The position numbers were made by a program, and so were the translations under genes. The notes under the pieces are model-generated. The model saw only the letters and a list, made by a program, of their open reading frames with translations. It was not told where the DNA came from and did no database searches. A stretch of 64,000 bases of DNA from Isoetes taiwanensis (Eukaryota; Streptophyta; Lycopodiopsida; Isoetales; Isoetaceae), in NCBI GenBank assembly GCA_021234155.1, contig JAJEKV010000015.1, positions 2,948,852 to 3,012,851 on the forward strand, given 5' to 3'. Shown here one piece after another: positions 1-64,000 of the stretch. Positions within the stretch are counted from its first letter, which is position 1. Each line of letters opens with the position of its first letter.

Positions 1-3000
1 CATGAAGCATGTGTATGAAATGGATGTAATCGTTGTGACAGTACAACCACCATGGTCTCTTCCTCTACTATAAAATAAATTGTAATGATAATATTTATAA
101 ATAAAAATTCAATGAATACTAGCACTTTATATGAAGAAAGTAAACTATTTCATTGGTTATAGATGTGTTTTTCAGTTTCTCGACTTGTCATTCTAGAAAT
201 GGAGGCCATTTATATTCCTTAAGTTTTTATTAAGCACAAGAAATAAATGTTCTTTTCAGCCAATAATGGGGATCAATCAATTCACACCTCATACGGATTG
301 AAATAATAGGGTTCCAAAAAGAGTGGGATAGCATGTGACCCACCTTAATTAATCACGACTTGTATATTTAGCATGTTAAAACTTAACCTAACATTTTATC
401 TTTTGGTTTTTATGTCAATTTTTGCTACTTTTTGGCCGACTTGAATTACTTAGTGTAAAAGGCCCTTTTGACAGTCAAACAATCGATTTGCGTGGAGTGA
501 CCCATGTGGTTGCTTTCTTCAAACTTGATTTTACTAGTAAGTCCAAATTGTATTTATATTGATAAAGCAACTACATACATCGCATATTTTCAAAACAAAA
601 CTAATAATCTCTCAGAGTTTTGTCTTTCCTGATCCTCCTGACTAGGTTCATATCCTTGGGCATCACCCTCAGCCTTTTCGCGTGAATGGCACACTCCCGT
701 GCATACTTTGTAGATAAGCTAAATCAGGCTCTGTCATGATTGTAACTTTCCCGTGCATACTTTGTCAGGCTCTGTCATGACTGTAACTTGCCAGAGATGC
801 AATCCCATGTTATCACCTATTGAGCCTACTCTAGGTTGCATCTCCATGGTCCAATAAGGTGGTCGCATTTCCCGTCCTGAAGTGTAGTGGCTCCACAGGC
901 AGCTAGACGATCGTGGGAACACATGTCCTTCCCCTACTGAACTTTCCAAAACAAGAGCCAGGCTGACATCTATAACTCTTAAGAAACAGGACAACACCAT
1001 TGACCCAGGGAGTGTCAGATCCATACTCGACCCACACGTGACCGATTATAAATCTAGCCCGCTATAGGATCCCAGTAGCCACGCTCAACAGGGTCCTCCT
1101 TCACTTTGCCATTGACCCCATTGTGTGGTGCTCAGTCACTCTATAGCCTTAATAGCCTGGTGGGCTCTATGCACAGGTTGTATATGTTCCATGAATGAAA
1201 GGGTCTAAACTAGGACCATCATCTAAATAATGGCTACTAGGTCTCTACCTTCCGTCCCAATACACAAGCGGTGCAAACATGAGGTCAACCAATATTGTAC
1301 ATCATCATAACCTGATAAATAACAAGAATAACTAAGCCTAATTCCTAATCACATGCAACTAACTTAAGTCTAGGGTTTATAATCAGAATTGCATGCTCTA
1401 GAATGACTCTATTAGAAGTATGACATACTAACTCATCTAGAATGCTAACTCCCAGATGAACTAGCTAAGAATCTACTCGAAAAGCCTGCTCCTGAAGAAC
1501 TCTCATGTCCCCGGCTGTTCTAAGGTCTCTATCACTTGCAAGCAGTTTGGAATAGATGCTTCTCCTCTGATGCACGTAAACTCCTGCAACAAGCTATGAT
1601 GTCGAAGACGATCCTTGAATCGGAGTTGTGGCCTTGGCTGGGATCGGGAAGCCGATGGAGCCAAAAGTGGCCTACGTTTGGAGTTTGGCCTTTTATGTAT
1701 TAAGGTTCACATGAAAGGCCACTTGACTCCAATAGGGTGCGTCCATGTGGCGGGTGACCTATAAGATGAAGGCACGTGGAAATGGGTTCCCCCGTAAGGT
1801 TGGCTACATTATATAAATAAATTATCCATGCCCCCCCACGTGGTGCATACAAGTCTACTAATGTAGAATTGTATGGGTGACATGGCCAAGGATATATGTA
1901 TTTATCTTTGTATATCCTAGGGAGCGTCCGCGATCCATAATTCATAAGTATTTGTATTATGCAAAATATAGAATGCAAAAAAAGTAAATCATAAGATTCA
2001 CACAATAGAAGCAACTAAATCAACTAAATCATAAGATTCACACAATAGAAGCAACATAAATAGGGTTTCTGTTACAAACGAAGGTTAGCCAACAAACAAA
2101 AAACCAAACATCTAGTAAACTACACCAAAACTTAGAAGAATTTCAATTTAGGCCTTGAGGGCAAAAGTATGCTAGTGGGTATCAAAGCTCACCACCCAAC
2201 TTAGATCGACACCACAGTTTGTACTATTCTATCATAGTAACTTGTTATTAATTGGAGTTGTTCATATTTCTATTGATTACCAAAACTTAGAAGAATTTAA
2301 ACAATTTTGCCAATCTATATGAGTCTTTGTCATGTGTCCCCAAAGCTTTTGATACCCACCCAAAAGGTACTTTTGCCCTTCACCCCAAAGCTCACCAAAC
2401 GGGCTCGCCAAAAGCAAGGATCACCAAAACAAGATATGCCCACCATTTAGGCTAAGGAACAAGAAGGCTAAGGAACAAGAAGAAACAAGCACAAAATTCA
2501 TGGAGACTAGAAGAAGGCTTGTATGGATCAAGAGACTGATAAGCAGGTTGGCGAGAAGGCACGATATGAAGGAGCAGAAGCACAAGGAGGAGGATCTCCA
2601 TCCAATAAGCGCACCTCTTCCCCTTATATAGGGATCAAGAAGCCTTTTCCAAAAAGGTAAAGGTACGTAGACCTTTTTAGGGTCTCAACCTTTTTCAAGG
2701 TTCCATAAATATCTCAATGGTTCACGTCTAGTTAAAAACAATTAACTTTAGACATAATAAAGGCAGCTTGACCATGTGAAATAGCTTTTGAGCTTATATA
2801 TAATGATAGTATGTAGAATCGTTGATGTTAGAAATTAATAACAATTGCAAACCTTAAAATTGTAAGTACTAATTCCATTATAAATATAGCAGAGCTTTTC
2901 TAATTTTATATTAAAATGACTCCATCTCACATTTCTTCTCAATTTTATGTGACAAAGAAAGATTTTGCAATGTTTCTACAAGTAGTCACATTTAAAACAA

Positions 3001-3074
3001 ACTAGAAAAGGATAACCACATCTAAAACAAAGAGAAAATAAAAGGAAGTAAAAAAAAGGGAGGGGGAGGTACAA

Positions 3075-3635
3075 TATAGAAGTTGGGTCTTAATTTTGCT
3101 CAACGGTGCATTTTGGCGACGACACGTGGCGACGCCAATATCGCGGAATGCCATTCGGGTCCCCTGATTCCGCTTTACCTGCTCTGCCGGTTTTCTTCAG
3201 TGTTTTATTTTAGGGTTCTGACCGATTGGCTTGTGTTAGGGTTTCGACCGCAAGAGGAAGCGGCTTGTTTTGCCGCCAAGAGGAAGCCTAAGATCCGAAA
3301 GCAAGCGAGAATGCATGCCGATTCGAAAGCGGCATAGGAAGCCCGAAGCGGATCCGAAAGCGGCATAAGAAGCCCGGCAGATCGAAAAAAAACACACCAA
3401 GCAAAACCGGGCAGATCCGGGCAAATCTGAGCAGATCCTGGCAAATGCAAATCGGGCAGTGCTTCAAAGTACAGGTAAATGCAACTCCGGCAGTGCTGCA
3501 AAGTTCGACTTCTTCAATTTTTCTTGTAGCAGAGTTCTTGTAGCAAAATCAATCCCCAACTTCTATATTGTAGAAAAACTGCGGTTGGGATGGCATTCCG
3601 GCTCCCAAAAGAGAGAGGAATGCCATCATCCCCTA
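3075..3635. mobile_element. 561-bp insertion flanked by TACAA
   Basis: Copy A has TACAA at 3070-3074 and again at 3636-3640 with 561 bp between. Copy B has a single TACAA at 38413-38417 and none of the 561 bp. This is an occupied site beside an empty site, so the segment most likely inserted after the duplication with a 5-bp target duplication. The inside is richer in GC than its surroundings, and GGAATGCCAT or its complement occurs near both ends. It codes for nothing I recognise. The superfamily is unclear. Confidence 0.7.
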
Positions 3636-3842
3636 TACAACAAAACAAATAGAGAGAGGGAAAAATAATTCCAATTTATTGAATTTGAAAAAAAAAAGAA
3701 TAAATAATTTCATGTCAACTCACATGAAGTAACATGTAGTATGTCCCATGAAGAATGTCATATGGAGCTGAAGTAACATGTAGTATGTCCCATGAAGAAT
3801 GTCATATGGAGCATGTGCATTGGGTATGCCGCATGGAGCATG

Positions 3843-5683
3843 TCAAATGGAGCACGTGCATTGGCATGTAAACGGTTGGGCTGAAGAATTATGGTAATAT
3901 GGGGACTCAAAAGGTGGTGACTCATACATATAAGGAGGTGGTGGCGAAGGTGATGTGGGAGGGGGTGATTTATATATGTAAGGAGGTGGTGGCGAGAGTG
4001 ATGACAAAGGTGGCGATTTGTAGACATGTGGAGGTGGCATCAAGGGTGATGGAGAAGGGGGAGATTTGTAGACATATGATGGTGGTGGTGAGGGCGATGG
4101 AGGAGGGGGTGATTTGTAGACAAACAGAGGTGGTAGGCAAGGGTGATGGAGGAGGGGGAATTTGTAAACATCTGGGATAAATAATTAAGGGGTGAGGGAG
4201 GCGGGGGGACTTGTAGACATATGGAGGTGGTGGCGATGGTAAGGGAGAAGGGGGTGATTTGTAAATATAAGGAGGTGGTGGCGATGGTGGTGGAGGAGGG
4301 GGTGATTTATAGATGTAAGGAGGTGGGGGGGAAGGAGCGATGGAGGAGGAGGGGATTTGTAGATATAAGGAGGTGGTGGGGAGGGTGATGGAGGAGGTGG
4401 AGATGAGTAAACATATGGAGGTGGGGATGGAGGAGGGGGGGATCTGTAGATATATGGAGGTGGCGGCAAGGGTGAGGGAGGAGGGGGTGATTTATAGACA
4501 TACGGAGGTGGTGGTGAGGGCGAGGGAGGAGGGGGTGATTTGTAAGTATAAGGAGGCGGCGGTGAGATTGAAAGAGGTGGCGGAGATGGATAGACATATA
4601 GAGGTGGAGGTGATGGTGATGGCGGAGGGGGGATTTGTAGATATAAGGAGGAGGTGGCGAGGGTGATGGAGGAGGGGTGATTTATAGATGTAAGGAGGTG
4701 GGGGAAGAAGGTGATGCAAGAGGAGGGATTTGTAGGCATAAGGTGGTGGTGGGGGAGGGTGATGGAGGAGGTGGAGATGGGTAAATATATGGAGGTGGAG
4801 GTGAAGGAGGAGGGGGGATTTGTAGATATATGGAGGCGGTGGGGAGGGTGATGGAGGAGGTGGAGATAGATAAACATATGGAGGTGGAGGAAAAGGGGGA
4901 TTTGTAGATATAAGGTGGTGGCGGCAAGGGTGCTGGAGGAGGGGGCGATTTATAGACATAAGGAGGTGGTGGTGAAGGAGATGGAGGGGGGGATTTATAG
5001 GCATAAGGAGGTGGTGGTGAAGGTGATGGAGGAGGGGGCGATTTATAGACATAAGGAGGTGGTGGTGAAGGTGATGGAGAAGGGGGAGATTTATAGACAT
5101 AAGGAGGTGGTGGTGAAGGTGATGGAGGAGGGGGCAATTTATAAACATAAGAAGGTGGTGGTGAAGGTGATGGAGGAGGGGGAGATTTATAGACATAAGG
5201 AGGAGGTGGTGATGGAGATGGAGGAGGCGGCGATGGGTAGACATAAGGAGGTGGTGGTGAAGAGTAAACATAAGGAGGTGGAGGCGAGGGGGATGGGGGA
5301 GGTGGTGAAGGGTAAACATAAGGCGGAGGAGGAGACTTGTACACTAAAGGTGGCGGAGACGGAGATTGATAAACATACGGTGGAGGCGGAGATTGATAAA
5401 CATACGGTGGAGGCGGAGGCGATGCATACACAAGGGGTGGAGGAGGGGAGGAATACTCCAACGTTGGGACCGGGACAAAAGGATGAGGATATGTAGGTTG
5501 TTGAGGATGTAACCATGGAGGGCGTAACCAAGGAGGCAACCAAGGTAAAGGATGAAAAAAGAATTTCGAATTTTTCTTTCTAGCCTCTATAATGGAGTCT
5601 CCAACGCCTTTGTTTGCAACATCTCGGGCAGCACAAGCAACAGCAAAAAACACGAACACCATTAAAACGTTTAGCCGCTTCAT
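3843..5683 (-). pseudogene. Extensin-like cell-wall hydroxyproline-rich glycoprotein, copy A (frameshifted)
   Basis: Extensins are secreted, hydroxylated and glycosylated structural proteins that are cross-linked through tyrosines in the plant cell wall. The start at 5683 opens a clear signal peptide (MKRLNVLMVFVFFAVACAA). A non-repetitive region with FFFHPLPWLPPWLRPPW follows, then dozens of SPPPP blocks alternating with YVYKSPPPP and YIYKSPPPP; Tyr-X-Tyr is the known cross-linking motif. The first frame stays open to about 4900, roughly 260 codons. The repeat pattern then continues in other frames (about 4877-4185 and 4043-3843) and ends with YMYESPPFESPYYHN before TGA at 3843. Several frame changes are therefore needed. 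They may be true decay or length errors in poly-G/C runs. Long antisense ORFs here are shadows of the repeats. Confidence 0.85.
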
Positions 5684-5750
5684 CTTTTCTTCACTTTTTC
5701 CAACTTGCTTTCCGAAATGTGAGTGAGTCCATTATGTAGGCCTTCCTGCC

Positions 5751-5760
5751 TATTTTTAAT
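5751..5760 (-). promoter_or_regulatory. Possible TATA element of extensin copy A
   Basis: The minus strand reads ATTAAAAATA about 70 bp upstream of the extensin ATG. The same motif at the same spacing is kept in copy B (39994-40003), while a nearby CTATAG is altered there. It is a weak match to a TATA box and rests on position and conservation only. Confidence 0.3.
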
Positions 5761-7751
5761 CTCTATAGCTCAAATATCTTTGAAAATTAGTCTGCCCAAA
5801 CAATTTATCAGCAATAATATCTTGGCCAAGAAATAGGGTGTGCATTGGTTATAGGTGGAACCATTGAAGGCAAGGGATAACCATTGAAAGGGGGAGACGT
5901 ATATACCTAGGGATCTTTACTCTTATATTTGAAAGCCTAGTAAGAAGATATAAAAAGGAGAGGCATCGAAATTATCAAAAGGAGAGAAGAAGCAACAGAA
6001 CGAAGACGAGGAGAAGGAGAGGGCCGCCATAGCTCCTCTCCATCTTAAGTATAAGCCCTCGGAGCTCGATCTGCCTGTAGATCTTCTATTTTTTTTGCTT
6101 CGGATTTCTTCGATCTCGCCTTTTTCCTGATCAGAACTAGCTCCCAGTAGTCGGAAGAGAGAGAGAGAGGCCAGTGCCTCGATCAACAATTTGGAGCCAG
6201 CTGGGTTATCGGAGTTGTACTCGTACTGTAAGCGCTTTCGGTTGTCATAATTTTAGCAAATAATCATTGGACAACTTGATCCTTCAACTCATATCGTCTA
6301 TTCATTCTCCAAATCGAAATTATGAAGCCGGATCCCGTTGAAGTTGCCTCACCAGCAGATAGTGTCAGAGGCCTTGATCTTACTTAAAGCTGGCGGAATG
6401 CTCCATTCAAGTGATAAAAAAATGTGCAGCAGATAAAAATCCTGCATCAAATGTGCAGCAGAGCGGATCCACAAGAACCGGATTTTGACATGCACAGCCT
6501 TATCTCTGTCTTCAGAGCCTTCAGAGTACTGTGTCAATTCGAACCATGACTTCTATATGCTGCCAAACAAATGCTCTGGCCATCAGACATCAGGCACCAC
6601 CGCACTACCAAAATTTCAGAATTATAATTTCCGACCTTCATCAACTGCTTCAACTCGCATTGAACTTAATTAAACGATGGGCTTCACTGGCGCTGCTGCT
6701 CTCTTTTATACAAAATCTAAGGCTCTAGAAGGCTGTAGCACATTCCAAGTAGCTTCTAGAACAGCCTCCATGCTTCGGAATTATTTAGGTGTTTACACGT
6801 GTTAATCCTAAGCATAGGGTTGCCCTCCAGTGGCCTCGGGAGTGTGTTTGCCTGTTTTTTGTTTTGGAGTTTTGTGTTGATTGAGATGTAGGCCTCAACG
6901 CATGGTCTAATGCATGCTTTTTTATCATTTCTATCTTTCTTGTGCTAATCAAAACCCAAAGCGAAAATGAAAAAAAAAAAAGCTTTCAGAAAGAGGGACA
7001 AGCATTCCTGGATGCGACGCATGGGTCTCTTTTACACCTGATGCATTTTTGTTAAAAACAAGATATTGAGGCTGGGATTTGAACCCAATCAAATACCACT
7101 ACTCACTATACCTGCAGCAACACAAAAACTCCACAGTCAAATTGGCAACTGGCCGATTCTCCTCTGCCTCCAACAAGTCGGCCTGAGCAAAAGCACTTCA
7201 CAACTCGGATTCAACAATCCGGATTCCTTCAGCTGTCACAGCTCCTTCTGTCTCCTCCGATCCTGGCTCCTATCTGGCTGTTCACAGATATGCCTTTCTC
7301 ACACCAAAAAATGCCGTAACCTAATCTCCCTGTCCGTCCCTCTCTGTCACAAACTTTTTTCAATTCCACGTCAGCATTAAAACAATAGTCATTTTGTCTT
7401 AAACTGTTAAATGCTGGATGATAACATTTTCAACAATTTTAAGAATGCAAGAGCATCACAAGCATTCTGTGGGTGGATTTTAGGAGTGCAAGGGCATCAA
7501 TTGTTGAGAAAGGGATCCTAGTAAAGACTTCCTCTCATTTAGTTCACTCAAACACCATGAAAGTTTCAGGATTTTTGATACATAAGTTAAGATACGCATG
7601 CTCAAATGTTTCACATAAATTAATTTCTCTTTATAATCTTAAAACTGGTTATGTTGTATCTCATCCCAAACTTTCATTGGCTCGCTTGGGTGAGATGGCC
7701 CTTATACCCCAAGGACTTACTACTCGTTGCCATACTAGCAGTAGATACTGT

Positions 7752-7831
7752 GGGGATATAGTAGATACTGTGGGGAATTGCCATATCCTGTGGGGATATA
7801 GTAGATACTGTGGGGAATTGCCATATCCTGT
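7752..7831. repeat. 40-bp tandem duplication
   Basis: Two head-to-tail copies of a 40-bp unit beginning GGGGATATAGTAGATACTGT. A shorter related piece lies just upstream. Confidence 0.85.
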
Positions 7832-8027
7832 AAGTGTATTATTATTACATCCTAAATCATTCCAAGTGTCAAGAGCTCTAGCCAGCAAAAAAGGCCCCCA
7901 AAAATTAATTCGCATGCATAATCACGATTAAAACCAGTACAAGAGTGATTTTTAATACATGCATTTCATAATGTCAACAAAGACTATATGTCAACCATGA
8001 TATTGTAAAATCAAACCATAATTCTTA

Positions 8028-8103
8028 TACTGATTTTATATCTTATACTAGTTTCTTAAAATTAATACTGATTTTATATCTTATACTAGTTTCTTAAAAT
8101 TAA
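8028..8103. repeat. 38-bp tandem duplication
   Basis: Two perfect adjacent copies of an AT-rich 38-bp unit beginning TACTGATTTTATATCTTATA. Confidence 0.85.
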
Positions 8104-10068
8104 TACTAGTTTAGGAGGTGGTTTTTAAATGTACATTGTCAATATTCTAATTTAAGATGATTTTATATATATTGGTTATCATTATCATATATAGTTTTTC
8201 GGCATAGTCTTAGTGCTCCAAAGTTTTTTATATTAGTTCAAAAACCACGTTCGATTTTACAAGTGTGATACAGTTTTTAACTCATACTTATTTACTATGC
8301 TTCTTGATAGTCTATTTTGCTGGTTTTATTTTGTTGATTTTTTATGTCCTTATTTGAATCCTTAAAGTCACTACTAACTTTGAACATAGCTTTTTACGTT
8401 AACTAGTATTTCCAACTATTATATCTAAATTTGCACTCTTTAAAATATGATTTATAACTGGAATCATAAACTTATGTTATTACATTGGTTTGTTTATGGT
8501 TGCATGATGTGGTTTATAATATACTTAAGTTTTTACCATTATATATAGCATGCGTTTAGGTTGGATCAAGTGTATTTTTGTACTATTTTTCCCAATGTAC
8601 TCTTTCTTGTATAATATTTAGTATCCATAATGAGTTCTAGTAGAGCATAAGTGTCATGCTTCTATTTACCTAGCTTTCATTTCAAAGCAAATGTGAGGCA
8701 TCATTGGGTAAAACTTTCTTTCGGTTCTAAGAGCCTCGAATTTTCTTCACGTTTAAATATTTGCTCACTCAAATTCTTTCCAACTCAAATCTGCACCATG
8801 CACTGGTACATGACAGGGTGCGAATTTTTGTCCACCTAACCATACTATGCCAAACGTCGTATAGAACATCAACATCACAATTACACTAGTTGTTGGAACA
8901 AGTGTCTGCGCTACAACTGCTGATGCAAATATGACCATAACTATTGCCACATCCTTCACAGCGTTGTTAATGCAAGAGCAACAACTGTTGTTGGAGCCCT
9001 TCGCAGTGCTACTAATGCAAGTTCAATTGCTACTATTGTTGCTAATGCAGCAGATGCTTCTGCATGCCATCACTTCTAAATAGAAATCATGCCTATATAT
9101 GGTCTCCTAGAATTGTAGAAGATTTCCATGGCAGAAAGGTGACATCTTAAACTCCATAGCTAGGGATATGAACTTTATTTTCCTTATAGAGACTTGGAAA
9201 CATGCTCGTCCAACTGCCAGGATATCAGCAGAATCCATTCTTTAATGAGTGCACAGGCAAGTGGGGTCATGGCAATATAGCTTGTTAACAAAACACCCTT
9301 GGTATCTTGGATTTCATTACACAAGGCAGATAAACACAATCGATACATGTGGATACGCGTGCAAAATACATATGAAGATCCCATGTTCATTGTAGCGTTT
9401 CTATTTCCCACATGCTGATTTGAGCTTCTATTACAAACATTAGAAGTGGATAGGTTGGACCAGTATGTTGTAGCTCCAAAACTATGGTAGACCTTGGGTC
9501 ACGCACATTAGCTAATGCATGGATACTATCACATGCTTCAAAAGGCAACTGCTTCAGATGTGCAACATTTTCGACCGATCATTTGCAATGGCCTCGCACA
9601 ATGGCCATACTCCTCGTACACTTGTCGTCAGGAGAACTAGGGTGGGGAATCCAACATGGTGGATCATATGTTCATGGCCGAGCAAGATCTACAACTTCTC
9701 GCACATGTACATGTGGGCACACAAAATAGAGATGAGGAGGTGGGAAAAGGGAACTAGACCATATAAGTGGAGCCTATGTCATAACCCCTTCTTGAGGAGG
9801 GGAGTCTGGAAGGGCAATCAAAATGACTCTGAAATTTGAACCTGACTCTGCTAATATAGGTCTGAAATTATGAGGTTCGTCGAGGGATCAAGTTCTACGA
9901 GCTACAAAAAATTCCTTGCTCGGGGCGAGAAAAGCTCAACTTGCAAGACATTTAGGAGAACTGATATTAATGTTGTTTAATCTTGATTCAATCATCTCTA
10001 CTTTTGCAATATTGTCCTTATCGAACTCTCTAGTGTAAAAGGAGGGTCCGATAATTAAGTTATTCCGA

Positions 10069-10115
10069 GGCCAGATATTTGCACGTAACTCGACCTTACA
10101 TGCAAATATCTGGCC
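10069..10115. repeat. Short inverted repeat
   Basis: GGCCAGATATTTGCA at 10069-10083 is followed 17 bp later by its exact reverse complement at 10101-10115. Pairing extends a few bases outward with a mismatch. It could fold as a hairpin; no function is evident. Confidence 0.8.
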
Positions 10116-11654
10116 TTGGACGTACAGCCTCGACCACACATTTTTTGTTATCAGACTCCGCCAGACCGATAACCTTATCTAGGAACAATGCAAATGAGGT
10201 AATGTTCTATTTGTCAACCTAACAAAGTCAATTGTCGTTCTAGAATTGCGAGATTAATCAAACACTAGAATAAGTGGCATGGTACTTGAATCGAAGATTC
10301 GAAGGTGGTACATGCGAATTAGACCCTTGAAGTGGGGTCTAAGTAGGAAAAGTAGGAAATGTTTGGAGTAATAAAAGTAGGAAATTTTGGTGCATGAGTG
10401 TGGGTGTGAGCAGAGGTATTGTAGATGTGCATTAACTGATTGTAGACGTGCATTAATTGGCATACACCTAAAATGATTGTGCTGTTTGCAATTCCTTTTA
10501 TCGATACACGCATGAAGCCCCTCGCATGGAGCCGCTCCAAAAATGGGAACAAATGAACTAGAGTCATTTCTAGATTGTTGGGGCAACCTTCCTTTTTTCT
10601 TATTGATTTATATGTCTATCGGTCTTTTAAGAAATTAAGGGGCATACATATTCTATGTTTTTGATTGGTTCTTGCAATCCAAAAACATAACCCTATAATT
10701 TGGGGAACTCTCTAACACAGCAGTGGAGCAGCGGCCGGATGCTATGGCATCTTCGAAAACACCATTTCTAATGCCAGATGCATTTGCCACACCTTTTGAA
10801 TGCATGCAGGCTGCTCTTTGGTTGCAGGTGTGATATGCATCTGCTCTTTTATGTTTTTTGTTATTCTGTCGAGTTTACTTAATTGTGGCATATTATATCT
10901 TGTAGTTCTGGCGAGTTTATTGGCAGTCTCTAGATCTATTATATCAGTATTCGTACAGTATGTTGCATTTGTTTCTTATGAATGGTCTTTCTTCTTAGCT
11001 AGGTGGCTCGTCTCAGCGAGAACAACAAAGATGGTCTTGCTTTGAGTTTTTCTTCTTGCATGCAATTTTTGTCTAACTTCTATTGATGCTTTTTCTTGAA
11101 ACTTTATGTGGTACTGCAGCCTAGTTTTCTATTGCAGATGCCAAAGAATGAAGCTTGGCTATCTTACGAATACTTTAGCAATTTTAGAATGCGATTTATT
11201 TCTGCAAAAATCTGTATCATGGCATTATTTCATGCATGACATGCTCAAGCTTAGGCAACTGTATACGATGTGTCACAGCTGCTAGCTGATCTTTGCAATC
11301 TTTTGCTTTGAAAGCCCAAAGACAATCAGGGTAAAGCACATTATCTGAGGCATCTCTACCAGGTAACCCCAAGCTGCCACGTTTCTTACAATGTAGTTTG
11401 TTTCATTACTTATTTACTTTGAGCTCCTAGTTTGTTGCATGATTACATGGCAATTTTATTACTTATTTGTTTCTATGTATTTTGCAGAATGCTAAAAATA
11501 AAATTTTATTCTCAAACTGGAGATAGCAATTGTCGTCTTCAGCCGTTTATTCTTCATCTTCTAACTTGTATTCTAACTTGTCTTTTTCCATGGTTATTTC
11601 TGTCTTCATCAAGGGTCAAGGGTTAGTGCTTGGGATGACTTATTACATATCACA

Positions 11655-11755
11655 TTAGGTAACTTCTTTCCTTTCCATTTTGAAACTGCAATATGTATGC
11701 TTGTTTCTTACAGCAACCTCTTTTCTTTCCATTTTGAAAGTGCAGTAGGTATGCT
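11655..11755. repeat. Imperfect tandem duplication of about 55 bp
   Basis: Two neighbouring blocks share CTTTCCATTTTGAAA followed by GTATGCT and TTTCTTA. They are non-coding as far as can be seen. Confidence 0.6.
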
Positions 11756-12056
11756 GCTTTCTTAAGGCACTTTGGCGTCTAAATTGCTCCATTTGACTGT
11801 GTTTGATCTGATCATTGTAAAACACATGGTAAATTGTGGGTTCAAATCCCACATGGTCATATTTCAATTGCAAGTTGCTAAAATGTATCAGTTGTTAAAA
11901 TGTATCTGTTAACTATTTGGTATCATGCAAAAGCAATTCACATCAGCAAATTAAAATCGACTATATTTACCATATTATGGTGCTACAATAATTAATCACT
12001 ATCAATTATTGTAAAACTCATCATTTTCTCAATCACCACTATCAATACTATGTGCA

Positions 12057-12263
12057 CATACGAGGGAGAGATAAATGTGATCAAATATCATCCCACTAAA
12101 CTTGATATATTAAGCATTATGACATCTTATATATTTTAAGTTGTTAATATAGGCACTTAAAATTACCATGTCCACACGCCAAGAAAGATAAATATAATCA
12201 AAGATCATTCCACTAAACTTGACACATTAACCATTAGAACACATCATATACTTTAAGCTGTTA
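12057..12263. repeat. Imperfect tandem duplication of about 90 bp
   Basis: 12057-12147 and 12173-12263 align well, sharing AGATAAAT, CCACTAAACTTGA and TTTAAG-TGTTA blocks with scattered substitutions. Confidence 0.65.
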
Positions 12264-13080
12264 TAAAGACCAACTACAACTTTCATGTTTTGGTACCATG
12301 CCAAAAAATAACGTTCATTTATCACCTCATGGAACCGTATTGATGAACCTTATTGTATAACTAGATATGGTTTGTAAACTTTTCGGCCCACAAATGCGTA
12401 TTGATTTTATGTTTTGGTTTTCACTAATAAATCAATACAAAAAAGTCATACTGATTCAATTTTGGGGGCCTTGTGATCTTGATCTTAATTGGCAGCGATG
12501 AAACTTATCATTCTATTGCAGGACTTCATGGAAATAGTCATTCGGTGGCATACCTTTGTTCTCTACATTTCCGCGCAAAGGGAAAGCATAGACACTGTTT
12601 CTTCAATTAATCTTGGTCGGATCAATCTTTTCATAGCTCCACAATCAACATTTCATAGTTTGAAAAGCATCGTATAGTGCAGAAGCTAGGGGCTTAATCT
12701 GTCAAAAGAACTTGACAAAATACAACTTCTAAAATGCGTAGTTTTTGCTTTCTATGTCTGAAGTCACTTGTTACCCAAAAAACAATGAGCTTAAGATGTC
12801 ACTACTCAGAAGTCAACATAATGCGAAAAGAAATGGCAGCTACACGAGCCACCAAAATTTGTTGCACTTTTAAACATCAATTTTACTTTAAAGCATGGAC
12901 TAGATAATATTTGATGAAACTGTGAACAAGTGTGCACCATCTATTTCCATTTTAAATTTTGATTTTATAGACTCCCACAACAATTTGGAAGCCAATTATT
13001 TCATTCTAACAAAGAATTCTAAAGAATCAAAAGAACAAAATCTGGATAGATCAGAATACAGTGAATAATGAAGGTAGCAA

Positions 13081-13977
13081 TTAAGTGTGATCAAATGCAA
13101 AACAAAGCTTATGCTCCTTAGAGGGCAACTTTACTTTTGTTGCAAGACCAATGGCCTCTAAATAGCATATCATATACCATGTTGGATTAAGCTGCCATCA
13201 TTCTAAACCATGTCTTGTAGAGTACTCAAATGCATGATGGTTGTTGTGCCATCCTTCCCCAAAAGCAAGCAAAGCCACCCACCTGCATCACATGGTCAAA
13301 TCTTATGGTTTTCCTAGATAAGAAAATTAAATATCTCCTATTCCAAGTGATCTACTAAACCTTTTTTTTTTTTAAATTGTGCCATCCATGAGACTCTTGT
13401 GGCATTATAATCCACAAATGTACCAGTTATTTCCAGATAACCACTCTTGTGTCCCACATACATGTGCATCAGAATTTATTGCCCAAGTTATGTGGTAGAC
13501 CCACACAGCCCGCACTGCCTATAGAAAGGTATGTCAGTGCAAAGAACTTCAATTGTTTAATGGATTGAGCAAAACAACGCACCATTCCCCATAGAATATA
13601 TGGAAATCCTCCTATTGAATACAGTGCCACACCCAATAGAATAGGACGCAGAAGATATGTTCTCTGAATAAACTTGTAGAATGGATCTGTCGCCATGTCA
13701 CTTATATTGTTTCTAGCCCCAACTTGTAATAAGCATGACAACAATCAGAAAGAAGCGAAACACGTGGAAAGAGAAGTCCAGAGACTTGAAATATTTAAAG
13801 TATGAAAGAAGTAATATTGAAATACATCACAATTACCCGATCTCTTGTAGTTGTATCATCAAGTAGCCAACCCATATGGCTGTCCCAAAAGCCTTCTAGT
13901 GGGGTGTGTGGATCCAAAACTGTGTTACAATATTGGTGATAGTATCGATAAGCACTCACCCATTCTATTGGGTCTCC
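13081..13977 (-). pseudogene. Acyl-lipid delta-9 desaturase (ADS type) pseudogene, 3' exons
   Basis: Plant ADS desaturases are membrane di-iron enzymes that introduce double bonds into acyl chains, using three histidine boxes. Four exons of the 3' half can be read. Exon 13977-13837 has GDPIEWVSAYRYYHQ and then DPHTPLEGFW. Exon 13722-13583 has DPFYKFIQRTYLL and IGGFPYILWGM. Exon 13518 to about 13450 has VWVYHITWAINSDAHVCG. Exon 13282-13081 has FGEGWHNNHHAFEYSTRHG and then KLPSKEHKLCFAFDHT before TAA. Three introns lie between them. The gene is dead: the family's second box HRYHHQ reads YRYYHQ, the tryptophan codon after GLE is TGA, and one exon junction is out of phase. The 5' exons with the first histidine box were not found up to about 15000. 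Confidence 0.82.
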
Positions 13978-16900
13978 CTAACATAATAGATGATTTAGAC
14001 ATGTGCAATTTGAAAATGAAAACCAAACATGATGACCTTGGACAGAAAACTAGCAACACCACGGAACATCATTAAAGGATATATACTATTTACTTGAATG
14101 ACAATCACAGGTTCCTTCTTATAGTGTTAGTTAGAGAAAAACAGAGATAAAAGATCAGGAATCTGGAATAGTATCATTTGTACCTAATATAGAATGCCAG
14201 AAAAGAACTTCCCTACTATCATCACAGGGTCGTTTCTTACAGTATTAGTAGTGATTGAAACTATGCAATATTAAAAGCCATGGATACATGAGTTTGTGTG
14301 GCAGGCCAAAAAGGAAAATCTGTATAGATCTAAGTTTTTAAATTTATCAATTTTGCAGTTGAATTGATAAACAAATTTGTTTAGGTTATACTATAAGCAA
14401 AAACATAAGATAAATAATGCGTCTAAGCTTATTAAAAACGCAAAAAACTGACCTACAAAATAACGGATGTTAATTTACCTTTAGCAGTCGGTTCTTTTGG
14501 AAAAGCGACTCAGCAAAAGTATCGTAACCAACTTGACCGGGTTCTTCTGCAAATTAGTTCGAGCAAATGCCTAAACCCTAAATTCATGTTTCTGCTTTCC
14601 TCATGAAAAAACATGTGCCATTTTAATGCCATGATAATTTCTCCATCTCCAGTACCTATTTTGATCACATTTGCAAAAGGGTTTGAAGAACGAGGCGCTT
14701 CTAACTATATCCATTCCGATATAACAAGGACGGATCTGAGGGCAATTGCAAGGCAATTAGGAGCCATGGCTAACTTAAGGCTAGGATCGTGAAGCCATGC
14801 GGGCAATCTGGCACCCACTGTTTCAAGCTCTTCAATAATTACAACCCCACATAGCTCCATTCTTCTCCCGAAACACAGTTGACCGACATTTTATAGGCAA
14901 CAGTCAGTTTGGAGCAATTTTCTGCATATTTTAGGCATATTTCATAATATACTTAGAATATGCCAAAAATACACATGAGCGAGGGTTTGCCCCTTAGGGG
15001 CAAATCAAAAATATTGGAGGTTGAATTGTATCCCCCTTTTTTTTGACAACTAAAAATTGGTGTTAAGGCCTCTAAATACAATGCCATGTGAATATGTAGG
15101 TGTCGATAGGAGATGGACGTAATAAAAGGCATACGACACACCATTGTAAGATCACAAAGCAGGAAGGAAGGGGATCAGGAAGCTATGGAAGGGATGCATT
15201 CCAAAGATGCTGCAGCCCAGACACTTCTCAACTGTGTGGGCAACTGGAATCGGAGGAGCAAAATCCCATCAAGATGCTGACAATTGCAGTAGAAGCTCTA
15301 TTCAGTCTGGCTTCGATAGAACTTTTCCTTCCCTTGCAACTATAGGCAGAGAAGGAGCTACTGCATATATCATGACCGGCGGAAGCCCGTCATCTGCCGG
15401 TGATGTCAGTGTCAGGGGTGAAGAACTGGGAGATGATGTTGATCTCCTAGCTAGAACGGAAGAGCCGCCATGTGGCAAGTACAGTGGTGAAGTTTACATG
15501 AATAAGAGCACCATCCTTAGCCCTGCTGCAGCTATTGGCATTGGGGGGCACTGGGCTCTAGAGTATGTGCTATAATTTTATCTTGGCAACCTTATTAAGG
15601 ATAGTATTGGTGCTAGGGCTGGTGGACTTGTCCGTAACAGCTCTAATCAAGGGGAGGACCTTTTCGACGTCTCGGGCGCGATAGCGGGCGAAAGCTTACG
15701 AGCTATTGTCCGCAGGACTTCAAGGCGTATAAGAACTCTGCTGTGGAAACTAAATTTATTATGATGTGTTCTTATTGTATGGTTTATTTTTATGTTGCTT
15801 TGCAGCCCAAACAAGACTAGGAGCAATCCCATTTCTTATTTGAAGATCCAAATATGTTCTAAGTTTTCTTTTTTTAATTATAATATATGTATACAAGAGC
15901 CCTTTGGGTCGTGTATTTTTTTTATTTTTTATTTTATTTATTTATTTTTCACCTCCGGGAATTGGACCCAAATATGGCCATCGGTGCAGTGCCCATGGTG
16001 TAGGGGGAAGGACCAATGCTCTAAGTCATAGACATCGTGAGTGTGGAGTGGAATGGAGTTTCTCTCCAACACCATCCCCCAAACCACCCCATTTTTTTTT
16101 TTGTTTTTTTGGTTGAGTGGTTATGTCTGGAAAATGATGACTTGGGGTTGTGGTGGCCATGGATAATGCTGGGTTCTTTCGCAACAGGGGTGATGTCCAG
16201 GATATGTACAACCCAGTTTTAGTAATAATTTGTGCATTGGCTATTTGTCTAGTGGTCATCTGAATTGGCATTGAGTTGTCTCGTATATCACCCATTGAAA
16301 CGTGTCACTGCATGTCTTCCAACGAGAACAATTTCAGCTTGTGACTTGGGCAGTTGATGCATTCACATTGTATTATTATATGGGCATGTTGGTCTGCACA
16401 AAATAAGTGTGCAATGCACATTATAGTCACAAGATAACCTTGGAACATAAATCAGTGAAAGATAACCTTAGAACATAAATCAGTGAAAAAATTACCAGCT
16501 CTATTGTGTTTGCGATTAGAGCTAGTAATGCATCTATATAATTCTAAACTAAATTGTAACTTTGCATGTGGTTTCAAGCAAATAGGTAAATACTTCTTTT
16601 GGGTGCAAAAAGGAACTTATATACTATAGAATGGCTTTCTTATGGAGTATGCTTTTGGTAAGCAGTTACTTATTAGTCTCTTTAGCAATCTCTATCATCA
16701 TCCATATCCTTAAAAAGGCACAAAAATTAGGAACTACATTTGATTGTTCAATCTTCTACTGCAATCAACTGAGCCGTGGGCTGTCCTAGTTCATAAGAAG
16801 GCACCACCACTTAAGCTGTAACAGAAACATCACAGTCAAGTACCCTTGTTATGACCTGGTAATGGAGCACCTTGCCCTATTCATTAGCTTCTCTTGTTAA

Positions 16901-18010
16901 GAACAGCAAATCGCAGTTCATAAACGATGGCTGCATTGTATTAAATAAGTCAAGGTCTTTCCTACTGCTGACATAATCACAGTGGATGCATCCAGCCAAA
17001 AATGCTGCTTCTACTTATACAAATCGAACAATTAAGATCAAATCCAAAGTGATACGTATGAGAGCCGTTCATCAACAGTGACTCTTTACATGGGAAAATC
17101 AAAGCACCTAGTGTTAGTTGAATGCTTCTTCAGCTTACCTGTAAATAACCATAAAACCAATGCAGTACCCACAATAGGTTGCCAAAGAAGGTGTGAAAAC
17201 TTATGCGAAAACTTATGTCACAACCTTGTAACTCTGTGACAGATTTTAAAGTTGTAGCTTTGGAGCCAAATTTCCAGAAAAGATTGGCAAGAAGCAAGAA
17301 TCCGATAAAAAACAGCCCAGAATCGGATTTTCATTGATTGTAAAGGCTGTAACTCCAGTCCAATATCAACCTTGGCTTCTTTCAACACTGAAATACCTGC
17401 GATAGGCATTTTTATAAAAATTTTTGTGCATTCCGGCCAAGCTTTAGCCATAGACAACAATGCATGCAGAAAATAATGATATTTAATGAATTTTGATAAA
17501 CTTGCTTCCCTTCATGTTCTTAGCCCACTTGCGGCACTGAAGCACAAAGCACTATTCTTCACAGTACAGGACAAATATGCAAGACGGTCTTGCAGCACAG
17601 TGGCTTTCCTTTCCATACGTGAATGCTTCATGAACTAGTTATTTTGAGGTCACTGAAGTTTTATTTTCTCTTTAGTCAAATTGCAAAGGCAGCTACCTAC
17701 TATCTTGATAAGACAATGTCTATATACTACTTCAAACTTTCTCTGCTATCCTTTTAGTGCTCATACAGTAAATCAAAATAACGAGAACAATTGTAGATGT
17801 TTAAGACTTCCATGATAAACTTCTGTTACATATGAAGCATACCTCTGCTTCTACATGCAAATACTCTGAGTTCATAGCTAAAGCCTAACTTTCATGAATG
17901 TTTATAACAGGGCTTTCCAGTTCCTCACAATTTTCCACTGCTGTTATAGAAGGAATCTAGCCACATTACTGTTCTACTGCTGATTTAGCCACATTACTAT
18001 TATAATTTCT
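13978..18010. other. Intergenic DNA, no recognised gene
   Basis: ORFs at 15100-15575 (plus) and 17218-17460 (minus) show no family motif. At about 15953-16033 the minus strand holds strings resembling pol III A and B boxes (GGTCCAATTCC), possibly a decayed tRNA-derived sequence, but no cloverleaf can be drawn with confidence. Confidence 0.5.
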
Positions 18011-18015
18011 CAAAT
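18011..18015. repeat. Target-site duplication CAAAT (left)
   Basis: CAAAT adjoins the TG end of the 3' LTR and is repeated at 23535-23539 beyond the other LTR. A 5-bp duplication is standard for Ty3/gypsy integration. Confidence 0.92.
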
Positions 18016-18608
18016 TGTTAACATACTCTCACTATGGTAACACATAATCCAAGTACTCTAGAATCAGAATAGAACTTCAAGCATTTGATTAAACAACACA
18101 AACACTTACCCAAGCACTGTCCAGATAAGCATTCCAATTGTGACTAGAATTTCCGTCTTTTGGCATTTGGGTCTCTGTAGAAGCTGGAAGCTCTGAAGCA
18201 GTCATGATGAAAACCGATGGAAGGAACCGTGCTGGAATACAGGGTTTGTAATAAAGGAGAACACGAAATGCAATAATAACGGTTTATATTCAAAAGTCTC
18301 CCCTCTTTAACAACAACGTACTGGCTTCTTTTCACAATAAATCTCCACCGTCTATGGTTTTGCCACATGGCACAAGTACAACTCTTAACTTCAACCTTTA
18401 TAACTTCAATAACAATGTTCTCCTAAAGTTCTAATACATTTAACTATTCAACATCTAACTCAAGATAACATTTAATATTCCAAATATCACAACTAACTAA
18501 TGTCGATGCCGTTTGAAATGTCGCTCTTCATCATTATCTTCGTCTTCATCCAAATCAAACAGCGTCTCTAGCATTGCATTCTCATCTTCTTGCTTGTTCT
18601 CGTTATCA
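18016..18608 (-). repeat. 3' LTR of the Ty3/gypsy element
   Basis: 593 bp, starting TGTTAACATACTC and ending GTTATCA on the plus strand. It is nearly identical to the 5' LTR over most of its length, with a cluster of differences at about 18170-18260 and a deletion of about 10 bp that removes the TATA box kept in the other LTR. The last 37 codons of the 522-codon ORF lie inside this LTR. Confidence 0.92.
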
Positions 18609-20065
18609 TCATTATTCCCCACTTTTGTGGAGAGCAATCGCTCTCCACCTTCGCGCACATGAACATGCTTGTAGTGCTGGTAGAAAGTGTAAATCTCTTT
18701 CCTGCGTTTGCCATGAATTGCAGCTTTAGGATCCCAATAAGCCGAAGATGCATTGATAAGAAATCCTGTTTCAGCCATCTTCTCAAACAAAGTAAGGAGG
18801 ATAGCTGGTAAATGATTTGCCTTAATGAACAAGGCAGTATCCATCTTTGTCTTCCTGCAAGAAAGATTAGGATTAATATTGATTAAAGTATCTTTGGCAC
18901 TTGTATGAGGAGTAATTATGATTTCCAGCAATTTGACAAATTTTGCTTGGTCATAAACAATTGGATCTGAACTAAGTTGTGCCGTCTTCACAAAAGCTCG
19001 CAAGTTGCCGATGATAGACTTTGTATCAGCCCAATCAACTCCAGGAACTATAACCCAATTGGGTTTGCCTTCAGTTGATGTCAGTGGAAGTCTGCGGCGG
19101 AATCTAGGATCAAAGTTAAAGCTTTCCTGCAATGATGTTGGTGCAGCCTGAAAATAACTTGCTATGTCTGGATCTGCCAGAAAATCTTTTCTCCGTTCAA
19201 TAGAGGTTGCAGGTTTGTAAGGTGGTAAGTGCAAAAACTGTTCTAGAGTAGGAAGATTAGACTTCATAGGTGAACCTTGAAGGTCAGCAACTTTAGTTCG
19301 AAGCCTGTTATTTTCAACTTTTAGCTCATCAAGAGTGTGCACAAGCTTTTGGGATTTCTCCCGGAAATTAGCTTTTTGTCTTTCAAACTGTTGAATAATA
19401 TGATTCGCACGATCATTTTGCTGCTGGAAATCAGTACATCTAGATGTCAAACTATCAAAATCCTTTTGCTTGATTTGATATTCAGCTTCTAAGTGAGCAA
19501 ATTTGTCCGTAAGAGCCATGTTTTGCTGCTGTAAATGAGTAATCTGCAACTCCTTTTCAGCTGTAATTTCTTCAATAAATTTCTGTTGCAAATTGAAAAA
19601 TTCAAGAGTCTTTGAAGAAACATCACGTTGAACTTTAGGTATAGGTTCAACATGGAAAATATCTTCAACCGGTGGTGGCTGCGTCATAAAAGTTTCAAAA
19701 GTTGGAAGACCCTCCTGTAAAAGATAATAAAAAATAATTTGTAAGTGGATTTTGCAAATCTGAGCAGATGATATAAGTTCAAATCGATTGCGCAAAGCAT
19801 ATGCAAGTTGGGAATGAACTATTGTAGCCCACGGAATTTCTGAGCCTTGTATGGCTTGGAAAATATAGGCAAACCATCTTTTAGCAGAATAAACAGTCAA
19901 AGACGTTAATTTTTCATTCAAACTAGCCAACGAAACTTTATATGGCGACAATGCACTGTCAATATTAAATCCATGACTTTCTTGTTTAATACCATATTGA
20001 TGCAAGGGCACATATTGTTGTATCAAAATGATGGGAGTATCAGGTAACTTTAAAGCTTTTTCCAA
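18497..20065 (-). CDS. Accessory 522-residue coiled-coil protein of the retrotransposon
   Basis: An open frame downstream of integrase in the same orientation. Residues about 1-130 are mixed and hydrophobic-helical. About 150-275 are strongly heptad-like (for example EKELQITHLQQQNMALTDK and HTLDELKVENNRLRTKVADL), predicting a coiled coil. The middle region is rich in proline and aromatics. The C-terminus is very acidic, then basic (LFDLDEDEDNDEERHFKRHRH). There is no transmembrane segment of the env-like kind. The ORF crosses the polypurine tract and ends 112 bp inside the 3' LTR, so its tail is also present in the 5' LTR. Some plant Ty3 elements carry an extra ORF after pol; I cannot assign this one to a family. 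Confidence 0.75.
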   Translation of the reverse strand: MEKALKLPDTPIILIQQYVPLHQYGIKQESHGFNIDSALSPYKVSLASLNEKLTSLTVYSAKRWFAYIFQAIQGSEIPWATIVHSQLAYALRNRFELISSAQICKIHLQIIFYYLLQEGLPTFETFMTQPPPVEDIFHVEPIPKVQRDVSSKTLEFFNLQQKFIEEITAEKELQITHLQQQNMALTDKFAHLEAEYQIKQKDFDSLTSRCTDFQQQNDRANHIIQQFERQKANFREKSQKLVHTLDELKVENNRLRTKVADLQGSPMKSNLPTLEQFLHLPPYKPATSIERRKDFLADPDIASYFQAAPTSLQESFNFDPRFRRRLPLTSTEGKPNWVIVPGVDWADTKSIIGNLRAFVKTAQLSSDPIVYDQAKFVKLLEIIITPHTSAKDTLININPNLSCRKTKMDTALFIKANHLPAILLTLFEKMAETGFLINASSAYWDPKAAIHGKRRKEIYTFYQHYKHVHVREGGERLLSTKVGNNDDNENKQEDENAMLETLFDLDEDEDNDEERHFKRHRH

Positions 20066-20078
20066 CTAATCTTTGGAG

Positions 20079-20614
20079 TTAAACAAAATGAACAGTTGAT
20101 CGAGTAAAGCCATAATGTGCGTTTGGGTCATAATTAGTCAAAAATTCGCTAATCATATCTTCTAATGGTATGGGCATCTTAATCTGAACAAATGACAACA
20201 ATTTTGCCTTTGTCAATAATGCAATGGTCTTAAAATCTAGATGAGGGATTTTAGAACTAGATAGTCTCTTGCAAAATGGTTTAGGAAGGATTGGTGCGAT
20301 GAACTTGTGCCTCAAGATCTTTCTTGGAGTTGATATCGTGCTTTGCTTTGCTCTTTAGAGAGCTTATCAGAAAATAATCTTCCTCGTTTTGTTATTTGTA
20401 TACCCAGAACTATGCAAAAGAGAATTCTATGTGGAGGCCAAAATCCTAAATGATATGAAACATTCATGAATTGATTTTTAGTAATAAGACCAAGACCACT
20501 ATTCCATGATCTCTTAGCAGCCTTAGACAAGCTTGGTGTGAATAGCAATTTCAGAATTCCATTGTCATTTTGAACTTGCTGCTTCTTCCTTAAATAAGGA
20601 TGACTTATATCCAT
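20079..20614 (-). pseudogene. 5' part of the accessory ORF, frameshifted
   Basis: Two ORFs (20614-20312 and 20315-20079) overlap by four bases and lead into the 522-codon ORF starting at 20065. The first shares its frame with the 522-codon ORF and the middle one does not, so a single longer protein of roughly 700 residues was probably interrupted by two frame changes. No domain was recognised. It starts just after integrase, in sense. Confidence 0.55.
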
Positions 20615-20629
20615 AGGATAATCACATTT

Positions 20630-21880
20630 CTATAAAGCAACTACAAAAAACTTAGGAAATCGTTTCTTTTTGCTTGTCGAATGTTTATCTAGTACAGGTA
20701 AAACCATACGTACATGCTCAACTGATCTTTCTTCATAACGTTTAAGTCTAGAGCCATTTACCAATGCATGGAACAATTCTCCTTGCAAATTCATTAATTG
20801 GACTGAACCATTTGAATTAAGTTTATGAACTATAAATGGCCCTAACCATCTAATTTTCAATTTTCCAGGATGCTTAAGATATCTAGAATCATAGAGTAAA
20901 ACTTTGTGACCTTCTTCAAGATTTTTCAGTTTTTGCCTTCGATCTATCCATGCCTTCCTACGATCTTTTCTTTGAGACCATACTGCTTTCTGCCGAGTCT
21001 CGTCTAGAAGTTCCAACTTGAATAATCGGTGTTGTAGAGATTGAACATCTCCCAACCTATAGTGAACAGCAACCCTTAATGAAGGTATTACAAATTCAAT
21101 ACGGCTTCAATACCGTAAGCTAATTGGAAAGGGGTATGACTGTCGCGATTTGAAACTAGTTCGATATGCCCATAAAAGCTGCTTTGGAAGCTTAGCCTCC
21201 CAATCGTTTCTTGATGAGTCACAAACCTTTTAAGAATTGTGATGAGAACCTTAGCACGTGGATAATACGGAGTAGACTTCCTATGCATGATTAAGAAGTC
21301 TCGAGTGAGTATTTCCACCGTCTCATTAATAAAATGTCCACCCGCGGTTCTGATACCAATTCGATTGGGCAGCCAAATCTAGTGATAACTTGTTGATATA
21401 ACACTTTAGCAACGCTCCGAGCCGTATTATCTTTCAAAGCTCGAGCCTCAGCCCATTTCGTATGGTAGTCTGTTAGAACAAGAATATACTGAGCTCTTGT
21501 GATGCGGGTGGAGAAATTGGACCCACAAAGTCCATTCCCCACTTTTCAAAAGGACCCAGAGGCATAATCGGATTCAAAGGCATATAAGTCCTTTCAGATG
21601 GTTTACCAATCCTTTGAGATATCACAAGTCTTAGTGAATTGATAAGCATCCTTGAATAATGTCGGCCACCAAAAGCCTGATTGAAGAATTTTCCTGCTGT
21701 TAATTCAGCGGAGAAATGGCCACCTGCCACTCCTTGGTGTGCCTCATGTACAATATCCTGAGTTTCATGAGGTAAGACACACCTACGTAATACAAAGTCC
21801 TTTCCCTTTTTATATAATTGTCCCGCAATTAAGGTATATGGTTGAGCTTTTAGGTGAAAACTCACATTTTTGAACAACAT
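20630..21880 (-). pseudogene. Integrase, broken
   Basis: Three overlapping frames spell a Ty3 integrase. 21880-21473 holds the histidine part of the zinc-binding domain (HEAHQGVAGGHFSAELTAGK) and the first catalytic aspartate in WGMDFVGP. 21542-21291 has VLTDYHTKWAEA. 21318-21088 continues the core, but the expected catalytic glutamate after YPRA is lost to a frame change. 21055-20630 is the C-terminal part with KLKIRWLGPFIVHKL, matching the GPF/Y module. Frameshifts and the lost glutamate make it inactive. Confidence 0.88.
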
Positions 21881-22079
21881 TCAAATTTTCTGGAAACTTT
21901 CCCTTGGAAAGGTATTCTGCAATGCCACAATACCATGGTTGGTATTGCATTAACGTAAAATAAGTTCACATCTGGTAAATCATCATATATTCCATTTGGC
22001 TCTTCACCATTAGACAATCTAGAGATGGTGCGGCGCGGTGTAATGGCGAGTTCACGGTTTAAGCACAACTTTAAAGTTA

Positions 22080-22769
22080 AACTCTTGAAGGATCAACAAC
22101 CAGCAGTGATTCTTCTGTAGTGCATGGTTTGTTTATTAAGTATAGTAACGCTTGATGGTCAACGAAGAACACAAAGTAATTGCCTAGAAGATAATGTCGA
22201 AACTTTTGTACGGCAAAAACCATTGCGAGGCCTTCTCGCTCAGTGGTATTATAATTTCTTTCTGCTGCATTAAGTTGTTTGCTGGCAAAGTGAATGGGAC
22301 GATCTATTTTTTAATCTATTTGTTGGGCTAAAACAGCACCAACAGCCACCTTCGATGCATCCACGTGCACATGGAACTCGTGATCCCAATTTGGAGTTAT
22401 AAGTATAGGAGCTGATGTCATAGATGCTTTTATATTGTCAAAAGCTATTTGGCACTTAGATGTCCATTCAAATTTGACCTTTGGACTTGCCAAAGCATTC
22501 AAAGGTGCTGCTATATCAGCTAAGTTGTGACAAAACTTCCGGTAATAATTTGCTTTGCCCAAGAATCTTTTTAATTCTGTGATATTTTTAGGAGGAGGCA
22601 AGTCACGAAACACTTGTACTTTACTCGGATCTGTAAGCAATCCATCTTTGCTCACAATATGGCCTAAAAGCATTCCATGCGTGACTAAAAATGTACACTT
22701 TTTTGGGTTGAGGGACCACCATATCTTCGACATCAGTTTTACTTTGATATTATGCACGAAATTTGGCAA
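22080..22769 (-). pseudogene. Reverse transcriptase (3' part) and RNase H
   Basis: The first 153 codons carry NPKKCTFLVTHGMLLGHIV, PPPKNITELKRFLGKANYYR and AFDNIKASMTSAPIL, the region after the palm domain of Ty3/gypsy reverse transcriptase. RNase H starts with FHVHVDASKVAVGAVLAQQ. After one in-frame TAA the same frame continues with RPIHFASKQLNAAERNYNTT and GNYFVFFVDHQAL. The catalytic YxDD region is absent, so no reverse transcriptase activity is possible from this copy. Confidence 0.9.
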
Positions 22770-22911
22770 TCTGATAGGTCACTGGTATATGCAACCACCC
22801 ATAAAGTTTCAGAGAAAAATAAGAACCCTAACTAGGTCAAATTACCACTGTATCAGAGCTGAAATTCAGCAAAAACGAATTTGAAATTCAGCAAAACGGA
22901 ATTGCCAGGAT

Positions 22912-22929
22912 GTCCTGGCAACGGAACCA
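22912..22929 (-). other. Primer-binding site
   Basis: Five bases inside the 5' LTR the minus strand reads TGGTTCCGTTGCCAGGAC. This resembles the tRNA-Asp-type site of many plant Ty3 elements (TGGCGCCGTTGCCGGG) with several mismatches. The TGG that pairs with tRNA CCA is in the right place. TGCCAGGA and TCCTGGCA form a small inverted repeat at 22903-22920. Confidence 0.65.
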
Positions 22930-22933
22930 AAAA

Positions 22934-23534
22934 TGTTAACATACTCTCACTATGGTAACACATAATCCAAGTACTCTAGAATCAGAATAGAACTTCAAGC
23001 ATTTGATTAAACAACACAAACACTTACCCAAGCACTGTCCAGATAAGCATTCCAATTGTGACTAGAATTTCCGTCTTTTGGCATTTGGGTCTCCGTAGAA
23101 ATTTGGAAGCTCAAGGCGATCATGATGGAAACCGATGGAAGGAGCAGTCTTTGGAATCGGGGTTTGTAATAAGGAGAACACGGAATGCAATAATAACGGT
23201 TTCTATTCAAAAGTCTCCCCTCTTTAACAACAACGTACTTGCTTCTTTATATAGATTTCACAATAAATCTCCACCGTCTATGGTTTTGCCACATGGCACA
23301 AGTACAACTCTTAACTTCAACCTTTATAACTTCAATAACAATGTTCTCCTAAAGTTCTAACACATTTAACTATTCAACATCTAACTCAAGATAACATTTA
23401 ATATTCCAAATATCACAACTAACTAATGTCGATGCCGTTTGAAATGTCGCTCTTCATCATTATCTTCGTCTTCATCCAAATCAAACAGCGTCTCTAGCAT
23501 TGCATTCTCATCTTCTTGCTTGTTCTCGTTATCA
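22934..23534 (-). repeat. 5' LTR of the Ty3/gypsy element
   Basis: 601 bp, TG to CA, partner of 18016-18608. A TATA-like TATATAAA is kept on the minus strand near 23250. Confidence 0.92.
23246..23255 (-). promoter_or_regulatory. TATA box in the 5' LTR
   Basis: The minus strand reads TCTATATAAA inside the LTR, a good TATA match placed to drive the element. The matching bases are deleted from the 3' LTR. Confidence 0.55.
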
Positions 23535-23539
23535 CAAAT
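23535..23539. repeat. Target-site duplication CAAAT (right)
   Basis: Exact partner of 18011-18015, next to the CA end of the 5' LTR. Confidence 0.92.
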
Positions 23540-25576
23540 CATGTGCTTAAAGAAGATAAGTTCTCATAAGCAAGATGTCTTATTTAGAATCTAATTCTAG
23601 AGTGGCAGTAATTGCCCCAGACTAGAAGATATATTTCAAACGTTATTTAGAAAAGTAATGTTGCATCTGAAGTATTGATTCTATTTATGTAACACTCCAG
23701 TCTGTACCATTCTTACAATTGATGTCAGCCTGGAAAGAGTTTATACATCTTGGTGCCAAGTTGTACTGCCTTAGGGCATTTATTCCAGTCCAATTCAAAT
23801 GCATTGATCTAAATACTTGATCCAGCGTTTCTAAAGTCAACAGCTAAAGTCTTACTCAGGTTTGAGTATAAAGAAGCCAGTAGGTCATCTCTCGCTTTCA
23901 TGCCTTTTGACATTTTTTATAATGCTAATACTATTGGATACTAGGTGCATAAAAACCCGATCGTAGTTTCTTTGACCTTTCATTGCTCCACAATAATAAG
24001 CACTCGCTCTTACTGCAGTATCTGCTCCATGATATTTGCAAAATCAAAAGCTTTCATAGTTTCATGCATATTGGTTCTGCATTTATGATTGCTATAACAC
24101 TGTTACCTAGCAACACATGTGCATCTTCAACAAAACTAGGTTTATATTAGCCACAACAGGCCCATGCCAAAGTTTGTAGCAGACGTTAAGGCTTGCCCTT
24201 AACCTGACCATAAAATGGTAGACTACAATATCACCTCCACTCAGTAGGGCATAATCTATTCTCCCTATTCCATCTGCAGCATGTATTGCTAGTACATCTG
24301 CAACTTGAGCTTTCTCCTCAATAACATTACCAACAGCATCAGGCCTTCCATTTGGACCGATTGAATCAACTTGCAGAATCTTCTCGGAATCAGCCAAAGC
24401 AAGAACATTATTTCTCCTCATTCTTCTTCTTTGCATCAAATCTGTTTAGCCAAGTCGGACCATTTTGTATCGTGCAGATTCTTCTCCATCCATCGCAGGT
24501 ATTTAAGAGGCAGGAGTCCAAGCATGCATCCCCTATATTAGTCTTTTGCCATATTTTAATCGCTAACACCTGGATATTTCAGTTCCATATTCTGCAGGCT
24601 CCAAGCCCTGGAGATAAGCATCTGAAATACGACAGGAACCACAAGCTCGAGAGACATAGATTTTGGGGTTTTCTCTGCAGAACTGTATTGCATGCTAACT
24701 TTGCAAGCGTCAAACCGAGTCTGCATCCCAAATGTGACGAAAAAAGAATCCGCCACACCCTGGTTTATCAGAACCGATCTTTGCTTCACTGAATTTGCTC
24801 TACCGGCCTCTGCCATAGCCGAGCTTTGAGCAAATAGACATTATAGCTCAAGGTGTAGAACCGTAAGTAAAGAATGCGGACCTCCATGGCAAACAGACAT
24901 TATAGCTCAAGGTGTTCTTTATTTCCTCTCTAGCAGAAACTAACAGACTTCCGTCTGATTTACCAAAAGCAGAAGCTCAATTAGTTGCGGGCTATAATGT
25001 GGAATATTCTTCCATGGGATTCGCTTTTTTTTTTTCCTAGGATCTTAGATCTGCGTTTCTCACTCTGAACTGTATTTCTCGACACCTTTTCTCGACTCTC
25101 GAGTAGAGAAAAGCCCTTAAACCTGCACTTGAGCTATCTTTCTCGACTCGCAAGTCGAGAAAGGCTCTCAAACCAGCCTTTTTCACTCTTCGACTTGGAT
25201 TATAGAAAGGCTCTCTATATTTCTTAAAAATGGCCTTCAGAACTGTGTGACGTTCCTAACCGACATGCCCTTAACCAACTGGGCAAAACCGTCTAGACGT
25301 TTATGAGTAGTCGCTTCTACCCATTTATGCCGGTATCTCGGAAACGCCCCATAGGCACATTCAAGGTTCGAATACTCGAGCGGTCTACCATTGGGCCCGT
25401 TACAAACTGGTTGTTATCTTAATTGTCCGATCTGTGGCATCACTTGACTAACTTGATTATGTCTTTTGTAGTTCTTATTCCAACCAGATAGTACATACTC
25501 GAGAGTCATGGAAAGACCCTTTCGTTGAAGAAAGTAGGCAGGAAGAGGATGGTGACATTAATTGGACAGTCCATAA
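23540..25576. other. Intergenic DNA, weak ORFs only
   Basis: Minus-strand ORFs at 24107-24439 and 24556-24816 have a composition that could be coding (NVLALADSEKILQVDSIGPN in the first), but no family is recognised and they may be fragments of one interrupted sequence. 25060-25200 is rich in TCTCGAC repeats. GGTTCGAATAC at 25364-25374 resembles a pol III B box. Confidence 0.35.
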
Positions 25577-26272
25577 AGCATGTGTATGAAATGGGTGTAA
25601 TCGTTGTGACAGTACGACCACCATGGTCTCTTCATCTACTATAAAATAAATTGTAATGATCATATTTATGAATAAAAATTCATTGAATGCTAGCACTTTA
25701 TATGGAGAAAGGAAACTATTTCATTGGTTTTAGATGTGTTTTTTAGTTTCTCGACTTGTCATTCTAGAAATGGAGGCCATTTATATTCTTTAAGTTTTTT
25801 ATTCGCACAAGAAATAAATGTTCTTTTCAGCCAATAATGGGGAATCACTCAATTCACGCCTCCTTCTGGATTGAGATAACAGGGTTCCGAAAAAAGAGTG
25901 GAAGTCGCATGTGACCCACCTTAATTAAATGCGACTTGTATATGTAGCGTGTTAAAACTTAACCTAACATTTTATCTTTTGGTTTTTATGTCAACTTTTG
26001 CTACTTTTTGACCGACTCGGATTACTTAGTGTAAAAGGCCCTTTTGACAGTCAAACAATCGATTTGCGTGGAGTGACCCAAGTGGTTGCTTTCTTCGAAT
26101 TTGATTTTACTAATAAGTCCAAATTGCTTTTATACTGATAAAGCAACTACATACATTGCATATTATTAAAACAAAACTAATAATTTCTCAGACTTTGTCT
26201 TTCCTGATCCTCCTAACTAGGTTCATATCCTTGGGCATCACCCTCAGCCTTTTCGTGTGAATGGCACATAGC
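25577..26272. repeat. Segmental duplication, copy B, left part
   Basis: Matches 1-690 with frequent small differences and stops at GTGAATGGCACA, after which copies A and B diverge. The match resumes at 36375, about 10.1 kb later. Confidence 0.9.
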
Positions 26273-27536
26273 CTCCACAAATAGCTGGGTGAGTTCGCTT
26301 TTTTTGCTCACACCTTATCATCATTGGCGTGACCCTATCATCGGTCTTGAAGTCACGCATGGCCTCTGAAGTAGCCTTTTGAACAGTGCTCTTTGAATTA
26401 GATGGTTGGTGCACTCTTTAGAAGTGCTAGATCTCCTGGAAAGCCTGACTGTGCTTGGAGTTAGGGTCATGGCGAACCCTCTTCGATGATTCGAGTCGAG
26501 AAGGCGAAGGCTTCAAGTTCAATCAAAGTCTGCTATCCTTGATATACTTGGGGCAGTTTGTTTGCAATACCATGAATTATAAGTTATCAATTGCTACAAG
26601 TACTCCTGATATGCCATCCTCTTCTTCTCATAATCAATGTCACGCTGCGATTTAAATGGCTTCTTTCCCCCTGTATAAATCTTGCTTTTCTTCGTTTTGG
26701 TCCAACTGGAAATGGCAGTCCCATTGCTTGTTCTTTAGCCTCCACTTCCTGCTGCGGTGCCTCTTGCTCAGATTCATAGATCTTAAGTGCCCCGGTCATC
26801 AGTATTCCTGCAGTTTAGTGCACTTCTCCACTTAAACTTTTTCGTCTTCCTTTCCTTCTCCCACTTTTTCGTCTTCCTTTCCTTCTCCCATCTCCTGCTT
26901 CCATCTCTCCTTCCTTTTCCTCTGGAATGCTTGCTCCTATAGCTCCTCGATTTGCTCCTCCTTTTGGGCTCCTCTTGGGCCACTTCTTCTTCTTATGAAG
27001 ATGCCAATCCAAGGATTTTTATAGATGCCTACTTCTGTTTCCCAGAGGAACTTCCCGAGTATTGAGGGCTTGGTCCACCATGGCATGAAGGAATTTATTG
27101 GGTCCGAATCCAAGCTACAAGAGTCTCTGTCCTACATGGGTTGTTTAGGTGACTTTTTAGATGAAATCTGCTGTTTTGTGTACTCTATGACATACAGAGA
27201 ATTTTATAGAATTTGCCTTATAACATGGAAGGCTCGAGGATACAATTTGGAAAGTTCTAAAGAATAGATAGCACTTTTAAAAATCTTTTTAGCAACCACT
27301 TTTCTTAAGTGTGAATGTATTATAACTGTCATTTACTAATTAAAGTACTTTCTCTAATCACGTAACTATCTCTCAAAATTTTGCTCTTTATTTTGGGCCA
27401 ATTAAGCATAATTTCATTAATTGTGGACTTTGGCTGAGTCCATATGACTCCCAAATGGACCCGATTTTTTAGAATATAAGGGTTTTAATTAGTAGAATGA
27501 TGCAAATTTTCGAAATGTGTGCAGGTAGGTGAGATG
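26273..27536. other. Non-repeated segment between duplication halves
   Basis: Short ORFs on both strands without family motifs. A direct repeat of about 27 bp (TTTTTCGTCTTCCTTTCCTT) occurs twice at 26838-26890 and gives a Lys/Arg/Glu-rich minus-strand frame that is probably chance. Confidence 0.4.
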
Positions 27537-27705
27537 GCAGGCCTTGTATCTATTAAGCCAAAGAAGTGCGAACCGAGTTTGTGTCTCATGGCGCCCAGCC
27601 AGTAGGCGTGGTCTCGCCACGCGGCCCGGCATTCGCAAATCGCATAGTGTAGATTCATAGTCGTGCGGTCGAGAATGGTTAGAACCAGCGGCCGATGGAT
27701 TCACA

Positions 27706-28143
27706 ATGAGCGAAATGCAGTGCCATATCGCCGAGCCAATATTAGCTCATGCGAATCAGCTTCAGGTTGAGGTGCAGAACGAGATAAACCAAAATGGCAC
27801 AGAAGAAATGAGAAGCCAACTCAGGAAGCTCCTTCGTCGTGGAGAGTTGATGAAGGACGGCGATGAGCCGGATCACCTCAAGCAGGGTAGAGCTGGAAGG
27901 CTGCTTGATTTCCTTGAAACGCCATATTTCTGGCGTAAGCTCAAGAGGTTGCTGAAAATGGAGGATGTTTGGCTGCACAACACTTTCCGGTCGTTGTTTA
28001 AGAAGCTTTACAAGAAGGAAAAGAGGCAGCGTGTGGCTTTGGTAACGAAACTCATCCTCAGCACTCCCTATCCGATGGGAGAATTGGATGATCAATTTGG
28101 ATCTCATCACGACAAGCCATATGAGTTCAAACCGGGGATCTAA
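27706..28143 (+). CDS. Hypothetical 145-residue charged helical protein
   Basis: An open frame with a balanced, coding-like composition unlike its AT-rich surroundings. It includes EEMRSQLRKLLRRGELMKDG, LLDFLETPYFWRKLKRLLKM and KLILSTPYPMGELDDQFG. It looks mostly helical and basic, with no signal peptide or membrane segment. A further in-frame-looking ATG at 27537 (MAGLVSIKPKKC) may belong to an upstream exon. AT-rich 3' DNA follows. It abuts the palindrome-rich region and may be carried by it. I do not recognise the family. Confidence 0.45.
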   Translation: MSEMQCHIAEPILAHANQLQVEVQNEINQNGTEEMRSQLRKLLRRGELMKDGDEPDHLKQGRAGRLLDFLETPYFWRKLKRLLKMEDVWLHNTFRSLFKKLYKKEKRQRVALVTKLILSTPYPMGELDDQFGSHHDKPYEFKPGI

Positions 28144-29093
28144 TTGCGGTGGAACCGGATATTGGTGAAACGTCCATGTTTAATATTATCTATTATTATA
28201 TATTATCTTTCTGTTCAACTATCTCTTTCGAGGCATGTTGTTTAGTTGATATTATTATCTACGTAATCCATCCATGTACTCCATTCCTATATGAATAGAA
28301 TGTTTTTGTCTACATTGAGAACAGCCCAATGACGTGCAATTTCTGAACAGTAATATCGAGGCCTCCAAACGAAATTGGGCGCCCGCCCACTTTCCTTCCT
28401 GAGGAAATTGGGCAGCCCAATTTCCGCCGGGAATAGGCTCCCAGTAAACCTGGGCCGCCGACTTTGCCCTTCAGATGGCTTGAAGCTAGTTGCATGAAGG
28501 CTTCCGCTTTGAGGAAAATAGGGCGCCCGCCCACTTTCCTTCTTGCAGGCAAAAGGAAAACGAGAAAACGTAGATCAGAACCGAAGATAAGAACTGAAAC
28601 ATAACAACTGATTCATGGACAACACAGTTACATCATCATATCATATAAAGTTATTAAATACATGAGTCATAGATTGTAATTATTGGTGATTCTATTAATC
28701 TCAAAAAGCCTCGCTCGGAACCCACACAATATGGATAGTAATATGATACTCACGGGGAGTCTTTCTTTTCGACCATTAGCTATACCATCTGACGAGGGGA
28801 TCGAGAGATCCCTTTCAACTCGCAGGCATAAAGATCGTCATAGGTCATAAGGCAAGTAAGGGTGTCAACATGGGGCCTGTGAAGATGGCGAGACATGGCA
28901 GCGGAATGTGCTGTGCCGTCGAATGCAGCTATATTTATAGCCAAGGAATTATTGATGACTACTGTAGCAGCATTATTGGTTGTATATACGGTGTACATCC
29001 AATAATCTTTGCGTACAATACCTTCAATAATGATTGTGGGTATAAATATATCTCAAACCAATTTTGACCATCAAATTTGGCCTTCGTCTAGCC

Positions 29094-29288
29094 ATGTGGT
29101 CTCATTACGGTCCCGAGCGTGATTCCATCAAGCGCAAGATGAATCGCGAAAACTTCAAGCGATCTTGCGTGGCGAGAGATACCCATGGAAGGCGGATGAC
29201 CACGGTCGCTCTAAATCCTCGCCATTATCACGATCCCTTCGACGTTATCATCCATCGATATGGAATAGAGAGCATCAAATGTACATGA
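29094..29288 (+). CDS. Hypothetical 64-residue basic protein
   Basis: Open frame with coding-like composition (MWSHYGPERDSIKRKMNREN), lying between palindrome clusters. A TATA-like TATATTTATAG is about 160 bp upstream. No family is recognised and expression is unknown. Confidence 0.3.
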   Translation: MWSHYGPERDSIKRKMNRENFKRSCVARDTHGRRMTTVALNPRHYHDPFDVIIHRYGIESIKCT

Positions 29289-29632
29289 TAGAGAAGATTT
29301 GGGGTGCACGGTGAAAATGACTCGGAAGAGTCCCCCTAAATGAAGCGCTTGTCATCTTGTTGTAATCGGTGTAATCATCTATGAGATAAAGTATTAGTAC
29401 AACTTGTCTTCTATATGTGCAACTTGTCCAACATGTCCCGTGAAATTGGGCGGCGCCACTTTGCCCTTGAATGCTCATATCGAATGATGCGCGAAAATTG
29501 GGCGGCCGCCCAATTTGGCGTTAATGTTCTGAGTGTACCTTATACGGTTACTGTTGCGCTAGAATGTCGCCAATAATTGACATCAATAATTTCTCACGAC
29601 TATAAAAAGCAGCTCCTTTGCATTCATCTCTC

Positions 29633-29837
29633 ATGGCTTCCTTTGGGATCGTCCAGGAGAACATCCAGATCCTTCAAGTGCTACTTGAGTTACAACGATA
29701 TTTGCCAGTGCTATATGACTGGTGTTAGTCTTGATCCATGGCTCCAGTCCAAAGCGGATGGACTGCGAGTAATTGCGGGGAAGCTCACTCGTGTTGTGGT
29801 CCACCGTATTGGCTTTCGATCGCCGGATCTTTGGTGA
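29633..29837 (+). pseudogene. Hypothetical small protein, frameshifted
   Basis: MASFGIVQENIQILQVLLEL begins at 29633, about 30 bp after TATAAAAAG at 29601. The frame stops after about 31 codons, but an overlapping frame continues to 29837 with VSLDPWLQSKADGLRVIAGK, so one frame change may split a protein of about 70 residues. Family unknown. Confidence 0.3.
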
Positions 29838-30599
29838 ATGGCATCGCCTTGGCAGGCGTTGACGACGAGTGACTCTTTGTACACTCGGATATGTTAATGT
29901 ACATGACAAGGATATAATAATGTTGTAAGGATGTAATAAGCATAGTCAATATTATATAATGTAACGTACCTGAGTAATTCACGAGGGTGCGCTCTTTGAT
30001 CTCCTTTGTTTTGCAGCTCCACTTCACTTCATGTTTGATGGCGCTTACTACGCCGAGAATTGCCCAGCCCAATTTCTTGGAGGATAGCAAAGTCAAATAA
30101 ATTTAATAAAAGGCTATAGTTTCTAAGGGTTAACCAAATTCGGCGCCCGCCCAATTTGGTTAGCAAATTAGTGGCCCAATTTGGTTAACAAAGTAAACTA
30201 GAGAAATTTAAGACAAGGAAATGAGTGCAACGTTATCATTTTGAAAAAGAAGTATGAACAATTGTTATTAACATATTTCACGTATTTTCAAATTCGTGCG
30301 GAGGCACATCTTCGAATGATCCCCCTTGGGTTCTCCATCTTTGGGGCTGAGGTTGTTGTCTTTGCCTCTTTGATCAATTCCATTCTTTGCATAAAATCTT
30401 GGCCCCAGTTCCTCATTCTCATCATCGCACCTTGATTGTCTTACGTGTTCGCCACCTCTTCCTCTACATCTTATTTGCTCATCGTGTTGGGGACCACATC
30501 CTCTCCATCTGATTGTCCCCTTCTGTGTTTCCATGACAACGACAGAGTCGGGCTCCCTAGCAACCTCTTCCCTCGAACTTTGAGGTCACCTCAATCATG

Positions 30600-33500
30600 T
30601 CACGAGTATTCACCCGGTCCGATCCCACGCCGGTCGCGTTGATGTTGTTTTTCTTCTCCTAAATAGTTCCAAATCCACGAGAGCCTAGGGCCGCTGCCCT
30701 TTTGAGCTCTACTTGAATCGCGCTCTTGTCTGTCTCGAATTGATTGCGCCGTTTATGGTTGTAGGCGCGAGCGGACAAGGTGTCTCGAGGCAGGAAGTCG
30801 AGGTGAGGAGCATTTTTGGAAGTAGAGGCCTTCTTCTTTCCCTCTTTTATCTTACGTAGTGCAGGAGCTCTTGATTTTTTCTCGTCTAACATGACATCGA
30901 AGTTGCTCGAATATCCGTACAAGCTTAATTTCCAGCAACCGTCTCAAAGACAATGTTTTATAGCCCTCGCACAATCGCCTCGGCTAAAAGCACCATAGGA
31001 AAAGAAGTCGAAACGAGTGCAACCTTCCAAACATCAACACGTACTAGATAGGTGCACGCCCTACTTTCCAACCCGATTTTGCACCGATTACTCCTCCCCC
31101 TGCGCCGCACCCTTGTCGCACCAAAGGTCGACGGTAACCAATAAGCCGACGGAAAACAAATGTTAGAAACATTGATAGTCAACAAGCAAATTGGCCCAAT
31201 TTAAAATGCATACCGCCGCACTTTTCGTGATCGGGCAAATTCTTTTCGATGTCTGTTTTTCTCGTAAATGCTTGGGAAACTTAGCATATTGCTTTGGATG
31301 GTCGGAATTGGGCGAAGCAAATATTTATTTCTGTCGCGATGGGCGTAGCCGCTGCGTCTCTGGCAACATACATTAGCGAGGACAAGACATTGCAACTCTC
31401 GAACTCTAGAGGTAGTCGCGGTTCGGCGGGGTCTGGTAGGAACCAACCCAAACACGGCCGCCACCGTCTATTGTCTTCATGGCGGATAGGCACTCATTGA
31501 GGTGATGCGGGGTAATAAATATAGCTACCCAAAAAAAGCTGCTGGTCCGTCATCGTGCTTAGTTTGGTCAAGGAATTTTTCATAATTTTCCTTTGGCCAT
31601 TTCTTCGTATATATCCGGTCGCATCCAATGAAGCGGGCGAAGTGTTTACCACGTCCACGCACAAAACCTCGCGGACTAACGTGGAAACGCTTGAAAGGTT
31701 TGCCACCCTCCTCAAGCGGCCCTAGAAGATATTCGTCTACTTTCTTTGTAGAGGGACTCGGAAAGCTTTCCTTCTCCATCTCTTTCGTCCTACGCCCATC
31801 CCGATGCTACTTGCGAACATAAGCATCAGATTCTCCGTGAATATGGGGGTGAGCTTTCCTCAAAGGCGACCATGTCTTGAAAAGGAAGTTTCTTCACTTC
31901 CTTCATGTATCGACAAGGGCCCGCTCCATTGTTCCAATCTTCTTGGGCTCTCCGGCTCGACTTTCATAGTCGTCTCCCGGTATAATCCTTGCTTCCCTTG
32001 GGGAATGTGGTGCCATCCTTGATCTCCTTGGCTGGCCTTTTGCGGATCTAGAGGATGCATGGACTTTAATGGTCGGCGGGGAATTATTGGTGAAAAGTCT
32101 AAGCCTATCCTTCACTTCAATTTTTTCCCCTTTCGTCCTTCAACCGGTCTTCATAGAATAAGCGGGCAACTTCGATTGCACAAATTCCCGCGACTTCGTC
32201 ATCAAGATATACAAAGTAGTCGTAGTCACGCATAGTTGACTTTTTAATGGTTTCTTGGCCTTCTGACTTTCCAATCTCGCATGACACGTAAGGCACTAGA
32301 TAAGGGCATACACATCATCTTAATTAGCTTGCGTAGCTGACCCAAAATGAAGCCCCCAATTTCAGATCATCCGACAGGTGAAATTGGCGGGAAGCCAATT
32401 CCCCTGAAACGGTTCGAAATTGGCGTCGCCCAATATCACCGTCGAGGGAAATTGCCGCCCAATTTGAAAAGAGTGCCAAAATTTTGAAATTGGGCCCAAT
32501 TCGAACTCGTGGATAGCGGGAACTAGTAATGGTGGTAGTGCACTTACGAATCACGCCTCCCAACCGAGTGCCGCGTTTGCCCTTCTTAGGCTTCGTAGAA
32601 TGCCCACCGGTTTAAGCTCTTTGAATTTCTTGAAAAATACTTCCGTGTATAGTCTTCTTTGTTATGTCATTATTCTCCGGCTTACACTAACGTACTTTCG
32701 ATTGTAGTGAGATTTCCTGCCGGGGACTTCGGCATTTCCTTTTGGCATAGAAAAGAATATCGGTTACGCCAAGTGCTTCCTTTCGGAGGCCATGCCAAAG
32801 CTTGTGTGACAAGCGGTTGAGCAACGCGTGGTCGTATGGTTGCCATTAACAATCCAATGATACGCATTTTGCAGATCCTCCCGAGTTCTTCCACTTGATT
32901 GCTCGCCAATGCGTGGATCGAGCGGCCGCGACATCGACACCGAGGAGGGTACATCGATGGCTGATAAGCGATTCGTAGAGAGTGTCCAAGTGCTCTGGAC
33001 TTATGACCCTACAAGTCATATTTGCGGGGCTTTATGCATCTTGAACACATCGACTTCAATCTCGAAGCCCACCCCGAGAGGGTAGATTCTCTCCCCGTGC
33101 TTGATGCTTCCTATGGCGTTTTGTGACAACTCATATACGCTCTCCGAGTGACGCCGCCACCGGATGGAGTGAACTTCGCGATCCGCGGCTACTCTCCAGT
33201 TCTTGAAGAAGAAGAAGACAAGGACTCCCTCTCCGAACTTTTTGGGCTCTGTGATAACCATCGTCCGCTTGCGCCTCTTCGACGGACCACCTAAATCTTT
33301 TCCCCTCTGGCTTTAGGGGTTTCTCTTGACGGCTGGTCCTCTTACGTTTTCGCATCGGGCGACCTTGATGTTCTCTTCATTCCAATCGAATATAAGTTTA
33401 GTGGCGCTTTACGATTGAATAGCCTTAGCGGTGTCCTCGCCTTCTTGATCACAGATCGGTCTCCATGTCTGCTGCCCCCGCTTGTCTTTATCTCACCTTT

Positions 33501-34080
33501 CTTGTATCTAGACTTAAGCCACTTAGTATCGTATACTTTAGGTTGGTTTTGCCACGATACTCCATGAACAAAGTGCTTTTCGACTGTTCATTTTGTGCTC
33601 TAATATCCAGCGTACGGCAGTAGTAGCCATCAAAATATCGGTTCTTGATTTGATGCCCGGCTCTAAACTTTCATATGAGTCTAGCGCCCATCCCTTCGGC
33701 GCAAGAATGTGGGCTTTCCTTTATACTTGCGTTCATCATACATGGCTCGTGCTTAGATAGTGGAACTTTATAGCGGACAAAAGTCCGATCTCACGGTGTC
33801 TTCAACGTCGATGAGGAAGTCATCCTTGTTCTCGGGCGAGACCTCCATGTCGATGACGATGGCCGCCCAATTCATTTTTTCCTGCCCCTATCTTGCCAAA
33901 GAAAGCGGAAGATCCTTGAGGTGGTTTATGCGGGACCCAGGATGAATATTCCCTATCTCTATGCACCAGACCCATTCCTCAGGAACCGTCAAAATTTCAT
34001 TGGGCACAACCTGGATGCCAGCAAACAGTTCTTTCTCTTCTTCTGTTCTTGCATTCTCTATTGCAATAGCCTCTCGCAAA
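30600..34080 (-). pseudogene. Decayed gene, possible ParB-like plus methyltransferase relic
   Basis: No frame is open for long, but protein-like segments follow each other across all three minus frames: EKELFAGIQVVPNEILTVPE near 34030, NWAAIVIDMEVSPENKDDFL near 33850, GSIKHGERIYPLGVGFEIEV near 33080, NAYHWIVNGNHTT near 32850, GPLEEGGKPFKRF near 31710, and FDFFSYGAFSR near 30985. The GNH segment resembles the core of ParB-like domains, and DFFxxGxF resembles the SAM-binding motif of DNA methyltransferases. A basic, Lys-rich tail ends at 30659. The order matches the gene at 47624-51911. The assignment is an inference from short motifs. Confidence 0.35.
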
Positions 34081-34380
34081 TTTGGGTCGATGAAGGAACG
34101 GCGATCTGCTTTGTTCGCGCCATATTAATTCCTGCAGAACGGAAAGTAGTGTTAGTACTTGGGAGACTTGGGGCTGAAGAGGCTGTTGTATGATGGAGGC
34201 AAATTGGGCGCCCGCCCAATTTGCCCGGATCCCCACGCACACCAAATTGGGCGCCCGCCCAATTTGCTCGGCTCAACTCATGGTGAGCCTTGAGTCTGAG
34301 GAGACGACATCCACGAGGGGCCAAATTGGGCGCCCAATTTGGCATCCCTGATCGCATACTAACTAGCCCAATTTACTTAG

Positions 34381-34601
34381 CCCTCACACCAAAGTGGGCG
34401 GATGCCCAATTTGCCTATCCCGGAGAGCACGACTTCCTTGGATGGTAGACTTGGGTAGAGTAAATTGGGCGGGCGCCCAATTTAGTCTGCCCAAGTCTAC
34501 CATCCAAGGTAGTCGTGCTCTCCGGGATAGGCAAACTGGGCGTCCGCCTACTTTGGTGTCGGGATAGGCAAACTGGGTGTCCGCCCACATTGGTGTGAGG
34601 G
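34381..34601. repeat. Long imperfect inverted repeat (fold-back)
   Basis: The left arm (CCCTCACACCAAAGTGGGCG onward to about 34470) is mirrored by the right arm ending GGTGTGAGGG at 34601, centred on TAAATTGGGCGGGCGCCC. Within the right arm a 37-bp segment starting GGGATAGGCAAACTGGG is tandemly doubled. Transcribed, it would give a hairpin with a stem of more than 80 bp. It may be the right end of the palindrome-rich element or a separate fold-back insertion. Confidence 0.8.
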
Positions 34602-34627
34602 ATTTAGTGCCATTTTCTTTTCTTGCT

Positions 34628-35699
34628 CATGCCCCTCCATCCACACCCTATTGGAGACTCCATGGTGGTGGGCACTGCTGCCTCCAGACCCCTCAGCGCC
34701 TCCACTGGCAGCATCAGTTCATCCCCTTACACAAAGACGATGGATTCTGGCAGGTGTTGTCTCTATTCAAGCATGGTATGAAGCGGGTCGCCTACTATCT
34801 TGGCCTGAATTTCAGGCAAAGTTCCTGCTCTCTTGTTGGGATGTGTCTCTATGGGAGAAGGTCGCAGAAAACTTGCCTTTTGTAGTGCAAGTTGGTGTCG
34901 CTGAAAGAGTGCCATGGGACTGTCATGAAAATATTCTCAAAGGCAAACACTTTGTCAGATCAGTATATCGCCTTCTTTTAGCACCACAACCCCTTCAGCT
35001 GCCAGATGGGTGGCACCTACAGGTTCCACAACACACTTTGTGTCGTACATGGCGATGTGCTTTGGGATAGGTTGCTCACCCTAAAGTCTCTGTACTATGG
35101 TGGCAGGTTATCCACAGGTGCCGGCGCGTTAATGCCTTCCAACATCGCTATGATCCTCGCATATCTGCAGTGTGCCCGCTCTGCCTTTCAGCTGTTGAGA
35201 CTCTTGAGCACTGTCTCTTTGATTGTCCAGAGGTTCAACCAGCGTGGTCCTAGCTACAAGGCTTGTTTAACAGTACTTTGGACTGCCGATGCATCCTCTT
35301 GGCATCCTATCCTAATACATGGCTCTCAGCTAAACAGAAGGCATTCCATCTTGGTTCTGGTTGGCTCCTATGGTTGATATGGGAGCGTCGTAGACACCAC
35401 ATCTTCCAAGGCATTTATTCATCCGCACATGTTGTTATTACGGTGGCCCATAAAAAGATACTGACAGCCTATGAGTGCTCCTCTCTTGATTTAGAAATGA
35501 TGGAACGCATCTGGATTCAGTATCTTCAAATTGATTCTTATCGTTAGTCTCCCTTTCTGGAGTAAGCACATTGTGCTCCAGGCTCGTGCTCCTGTGGCAT
35601 CTTCTTTGTGCTTACACAGTTAGATGAGACATGTAAATTTTGTACTTTTTATCTGATTAATAAACTTTTTGGCTTTCGACCGTAAAAAAAAAAAAAAAA
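34628..35699 (+). mobile_element. 5'-truncated LINE (L1) insertion
   Basis: The segment ends in a run of 16 A at 35684-35699 and is flanked by TTTTCTTGCT at 34618-34627 and 35703-35712, a plausible target duplication. The coding part, read across frames 34651-35547, is the end of LINE ORF2: the zinc-finger-like region VCPLCLSAVETLEHCLFDCP, then WLLWLIWERRRHHIFQG, stopping at 35545-35547. A short 3' UTR with AATAAA-like ATTAATAAACTTTT precedes the tail. Confidence 0.85.
34651..35547 (+). pseudogene. LINE ORF2 C-terminal remnant
   Basis: Contains the region after reverse transcriptase with the Cys-His cluster CPLC...H...C and the tryptophan-rich LWLIWERRR motif typical of plant L1 ORF2. At least two frame changes interrupt it. 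Endonuclease and reverse transcriptase are absent because the insertion is 5'-truncated. Confidence 0.75.
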
Positions 35700-35712
35700 T
35701 GATTTTCTTGCT

Positions 35713-36374
35713 TCCTATTGAGAAATTTCTTGTTCAATTTGTAAAATGGGGCTCATGAACAATTTGAGCTCAAAATTACTAGAAGGTTTCTTTTGATTTC
35801 AAAATCAGCTTGTTCTAACAACTAGATCTAACTTGCTAACTACATTCTAAGGGTGGAACAAAATTTCTTCCACTTTTTGAGGTTCATATTTGGGATTTAC
35901 CCCAAGATTTCCTACGAGGCTAGTTAGCTACGTAGGGTAATGGATACTGCTTGATCTTGGTCAACAAAGATCATTGCTCTGATGCTATTGTGGTGCTCCT
36001 TGTGTTATATATGACAACCTGTCATACATATCGAAGGATCCATTTAGATCGCATTAGGGATGGTCAGACGAGCAGAGGACAAGGAGGTATCATTTTGACC
36101 CGTTCTCTTAGGCTCTACATCAACCAAAACAATACAAATATATAAGCACCAACAATAATAACAACAAACTACCTTAAGGGTAGCGATAATCCATCTTTCG
36201 AACACATTGAATACAACAATACATCAATATATGAGATAGATCATAGAGGCTCCTATCTAGGCTCATACTTGAGGGGAAGTCAACTAACGGCTGAGGGCCT
36301 CCAGATAGAATAGATGAGCTATGGCAATGACTTGGATTGGCAATAGACAATGGCTAGGGTTGATCACTCTATCC
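35713..36374. other. Intergenic DNA before duplication copy B resumes
   Basis: No gene or repeat recognised. Confidence 0.5.
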
Positions 36375-38487
36375 ACCCCTCCCGTGCATACTTTGTAGAT
36401 AAGCTAAATTGGGCTCTGTCATGACTGTAACTTGCCGGAGATGCAATTCCACGTTATCATCTATTGAGACTACTCCAGGTTGCATCTCCATGGTCCAATG
36501 AGGTAGGAGGGTCGCATTTCCCGTCCTGAAGTGTCCACGGGCAGCTAGACGATCGTGGGAACACATGTCCTTCCCCTATTGAACTTTCCAAAACAAGAGC
36601 AAGGCTAACATCTATAACTCTTAAGAAACAGGGCAACACAATTGACCCAGGGAGTGTCGGATCCATACTCGACCCACACGAAGTGACTGATTATAAACCT
36701 AGCCCGCTATAGGATCCCAGTAGCCGCGCTCAACAGAGTCCTCCCTTCACTTTGCCATTGACCCCATTGTGTGGTGCTCAGTCACTCTATAGCCTCCATA
36801 GCCCGGTGGGCTCTATGCCCAGGCTGTGTATGTTCCATGAATGAAAGGGTCTAAACTAGGAGCATCATCTAAATAATGGCTACTAGGTCTCTATCTTCCA
36901 TCCCAATACACAAGAGGTGCAAACATGAGATCAACCAATATCGTACATCATCCTGATAAATAACAAGAATAACTAATCCTAATCACATGCAACTAACTTA
37001 AGGCTAGGGTTTATAATCAGAATTGCATGCTCTAGAATGGCTCTATTAGAAGTATGACATACTAACTCATCTAGAATGCTAATTCCCAAATGAACTAGCT
37101 AAGAATCTACTTGAAAAACCTGCTCCTGAAGAACTCTCCTGCTCCCTGGCTGATGTTGAAGATGATCCTTGAATCGGAGTTGTGAGCGCGAACTGGGAAC
37201 AAAAGCCGATGGCGCGAAAAGTGGCCTACATTTAGAGTTTGGCCTTTTATGTATTAAGGTTCACATGAAAGGCCCAATAGAGATTAGTCCATGTGGCCGG
37301 GTCACCTATAAGGTGAAGGCATGTGGAAATGGGTTCCCTCAAAAGGTTGGCTATATAAATAACTTAGCCATGCCCTCTACGTGATGCATACAAGTCAACT
37401 AATGTAGATTTGTATGGGTGGCATGGCCTAGGATATATGTATTTATACTATATATCCTAGGGGAACGTCACAAAGTCCATAATTCATAAATATTTGTGTT
37501 ATGCAAAATATAGAATGCAAAAAAAGTAATGCAATATTCACACACAATTTATGTTGCTATCAACTAAATCATAGGATTCACACAATAGAAGCAACATGAA
37601 TAGGGTTCCTATTACAAACCAAAGGTTAGCCATCAAACAAAAAACCAAACATCTAGTAAACTACACCAAAACTTAGAAGAATTTCAATCCAGGCCTTCAG
37701 CCCAAAGCTCACCACCCAACCGGGGCTCGCAAAAGCAAGGATCCTACACCAAAACTTAGAAGAATTTCAATCCAGCTCACCACCCAATCGGGGTCGCAAA
37801 AGCAAGGATCACCAAGATATGCACCATTTAGGCTAAGGAACAAGAAGGGATTTTGGATAATCAACCCTTAGAGAATCCTCTCTAAGAAACAAGCACAAAA
37901 TTCATGGAGACTAGAAGAAGGCTTGTATGGATCAAGAGACTAATAAGGAGGTTGGCCAGAAGGCAGGATATGAAGGAGCAGAAGGACAAGAAGGAGGATC
38001 TCCATCCAATAAGCGCACCTCTTCCCCTTATACAAGGCTTCAAAAAGGTAAAGGTACGTAGACCTTTTTAGGGTCTCAATCTTTTTCAAGGTTCCATAAA
38101 TAGCTCAATGGTTCAAGTTCAGTGACCATGTGAAATAGCTTTTGAGCTTATGTATAATGATAGTATATAGAATCGTTGATGTTAGAAATTAATAATAATT
38201 GCAAACCTTAAAATTGTAAGTACTAGTTCCATTATAGATATAGCAAAGCTTTTTCAATTTTATTTTCAAATGACTCCATCTCACATTTCTTCTCAATTTT
38301 GTGTGACAAGACAAGACTTTGCAATGTTTCTACAAGTAGTCACATTTAAAACAAACTAAAAAAGGATAGCCACATTTAAACAAAGAGAAAATAAAAGACG
38401 TAAAAAAGGGGTACAACAAAACAAATAGAGAGAGGGAAAAATAATTCATATTTATTGAATTTGGAAAAAAGAATAAATAATTTCATG

Positions 38488-39926
38488 TCAACTCACATGA
38501 AGTAACATGTAGTATGTCCCATGAAGAATGTCATATGGAGCATGTGCATTGGGTATGCCTGCATGGAGCATGTCAAATGGAGCATGTGCATTGACATGTA
38601 AAAGGTTGGGCTGAAGAATTATGGTAATATGAGGACGGGGAGGAGCACTCGGAATTATGGTAATATGGGGACGGGGAGGAGCACTCGGAAGGTGGCGACT
38701 CATACATATAAGGAGGTGGTGGCGAAGGTGATGGGGAGGGGGGGATTTATATATGTAAGGAGGAAGGGGATTGTAGATATATATGGTAGACATATGGAGG
38801 TGAGTGGATGGTGATGGGGGGACTTGTAAGGATATAAGGAGAAGGTGATTAGGAGATGGATAGACATATGAGATGGGTATGGAGGTGATGGTGGATGGAG
38901 GGGGGGGGATTTGTAGATATAAGGAGGTGGTGGCGAGGGTGATGGAGGAGGGGGTGATTTATAGACATATGGAGGTGGGGATGGAAGGTGATGGAGGAGG
39001 GGGAGGGATAGATATAAGGTGGTGGTGGTGGGGAGGGTGATAAGGGGAGGAGGTGGAGATGGGTAAACATATGGAGGTGGGGATGGAGGGATGGAGGAGG
39101 GGATTTGTAAATATATGGAGGTGGTGGGGAGGGTGATGGAGGTGGGGGGATTTATAGACATATGGAGGTGGTGGTGAAGGGTGAGGGAGGAGGGGGGGGA
39201 TTTGTAGATATAAGGAGGGGGAGGGTGAAAGATGGAGGGAGGGGGCAAGGATTTATAGACATAAGGAGGTGGAGGTGAAGGTGATGGAGGAGAGGGGGGG
39301 ATTTTGTAGTTTACATAAGGAGGTGGTGGGGAGGGTGATGGAGGAGGTGGAGATTTATAAACATATGGAGGTGGGGTGGAGGGATGGAGGAGGGGATTTT
39401 GGAGATGGAGGAGGATGCAGAGGGGCGTATTTATAGATGATGGAGGAGGGGGCGATTTATAGGCAGGTGATGGAGGAGGGGGCTATTTATAGGAGGTGGT
39501 GGGGAGGGGGGAAGTAGACATAAGGTGGAGGTGGAGGCAAGGAGGGGTGATGGGGGGAGGAGGGTGAAGAAGGTAAACATAAGGGGGATGGGGGAGGAAG
39601 GAGACATTGTACACTAAAAGGTGGCGAGGCTGAGATTGATAAACATATGGTGGAGGCGGAGGCGATGCATACACAAGGGGTGGAGGAGGGGAGGAATACT
39701 CCAATGTTGGGATTGGGACAAAAGGATGAGGATATGTAGGTTGTTGAGGATGTAACCATGGGGGGCGTAACCAAGGAGGCAACCAAGGTAAAGGATGAAA
39801 AAAGAATTTCGAATTTTTCTTTCTAGCCTCTATAATGGAGTCTCCAACGCCTTTGTCTGCAACATCTCGGGCAGCACAAGCAACAGCAAATAACACGAAC
39901 ACCATCAAAGCGTTTAGCCGCTTCAT
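38488..39926 (-). pseudogene. Extensin-like gene, copy B (decayed)
   Basis: The first 98 codons from the ATG at 39926 are almost the same as copy A: signal peptide MKRLNALMVFVLFAVACAA, then FFFHPLPWLPPWLRPPW and the first SPPPP and YVYQS repeats. The frame then breaks. Downstream, SPPPP and YVYKSPPPP pieces continue in alternating frames (39248-38700), with more indels, shorter repeats and lost blocks than copy A. The tail includes an extra 36-bp duplication at 38631-38690. It is more clearly a pseudogene than copy A. Confidence 0.85.
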
Positions 39927-39993
39927 CTTTTCTTCACTTTTTCCAACTTGCTTTCCGAAATGTGAGTGAGTCCATTATGTAGGCCTTCCTGCC

Positions 39994-40003
39994 TATTTTT
40001 AAT
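39994..40003 (-). promoter_or_regulatory. Possible TATA element of extensin copy B
   Basis: ATTAAAAATA on the minus strand, 68 bp upstream of the ATG, conserved with copy A. Confidence 0.3.
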
Positions 40004-41989
40004 CTCTGTAGCTTAAATATCTTTGAAGATTAGTCTGCCCAAACAATTTATCAGCATAATATCTCGGCCAAAAAATAGGGTTTGCATTGGTTATAGGTGG
40101 AACGTGCTTGCCCAGGACGATACTGAAGTCTGTGCATCTGCATAAATCTCTGCTACCTCACGGGTTTCCTACAATGGAGTGATATGAAGAAAATCAAAGC
40201 CTGTGACGACCATAGGTTCGTGACAAAGCCCAGAAAAAGCGGAGATCGTTTCTCTCTGGACCACATTTTCTTTAAAGACATTAGACAGAGGTACTTCCTC
40301 ATTTGATTGTTATCGTATCCTTTACAGTCTATATGCAAGTTTAGTTTAGTTTATTGTTCTCTTTCTGCTCAATCTGCTGAAACATTAGGGAAGCTTTGTA
40401 TAAACAAATGGAAGATGGCAAAACATGCGAGCAATAGTGCAGCATAGCCTCAAGTATCTGCAAAATAAGCTTGATCCAATTTCTGTTTTCGGTGATCATC
40501 TAATCTGTATTTTTCTCCATGCAACCTCATGTTTAAGAAAAGAAAAGAAATACAGCAAGTCAGGGAATTATAATTGTTTTTGGCTTAGTAGAAACGAAAT
40601 CCTTGCCTGCAGTAATGCTTGAACAACTTGAGACATAAAGTTACAGATTAGAGATGAATGCATCCTTGTGTTTTGGTGGATTGATTTCAGAAATTATCTC
40701 GGCCAAGTACTAGGTCCACACTATCACAAGCATCAACCAAACATATCGTTGCACTTACTTTTGGATTTGTCGCTGGTAGAGGAAGTGAAAGGCCGTGTTG
40801 TTGTCTGTTGCTCCTGTACCTCAACATGGTGGATTTTTCCTTGTGCTGTCTTTATCGAGCATGCATGAACCAGCATACTTTGTGCAAGTTGTATTAGAAG
40901 GTCTTTCATGCAGCATACTTGTATTAGAAGGATTTCATGAGATGAGAATCTGTATCTTCACAGCATTGTTATAGTGGTATGCTGGGAGCATTTCTGAGTA
41001 GAACAGTAAAGAATTAGATAGGGCCAGAAAGAGAATTTCCTCTCAAACCCATGCCATATGAGACAAGGAAGTAAGATTACTAATTTATGAACGAATTGGA
41101 CCTGATCTTTAACAAGCACTTCATTTAGGTCTATTCTTTGGAGCCCTTTCATCCAACACGGGTACTCAAAATTTTTTTGAGATCAAGCAAATTTTCACCC
41201 AATGACTAGTAAATAACCATCAATAATCTTTATCAGAATCTTTAGGCCTTGCGTGCTCGCTATAAAAGGCAAACAACAACGATATAATGTTATGTAAGCT
41301 TATTCATGACCTGCCGATTAGCAGAGGATCACGTACTAACATGGCATTGCAAAATGTTATGCTGCTAAATGTGGGAGCATGAAGGAAACATACAATGTTC
41401 TAACATGGAGTATAATGCCAAGTGTCATGAAACCGGACCTTGCTTTTGATTGTTTTGGGGAAATGGTTTTGAAGGCATGCTGCCAGAGAAGGCACATTTC
41501 TGAGCATCTCAAATGCATGTGGGCCATAGAGCATGAAATAAAGAGATATTAGAGTAGCTGCAATCTCCTGGACTGCAATTATTGAAGGATGTGCAGGAAG
41601 TTGTTTTAGTTTTTGAATTATTCTTAAAGAGGCAATTATTTTTAAAGAGGCAAGAAGCAGATATAAGACAAAATTTACATTCATGTTGTTGTACTGACAG
41701 TCTAAATGAAATAGCATGTGACCACGAGGCAGTCATCTAATCAATGTTTGATAATATGCCACCTCGAGATGTTTATCCTGATTGCAGAAATTGTTGAAAT
41801 CTGCCAGTTTGAGCTGCAGTTCATAGAATGCTCTAATTACAGGATATGCTGAAAATGGACATCATGGCGTATAGATAACCTTCCTAGGCAGAAGCTGATT
41901 TTGTTTTGTGTTCCCTTAATAGAATCATCTTCCTTGTGTGCTTCTCTCCTTGTGCTCAGTAGGATGGAGATCTAATCATATCTTATCAA

Positions 41990-42175
41990 TCATTTTCAGA
42001 TAATTGGAAAACTTTCTTGGAGCGATTGGTTTGACTGCAGTGATGCTACAACTTAAGGATGATAAGGTCTTACCAATGATTTTCAGATGAATCAGAAACT
42101 CTTTTGGAGACGATTGGTTTGACTAATTGGTTTGACTGAGACTGCACTGATGCGACAACTTGAGGATGATAAGCT
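41990..42175. repeat. Imperfect tandem duplication of about 85-95 bp
   Basis: Both halves share TTTTCAGAT, GGAG-CGATTGGTTTGACT, GATG-CACAACTT and GAGGATGATAAG-type blocks, with small indels. Confidence 0.6.
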
Positions 42176-43783
42176 AGATCTTATGGAGTTGCGGCTTTGC
42201 ACATTTTACTGTCGTCACAAAACATTGGCGAGAACAGGTAATTTGCAAATAATTTTTGCTAAGATGTTGCACCCACTCACTAACTTGCACAATTGCCATA
42301 TGAATGATGTACTACCGATTCAAAGCTTCTTGGAAAAGATTAGCAGGTTCGTCTACTGTTTTGTATTCAAACAAGCTTTTGAGTGGAATCAATGAAATGG
42401 GTAGGTCTTAGATAGAGGATAGGCACACGGTGGAAATTGGTAATGTGATTTTTAATGTTAATAAACAAATGCAGCTTTTTACCAGCAATATCTACAGCTT
42501 CATCTATGTTCGCAGCTGGCACATGCCATTGTCATGGACTAATCTTTACATGCGTGCAAAACTCTTTTTACTGTTAAAAGCCAGAAACTGCCAGAAATCC
42601 CCTGCTTTGAAAGTGTTAACCAAGTCTAGATGAACTTTAAAAGCGAAGGATGGTACATTAGGGTGAGCTACAACTTTGGCCTTTGCGCTGGTACGTAGGT
42701 CTTTCTAGTGATCATATCATGCACGTCATAATATATCCTAACAAAAGAACATGTTTGCATTTCTTAGAACTAGGATTATTAGAGAATATAGATAAAACTA
42801 TGTATCATAGATGATTGAAACAGATTATGACTATCAATCTCTCATGGCTCATTATGTATCCTAGAAGACCTGGAATGTCTTATCTTTTGTCAACATCCAG
42901 TCTTTGTTAATAAGGCAAGCTTGTACAATGTGGATAGGTAGTTTTAGCCATGAGGAGAGTTATTTCTTTAATGTTTGATACTATGCGAGCTTGAGATGTT
43001 ATATCTTGGAATATGCTGGTTGCAGAATATGTTGAAATCTGCCATGCTACCCATCTAAAGTGATGTCCTAAATTGCTACCCATCTAAGTTTTTTCTTTGG
43101 CATGTCATTGTATTTCTATATTAAGTCTGTTGCTTCTTTGCAGCAATACAGTCTATAAACTTGAGAAGTACTCATTACCAAGCCTGCAACATATAGAAAG
43201 CTTGTTGGAACATTAAAGTCTCTGTTGCTTTCTTCCTTCCATCATTGCTTTTAATCTGTCATTTGTGAGATGCCTCTTGACCAGCTTTGCCTGGTGGGCT
43301 CAGCCTGCAGCAATCTACTTATTAACTTGGCCACACAGAAAGGCATGAATGCCTTCAGAAAAGACAAAACCTAGCATGCGGCATCCAATGCTTCCAGCTA
43401 CAAAATAGTCCAGCCACACAGAAAATGTAACAAAGGCATGAATGCCTTCACAAAAGATGTAATGTTCGGGCAGAGGCTATTTTGCCTAATTACAGACCCA
43501 GATTATCTCTGATAATGGCCTCCTCTCTTGATCTTTACAAAATTGCAATAATTTTCTTCAAATCATTGCTTGCTAATCAAATTCTGAATTGAATTCCAAG
43601 CTCAAACGGCCGTAGTGCAATTGTGCAGGTCCGCCCAAAAGCTAAATAGCCTCTATCCCAAGCATTACGTTAGAGAATGTGCAAAAGAGGTAATTGCGCT
43701 TTGGCTCAGCCTTGGTTTGCCCTAACGGGCTCGCCACCGCCTCGCACATTGCCTATATCAAAACCTAGCATGCTGCATCCAAT

Positions 43784-43903
43784 GCTTCCAGCTACAAAAT
43801 GGTCCATTTGAAAATGGTCCTATCTATTCAAAAAGATGGTCCTGCTTCCAGCTACAAAATGGTCCATTTGAAAATGGTCCTATCTATTCAAAAAGATGGT
43901 CCT
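43784..43903. repeat. 60-bp tandem duplication
   Basis: Two perfect adjacent copies of a unit beginning GCTTCCAGCTACAAAATGGT. A partial third copy lies at 43389. Confidence 0.9.
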
Positions 43904-44454
43904 GGAAAAGCTTGGGCATTCAAAGTTTTGGCTGTGGTTTCTTTTCGGGATAGAGCATGTGATAAATGTAGCGACCTCTTGAATACATTGTCTAGAATGT
44001 AGATTAAAAATCCTCTCCAAAAACGTAACAATGTCCTGCTAGGAAAAGTGTAAAACCAAAGGCTGGGTCTCAATTTTGTGGTTGAGCAAACCTAGTTAGC
44101 TGCTAGGTTTTAGGTGTACAGATATGATAAAAGGAATTTATTTCAAGGAAACCAAAAGTTCCATTTGAATTGTTGTTTTGAAAATCTCAAAGTTCCATCT
44201 GAATTGTTGTTGAAACTACTGGGGTATATGCTTATGTGTTCAATGTCAATTCTTTGTATTAAAGCAAATGGTAGATACACAGGACCTATGTAAATTAATT
44301 GCATTTTAAGGTGGAGGCTTACTTGAGAGCGCGGCAGCTATGAACACATCAATGACTGGCATAGAGGTAAAAAAAATGGGAGTGCAACCCACTTAAAATG
44401 GATGTAATTTTTTCATATCCTTATTTACCTCGATAAAGATTTGACACAAATGAG

Positions 44455-44520
44455 CCAAACGTTGTGTCATACAATTTAGCCACAGAACCAAACGTTGTGT
44501 CATACAATTTAGCCACAGAG
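44455..44520. repeat. 33-bp tandem duplication
   Basis: Two adjacent copies of CCAAACGTTGTGTCATACAA plus 13 bp, differing only at the last base. Confidence 0.9.
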
Positions 44521-45134
44521 CATAACCAAAACAGGCTTGCATACAGAAAGTCCACAATGAACATATGGTCTAACAAGCACAGTTGTTCTTGTCAACATAG
44601 TCGTCCTACTAAACTCGTCAGTCTAAACTCATCACAGAAATGCTTTTTTATTTCATAGGCCAATACTCTATTTCGTGATATATCAGCATGACATTTTCAA
44701 ATATATAGAGAAGGCATCCCAACACAACAATGTAATCCCAAGGTTGTCTATGTTCGGTTGATATTGTAATTCCTTCTGAATGTGGAGGAGTTGTTGCCAT
44801 TGGGATATCCAATATATAAACTTTTAAGTGATGCCTAATTTTAAATCATGTCCATCTTCAATGATGGAATCCCTCAAGAGTATGATATCGTGTATGAACT
44901 TCAAAACATTTTTTAAAATACCAATTTATGCTCTGCAACTTGGATGACATGGCAGGATTTTATGACGGGACATTTGCCATACCGTAATATTTATTTGTGG
45001 ATGATAGTATCCAGGAAAATAGCTATATTACGCGTTTGGGGTGTATTATCATTTGGGGTGTCCAATAATTTTTCGGGGCCATCCGATGGTGGCATATGCC
45101 AGAGCATATGCCACGCCATGAAATTCCAGCCCTC

Positions 45135-45150
45135 AAATGGAAGTCATGAT
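45135..45150. repeat. LINE target-site duplication (left)
   Basis: AAATGGAAGTCATGAT, matched with one difference at 63603-63618 just after the LINE's A-rich tail. Confidence 0.8.
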
Positions 45151-45834
45151 TGAACTGTGGAGAAAAATGACGTGCGCCATTTTTCTTGAATTTTTTGTTC
45201 TTTCCTCCATTTTCAGTTCAAATTTGCTTCTTGCCGAAAACCTCCCTTGAAGCCTGAATTGTCTTCGATTCTGAAGGAATTTCACAGCAATTGAAGTGGC
45301 TGCCCCTGTAGAGGGCCAGCATTTTCGAATTGCCCATAATTTTCTCTTTCATGGAAACAAAAATTTTTGCAATTATCAAACAGGGACAGAAGCTGATCTG
45401 TGGTTTTCTCTGTGGAACTCCGGCCGATTTTTGGAATTCCTTCCTAATTGAAAATCTCTTCCCAGATAATCTTTTCTCACAAGAATACTGCTTTGTTCCA
45501 AGCTGTGTTGAATTTGAGACAGAGATTATTGATTCTTGGTTAGAGGAATTTGTTGGAAGCAAGAGAATTCAAGCTACTGCTATTCTTAGAGTGCATTGTG
45601 AATGGTCGGAAGACAAAATTATGGTCAAATTGTACTCCCCAATATGATTTCAACGGGTTTTTTGTGTTCCAGTTATGTCTAATTTTCATAATCTAGCAAT
45701 TGAAGGTAATCCATTCCGCCTAATTAGTCCAATCTTTCTCGATCCTACTCTTTAGCCTGATTTTTCCCCTTCTTTAGACTCCCCCTGTTTTTTGGCGCTC
45801 AATTGCCCCTTTGTTGTTCCCTCCTGAAGTAATC

Positions 45835-47308
45835 ATGAACTCTGCTGGCCAAGAAAACCTAAATTCTAAGACATTGCCTTTTTCTTCATTGTTTCTCCGC
45901 TCTTTCTAAAGAGGATCGTAGCTCTCTTGGCAAATCTTCAAAAATTTTGGCTGATCCTGTAAATTTCATTCATTTCGAAATTTTAAGGATTTAGCCCTCC
46001 TCGAGCTTAAATTGACACCTCTATCGATAAGACTCCAATTTGGGACAATCTCTCCAAGGATCCGAAAGTGCAATTGGCAACCGACTGATAAAATCCCCGC
46101 CATTGGTGTTCCTTTTCCATATGGGGTCGTGGAGGCCAAAGAAATGAAGCTTCGACCGATGAAGTTTGGGATAATATTCTTCAAGATGAGAGGCTGGACA
46201 TTGCTTCAAACCTCGCTTTTCGGCCCATGGTATTCATCTAAACTCTCCAATGGTTCTTGAAAACTGAAATGCCTCTCAAACTCTGCTGTTGTTATAAAAA
46301 TCAACAAGGTTGGGATCAGTATTGAAAAATTGTGGTCTTACCTGCTATCTCTTCAAAAAGGCCTATCTATCAAAGCTGTTTATTGGCTAAACTACCCGTA
46401 TATTATGGTTGAATGTGGTAGCCAAAGGTCTGCAAATTACCTGCTTCAAAGTGGCAGTCTAGTTTTCGAAAATTTCTATTTGTCTTTTATCAAATGGAAT
46501 CCTAAGCATTTAACTGCTGATCTCAAAAACTTTCATGTTGCCTCAACCTCTTTGTTTGGCTTAAATCCCATCTACTGGAATGAGGAATCAATCAAAAGCC
46601 TATTCAACTCTATTGGCAATTATGTCTCTACTGTCTATGCCCCATATAAGCTTCCTGTTGTCTATGTCCAAATTGATATATCCAAAGAAATTCCTATTTT
46701 CATTCCTTTCACTGACTGTTTTGGCCAAAAAACATCCTTGGATCTAAGGTGGAATGGTTTACCTCCTATTTGCTCTAATTGTGAATTTAGGCATTTCTGG
46801 TATACTAACTGCAAGGAGAAGGAAACTCCAGATTCAATTTCAAAGGAGAAAATTGAATCTACCATCCCTTCCTTGCCTGCTCAATATCTAATTCCAGAAA
46901 AGCAGCAAGAAGACAGGGCTACTACTTGGAAAAAGGTTAATGGTAGCACAAGAAGAATTGCCAAAAAAAGGTTGGAAAAGGGTATTCAAATTGGTGTAAA
47001 TTCTCAATTTGCTGCCAGACACAAAGACTTCTCAATTTCATCTGAAACTATTACTGATTCTGAAAGATACAAAGCTAAAGGAAAAAGCTAAAGTGGATGT
47101 GGATAATTCTACTAAGGATTTACATTATACCTTGACTCAGATTGCTGCTGACTCTAAATCCTTGAGGTATCAAAGTCATTATTCAAACTCGAAATGGAAT
47201 CTATCAAATTGGATTCCTGCCAAAGGCACGAGAGATTCATTAACTAAGGAAATTCAGGCAAAATATTCTCTGAAGAATAAGGTGACAGGAAAAATATCAA
47301 AAGCACAA
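45835..47308 (+). pseudogene. LINE ORF1, 5' part (DUF4283-like, zinc knuckle)
   Basis: ORF1 encodes the nucleic-acid-binding partner of the LINE particle. A plausible start at 45835 reads MNSAGQENLNSKTLPFSSLF. Frameshifts follow until a long open stretch at 46330-47091 with VYWLNYPYIMVECGSQRSAN, FGLNPIYWNEESIKSLFNSI and VVYVQIDISKEIPIFIP, the DUF4283-type fold of plant L1 ORF1. A zinc-knuckle-like CSNCEFRHFWYTNC follows. A basic region comes next, then a frame change, and the transposon interrupts it at 47309. Confidence 0.8.
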
Positions 47309-47339
47309 AACAAGGTGACGGTGCAAACGCACTAATGAC
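47309..47339 (+). repeat. Left terminal inverted repeat
   Basis: Begins AACAAGGTGACGGTG and ends AAACGCACTAATGAC. It is the reverse complement of 56780-56810 except for one C/T difference. Confidence 0.92.
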
Positions 47340-47534
47340 CTGTGGTGCAATTGCAGATTCCTTTTTCCAAAAAACGTAAATTCGGCAGTTTTGACCATTA
47401 AAAAAAAAACAACTTAAAAAAAAAAGTTGCATTCCAAATATGGCCATTTTAACAGCGGGCGACAGATTTTGTGTTAAGACACACTAAGAAAATGCACTTT
47501 CTTACGAAACAAAATACAAAGGGAAAGAAGGAAG

Positions 47535-47550
47535 TCTATGCGCGCATAGA
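47535..47550. repeat. Isolated palindrome
   Basis: TCTATGCGCGCATAGA, a perfect 16-bp palindrome just beyond the 3' end of the methyltransferase gene. Confidence 0.9.
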
Positions 47551-47623
47551 CAATAAAGTTATATTTCAATAATATAATACAATAATATAGGCACATAAAA
47601 AAAATTCATTTTTTTAGCACACA

Positions 47624-48813
47624 CTATATATCAAGAGGAGGTTCCTTGTGAGGAAGTTCATCATCAGAATCTGGAGGAGGGAGAACCTTAGTAGAGCTAT
47701 CAGGATTAACTTCCTCAGTGTCTGAGGCATCCTTCTCTTCGTCAACCTTTTGAATCTCTTCCACAGGAACAAGCTCGACGAACTCTGCCGGATCGTTTGT
47801 GTTCCCGGTGAGTGGCGGCAAAGGCTCTGAGCTTGAAGTTGCGGGATTACCATCCTTATCCTTAAGGCCAACCTCCTGCTTTTCATCGGGCAGGCTGTGC
47901 AGGGAACTTATTCTGGATTTTATATATACCACAGAATCCTTATCAAAATCAATTGCAAGGCAGTTGCGACCCTTTTTTAAAGCACAAGCCAAGGTGGTCC
48001 CTGACCCTGAGAAGGCATCGACGACCCAGTCACCTGGCTGTGAAAACATCTCTAAAAGGGTATTAATGAGCTGTTGAGGCTTCCGATAAGGATTGACTAT
48101 CGACCACCGTGTACCGGTCCATCAATTCTCAATGATCGCGTGAATTGAAACGCATTACGCAAGTCCATGCCAGCAGTATTATAATGCAAAATGCTTCTCT
48201 GCCCACCAATGCTGTGGTAACCAATGTGCATCTGTTCCCAAACATTTACAAGCCTTGCACCACCGCCATTTCCTCTTACATTCGTCTTCAACCTGCAACC
48301 GCAACCAATGAGTTATCGTAAGGCGCGCGCATAGCAAGAAGAAATAACTTACCAAATGGCTGGCTCGTAAACAGCTTTGCGAAGGTGCTCTCTCATTGCA
48401 GCTTGCACCATACCCGCCTGATTTTGAATGAAAACTACAATCCTCCAAAGAGGTGCAGTATTGATTTTGGCGAAACGTCTCAAGAAAGAATCAAATTCAG
48501 CATAAGTAAATGGAGAATCATCTCCACGGCTATCAGGTAGCTTGAACCCATAAGGAATATCAGCAATACATAAAGAATAATTGCCAGGTTTCAATGTATG
48601 GTCAAGTTTGACACAATTTCCATGATATATCTGGTATAAACCTTTCAAATTCTGTTGGTACAAAACTTTGCTCAGCTTCTTCCTTCTTCTTAAGCTTTGC
48701 GCGCTCTTCCTTAGCAAGTCTAACCATGTTAAGAAACCCTGGCGGCATCGGGTCCTTCTTTTTCTAAAACCACAGAACACAGCTTTAGTACAAACAAGAA
48801 GACGAAAGTTCAA
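47624..48813 (-). pseudogene. DNA N4/N6-methyltransferase domain (beta class)
   Basis: The domain transfers a methyl group from S-adenosylmethionine to adenine or cytosine in DNA. Reading with the gene: KKKDPMPPGFLNMVRLAKEE, then after a one-base frame change LYQIYHGNCVKLDHTLKPG and IADIPYGFKL (catalytic motif IV; most relatives have DPPY). A 60-bp intron (48352-48293, GTAAGT to TTGCAG) splices in frame to KTNVRGNGGGARLVNVWEQM. Then NPYRKPQQLI and the SAM-binding VVDAFSGSGTTLACALKKGR. The catalytic motif comes before the SAM motif, the beta-class order. A tail rich in Asp, Glu and Pro ends at 47624. The intron argues against bacterial contamination. Confidence 0.85.
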
Positions 48814-49151
48814 AGTGTTTTCCTATGCGCGCATAGCAACATAGTAACGGACTTCTTGTGGTGCTATGCGCGCATAGACATACAACAAGAAAACAGCGTT
48901 GGTAAGAAGAAAAACAAAGGTTCCTCAAGTGTTAGCCTATGCGTGCATAGCACCACAAAGAATGGACTTCTTCGTGAATGCTATGCGCCAAGATAGCCAC
49001 ACAACAAGAAAACAACTTATAAAGAAGAAGAAAAAAAACAAAGGTTCTAAGTGTGAGCCTATGCGCGCATAGCACCACAGTAACAGACTTCTTGTAGTGC
49101 TATGCGCGCATAGGCAGACAACAAGATAAGTAGGGGAACAAGAAATTTTAC
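48764..49151 (-). other. 388-bp intron carrying a palindrome array
   Basis: Donor GTAAAATT at 49151 and acceptor GTTTTAG at 48764 join ...SNFTNW to KKKDPMPPG in frame. All six palindromes of the first array lie inside it. Confidence 0.7.
48823..49113. repeat. Palindrome array I (in an intron)
   Basis: Palindromes start at 48823, 48864, 48937, 48981, 49059 and 49100. Four are perfect CTATGCGCGCATAG, one has a central T, and one combines CTATGCGC with CAAGATAG. Where unbroken the spacing is 41 bp, and the DNA between them shares ACTTCTTGTGGTG. Confidence 0.9.
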
Positions 49152-49152
49152 C

Positions 49153-50331
49153 CAATTTGTAAAATTTGAAGCGTATTGGTTTATCTTTTCATCCGACGAC
49201 CATGTAGGGTATAATTCTTTAACTTTTTCCCTGTGTGTCACGCTTAAGGTGGACCATGAGTTGTCACGACAGAGTGCACAATCCTTTTGGCTGCAAAAGT
49301 AAGGAGTGTTAAAAATCGGGGGAACGTAAACTACCAAATGAGGACTAGCAAGAACTTCTTTGTTTGAATTCACCCCATTTCTTCCAAGCTAAAGTGGCCA
49401 TTCACCACCTTTCGCAAAGCACCTCACAAACCTTTTCTCAGATTTTTTAGACCTTGCATTTCCCGCCAAACCATGATACCCATGTCCTTCTGTTTAGCAG
49501 GTTCAGTTTTTTTTCTTTTTGGATCCTTCGCCTTCCCTTTATATTTCAGTGTACCATCAGCAAACATATCAAAAAAAAATTCTTGAAGTTCCCAGCATGG
49601 AATAAAATAACGGCTAAGGTTAGCCAAATGGCTATTTTGTCGCAGTTTTGCTAAGAAAAACGGCTAAAGTAAATGGAAAAAATACCCAAAAAAAAGAAAT
49701 TTTAGCCCAATTTTTTTGCCGACCAAGTGAGTTCTTAGGTCAAATAACCAAACCTTTACCTCCAGACATATCCATCAGGACATCGATTAGCTAAACCTAA
49801 GATCGAGTGGGCCTGGAAAAATGGATAGATTAGCACAAAATCTAACACCAATGTATGTACTAATTTTAAGAAATTTCAAATAGGGTTTATATTTTTCCTT
49901 TTTTTTCCACTTTCTTTCTTGTTCCAAGTACAAATTTGAAGCATTAGAGGAAAAGGAACAATGGAGTCCCCTTTTTTTTTAGATTTTTGAACATGTTCAT
50001 GTATATTTGTGTCTTGATTTCTGTATTTACAATAAATTCAATGTCTTTGCCAAAATGCTTGGATTTTTTTAAATTACTATAGCATGATGGCTAATATTTG
50101 CCTTTCCATTTTGTGAAAGTTTAGCCAAAAGCAAGAAACTGTGATGGAGAAAAACCATTTAGTTTAGCCAAGTGTTAGAAACTTCTTGCCCCAATTTGAA
50201 GGTAGTTTAGCTAAACCTATTTTGGCTACACTAAAATATAGAAGTAGTAATTTATTCCATGGTTCCCAGACCTAAAAAGGTACAAGAAAGAAATAAAGGT
50301 AAGAAAAGAACTTGGAGAAGAAAGTTATCTT
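49153..50331 (-). pseudogene. Linker exons of the ParB-like/methyltransferase gene
   Basis: Exon about 49275-49153 reads QKDCALCRDNSW and VKELYPTWSSDEKINQYASN. Upstream of a short intron (about 49361-49277, ending TTTTGCAG) come WKKWGEF and then RYFIPCWELQEFFFDMFADG and RKKTEPAKQKDMGIMVWREM (49627-49424), with a frameshift between. A larger intron seems to fill about 50331-49640, where no coding pattern is seen. Function unknown; probably spacer between the ParB-like and methyltransferase domains. Confidence 0.5.
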
Positions 50332-51011
50332 ACACGTCCATGCCGAAAAGCTAGTTGGAAGTAGTTGTCGTACTTCACAAGAGATGCCTGCGGCATCACC
50401 GAGTTGTACGCCAAGCAAAGACTCAGAGCTGCTTCGCTCTTTAAGAGCCAGATATAGGTTTTGATCATCCTTTATATCTTTGTCACCTTTGTGCTCCGTC
50501 CTAAAAAGCTCGTATTCCTTGTGCATAAACTTAATCTTATCTATGAAGCTCATGCTCATCCGATATTCATTGTCCACGTTGTGGCTCATAGCAAGCAACT
50601 TGGCTTCAGAGTCAGTGACACCCACGTAAACAAATGCAAATATCCGAGAGAAGCAAAGTGTTCTTTAGTTTCTTTTAAAGCCGCCTCCTCGCCTTAAAAG
50701 CCGTGGAGTGCCACCCAAAACAAAATATTTGTAGCTTTCATCCTCTTCCTTTACAAAAGAATCCCTTTCATTTGCTTTGGGAAGGGTCAACAATGCAAAT
50801 GTGTGGAGTCAGTAGTCGCATTTGGTCATCCCTTTATAACGTTCCTTAAGAGCGCATAAATGACCAGAGTAAATTTTTCTTACTTGCAAAGGCCTCTCGC
50901 TGGACTCATCCTTTGGGCACAACTTAACACAATCAACCCGAAGTGCATGATACCAGGCACCACGACATCTTAACTCAATTTCTTCGAAAGCTTCCTAGAA
51001 GCCATGTCCTT
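50332..51011 (-). pseudogene. ParB-like domain
   Basis: ParB/sulfiredoxin-fold N-terminal domains bind DNA or nucleotides and sit beside DNA methyltransferases in many phage and bacterial proteins. Here, across two frames: RPLQVRKIYSGHLCALKERY, LHTFALLTLPKANERDSFVK, YKYFVLGGTPRL (like the family's GGxHR core, with the histidine replaced by proline), then VYVGVTDSEAKLLAMSHN, EYRMSMSFIDKIKFMHKEYE and a helical tail. A TGA after KCDY and a frameshift near 50690 show decay. The donor GTGTAAG at about 50331 ends the exon. The family call rests on motif pattern only. Confidence 0.55.
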
Positions 51012-51086
51012 TTCCCCATCGGGCAATCCTTGTACCCTTGGTGGCCGGGAGGCAAAGTTACCTTTGTGCCTTTTCTTGATGCCTTG

Positions 51087-51911
51087 CTAGTTGGTGGAGC
51101 AAATTGTCACCACCGTGCCCCGCCTTTGTAATAATTTCTTTTGGCTTTCTTTTTCTTGGCCTCTCCACCTTCCTCCTCGATTCAGAGAGGACGAAGGTTC
51201 ATCTTCAACCACTGTTGCCAACTCAACAGTTTCGATATTCGGGAGGATTAGCTTGGCGGTGAGATGGCATGGCATCCTTCAAACAGCCTTTTAGTAGGAG
51301 GTGTGCTTGAACTTAACAAAGGATCCTTGGTCAAAAGAAGATCTTTTAGTATAGAAAGAAGATCCCGCAAACAAAACCTATGATGTCATAGACCAAACAT
51401 GTTGGTAAAGTCTTCTCGGGGAAAATAACACTTACAATTTTACTCTTCATTCTTGTTCGAATGTAGCCTTGCATATCTTAGGAGAAGACAAACTCAAATT
51501 TTAAAAATGAACTATCCACGTAATATATATGTTGATCGCCCTTGGTGGTGGTCGTGCACTTGATGTGGTACATACGAAAGATTTTTAACATCTACAAGCC
51601 TGCCACATCTTCTGAAGGTTTCTAGATCCCGTGGTTTGCTTGCCGGCCTCCGAACAAATGTACAAAATATAAAAATGCGATTCTTTGGTTCACCGGTGCC
51701 CCCGACAAGCAACCCACCGCTGATCCTTACAAAAATAGGAGCCATCATCGGCCTCCCTCAAAATGCCGCTGACTTGGAGTCCAAAAGAAACATCCAAACT
51801 TGGATCCTTCTACGTTCTCCTCTTCTTGGCGACCTTTTGGGAGGATGCACCCGCATCATCCAGCTACTTGATCAAGGTTTTTCTTCTTATTTGAAATATA
51901 AAGAACGGTAA
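51087..51911 (-). pseudogene. N-terminal region of the ParB-like/methyltransferase gene
   Basis: Minus-strand pieces FVRISGGLLVGGTGEPKNRI, SKPRDLETFRRCGRLVDVKN and LSYVPHQVHD (51748-51512), then a gap and LILPNIETVELATVVEDEPS (51275-51087) with a basic stretch. They precede the ParB-like domain in the same direction. The start codon is unknown. Palindrome array II lies just upstream, so the promoter is probably in or near that array. Confidence 0.35.
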
Positions 51912-51931
51912 AGAATTAAGATATCATTTGC

Positions 51932-52268
51932 CTATGCGCCGCATAGCCAACCAATTCAACCAATTCAATAGTGACGGGGCATACTACAAAAAGAAAAGCT
52001 TTGTGTCTATGCGCGCCAAGATAGGCAAAGCTTTTTTGTGTCTATGCGCCAAGATAGGTGAGCTTATGAAAAAGCTTTGTGTCTATCTTGGCGATAGGAA
52101 AGCTTCTGAAAAAGCTTTGTGTCTATCTTGCCAAGATAGGCAGAGCTTCTTAAAAGCTTTGTGTCTATGCGCCAAGATAGTATAAAAGAGCTTTCTGAAA
52201 AAGCTTTGTGTCTATCTTGGCAGGATAGGCGAGCTTTTGAAAAGCTTTTTTGTCTATCTTTGCGCATA
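51932..52268. repeat. Palindrome array II (between the two divergent genes)
   Basis: Eight palindromes start at 51932, 52007, 52042, 52083, 52123, 52164, 52212 and 52253. All four half-site combinations occur: CTATGCGC with GCATAG, CTATGCGC with CAAGATAG, CTATCTTG with CAAGATAG, and CTATCTTT with GCGCATAG. From 52042 on the spacing is about 41 bp (35-48), with a shared spacer containing AAAAAGCTTTGTGT. Confidence 0.9.
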
Positions 52269-52949
52269 GGCAAAGCTTATAAAAAAGACTCAAACCGAAC
52301 AAAACATCCCATAAACATACCAGAAATGAGGAAGAAGGCCAGAAATACTTAAGAAATTGACATTTTTAATCGTTTTGGAGGCAGCCAAAACAAGCAAATA
52401 TTGCACAAAAAAAATTAAAAGTGAGCTAATTAAGTAGCAGCTAAGATCTTGACGTACCTTCCACCAGCCATTTTTGATGTGTCTATGCAAGCTTCTTATA
52501 GAATTCGATAGGTAAAAAAGTGGAGTAAGTGTGAAGGCGAGGTCGAAAGCCAGAGCTTTGGTATTCAGATGAGAAATGTGCGCCCTTCTTTCCTATTTAT
52601 TGTCTATGTTACTACTTGGATATTCTCTATGACATTATACATGAAGAGTGTAGCGTTCATTTCATGCAGTCCTTTATGGAGTGTCAAGCCCACACAAAGT
52701 CTCTTCGTCTTCCCCGCTCTTCCTTTACACTTAGTACATGCATAGTAGGTGTGGTGCATGTTTGTTTCTGAGTACAGGTATTTGTCCATTTGCAGCATGG
52801 ACGGCAGCCACTCAAGAAAAAGTTTTCTATCACCGCTTCGCGAATCTTACATTATTGCCTCGAGGCGGGTTCAAAGACACCCGGACAAAGCGGTGAAGAC
52901 TTAAGATTTACGTGATAGTCCATCCGAAGCTTTGTTTCTCCGTCACCAA

Positions 52950-55900
52950 TACAGTTAATGTGCGGGTCTACCTCCTTTCAAACTCCTTCACCAACACACG
53001 TTCTACAGCGTTCTTCTGTGTTTAGAACACCATCTCCCTCACTCCGACAAGACGTTTCCTCGGCCTCACCTACTCACACACCACCCACTCATTTTTTGAA
53101 ACTCCTTCACCTCTACAGAATTGCAACTGTTCCTTGCAAAACATAATTGATTCTCGTAGAGAGACCTCTTCAGCCAAGTGAAAAAGGCCCCTCGTTAACC
53201 CAAAGGGTCGCCGAGGGTGACCTACAAATGTTAAGGAGGAAATCTAGAACATTGTTTCCATGTTCCCGGTTGAGAGCGAGAAGGTTAACGACACAACTAT
53301 TGAAGACGAGCCCTGTTTGTACTCGAGAAAGACCTATCATAGGCTCGGCCCGTAACGTAAGCCCCGCAGAGCTTTTTCGACGCAGAGAAATCCATACAGC
53401 CAGGTGCAAAGAGATTTAAGAGGGACCCTACAAGAAGGGCATTTAGGGAAGATATTGAAATCGGTTGATGGGACTAACTTACATGAGGCAGCTAAAGGCC
53501 CTGGCTTGTTGTCAAAAAGAAGTGTATAATGAACTTCCCTTTTTCGTCTTTAAGGCAAACAAGACAATCCTTCTTGTCTATGTCTAAAGGTGACCAGGAA
53601 TCCTACCTAGCATATCACGTGAGGCCTGAACGAGGCGACAGTTTTTCATACTACGCGTTGAATGTAACTGTTTGCCACCGCTTTTCAAAAAATACATGCC
53701 ATTGGAAGTCATCGCATGTCAAGGGTACAAAAAAAGCGGTTAGTGAATCCATGCATTGACGCCAAACCGCCACCCAAAGAAAGTAGTTGGTGTAACCGCT
53801 TGGAAGCAAAAGCATGGTTGGTGGGCTTCTTTGACTCAAAGCGTGAGCAATTACCCAACAAGTCCTGCTTCATCATCTTACGGACAAAGATTACCAAGAA
53901 AGAAGTCTACATCATGTACAGAGATCTCTTCCGGTCTTCAAGTCGGTCGTGCTCATATCCTACTCTTACTTTTAAGATTGTGGAAGCAAGAATTCAATCT
54001 TGTTAGGATCCCAAAAAGGCACCGGTTCTCGTGATGTTCTACATGTTTAGTATTGAAGGAGAAAAGGTCCATGGCAAAGAATCTTCCGAGAAAAGTACGT
54101 TCTTTGATTCAAAGTATCGTTCCCATGTCCGGCGCCAGAGTAATGTGTTAACTAGATTTGTCTTTTGTCTGGCGCGCGCCGCATAGCGAGGACTCGGGTC
54201 TATGCGCCGCATAGCGTGCTTCCTATTTTCTCGTCGCTTGTCTATGCGCGCCAAGATAGCATGCTTCCTATTTTCGGACGCTTGTCTGGCGCGCCGCATA
54301 GCATGCTTCCTATTTTCTCGACGCTTTGTCTATGCGCCGCATAGCATGCTTCCTATATTCTCGTCGCTTTGTCTATCGCGCCAAGATAGCATGCTTCCTA
54401 TTTTCTGGACATTTTGTCTATGCGCGCATAGCATGCTTCCTATTTTCTGGTCGCTTGTCTATGCGCGCATGGCGTGCTTCTGTTTTCTGGTCGCTTGTCT
54501 ATGCGCGCATAGCGAGAAACTAAATACGTGTCATTGTGTCTATGCGGGCATAGCAAAGCAAGTGACTGTGATATTGACAAATGTCTTTGGTTACAGATCA
54601 AATAACTCAACAATTACAGGAACACAGAGAGGCTCAAGCCCTGGAAAGAAAGAAGCTTGCAAAGCACAGAAAAAAGCTTTGGAGAGGCCTCTTGAATACA
54701 TGTCTGTGGTAATAGATGGCATGGATCAAAAGAAGACGTCCCTTCCTCATTTTATAAATGTTCCTAAGGATTTAGATGAAGCTGACTTCTTGAAGTTGCA
54801 TCTAGTTGGTGCTTTAGTTTTTCAGGGCGTGGTTAAGTGCAGAGTATTTTTGACGTACCCAAATATACACAGTGATCCTAATCTCACGGTCACAATACTG
54901 AACAAGATTCTTCTGGCAACGGAGAAGTTGCCTTGAGGTTTCTCTACATGACTAGACAATACAAGCAGGGAAAATAAAAACCAAGTTCTATTTGCCTACT
55001 GTGCAATGCTGGTCCAGTTAGGTATCTTCCGAAAGGTCAAGGTTGGCTTCTTACTTGTTGGCCGACCAAATGTTCAGTCGATTTTCTGTAAGGTTGCGCA
55101 GGAAAAAGGCATTTTGTCTGTACTCTTTGTGCAGTGTGATCGAGAAAGCCTACAATCCAACACCAGTTGTCGAAGTGCTTAGCGAGACTTGTGATTTTCG
55201 TGAATTTGTTTTCCAACGACAGTCTGACACAGGTCCTGCTATTCACAAGTTGAATAATTTGACCTTTCAAAGATCATGTGAAGTTCTTTCTTAGAGAAGG
55301 TAATGCCATTCTTCAAGGAAAGTACTTTGTAACTTCGCATCCCCGGCTTCCGTGAGGGGGGGTTACAATTCTTGAGGCGGTTCCCGGGTTAAAGAAATGA
55401 GAAGAGCCATTCGCCAGCCCAATCGAAGAGTGCCATAGACAACACCGAGAAGAACAAAGACAAGAATCCTCTTGTCTCACTATCCAGATGGAGAAAAGCA
55501 TAAGCTCGTGTTTTAAGTACTTTAATGAGGAAGAAAAGGGCTGGTGGGAAAATTTCTTTGAAACCATGAAACACGTGACCATGTCCTTAAACAAAGATCA
55601 CTTTGGAGATTCCTTTTTCGTTGGCCTAGTAGCCAAACCTCCTCCCGCCGAGGATGCCCAAGGAATTGCGTAAGAATCTGTTCGCAATCAAGTTATCAAC
55701 AAGGAGCCCGTTGATCGTGCAATGTACCCAGGATCTCGACGTGCACTCAAGAAAAAGGAAGGTCAAACTCGAGAAACTTGCGGATCTGCGCAGAAAAGGA
55801 ATGCTAGTAATTGTACCTTCAACCGACGGCGATGACGAAGAACGCCCTTTTGGATTGCAAGGGTTAAAGACATTGTTTATAAAGACAACCTACCCTCGGT

Positions 55901-56302
55901 GATAAAAGTTCACCGGTATGCCACTAAGGATACTGAGATCCATTTGTTGGTCAAGATGATCCTGTGATAATTCCTTTTAAGAAAGGACGGAAAACAGTGA
56001 ATAAGAATCACCTAGACAATCTGGACCTGGCTGAAACTCAAGTCTTGGCTTACGATTTTACTTTAAAGGTTGATAACAGACTTCGCAGAACAACAGTAAA
56101 CTTGTTGAAGTCTTTCTGCGAGGATAGCGAGGACGGTTTGAACAAGACGAGGATAGCGTTTAACTGTTAGCTCTTCCACCACATCAAGTTTTATACCGAG
56201 GAGAGTGTCAATGAGGAGAGTGATCACCAGTTTGAAGGCATTGATGAGTACGACGACATTCCAATACCTGCTCTTCTTAAAGGGCGTAAGCTACTCGTGT
56301 AA
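52950..56302 (+). pseudogene. Transposase-like protein, decayed
   Basis: Several frames give, in order: EAKAWLVGFFDSKREQLPNK and ITKKEVYIMYRDLF (about 53800-53930), RIPKRHRFS with a CxxC-like CSTC (about 54010-54050), an intron (about 54138-54597) containing array III, QLQEHREAQALERKKLAKHR, YMSVVIDGMDQKKTSLPHF (about 54702-54753), TRLDNTSRENKN minus a frame break (about 54952), VKVGFLLVG (about 55036), ADQMFSRFSVRLRRKKAF, then WWENFFETMKHV and a C-terminal stretch with FWIARVKDIVYKDNLPSVIK that looks like a small beta-barrel reader. Stop at 56300-56302. I associate the DGMDQ / LDN-REN-KN / DQMFSR series with large uncharacterised transposase-like proteins (Pfam DUF7869, from memory). Many frameshifts and stops; the 5' end is uncertain. 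Confidence 0.6.
54170..54553. repeat. Palindrome array III (probably in an intron)
   Basis: Ten palindromes start at 54170, 54200, 54242, 54286, 54330, 54373, 54418, 54459, 54499 and 54540, that is every 41-44 bp after the first. Most are CTATGCGC(C)GCATAG; two pair CTATGCGCG or CTATCGCG with CCAAGATAG; two begin CTGGCGCG. The spacer is ATGCTTCCTATTTTCTSG followed by CGCTTTGT, different from the spacers of arrays I and II. The open frame through it is a by-product of a repeat unit near a multiple of three. Confidence 0.92.
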
Positions 56303-56370
56303 TTTGAATATTTGTACAGCTGTACATGACTAGTTTGTACAATGTAAGTCTTTCAAACTTAGGATCCCTG

Positions 56371-56449
56371 CTATGCGCGCATAGCATTTTGCAATTTTTG
56401 TATCTTTTGTAGCAACTATTTTTGTGCCTTGCCTATGCTGCCAAGATAG
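56371..56449. repeat. Two isolated palindromes near the right end
   Basis: CTATGCGCGCATAG at 56371-56384 and CTATGCTGCCAAGATAG at 56433-56449, just after the transposase-like gene ends. Confidence 0.9.
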
Positions 56450-56779
56450 CATGTGTGTCTTGCTCCTTCAAAGAATAAAAATGTATACGGCTCCATTTTA
56501 TGGTTTCTGTCTTTAAAATTTGTCAAGAATTTGCTCGTTGTTTCATTTTGCGACTTTCTGAATGTGTACCTAAAACAATTAAATTAAATTATTATTTTTA
56601 TACCTAAAATGGGGATGTCAAATTAATAAGACGCCAATTTTTTGGTAATTTTGACCCCTAAGATGGCTACCGAATTCGTAAATTTAGGGTCATTTTTTTA
56701 ATTGACCCCCCAAAAGTGGCTGAATTTAAGGGTATCTTAGGGTATCTTTGAAAGATGCTTTTTATTAGTGCAAACGCAA

Positions 56780-56810
56780 GTCATTAGTGCGTTTACACCG
56801 TCACCTTGTT
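56780..56810 (-). repeat. Right terminal inverted repeat
   Basis: Reverse complement of the left terminal repeat with one mismatch in 31. ACAA follows immediately, as it precedes the left repeat. Confidence 0.92.
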
Positions 56811-56814
56811 ACAA

Positions 56815-57835
56815 ACTGGTGTTATCTCTAAAGCACCACAGTACATCAACAAAAATAAGGATACTGCTGAGACTTCTAAAAGGGTTCCCTCAACAACATA
56901 TGACATTAATGATACAAAGGAAAATTCGGGGGAATCTTCTGATGATAAATCAAACAAGCAAGATACTGATGAGGTAATTCAATGTTCTAACCAATTTGCT
57001 GTTTTTACTAATTCTCATGCAGAGCAGATGGAATTACTGCAATTAGAAAATGAGGATTTAGAAAATCCTTCTGCCCATTTGCCTAAACCTCCATTTCAGC
57101 CACCACCTAATTTATTGGAATTAGATACACCTATTCCAAAAATGGTGAATTTTCTGGACCTCATTAACCTTTCCTCTCCTGAAGATACTATACCTTGCCA
57201 TGAACAACAGCCTTTCATCTCTGACAAAATAGCAGATCAGCTGGCTTCCTTGGATTTCAATGCTAATGCCATGAGTCTTCTCCAACAGTCAAGTCAGAAA
57301 GGAATAAGTTTGGATAAGGAAAAACAGATTCAACAGACTCAATAGCAAGGTTCTAAATGGGCAGATAGGTCATCTCAGGAACTTAATATGTATGAAAATT
57401 GTGACATTGAGTTTGTCCCAGAGACTCCTCAATTTCTTTGATTCACAGTCTTGAGCAAGAAGAGACTCCTTCCGGCAAGTTCTTGAACCAATTAAATCTT
57501 AATTTAATAATAGTCTTTGCAATAATAAATTGACTAATATTGCTACTGCTAATAAGACTATTAATAAATTGTTCGAATTTATTCCTGGGGGGATATCTTC
57601 TGATGAAATAGATAGTGACAAAGAAAATTTGTGTTCTAAAGGGAATGATAGCAATTGGGATCTTGAGTACTATCTAAACTCTTCATCTTTAGTTAACAAT
57701 GATAAGAGAGAGTCAATTAAACCAAAGGGGGAAAAAAAAGCTATGTTGTCTGCTAATTTCAGTGCACCTGCCAATAATACCAAAAGTAAAAATAAGAAAG
57801 ATAGAAGAGGGAAAACCAAGTCAAAACATAGATAG
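56815..57835 (+). pseudogene. LINE ORF1, 3' part
   Basis: Sequence resumes after the transposon in the frame used at 47308 (AKAQ on one side and TGVISKAPQY on the other read in register once one ACAA is removed). It is acidic, then Lys-rich, ending KNKKDRRGKTKSKHR before TAG at 57833-57835. A stop at 57343-57345 and a frame change near 57450 break it. ORF2 begins 38 bp later. Confidence 0.75.
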
Positions 57836-57873
57836 TATTCTCTTCTTATCCTTTAATTTAATTATCCTTTGAT

Positions 57874-59262
57874 ATGAAGATTCTCTCTTGGAATCTTAGG
57901 AAAGAAGGAGAGTTATTTCCCAAATTAAATCCTACAAGGCTGACATCATCCTTTTGCAAGAACTTAAGTTGCAAAAATTTGAATGTGCAAATCTTGGGGA
58001 TTGGATAATCCCTGGAAGCTCCTCTATCTGGATGGAGGCTGAAGGAACCTCTGGAGGTACCTGTATGATTTGGAAAGATCTTAACACTGAACTTTCAATA
58101 TCATGAATAAATCCTTTGGTCTCATCAATATCTATTCCTCAACCAATCCAAAAGAGAGAGAGCTTCTTTGGTTAGATATTAATCATTGGATGAAGGCTCA
58201 AAATATTAATGATTGGATCCTGGCTGGGGATTTCAACAACACTCCATGTTGGGATCAAAAGTTAGGCAATAAGATCAACATGTCTAGACTGGAAAAAACT
58301 CATTGGAATGATCTTATTGATGATAATTCTTTGCTTATGATCCCTTCCTCTTCTACTAAATTCACCTGGTCTAATAAGAGAAAAGGGAATGCCTGAGTTT
58401 TCTGTGCTCTGGACAGATTCTATTTAAACATCTCTAGCTCCAATTTCTGGGACAATGCTTATGTCTTCAGTGATGAATCTACTGCCATCTCTGATCATCA
58501 ACCCCAATTCCTCTGCACTTACCATCAGATCTCTATTCCAAGATCTGGAAACATTCCATACAAGTTTAATTCCAGCATGCTTCAAAATAGCTTATTCTGT
58601 CAGGAATTCAGGGAATTTTACTCAAACCTTCCTAGAGTAACTGAGATCATGTCTATGAAGGGTTTTTATTCAAATCTTAAGGTTTCCAAGTCTTGGATTA
58701 AGGAATGGTCCAAAAAGTTAAAATCTGACAAAGTCAAAGAAAAGAATATCCTTCTTCCGCATATGAGAGATGTTAGGTTGGCTTTAAATGATGATCCTTT
58801 CAATTCTTCTTTACATCTCCAAGAGGAAAATCTTGAAAGAAAGATTAGGATTATTGAGGATGAGGCCAAAGCTGCTGCTATTAGATCCAAAATTAAATAC
58901 ACAAATGACATGGACTCTGGCAGCACGAAATTTTTCTTTAGAGTTGCCAAGGCAAGGCAGGTTAAGAGCTCAATCAATGAAATTACAAATGACTCTGGAA
59001 TTGTTTTGAATGATCCCCCTGATATCTCTAAATATTTCCACTCTAAATATTCTGGTACAATCAGGCTAAAAAATTCACTGATTTGATTGATTCCATTATT
59101 CCAAATGATCATTATCAAATGGATATTACTCTTTCAAATGTGCCAAGTCCTGATGAAGTTTTCTCCATTCTCAAGAGCTTTAAACATGGTAAATCTCCTG
59201 GTCCAGATGGATTTCCTCCAGAATTTTTTTTAGAATTCTGGGATTTAATCTAGAGTGACTTC
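57874..59262 (+). pseudogene. LINE ORF2, endonuclease and linker
   Basis: The ATG at 57874 begins MKILSWNLR, the first motif of AP-type endonucleases. After a frame change come ADIILLQELKLQ (catalytic Glu), then LAGDFNNTP at about 58225, then SDHQP at about 58493, the terminal Asp-His motif. A linker with basic helices follows. KHGKSPGPDGFPPEFF at about 59187 marks entry into reverse transcriptase. At least three frame changes and a TAG near 59252 interrupt it. Confidence 0.85.
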
Positions 59263-61107
59263 ATGTATTTCATAAGAGGTTTTTGGGAAGCTAAGCATCT
59301 TCATCCTTCTATTGCTAGTGGATTTATCTCTCTTATTCCTAAAGTTGACAAGCCTTCTGGGTTTTCTGACTGGAGACCAGTCTCTTTAACTAATACCACC
59401 TATAAGATTTGTGCCAAAATTATTGCCTCAAGAATCAAGGATTATTTGCAGAATTGTATCAGTGGAAATCAGAGTGCTTTTCTTCCTAATAGATTTATTC
59501 TTGAAAACTATATTGCTGCTATGGAAGGGTTGCATTGGAATAAAATCTCGAATCAAAACTGTGTTCTCCTTAAATTAGATTTCAAAAGAGCCTTTGACAA
59601 TATTAGGTGGCATTTTATTGAATATGCTATGAAAAAGCTTGGTTTTCATGAAAAGGTTATCCAACTTATCATGGGATTGAATCTTAGATCAAGTTCAGCT
59701 ATTCTAATTAATGGTTCTCCAAGTTCTTTCTTCCCTCTTGAAAGGGGGGTCAGACAAGGTTGTCCATTGGCTCCTTATTTATTCATTGTGGTGGCTGAGT
59801 TGCTAACTAAAGCTGTCCAACACCATCAAAGAACTGGAAATCTCTCTGGTCTAAGGCTTCCAAAATCTTCTGACTCTATTTGCATTCACCAGTATGCTGA
59901 TGATACTTTCTCCTTTTTGGAAAATGAAGCTGATAATATTAACTTCTTCATGGATATCTTGAATCAGTTTAGTGCAGCCTCAGGAGTGGATCTAAATTTA
60001 TCCAAATGTGTTATTATTGGTGACAATGATATAAATGTGCCTGGGATTAAAGTAATTAAAACCTCTGAAGTCACCAAACTCTTGGGTATGCCATTATCTC
60101 TAAACTCTAATCTCTCTGGTCTGTGGTCCCCCATTATTGAAAAGATAAGAGCTAAATTTCATATGTATAAAAATTCTTTATCCTTGGCGGGTCGAGTGGT
60201 AATTGCTAATCAGGTTCTCACCAGTTCTTATATATATTTCTCCACTGCTCTAGTGGCTCCTGCCTGTGTTTACAAGCAGATAGAGAAGATCATAAGGAAC
60301 TTCATTTGGAATGGGAATAATTTGGTCAATTGGAACACAATTACTAGGAGGAAAAAGGATGGTGGTCTGGCATGTAAAAATATTCTTAAACAAGCTCAAG
60401 CTCTTGCTGGTAAGTTTGTCTGGAAAGCCCTTAGTGGTTCTGATAGTGTGGCCTCCAAATTTATCAGATATTGGCTAATGGAGAGTTCTCCTCTGGGACA
60501 TCCTTCAATCTCTCATGAATTGCCTAATTCTGCTTTTTGTGAAGTCTCTTTGGCATCCAACATGTCTCCTCTCATGAGAAATATTGTAAAGGCTTGGAAC
60601 AATATTTTTCTGGCATTCAAATATGATCAGGATACAAGTTTTCATTATGCTATGTCTATATTTTGGTCACCTACTTTTATGGATCATCCAAATCATGTTC
60701 TTGCTTTAAAACATCCTCAGATCTACAAGAAATGGAGTTCTCATGGCATCATAAACCTGGGTGATCTTTGGCATAATAACAGGTGGGTTACCTGGTCGAA
60801 TTTCAAAATGAGAATTAGGGGATCTCATACTGATAAGAAGATATACAAACACATCAGGAATATTGTTGGAAATTCCACTATTAATCAGACCTTTCAAAGC
60901 AAACTGGATTGGAGTTTAAATAAAAAAAATTGCTATAAGGTAAAGGATATCTATAATTTCTTGGATCAGTGTCCTCATCCTCCCAAATCTTCCATTGTCT
61001 GGGGAATTGATTCTGCTGCTACTAAATCCATTATTAAAAATGTTTGGAATTCTTATGCTGCATTGGCTGATTGCAAACAAAAGTGTTCCTTGTCTTCAGG
61101 TTATTAA
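59263..61107 (+). CDS. LINE ORF2, reverse transcriptase
   Basis: A 614-codon open stretch. SGFISLIPKVDKPSGFSDWR, LLKLDFKRAFDNIRW and the GVRQGCPLAPYLF motif are followed by the catalytic QYADDT at about 59890-59907. Thumb and connection regions follow with KLLGMPLSLNSNLSGLWSPI and SLAGRVVIANQVL, then the WNGNN region. All reverse transcriptase signature residues are present here, but the ORF is separated from its endonuclease by an in-frame TAG and from its C-terminal region by a frameshift near 61080. The first ATG of the stretch is internal, not a true start. Confidence 0.9.
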   Translation: MYFIRGFWEAKHLHPSIASGFISLIPKVDKPSGFSDWRPVSLTNTTYKICAKIIASRIKDYLQNCISGNQSAFLPNRFILENYIAAMEGLHWNKISNQNCVLLKLDFKRAFDNIRWHFIEYAMKKLGFHEKVIQLIMGLNLRSSSAILINGSPSSFFPLERGVRQGCPLAPYLFIVVAELLTKAVQHHQRTGNLSGLRLPKSSDSICIHQYADDTFSFLENEADNINFFMDILNQFSAASGVDLNLSKCVIIGDNDINVPGIKVIKTSEVTKLLGMPLSLNSNLSGLWSPIIEKIRAKFHMYKNSLSLAGRVVIANQVLTSSYIYFSTALVAPACVYKQIEKIIRNFIWNGNNLVNWNTITRRKKDGGLACKNILKQAQALAGKFVWKALSGSDSVASKFIRYWLMESSPLGHPSISHELPNSAFCEVSLASNMSPLMRNIVKAWNNIFLAFKYDQDTSFHYAMSIFWSPTFMDHPNHVLALKHPQIYKKWSSHGIINLGDLWHNNRWVTWSNFKMRIRGSHTDKKIYKHIRNIVGNSTINQTFQSKLDWSLNKKNCYKVKDIYNFLDQCPHPPKSSIVWGIDSAATKSIIKNVWNSYAALADCKQKCSLSSGY

Positions 61108-61526
61108 CAGCAGGAATCCTAATGTGTCAGCTAACTGTCCTCTAAATTGCAATAATGTTGAGGATTTGGAACACATCTTCTTCTGCTCTAAGTTGGATCC
61201 TTTATGGTCTTGGATTAGTAGATACTTTGGCAACTTTGATAGATCTTCAATCATTAAATTCTTGCAAGGGGAGGATACTTACAAGAATACTATTGTCTAT
61301 TTGTGTCTGGAATATTTGGAAATCCAGAAACAGATGCTTGTATGGTAAAAAAAGGTTTTCTAACACTTGGATCAAATTGCATATTAAATATGATATTGAG
61401 CTTTGTGCTACTGCACATAGGAAATTATTTGCTGACAATTATGACAGGTGTTGGGATCAAATTGGTGAATTTGTGGGGTATCATCAATTATTCATTTCAA
61501 GACTCACTTTCAGAAATACTAATTGA
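61108..61526 (+). pseudogene. LINE ORF2, C-terminal zinc-finger-like region
   Basis: ANCPLNCNNVEDLEHIFFCS supplies the CxxxC...H....C cluster of the plant LINE zf-RVT region. Then WSWISRYFGNF and, after a frame change, WNIWKSRNRCLYGKK, ending at 61526. Confidence 0.75.
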
Positions 61527-61659
61527 GTTCTTTTTGCATAGGATATATGGAGCTATGTAGAGGTCCTCACACAAACAGATACTTTGTCACTAAAGACGGT
61601 GCTTCTTTGAGAAATGAAGTGGCAAGATATGGTGATCAGAGAATACATGAGCATCAGGT

Positions 61660-61729
61660 CTGTTACCCTCCACATAATCACTAGACAGTTAAGCCTGTTA
61701 CCCTCCATATAATCACTAGACAGTTAAGC
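61660..61729. repeat. 35-bp tandem duplication in the LINE 3' region
   Basis: Two adjacent copies of CTGTTACCCTCCACATAATC plus 15 bp with one difference. Confidence 0.9.
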
Positions 61730-62142
61730 AGATAGCAGATGATGAGGAGGTTAGGAGAAAAACAGAAAGGTTATGGGCTTCAATCTTCTCAAGAGAAGTG
61801 ATGCAAACAGTTTACATGTTCTGGTTTATCGAAAAACATCATCATGAATTTACAGAAAGGCAATTCTTGAGGTATAGAGAACTATACTATACACACAGGA
61901 TGCTAGCTGATAGTTATGGTACTCTTATTCTGCTCATGGTACAGCAAGATTATTATAGATTGATCAGAGATCAGTTGTGGAAGGAAGTCTCATACACTCA
62001 TGGCACAACTTGCAAATTCACCACCCGTTTCAATATCTTATTCCAATCTCATGACCCAAATGCTTGCAAAATTCCTACCATTCCATCCACAATGATCCTG
62101 GACAAAATTAGCAGCATCGCCTCTTTATGATTGCAGTAATTC

Positions 62143-63265
62143 CTTTTTTTTTTTTTTTTTTTTTTTTTTGAAGGTAAGAACTTTTTGTATTGATCAGATT
62201 GGAAGAATTACAATACAAAGATCCCTCATGGATCAGATATAATTTAAGCGTATAGGATCCCACATGGATCTGAGTTATATCTGCAGTTACAGTACTCATG
62301 AGTCTCTCTCAACTTCTTCTTCTATCTAACTAATACTACAGTATCAACATCTTCTCAGTTAAATAGAATACTACAGGATTCAAATTCCCATTTTCCATAA
62401 ACTGCAGACAATCCTGAATGCTCCAAAAAACCTCTTGCAGAAATAGAAATGAAGAGAAAAGAGTTGTGGAGTAACTTTGAACAATCTCAAGATCGCTTTC
62501 GAGAGAAGCAAATATGCTTCAATCTATGAACAAATTAAATGACTTTATAACCAAATGAAAGATTAAAGTAAGATGCTGCATTGTCGGGATGCTCCAGTCA
62601 GCCAACCTGTATAGGCTAGACACACAGCCCAGCCACCAGAACTCTCCCTAATTCTGGCTCATGATATCTGGTCTTGATATGGAAGCGTCTTCCTGGACAC
62701 ATTCAAATCCCTAGCTCGGCGATCTCAAATAATCTAACATCCTGTTTTAAAACTGTAAATTTAAGATCAAGAATTTACTCTGCTCCTTTCAAGAAAACAT
62801 CCCTAGATCTTTCCGCTAGCAAGAAAGAGCAAGAGGAGGGGAAAAAACCAAATGGATAGAAGTTCCAACTAAAAAGATTGCCAAAAAGACCCAAAACTGC
62901 TCTCTTTATGAATTCGGCTTCAATTCTACTCCACCTTATAGACTCTACGCCCTTTCGGTGTGATTTGCTTAACAAATCATCATTCTTAAAAAGATTGAGA
63001 GCAGAATACCACGTTAGTGGCTTACCAGGCCAAATCCACAAGACCGCCTTGAAGCTGCTCCAGAATCAAATCAGCAATTTCTTTGAAGAAAAAAAACTTC
63101 TGGCACATCGGCAAACCCCACTAGCACCGGATCATCTTATCTGGTTTGCAAGAAGGTCTGCAGCAGTACCGGAAAGAGGGGATAGGAGGGCGGCCTCCTT
63201 CCCCTGTTGCCGCCCTAGCCGCAGGCGGAACATGAGCGCCAAGAACGGTCCATCTAACCGCATCA
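62143..63265 (-). mobile_element. Reversed retrosequence nested in the LINE 3' part
   Basis: A run of 26 T at 62144-62169 is a poly-A tail on the minus strand, preceded by AATACAAAAAGTTCTTACCT, a plant L1-like 3' end. GCAGTAATTC occurs at 62133-62142 and 63266-63275, a probable target duplication. The far end is GC-rich (near 63180-63240). The minus-strand ORF 63041-62775 (SRIEAEFIKRAVLGLFGNLF) has no recognised family. It could be a 5'-truncated LINE or a retrocopy of another transcript. Confidence 0.7.
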
Positions 63266-63275
63266 GCAGTAATTC

Positions 63276-63430
63276 TATTTGTGTATGCAGGTTTTTTAGT
63301 AATGACAACAAAAGGGATGTATATGGAAGAATCTCATCTTCTTGTTTCAAGCCAGATGTTCGGGTCTTTCACCTGGAATTTTTGCAGAAGTGGCTACTTT
63401 TTCTGATTCAACTGTTGCTGTGAAGAACTT
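63276..63430 (+). pseudogene. Possible RNase H remnant at the LINE 3' end
   Basis: After the nested insertion the plus strand reads CRFFSNDNKRDVYGRISSS in one frame and ATFSDSTVAVKNFYTF in another. These recall the strand-1 and FSDS regions of the RNase H domain that ends some plant L1 ORF2 proteins. Two short motifs in different frames are thin support. Confidence 0.3.
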
Positions 63431-63602
63431 CTATACCTTCAAGTTTTTTGGTTGGCTACTATTATAAATTTCTGTGCTGATAACTATCTTATCAGCTTAT
63501 CTCAAAAGTTTTCTTTGTTAAGCCTTTTATGGGGTTTAACAAGATTTTGTACGTTTTTCCTTAATTAATGAAAAAATCATCTCGTTCCTTCAAAAATAAA
63601 TA

Positions 63603-63618
63603 AAATGGAAGTCAAGAT
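63603..63618. repeat. LINE target-site duplication (right)
   Basis: AAATGGAAGTCAAGAT, one mismatch from 45135-45150. Confidence 0.8.
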
Positions 63619-63840
63619 AGGATCAAATCCCCTATATTTGACTTACCCCTATCAGCCAATGTGGCCGAAATTTGAAAGTTTGACCAAACAAACAATGAGC
63701 CTGGGGAGTCGAACCCAAAAAGATAAGTTAAGACGGCTCATCCAAGCATACTAGGTATCCCACAAAGAGGGATGCCTAGTATGGAAGCTCAAGCCCACTA
63801 ACAAAGCAAACAAGTCAGTACCATATTATCATTTCAATAC
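63619..63840. other. Spacer with a short hairpin
   Basis: CATACTAGGTATCCC at 63747-63761 and GGGATGCCTAGTATG at 63769-63783 pair with one mismatch around a 7-base loop. Otherwise nothing recognised. Confidence 0.6.
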
Positions 63841-64000
63841 GCAATGGGGAGGGTGATGGAGGAGGTGGAGATAGGTAAACATATGGAGGTGGAGGAGAAG
63901 GGGGGGATTTGTAGATATAAGGTGGTGGCGGCAAAGGGTCTTTGGAGGAGGGGGCGATTTATAGACATAAGGAGGTGGTGGTGAAGGTGATGGAGGAGGG
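63841..64000 (-). pseudogene. Extensin-like gene, third copy (partial, cut by the window edge)
   Basis: Closely matches 4838-5040 of copy A in sequence and repeat order: minus-strand SPPPP and YVYKS-type blocks in low-complexity DNA. Its start and upstream part lie beyond the window; its 3' end is missing, since unrelated DNA precedes 63841. One small insertion relative to copy A (AAGGGTCTTTGG at about 63935) shifts the frame. Confidence 0.75.

Follow-up and report, generated by a model that had tools for sequence, protein, structure and literature searches.

The closest described counterpart of the element reported here is Sola1-1_Ec32 of Ectocarpus, in which a 1104-aa protein with ParB-like and N4C/N6A methyltransferase domains is encoded opposite the transposase (PMC12477816). 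The same account reports similar proteins from green and red algal transposons and already proposes that the element's own sequence is bound and marked; Iyer 2011 and Petroll 2025 stand in its reference list. In Bacillus cereus, an adenine methylase with a fused ParB domain has been described (PMC5512222). In Arabidopsis, the VANC protein of VANDAL elements binds short tandem motifs in the noncoding parts of its own family (PMC5735166). The presence of N6-methyladenine (6mA) in plants has been questioned, and some species that carry 6mA together with 5mC are reported to bear the former on expressed genes and the latter solely in transposons (PMC12695648).

We analyzed a window of 64,000 nucleotides from Isoetes taiwanensis, by which we mean the whole stretch of DNA under study, at 2,948,852 to 3,012,851 of contig JAJEKV010000015.1. 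A transposon carrying a DNA methyltransferase gene had been predicted here, and its content had been thought undescribed; the latter view has to be given up, as a ParB-methyltransferase opposite the Sola1-1_Ec32 transposase is already in print (PMC12477816). The kind of gene pair is already known, and the Isoetes family is a new land-plant variant of it; among the top-ranked literature entries, judged by title and abstract opening, no land-plant ParB-methyltransferase transposon was found. Our additions are the land-plant family itself, the palindrome arrays and their co-divergence, a probable BAH domain and a selection test.

Ends, copies and subfamilies of the element

The segment from 47309 to 56810 is one of many copies, in the 1.66-Gb assembly, of a DNA transposon that ends in 31-bp terminal repeats and duplicates 4 bp of its target. 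The 31-bp repeat has two sites in the window, at 47309 to 47339 (+) and 56780 to 56810 (-), which differ by one C/T difference; with up to 3 mismatches allowed, the window holds no further site, and 0 would be expected by chance, in line with the original prediction that these inverted repeats form the ends. Both are flanked by ACAA (47305 to 47308 on the left and 56811 to 56814 on the right), and the frame of the interrupted LINE rejoins without a stop once the insert and one ACAA are removed, again as predicted.

The left 332 bases recur at no fewer than 40 places in the genome with 89 to 100% identity (40 scored of 511 candidates). Twenty of the 39 other left-end places were taken as a sample, giving 21 loci with the window. 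The right repeat lies within 10 kb in 12 of the 21 and was not found within that distance at the other nine (L011-L014, L017, L022, L023, L025 and L026). The 4-bp duplication is perfect in 11 of the 12 two-ended loci and has one mismatch in L027 (flanks compared by eye), and full copies of subfamily A measure 8.0 to 9.5 kb. An "ACAA-type" target was rejected: the predicted length of 4 bp recurs at many insertions, and the sequence varies by site (acaa, ctct, ctca, tata, tttg, tagc, tgat, taga, aata, agct). If the unit were an assembly join or a chimera of unrelated genes, the broken frames of the window copy would be in keeping with it, but copies at other sites, each with its own 4-bp duplication and with identical gene order, already contradict this reading; we give it next to no weight and reject assembly artifact as a sole explanation. 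We regard it as close to certain that the element is real and its gene content as described below.

The window copy itself is decayed or poorly read. A 666-bp element with an 8-bp duplication is nested in exon 4 of its methyltransferase gene, and stops and frameshifts occur in both genes alike. In none of the 12 full copies are both genes open. The window copy and L009 share one insertion site; their flanks and roughly their first and last 500 bp differ little, and their interiors differ by several per cent with many small indels (in the worst 250-bp bin, which falls in a palindrome array, 52 of 214 aligned bases). This pattern fits a noisy long-read assembly polished with short reads from the unique flanks alone, although the interior differences may instead reflect older divergence. 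The broken frames of the window copy may likewise stem from unpolished assembly, and its odd palindrome spellings may be base-calling errors, whose rates by sequence class in the 12 copies speak neither for nor against a link to base modification.

The methyltransferase has at least 195 matches in the genome, with 138 of 3947 candidates scored. Sorted by eye among about 150 listed matches, these form three subfamilies with overlapping identity limits: A near 85 to 100% (some decayed), B at 66 to 86% and C at 48 to 60%. The original prediction had named methyltransferase genes without terminal repeats as evidence against it; the one B and two C loci that were read, picked by methyltransferase match, all lie inside terminal repeats with 4-bp duplications (TATG in L031 of B, TCAC in L030 and GGAT in L029 of C; ends by eye). 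L029 is a 4.1-kb deletion derivative that lost the first exons of the ParB-methyltransferase gene and most of the transposase and kept the ParB and methyltransferase exons. Two further loci came from the transposase side. L041, picked by transposase match, carries subfamily C palindromes, an exon 2 assigned to subfamily C by eye and an open frame of 987 codons; the stretch read, which stops short of exons 6 and 7 on the left, showed no exon for ParB or the methyltransferase. L040 is a more distant relative (46.6% over residues 407 to 940), in which 10 kb held no palindrome array. Using the proteins of subfamily A as queries, tblastn (E 0.01) found no methyltransferase or ParB there, although a more diverged enzyme could escape this search. 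The pair may therefore not be needed by all relatives of the transposase.

Two divergent genes and the selection acting on them

Genes were modeled on a majority sequence derived from the 12 full copies. The transposase gene (+) consists of two exons with GT..AG ends and is free of stops over 1000 codons in the majority reading; in the window, exon 1 spans 52797 to 54094 and exon 2 spans 54597 to 56302. The DUF7869 profile matches pieces of the window copy at E 2.2e-5 and 9e-9 and a reading from other copies at E 2.6e-51. The protein, of about 1000 aa, has an RNase H/DDE-like fold encoded in exon 2, with three acidic motifs at 54697 to 55075, and a probable C-terminal BAH domain at 55795 to 55957; it is probably a DDE enzyme. 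An RNase H-like catalytic domain, terminal inverted repeats and duplications at independent sites together agree with a DNA transposon of the DDE class. The 4-bp target duplication agrees with the Sola superfamily (Sola1/Sola2), and our assignment of the DUF7869 transposase to Sola is a guess. A cut-and-paste DNA transposon of Sola-like kind is the best explanation of the element.

The ParB-methyltransferase gene (-) diverges from the transposase gene and has seven exons with GT..AG ends in the majority reading. In the window these are exon 1 (52458 to 52471, with the start codon and donor GTACGT), exon 2 (51436 to 51889, a domain without a Pfam match), exon 3 (50334 to 51364, the ParB-like domain, its frame broken here), exon 4 (49360 to 50271, split by the nested element at 49596 to 50261), exon 5 (49152 to 49290), exon 6 (48353 to 48763, with the DIPYG motif and the N-terminal half of the methyltransferase) and exon 7 (47624 to 48292, with the FSGSGTT motif and the C-terminal half of PF01555, placed by Pfam and mapping, its frame also broken). 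Apart from exons 2 and 7, where the majority base brings in frameshifts and single copies (L015 and L016) are open, the exons are open in consistent phase; the spliced majority reading is accordingly not itself open.

The encoded protein thus begins with a domain that has no match in Pfam, continues with a ParB-like region and ends in a PF01555 methyltransferase. PF01555 is matched by exon 7 of the window alone (E 5.4e-14) and by two exons of L016 (E 8.8e-17); the N6_N4_Mtase score of 62.2 bits compares with a curated cut-off of 26.7, and subfamily C reaches 70.8 bits. For METHYLTRANSFERASE, the closest solved relative is CcrM (6pbd; E 6.6e-13), which is also the best NCBIfam relative, with 57.8 bits, far under the model cut-off of 830 bits. 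The order of the motifs is, we take it, that of the beta class. With PF01555 and DUF7869 matches on opposite strands, the predicted transposase-like gene and the divergent multi-exon gene joining a ParB-like domain to a beta-class methyltransferase are both borne out. The catalytic motif IV of N6_N4_Mtase is [DNS]PP[YF]; the copies read from subfamilies A, B and C have DIPYG instead of DPPY, and the relative P0122 has DIPHG. Active rRNA N6A enzymes with N-I/L-P-Y exist.

The ParB-like region gave a moderate hhalign match (78%, E 1.8e-5) to eight ParB sequences, seven of them from plasmid records, in which its GERR box lies over GGxHSxxARR and its ENxxRE over HNxDNEYR. It gave no match to one single ParB and no ParB family in a Pfam scan; the ParB profile matched nothing among PDB sequences, and a plasmid search with the region returned one match only, at E 9. 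Viral contigs scanned with the C-terminal methyltransferase frame of the window gave nothing useful. Ten protein relatives were listed. Three (P0122 to P0124) come from EukProt with Gb_ names, a prefix that presumably stands for Ginkgo; the best reaches 31% over 86%, and the fold model of P0123 is poor (pLDDT 41). P0125 is a 579-aa relative without a methyltransferase match, and the six others are weak PF01555 matches (E 0.002 to 0.007); the match of P0001 is confined to the ParB-like part. Listed phage and plasmid matches show 24 to 28% identity to the methyltransferase. Among phages, the best relative comes from Faecalibacterium phage Mushu, where the annotation shows a stand-alone gene of 666 bases.

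The gene pair keeps its divergent orientation across the three subfamilies. DUF7869 gave at least 150 matches in the genome (scored of 10021 candidates), and comparison of the first 99 of these 150 listed places with 110 merged methyltransferase loci yielded 25 divergent pairs within 20 kb, against 0.26 expected at random placement, and one pair in another orientation, between neighboring elements. The gap measures 4.0 to 6.1 kb in 20 of the 25. From the left end, a methyltransferase match lies within 2.5 kb at 20 of 40 places among the matches listed; the other 20 have no listed match.

Selection was estimated by Nei-Gojobori counts, with the methyltransferase taken from one B copy and two C copies. 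Between A and B, pS and pN are 0.782 and 0.059 in exon 6, 0.758 and 0.101 in exon 7, and 0.705 and 0.053 in the ParB part. Near-saturated synonymous sites against 5 to 10% nonsynonymous difference point to strong purifying selection on the methyltransferase and ParB exons; judged from these counts, the enzyme is kept by selection while synonymous sites were randomized. Between A and C, the methyltransferase (pN 0.29 to 0.34, pS saturated) changed faster than the transposase core (pN 0.163, pS 0.867). Within C (L029 versus L030), dN/dS is 0.055 in exon 6 and 0.42 in exon 7, values based on very few changes. The methyltransferase is very probably functional and useful to the element.

Phased palindromes in the noncoding parts

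A perfect palindrome, CTATGCGCGCATAG, which the original prediction had not mentioned, is common to subfamilies A and B, and all 8 exact occurrences in the window fall inside the element. One palindrome lies 3' of the methyltransferase gene (47536 to 47549) and another 3' of the transposase gene (56371 to 56384), and arrays occupy intron 5 (48823 to 49113) and intron 1 (51930 to 52290, mainly in degenerate spellings here) of the ParB-methyltransferase gene and the transposase intron (54160 to 54553, in units of about 42 bp). Although exons make up 66% of its sequence, the majority copy has none of its 26 palindromes there (22 are intronic, 1 is intergenic and 3 are in untranslated parts), and none of the 181 exact occurrences in the 12 copies is exonic. 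Genome-wide, the palindrome has 1551 exact places and its backwards sequence has 0.

The spacing is regular. Among 110 intervals shorter than 130 bp in the 12 copies, 70 are exactly 41 bp and 74 are 40 to 42 bp (intervals of 27, 63 and 70 to 78 bp also occur), and the three arrays are built with unrelated 27-nt fillers. The B copy L031 has 12 exact palindromes with short intervals of 40, 40, 42, 84 and 26 bp. The C copy L030 has 11 exact copies of a different palindrome, GTGTATTCCGGAATACAC, with short intervals of 41 (four times), 82, 122 and 123 bp, as well as 24 and 31 bp. With up to 2 mismatches allowed, C lacks the A palindrome; with up to 3 allowed, A and B lack the C palindrome. The switch from the A/B to the C palindrome coincides with a change in both proteins, and it cannot separate binding by the transposase from binding by the ParB-methyltransferase. 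The same period despite different fillers and a different palindrome argues for a protein that reads the arrays.

When A and B are aligned, their aligned bases agree most in the terminal 60 bp (88%), followed by palindromes (83%), exons (74%), untranslated parts (59%), intergenic sequence (58%) and introns (51%); with gaps counted as misses, palindromes have 66% and introns 42%. The alignment favors the palindromes, because any array member can pair with any other. Taken together, the palindromes are probably bound by a protein of the element; whether this would be the ParB-methyltransferase in particular is, on sequence grounds, evenly balanced.

A possible self-marking system and its known counterparts

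The best overall explanation, to which we would give about an even chance, is a Sola-like transposon whose ParB-methyltransferase binds and marks its own palindromes. The ParB-like protein would recognize the palindromes of its own subfamily, which a period of 41 bp, or about four turns, would line up along one face of the helix, and the methyltransferase half would place N6-methyladenine, or less likely N4-methylcytosine, on or near them. Such a base mark could label the promoters and introns of the element as its own and keep its genes expressible against host silencing, as VANC does, and the BAH domain of the transposase may bind the marked chromatin. By this analogy an antisilencing role can be suggested only tentatively; 6mA on expressed genes in some species (PMC12695648) makes an expression-keeping role plausible without demonstrating it. 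A complete self-recognition system, with subfamily-specific phased arrays, a ParB-like writer of a non-5mC mark and a BAH-bearing transposase, is possible, with somewhat less than an even chance.

Three other readings have to be weighed against self-marking. Dam methylation couples Tn10 transposition to replication, and the palindromes might be sites of the transposase or of accessory proteins, for the transpososome or a divergent promoter, with the methyltransferase marking something else, such as newly replicated copies. The majority copy has a palindrome some 230 bp from its left end, two more no further than about 440 bp from its right end and one in the intergenic region, positions that would suit this, as would the genome-wide enrichment over the backwards control; with 22 of 26 palindromes intronic and none in the terminal repeats, we nonetheless think it rather unlikely. 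That the palindromes are inert, a hairpin-prone unit spreading by replication slippage in freely varying introns, is unlikely too: absence from exons is expected of any neutral repeat, and tandem growth, for which the arrays themselves speak, gives equal spacing inside an array, but it does not readily account for a 41-bp period shared by three arrays with unrelated fillers and by C with another palindrome, nor for palindromes kept between A and B amid introns otherwise 51% identical in aligned bases. Finally, the methyltransferase could be passenger cargo that has nothing to do with the DNA of the element and acts, perhaps, against the host or as a regulator of genes in general. Its target site is a putative one, and the relative L040 has no detectable methyltransferase, but the fixed orientation with the transposase in three subfamilies and the strong purifying selection make cargo quite improbable.

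The family offers a defined land-plant enzyme that selection has kept, along with many copies of defined candidate target sites, and the swap of palindrome and protein between subfamilies is a ready test of specificity. Two questions would meet at one locus, namely, whether land plants have a non-5mC base mark and whether transposons mark themselves. Were self-recognition true, each subfamily would hold a writer/site pair that excludes those of the others, as orthogonal parS or modification systems do but in a eukaryote, and programmable 6mA (or 4mC) would have a natural source in a land plant, where such marks are disputed.

VANDALs are Mutator-like. They resemble the Isoetes element in having an element-encoded protein and element-specific tandem noncoding motifs, with motif and protein changing together; VANC, however, causes loss of methylation and its binding is shown (PMC5735166), whereas the Isoetes element has a predicted methyltransferase, another transposase and inferred binding. 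The DNMT retrotransposons of dinoflagellates and charophytes likewise carry their own DNA methyltransferase, but these are C5-cytosine enzymes in retrotransposons (PMC5890265), whereas the Isoetes DNA transposon carries an amino-methyltransferase. Fanzor-carrying Sola2 elements, with a transposase of 888 aa, share the 4-bp target duplications and a cargo gene and differ in their 12- to 13-bp repeats and in the Fanzor cargo (PMC3627910). CcrM (6pbd) and the bacterial ParB-methylases belong to the same methyltransferase family, whereas the Isoetes gene has seven exons and DIPYG for DPPY. Closest of all is Sola1-1_Ec32, with its divergent gene for about 1000 to 1100 aa with ParB-like and N4C/N6A methyltransferase domains (PMC12477816); the terms "palindrom" and "BAH" are absent from the main text of that paper. 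That element is a 21.5-kb unit of a brown alga, whereas the Isoetes element inhabits a land plant, measures 8.0 to 9.5 kb in subfamily A, and has three subfamilies and arrays of palindromes.

Deleted and distant relatives of the element

At L029, a locus belonging to subfamily C (the subfamilies being sorted by methyltransferase identity), a deletion derivative at 493-4597 is bounded by the repeats and a GGAT duplication; it retains the ParB and methyltransferase exons and is missing the first exons of the ParB-methyltransferase gene and most of the transposase. A more distant DUF7869 transposase, with open frames of 328 and 599 codons, is located at another locus, L040. No methyltransferase was detectable beside it (tblastn with subfamily A proteins, E 0.01, 10 kb read), and no open frames of at least 140 codons were found in the 5 kb preceding the L040 transposase (746-5780).

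Integrity of the window copy

The window copy (47309-56810) and L009 represent one insertion in two copies, with few differences at the ends and flanks and interiors that differ by several per cent, plus indels, as if repeat interiors had been left unpolished. The reading frames of repeats in this assembly are not to be trusted. Exon 4 of the ParB-methyltransferase gene contains a nested 666-bp element (49596-50261). Its ends are short and inverted (CATGGAATAAA), and the duplication that accompanies it is 8 bp long (GTTCCCAG); judging from the duplication length, we take the element to be hAT-like.

Other repeats

In the majority copy (the majority base of 12 full copies), some of the 27-nt fillers separating the array palindromes themselves form inverted repeats (AAAGCTT..AAGCTTT; CACCACA..TGTAGTG). 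In the window, tandem repeats with units of about 48 and 96-102 bp are present in two places (3912-5257 and 38852-39395); on visual inspection they resemble coding sequence of a proline-rich (extensin-like) kind, reversed.
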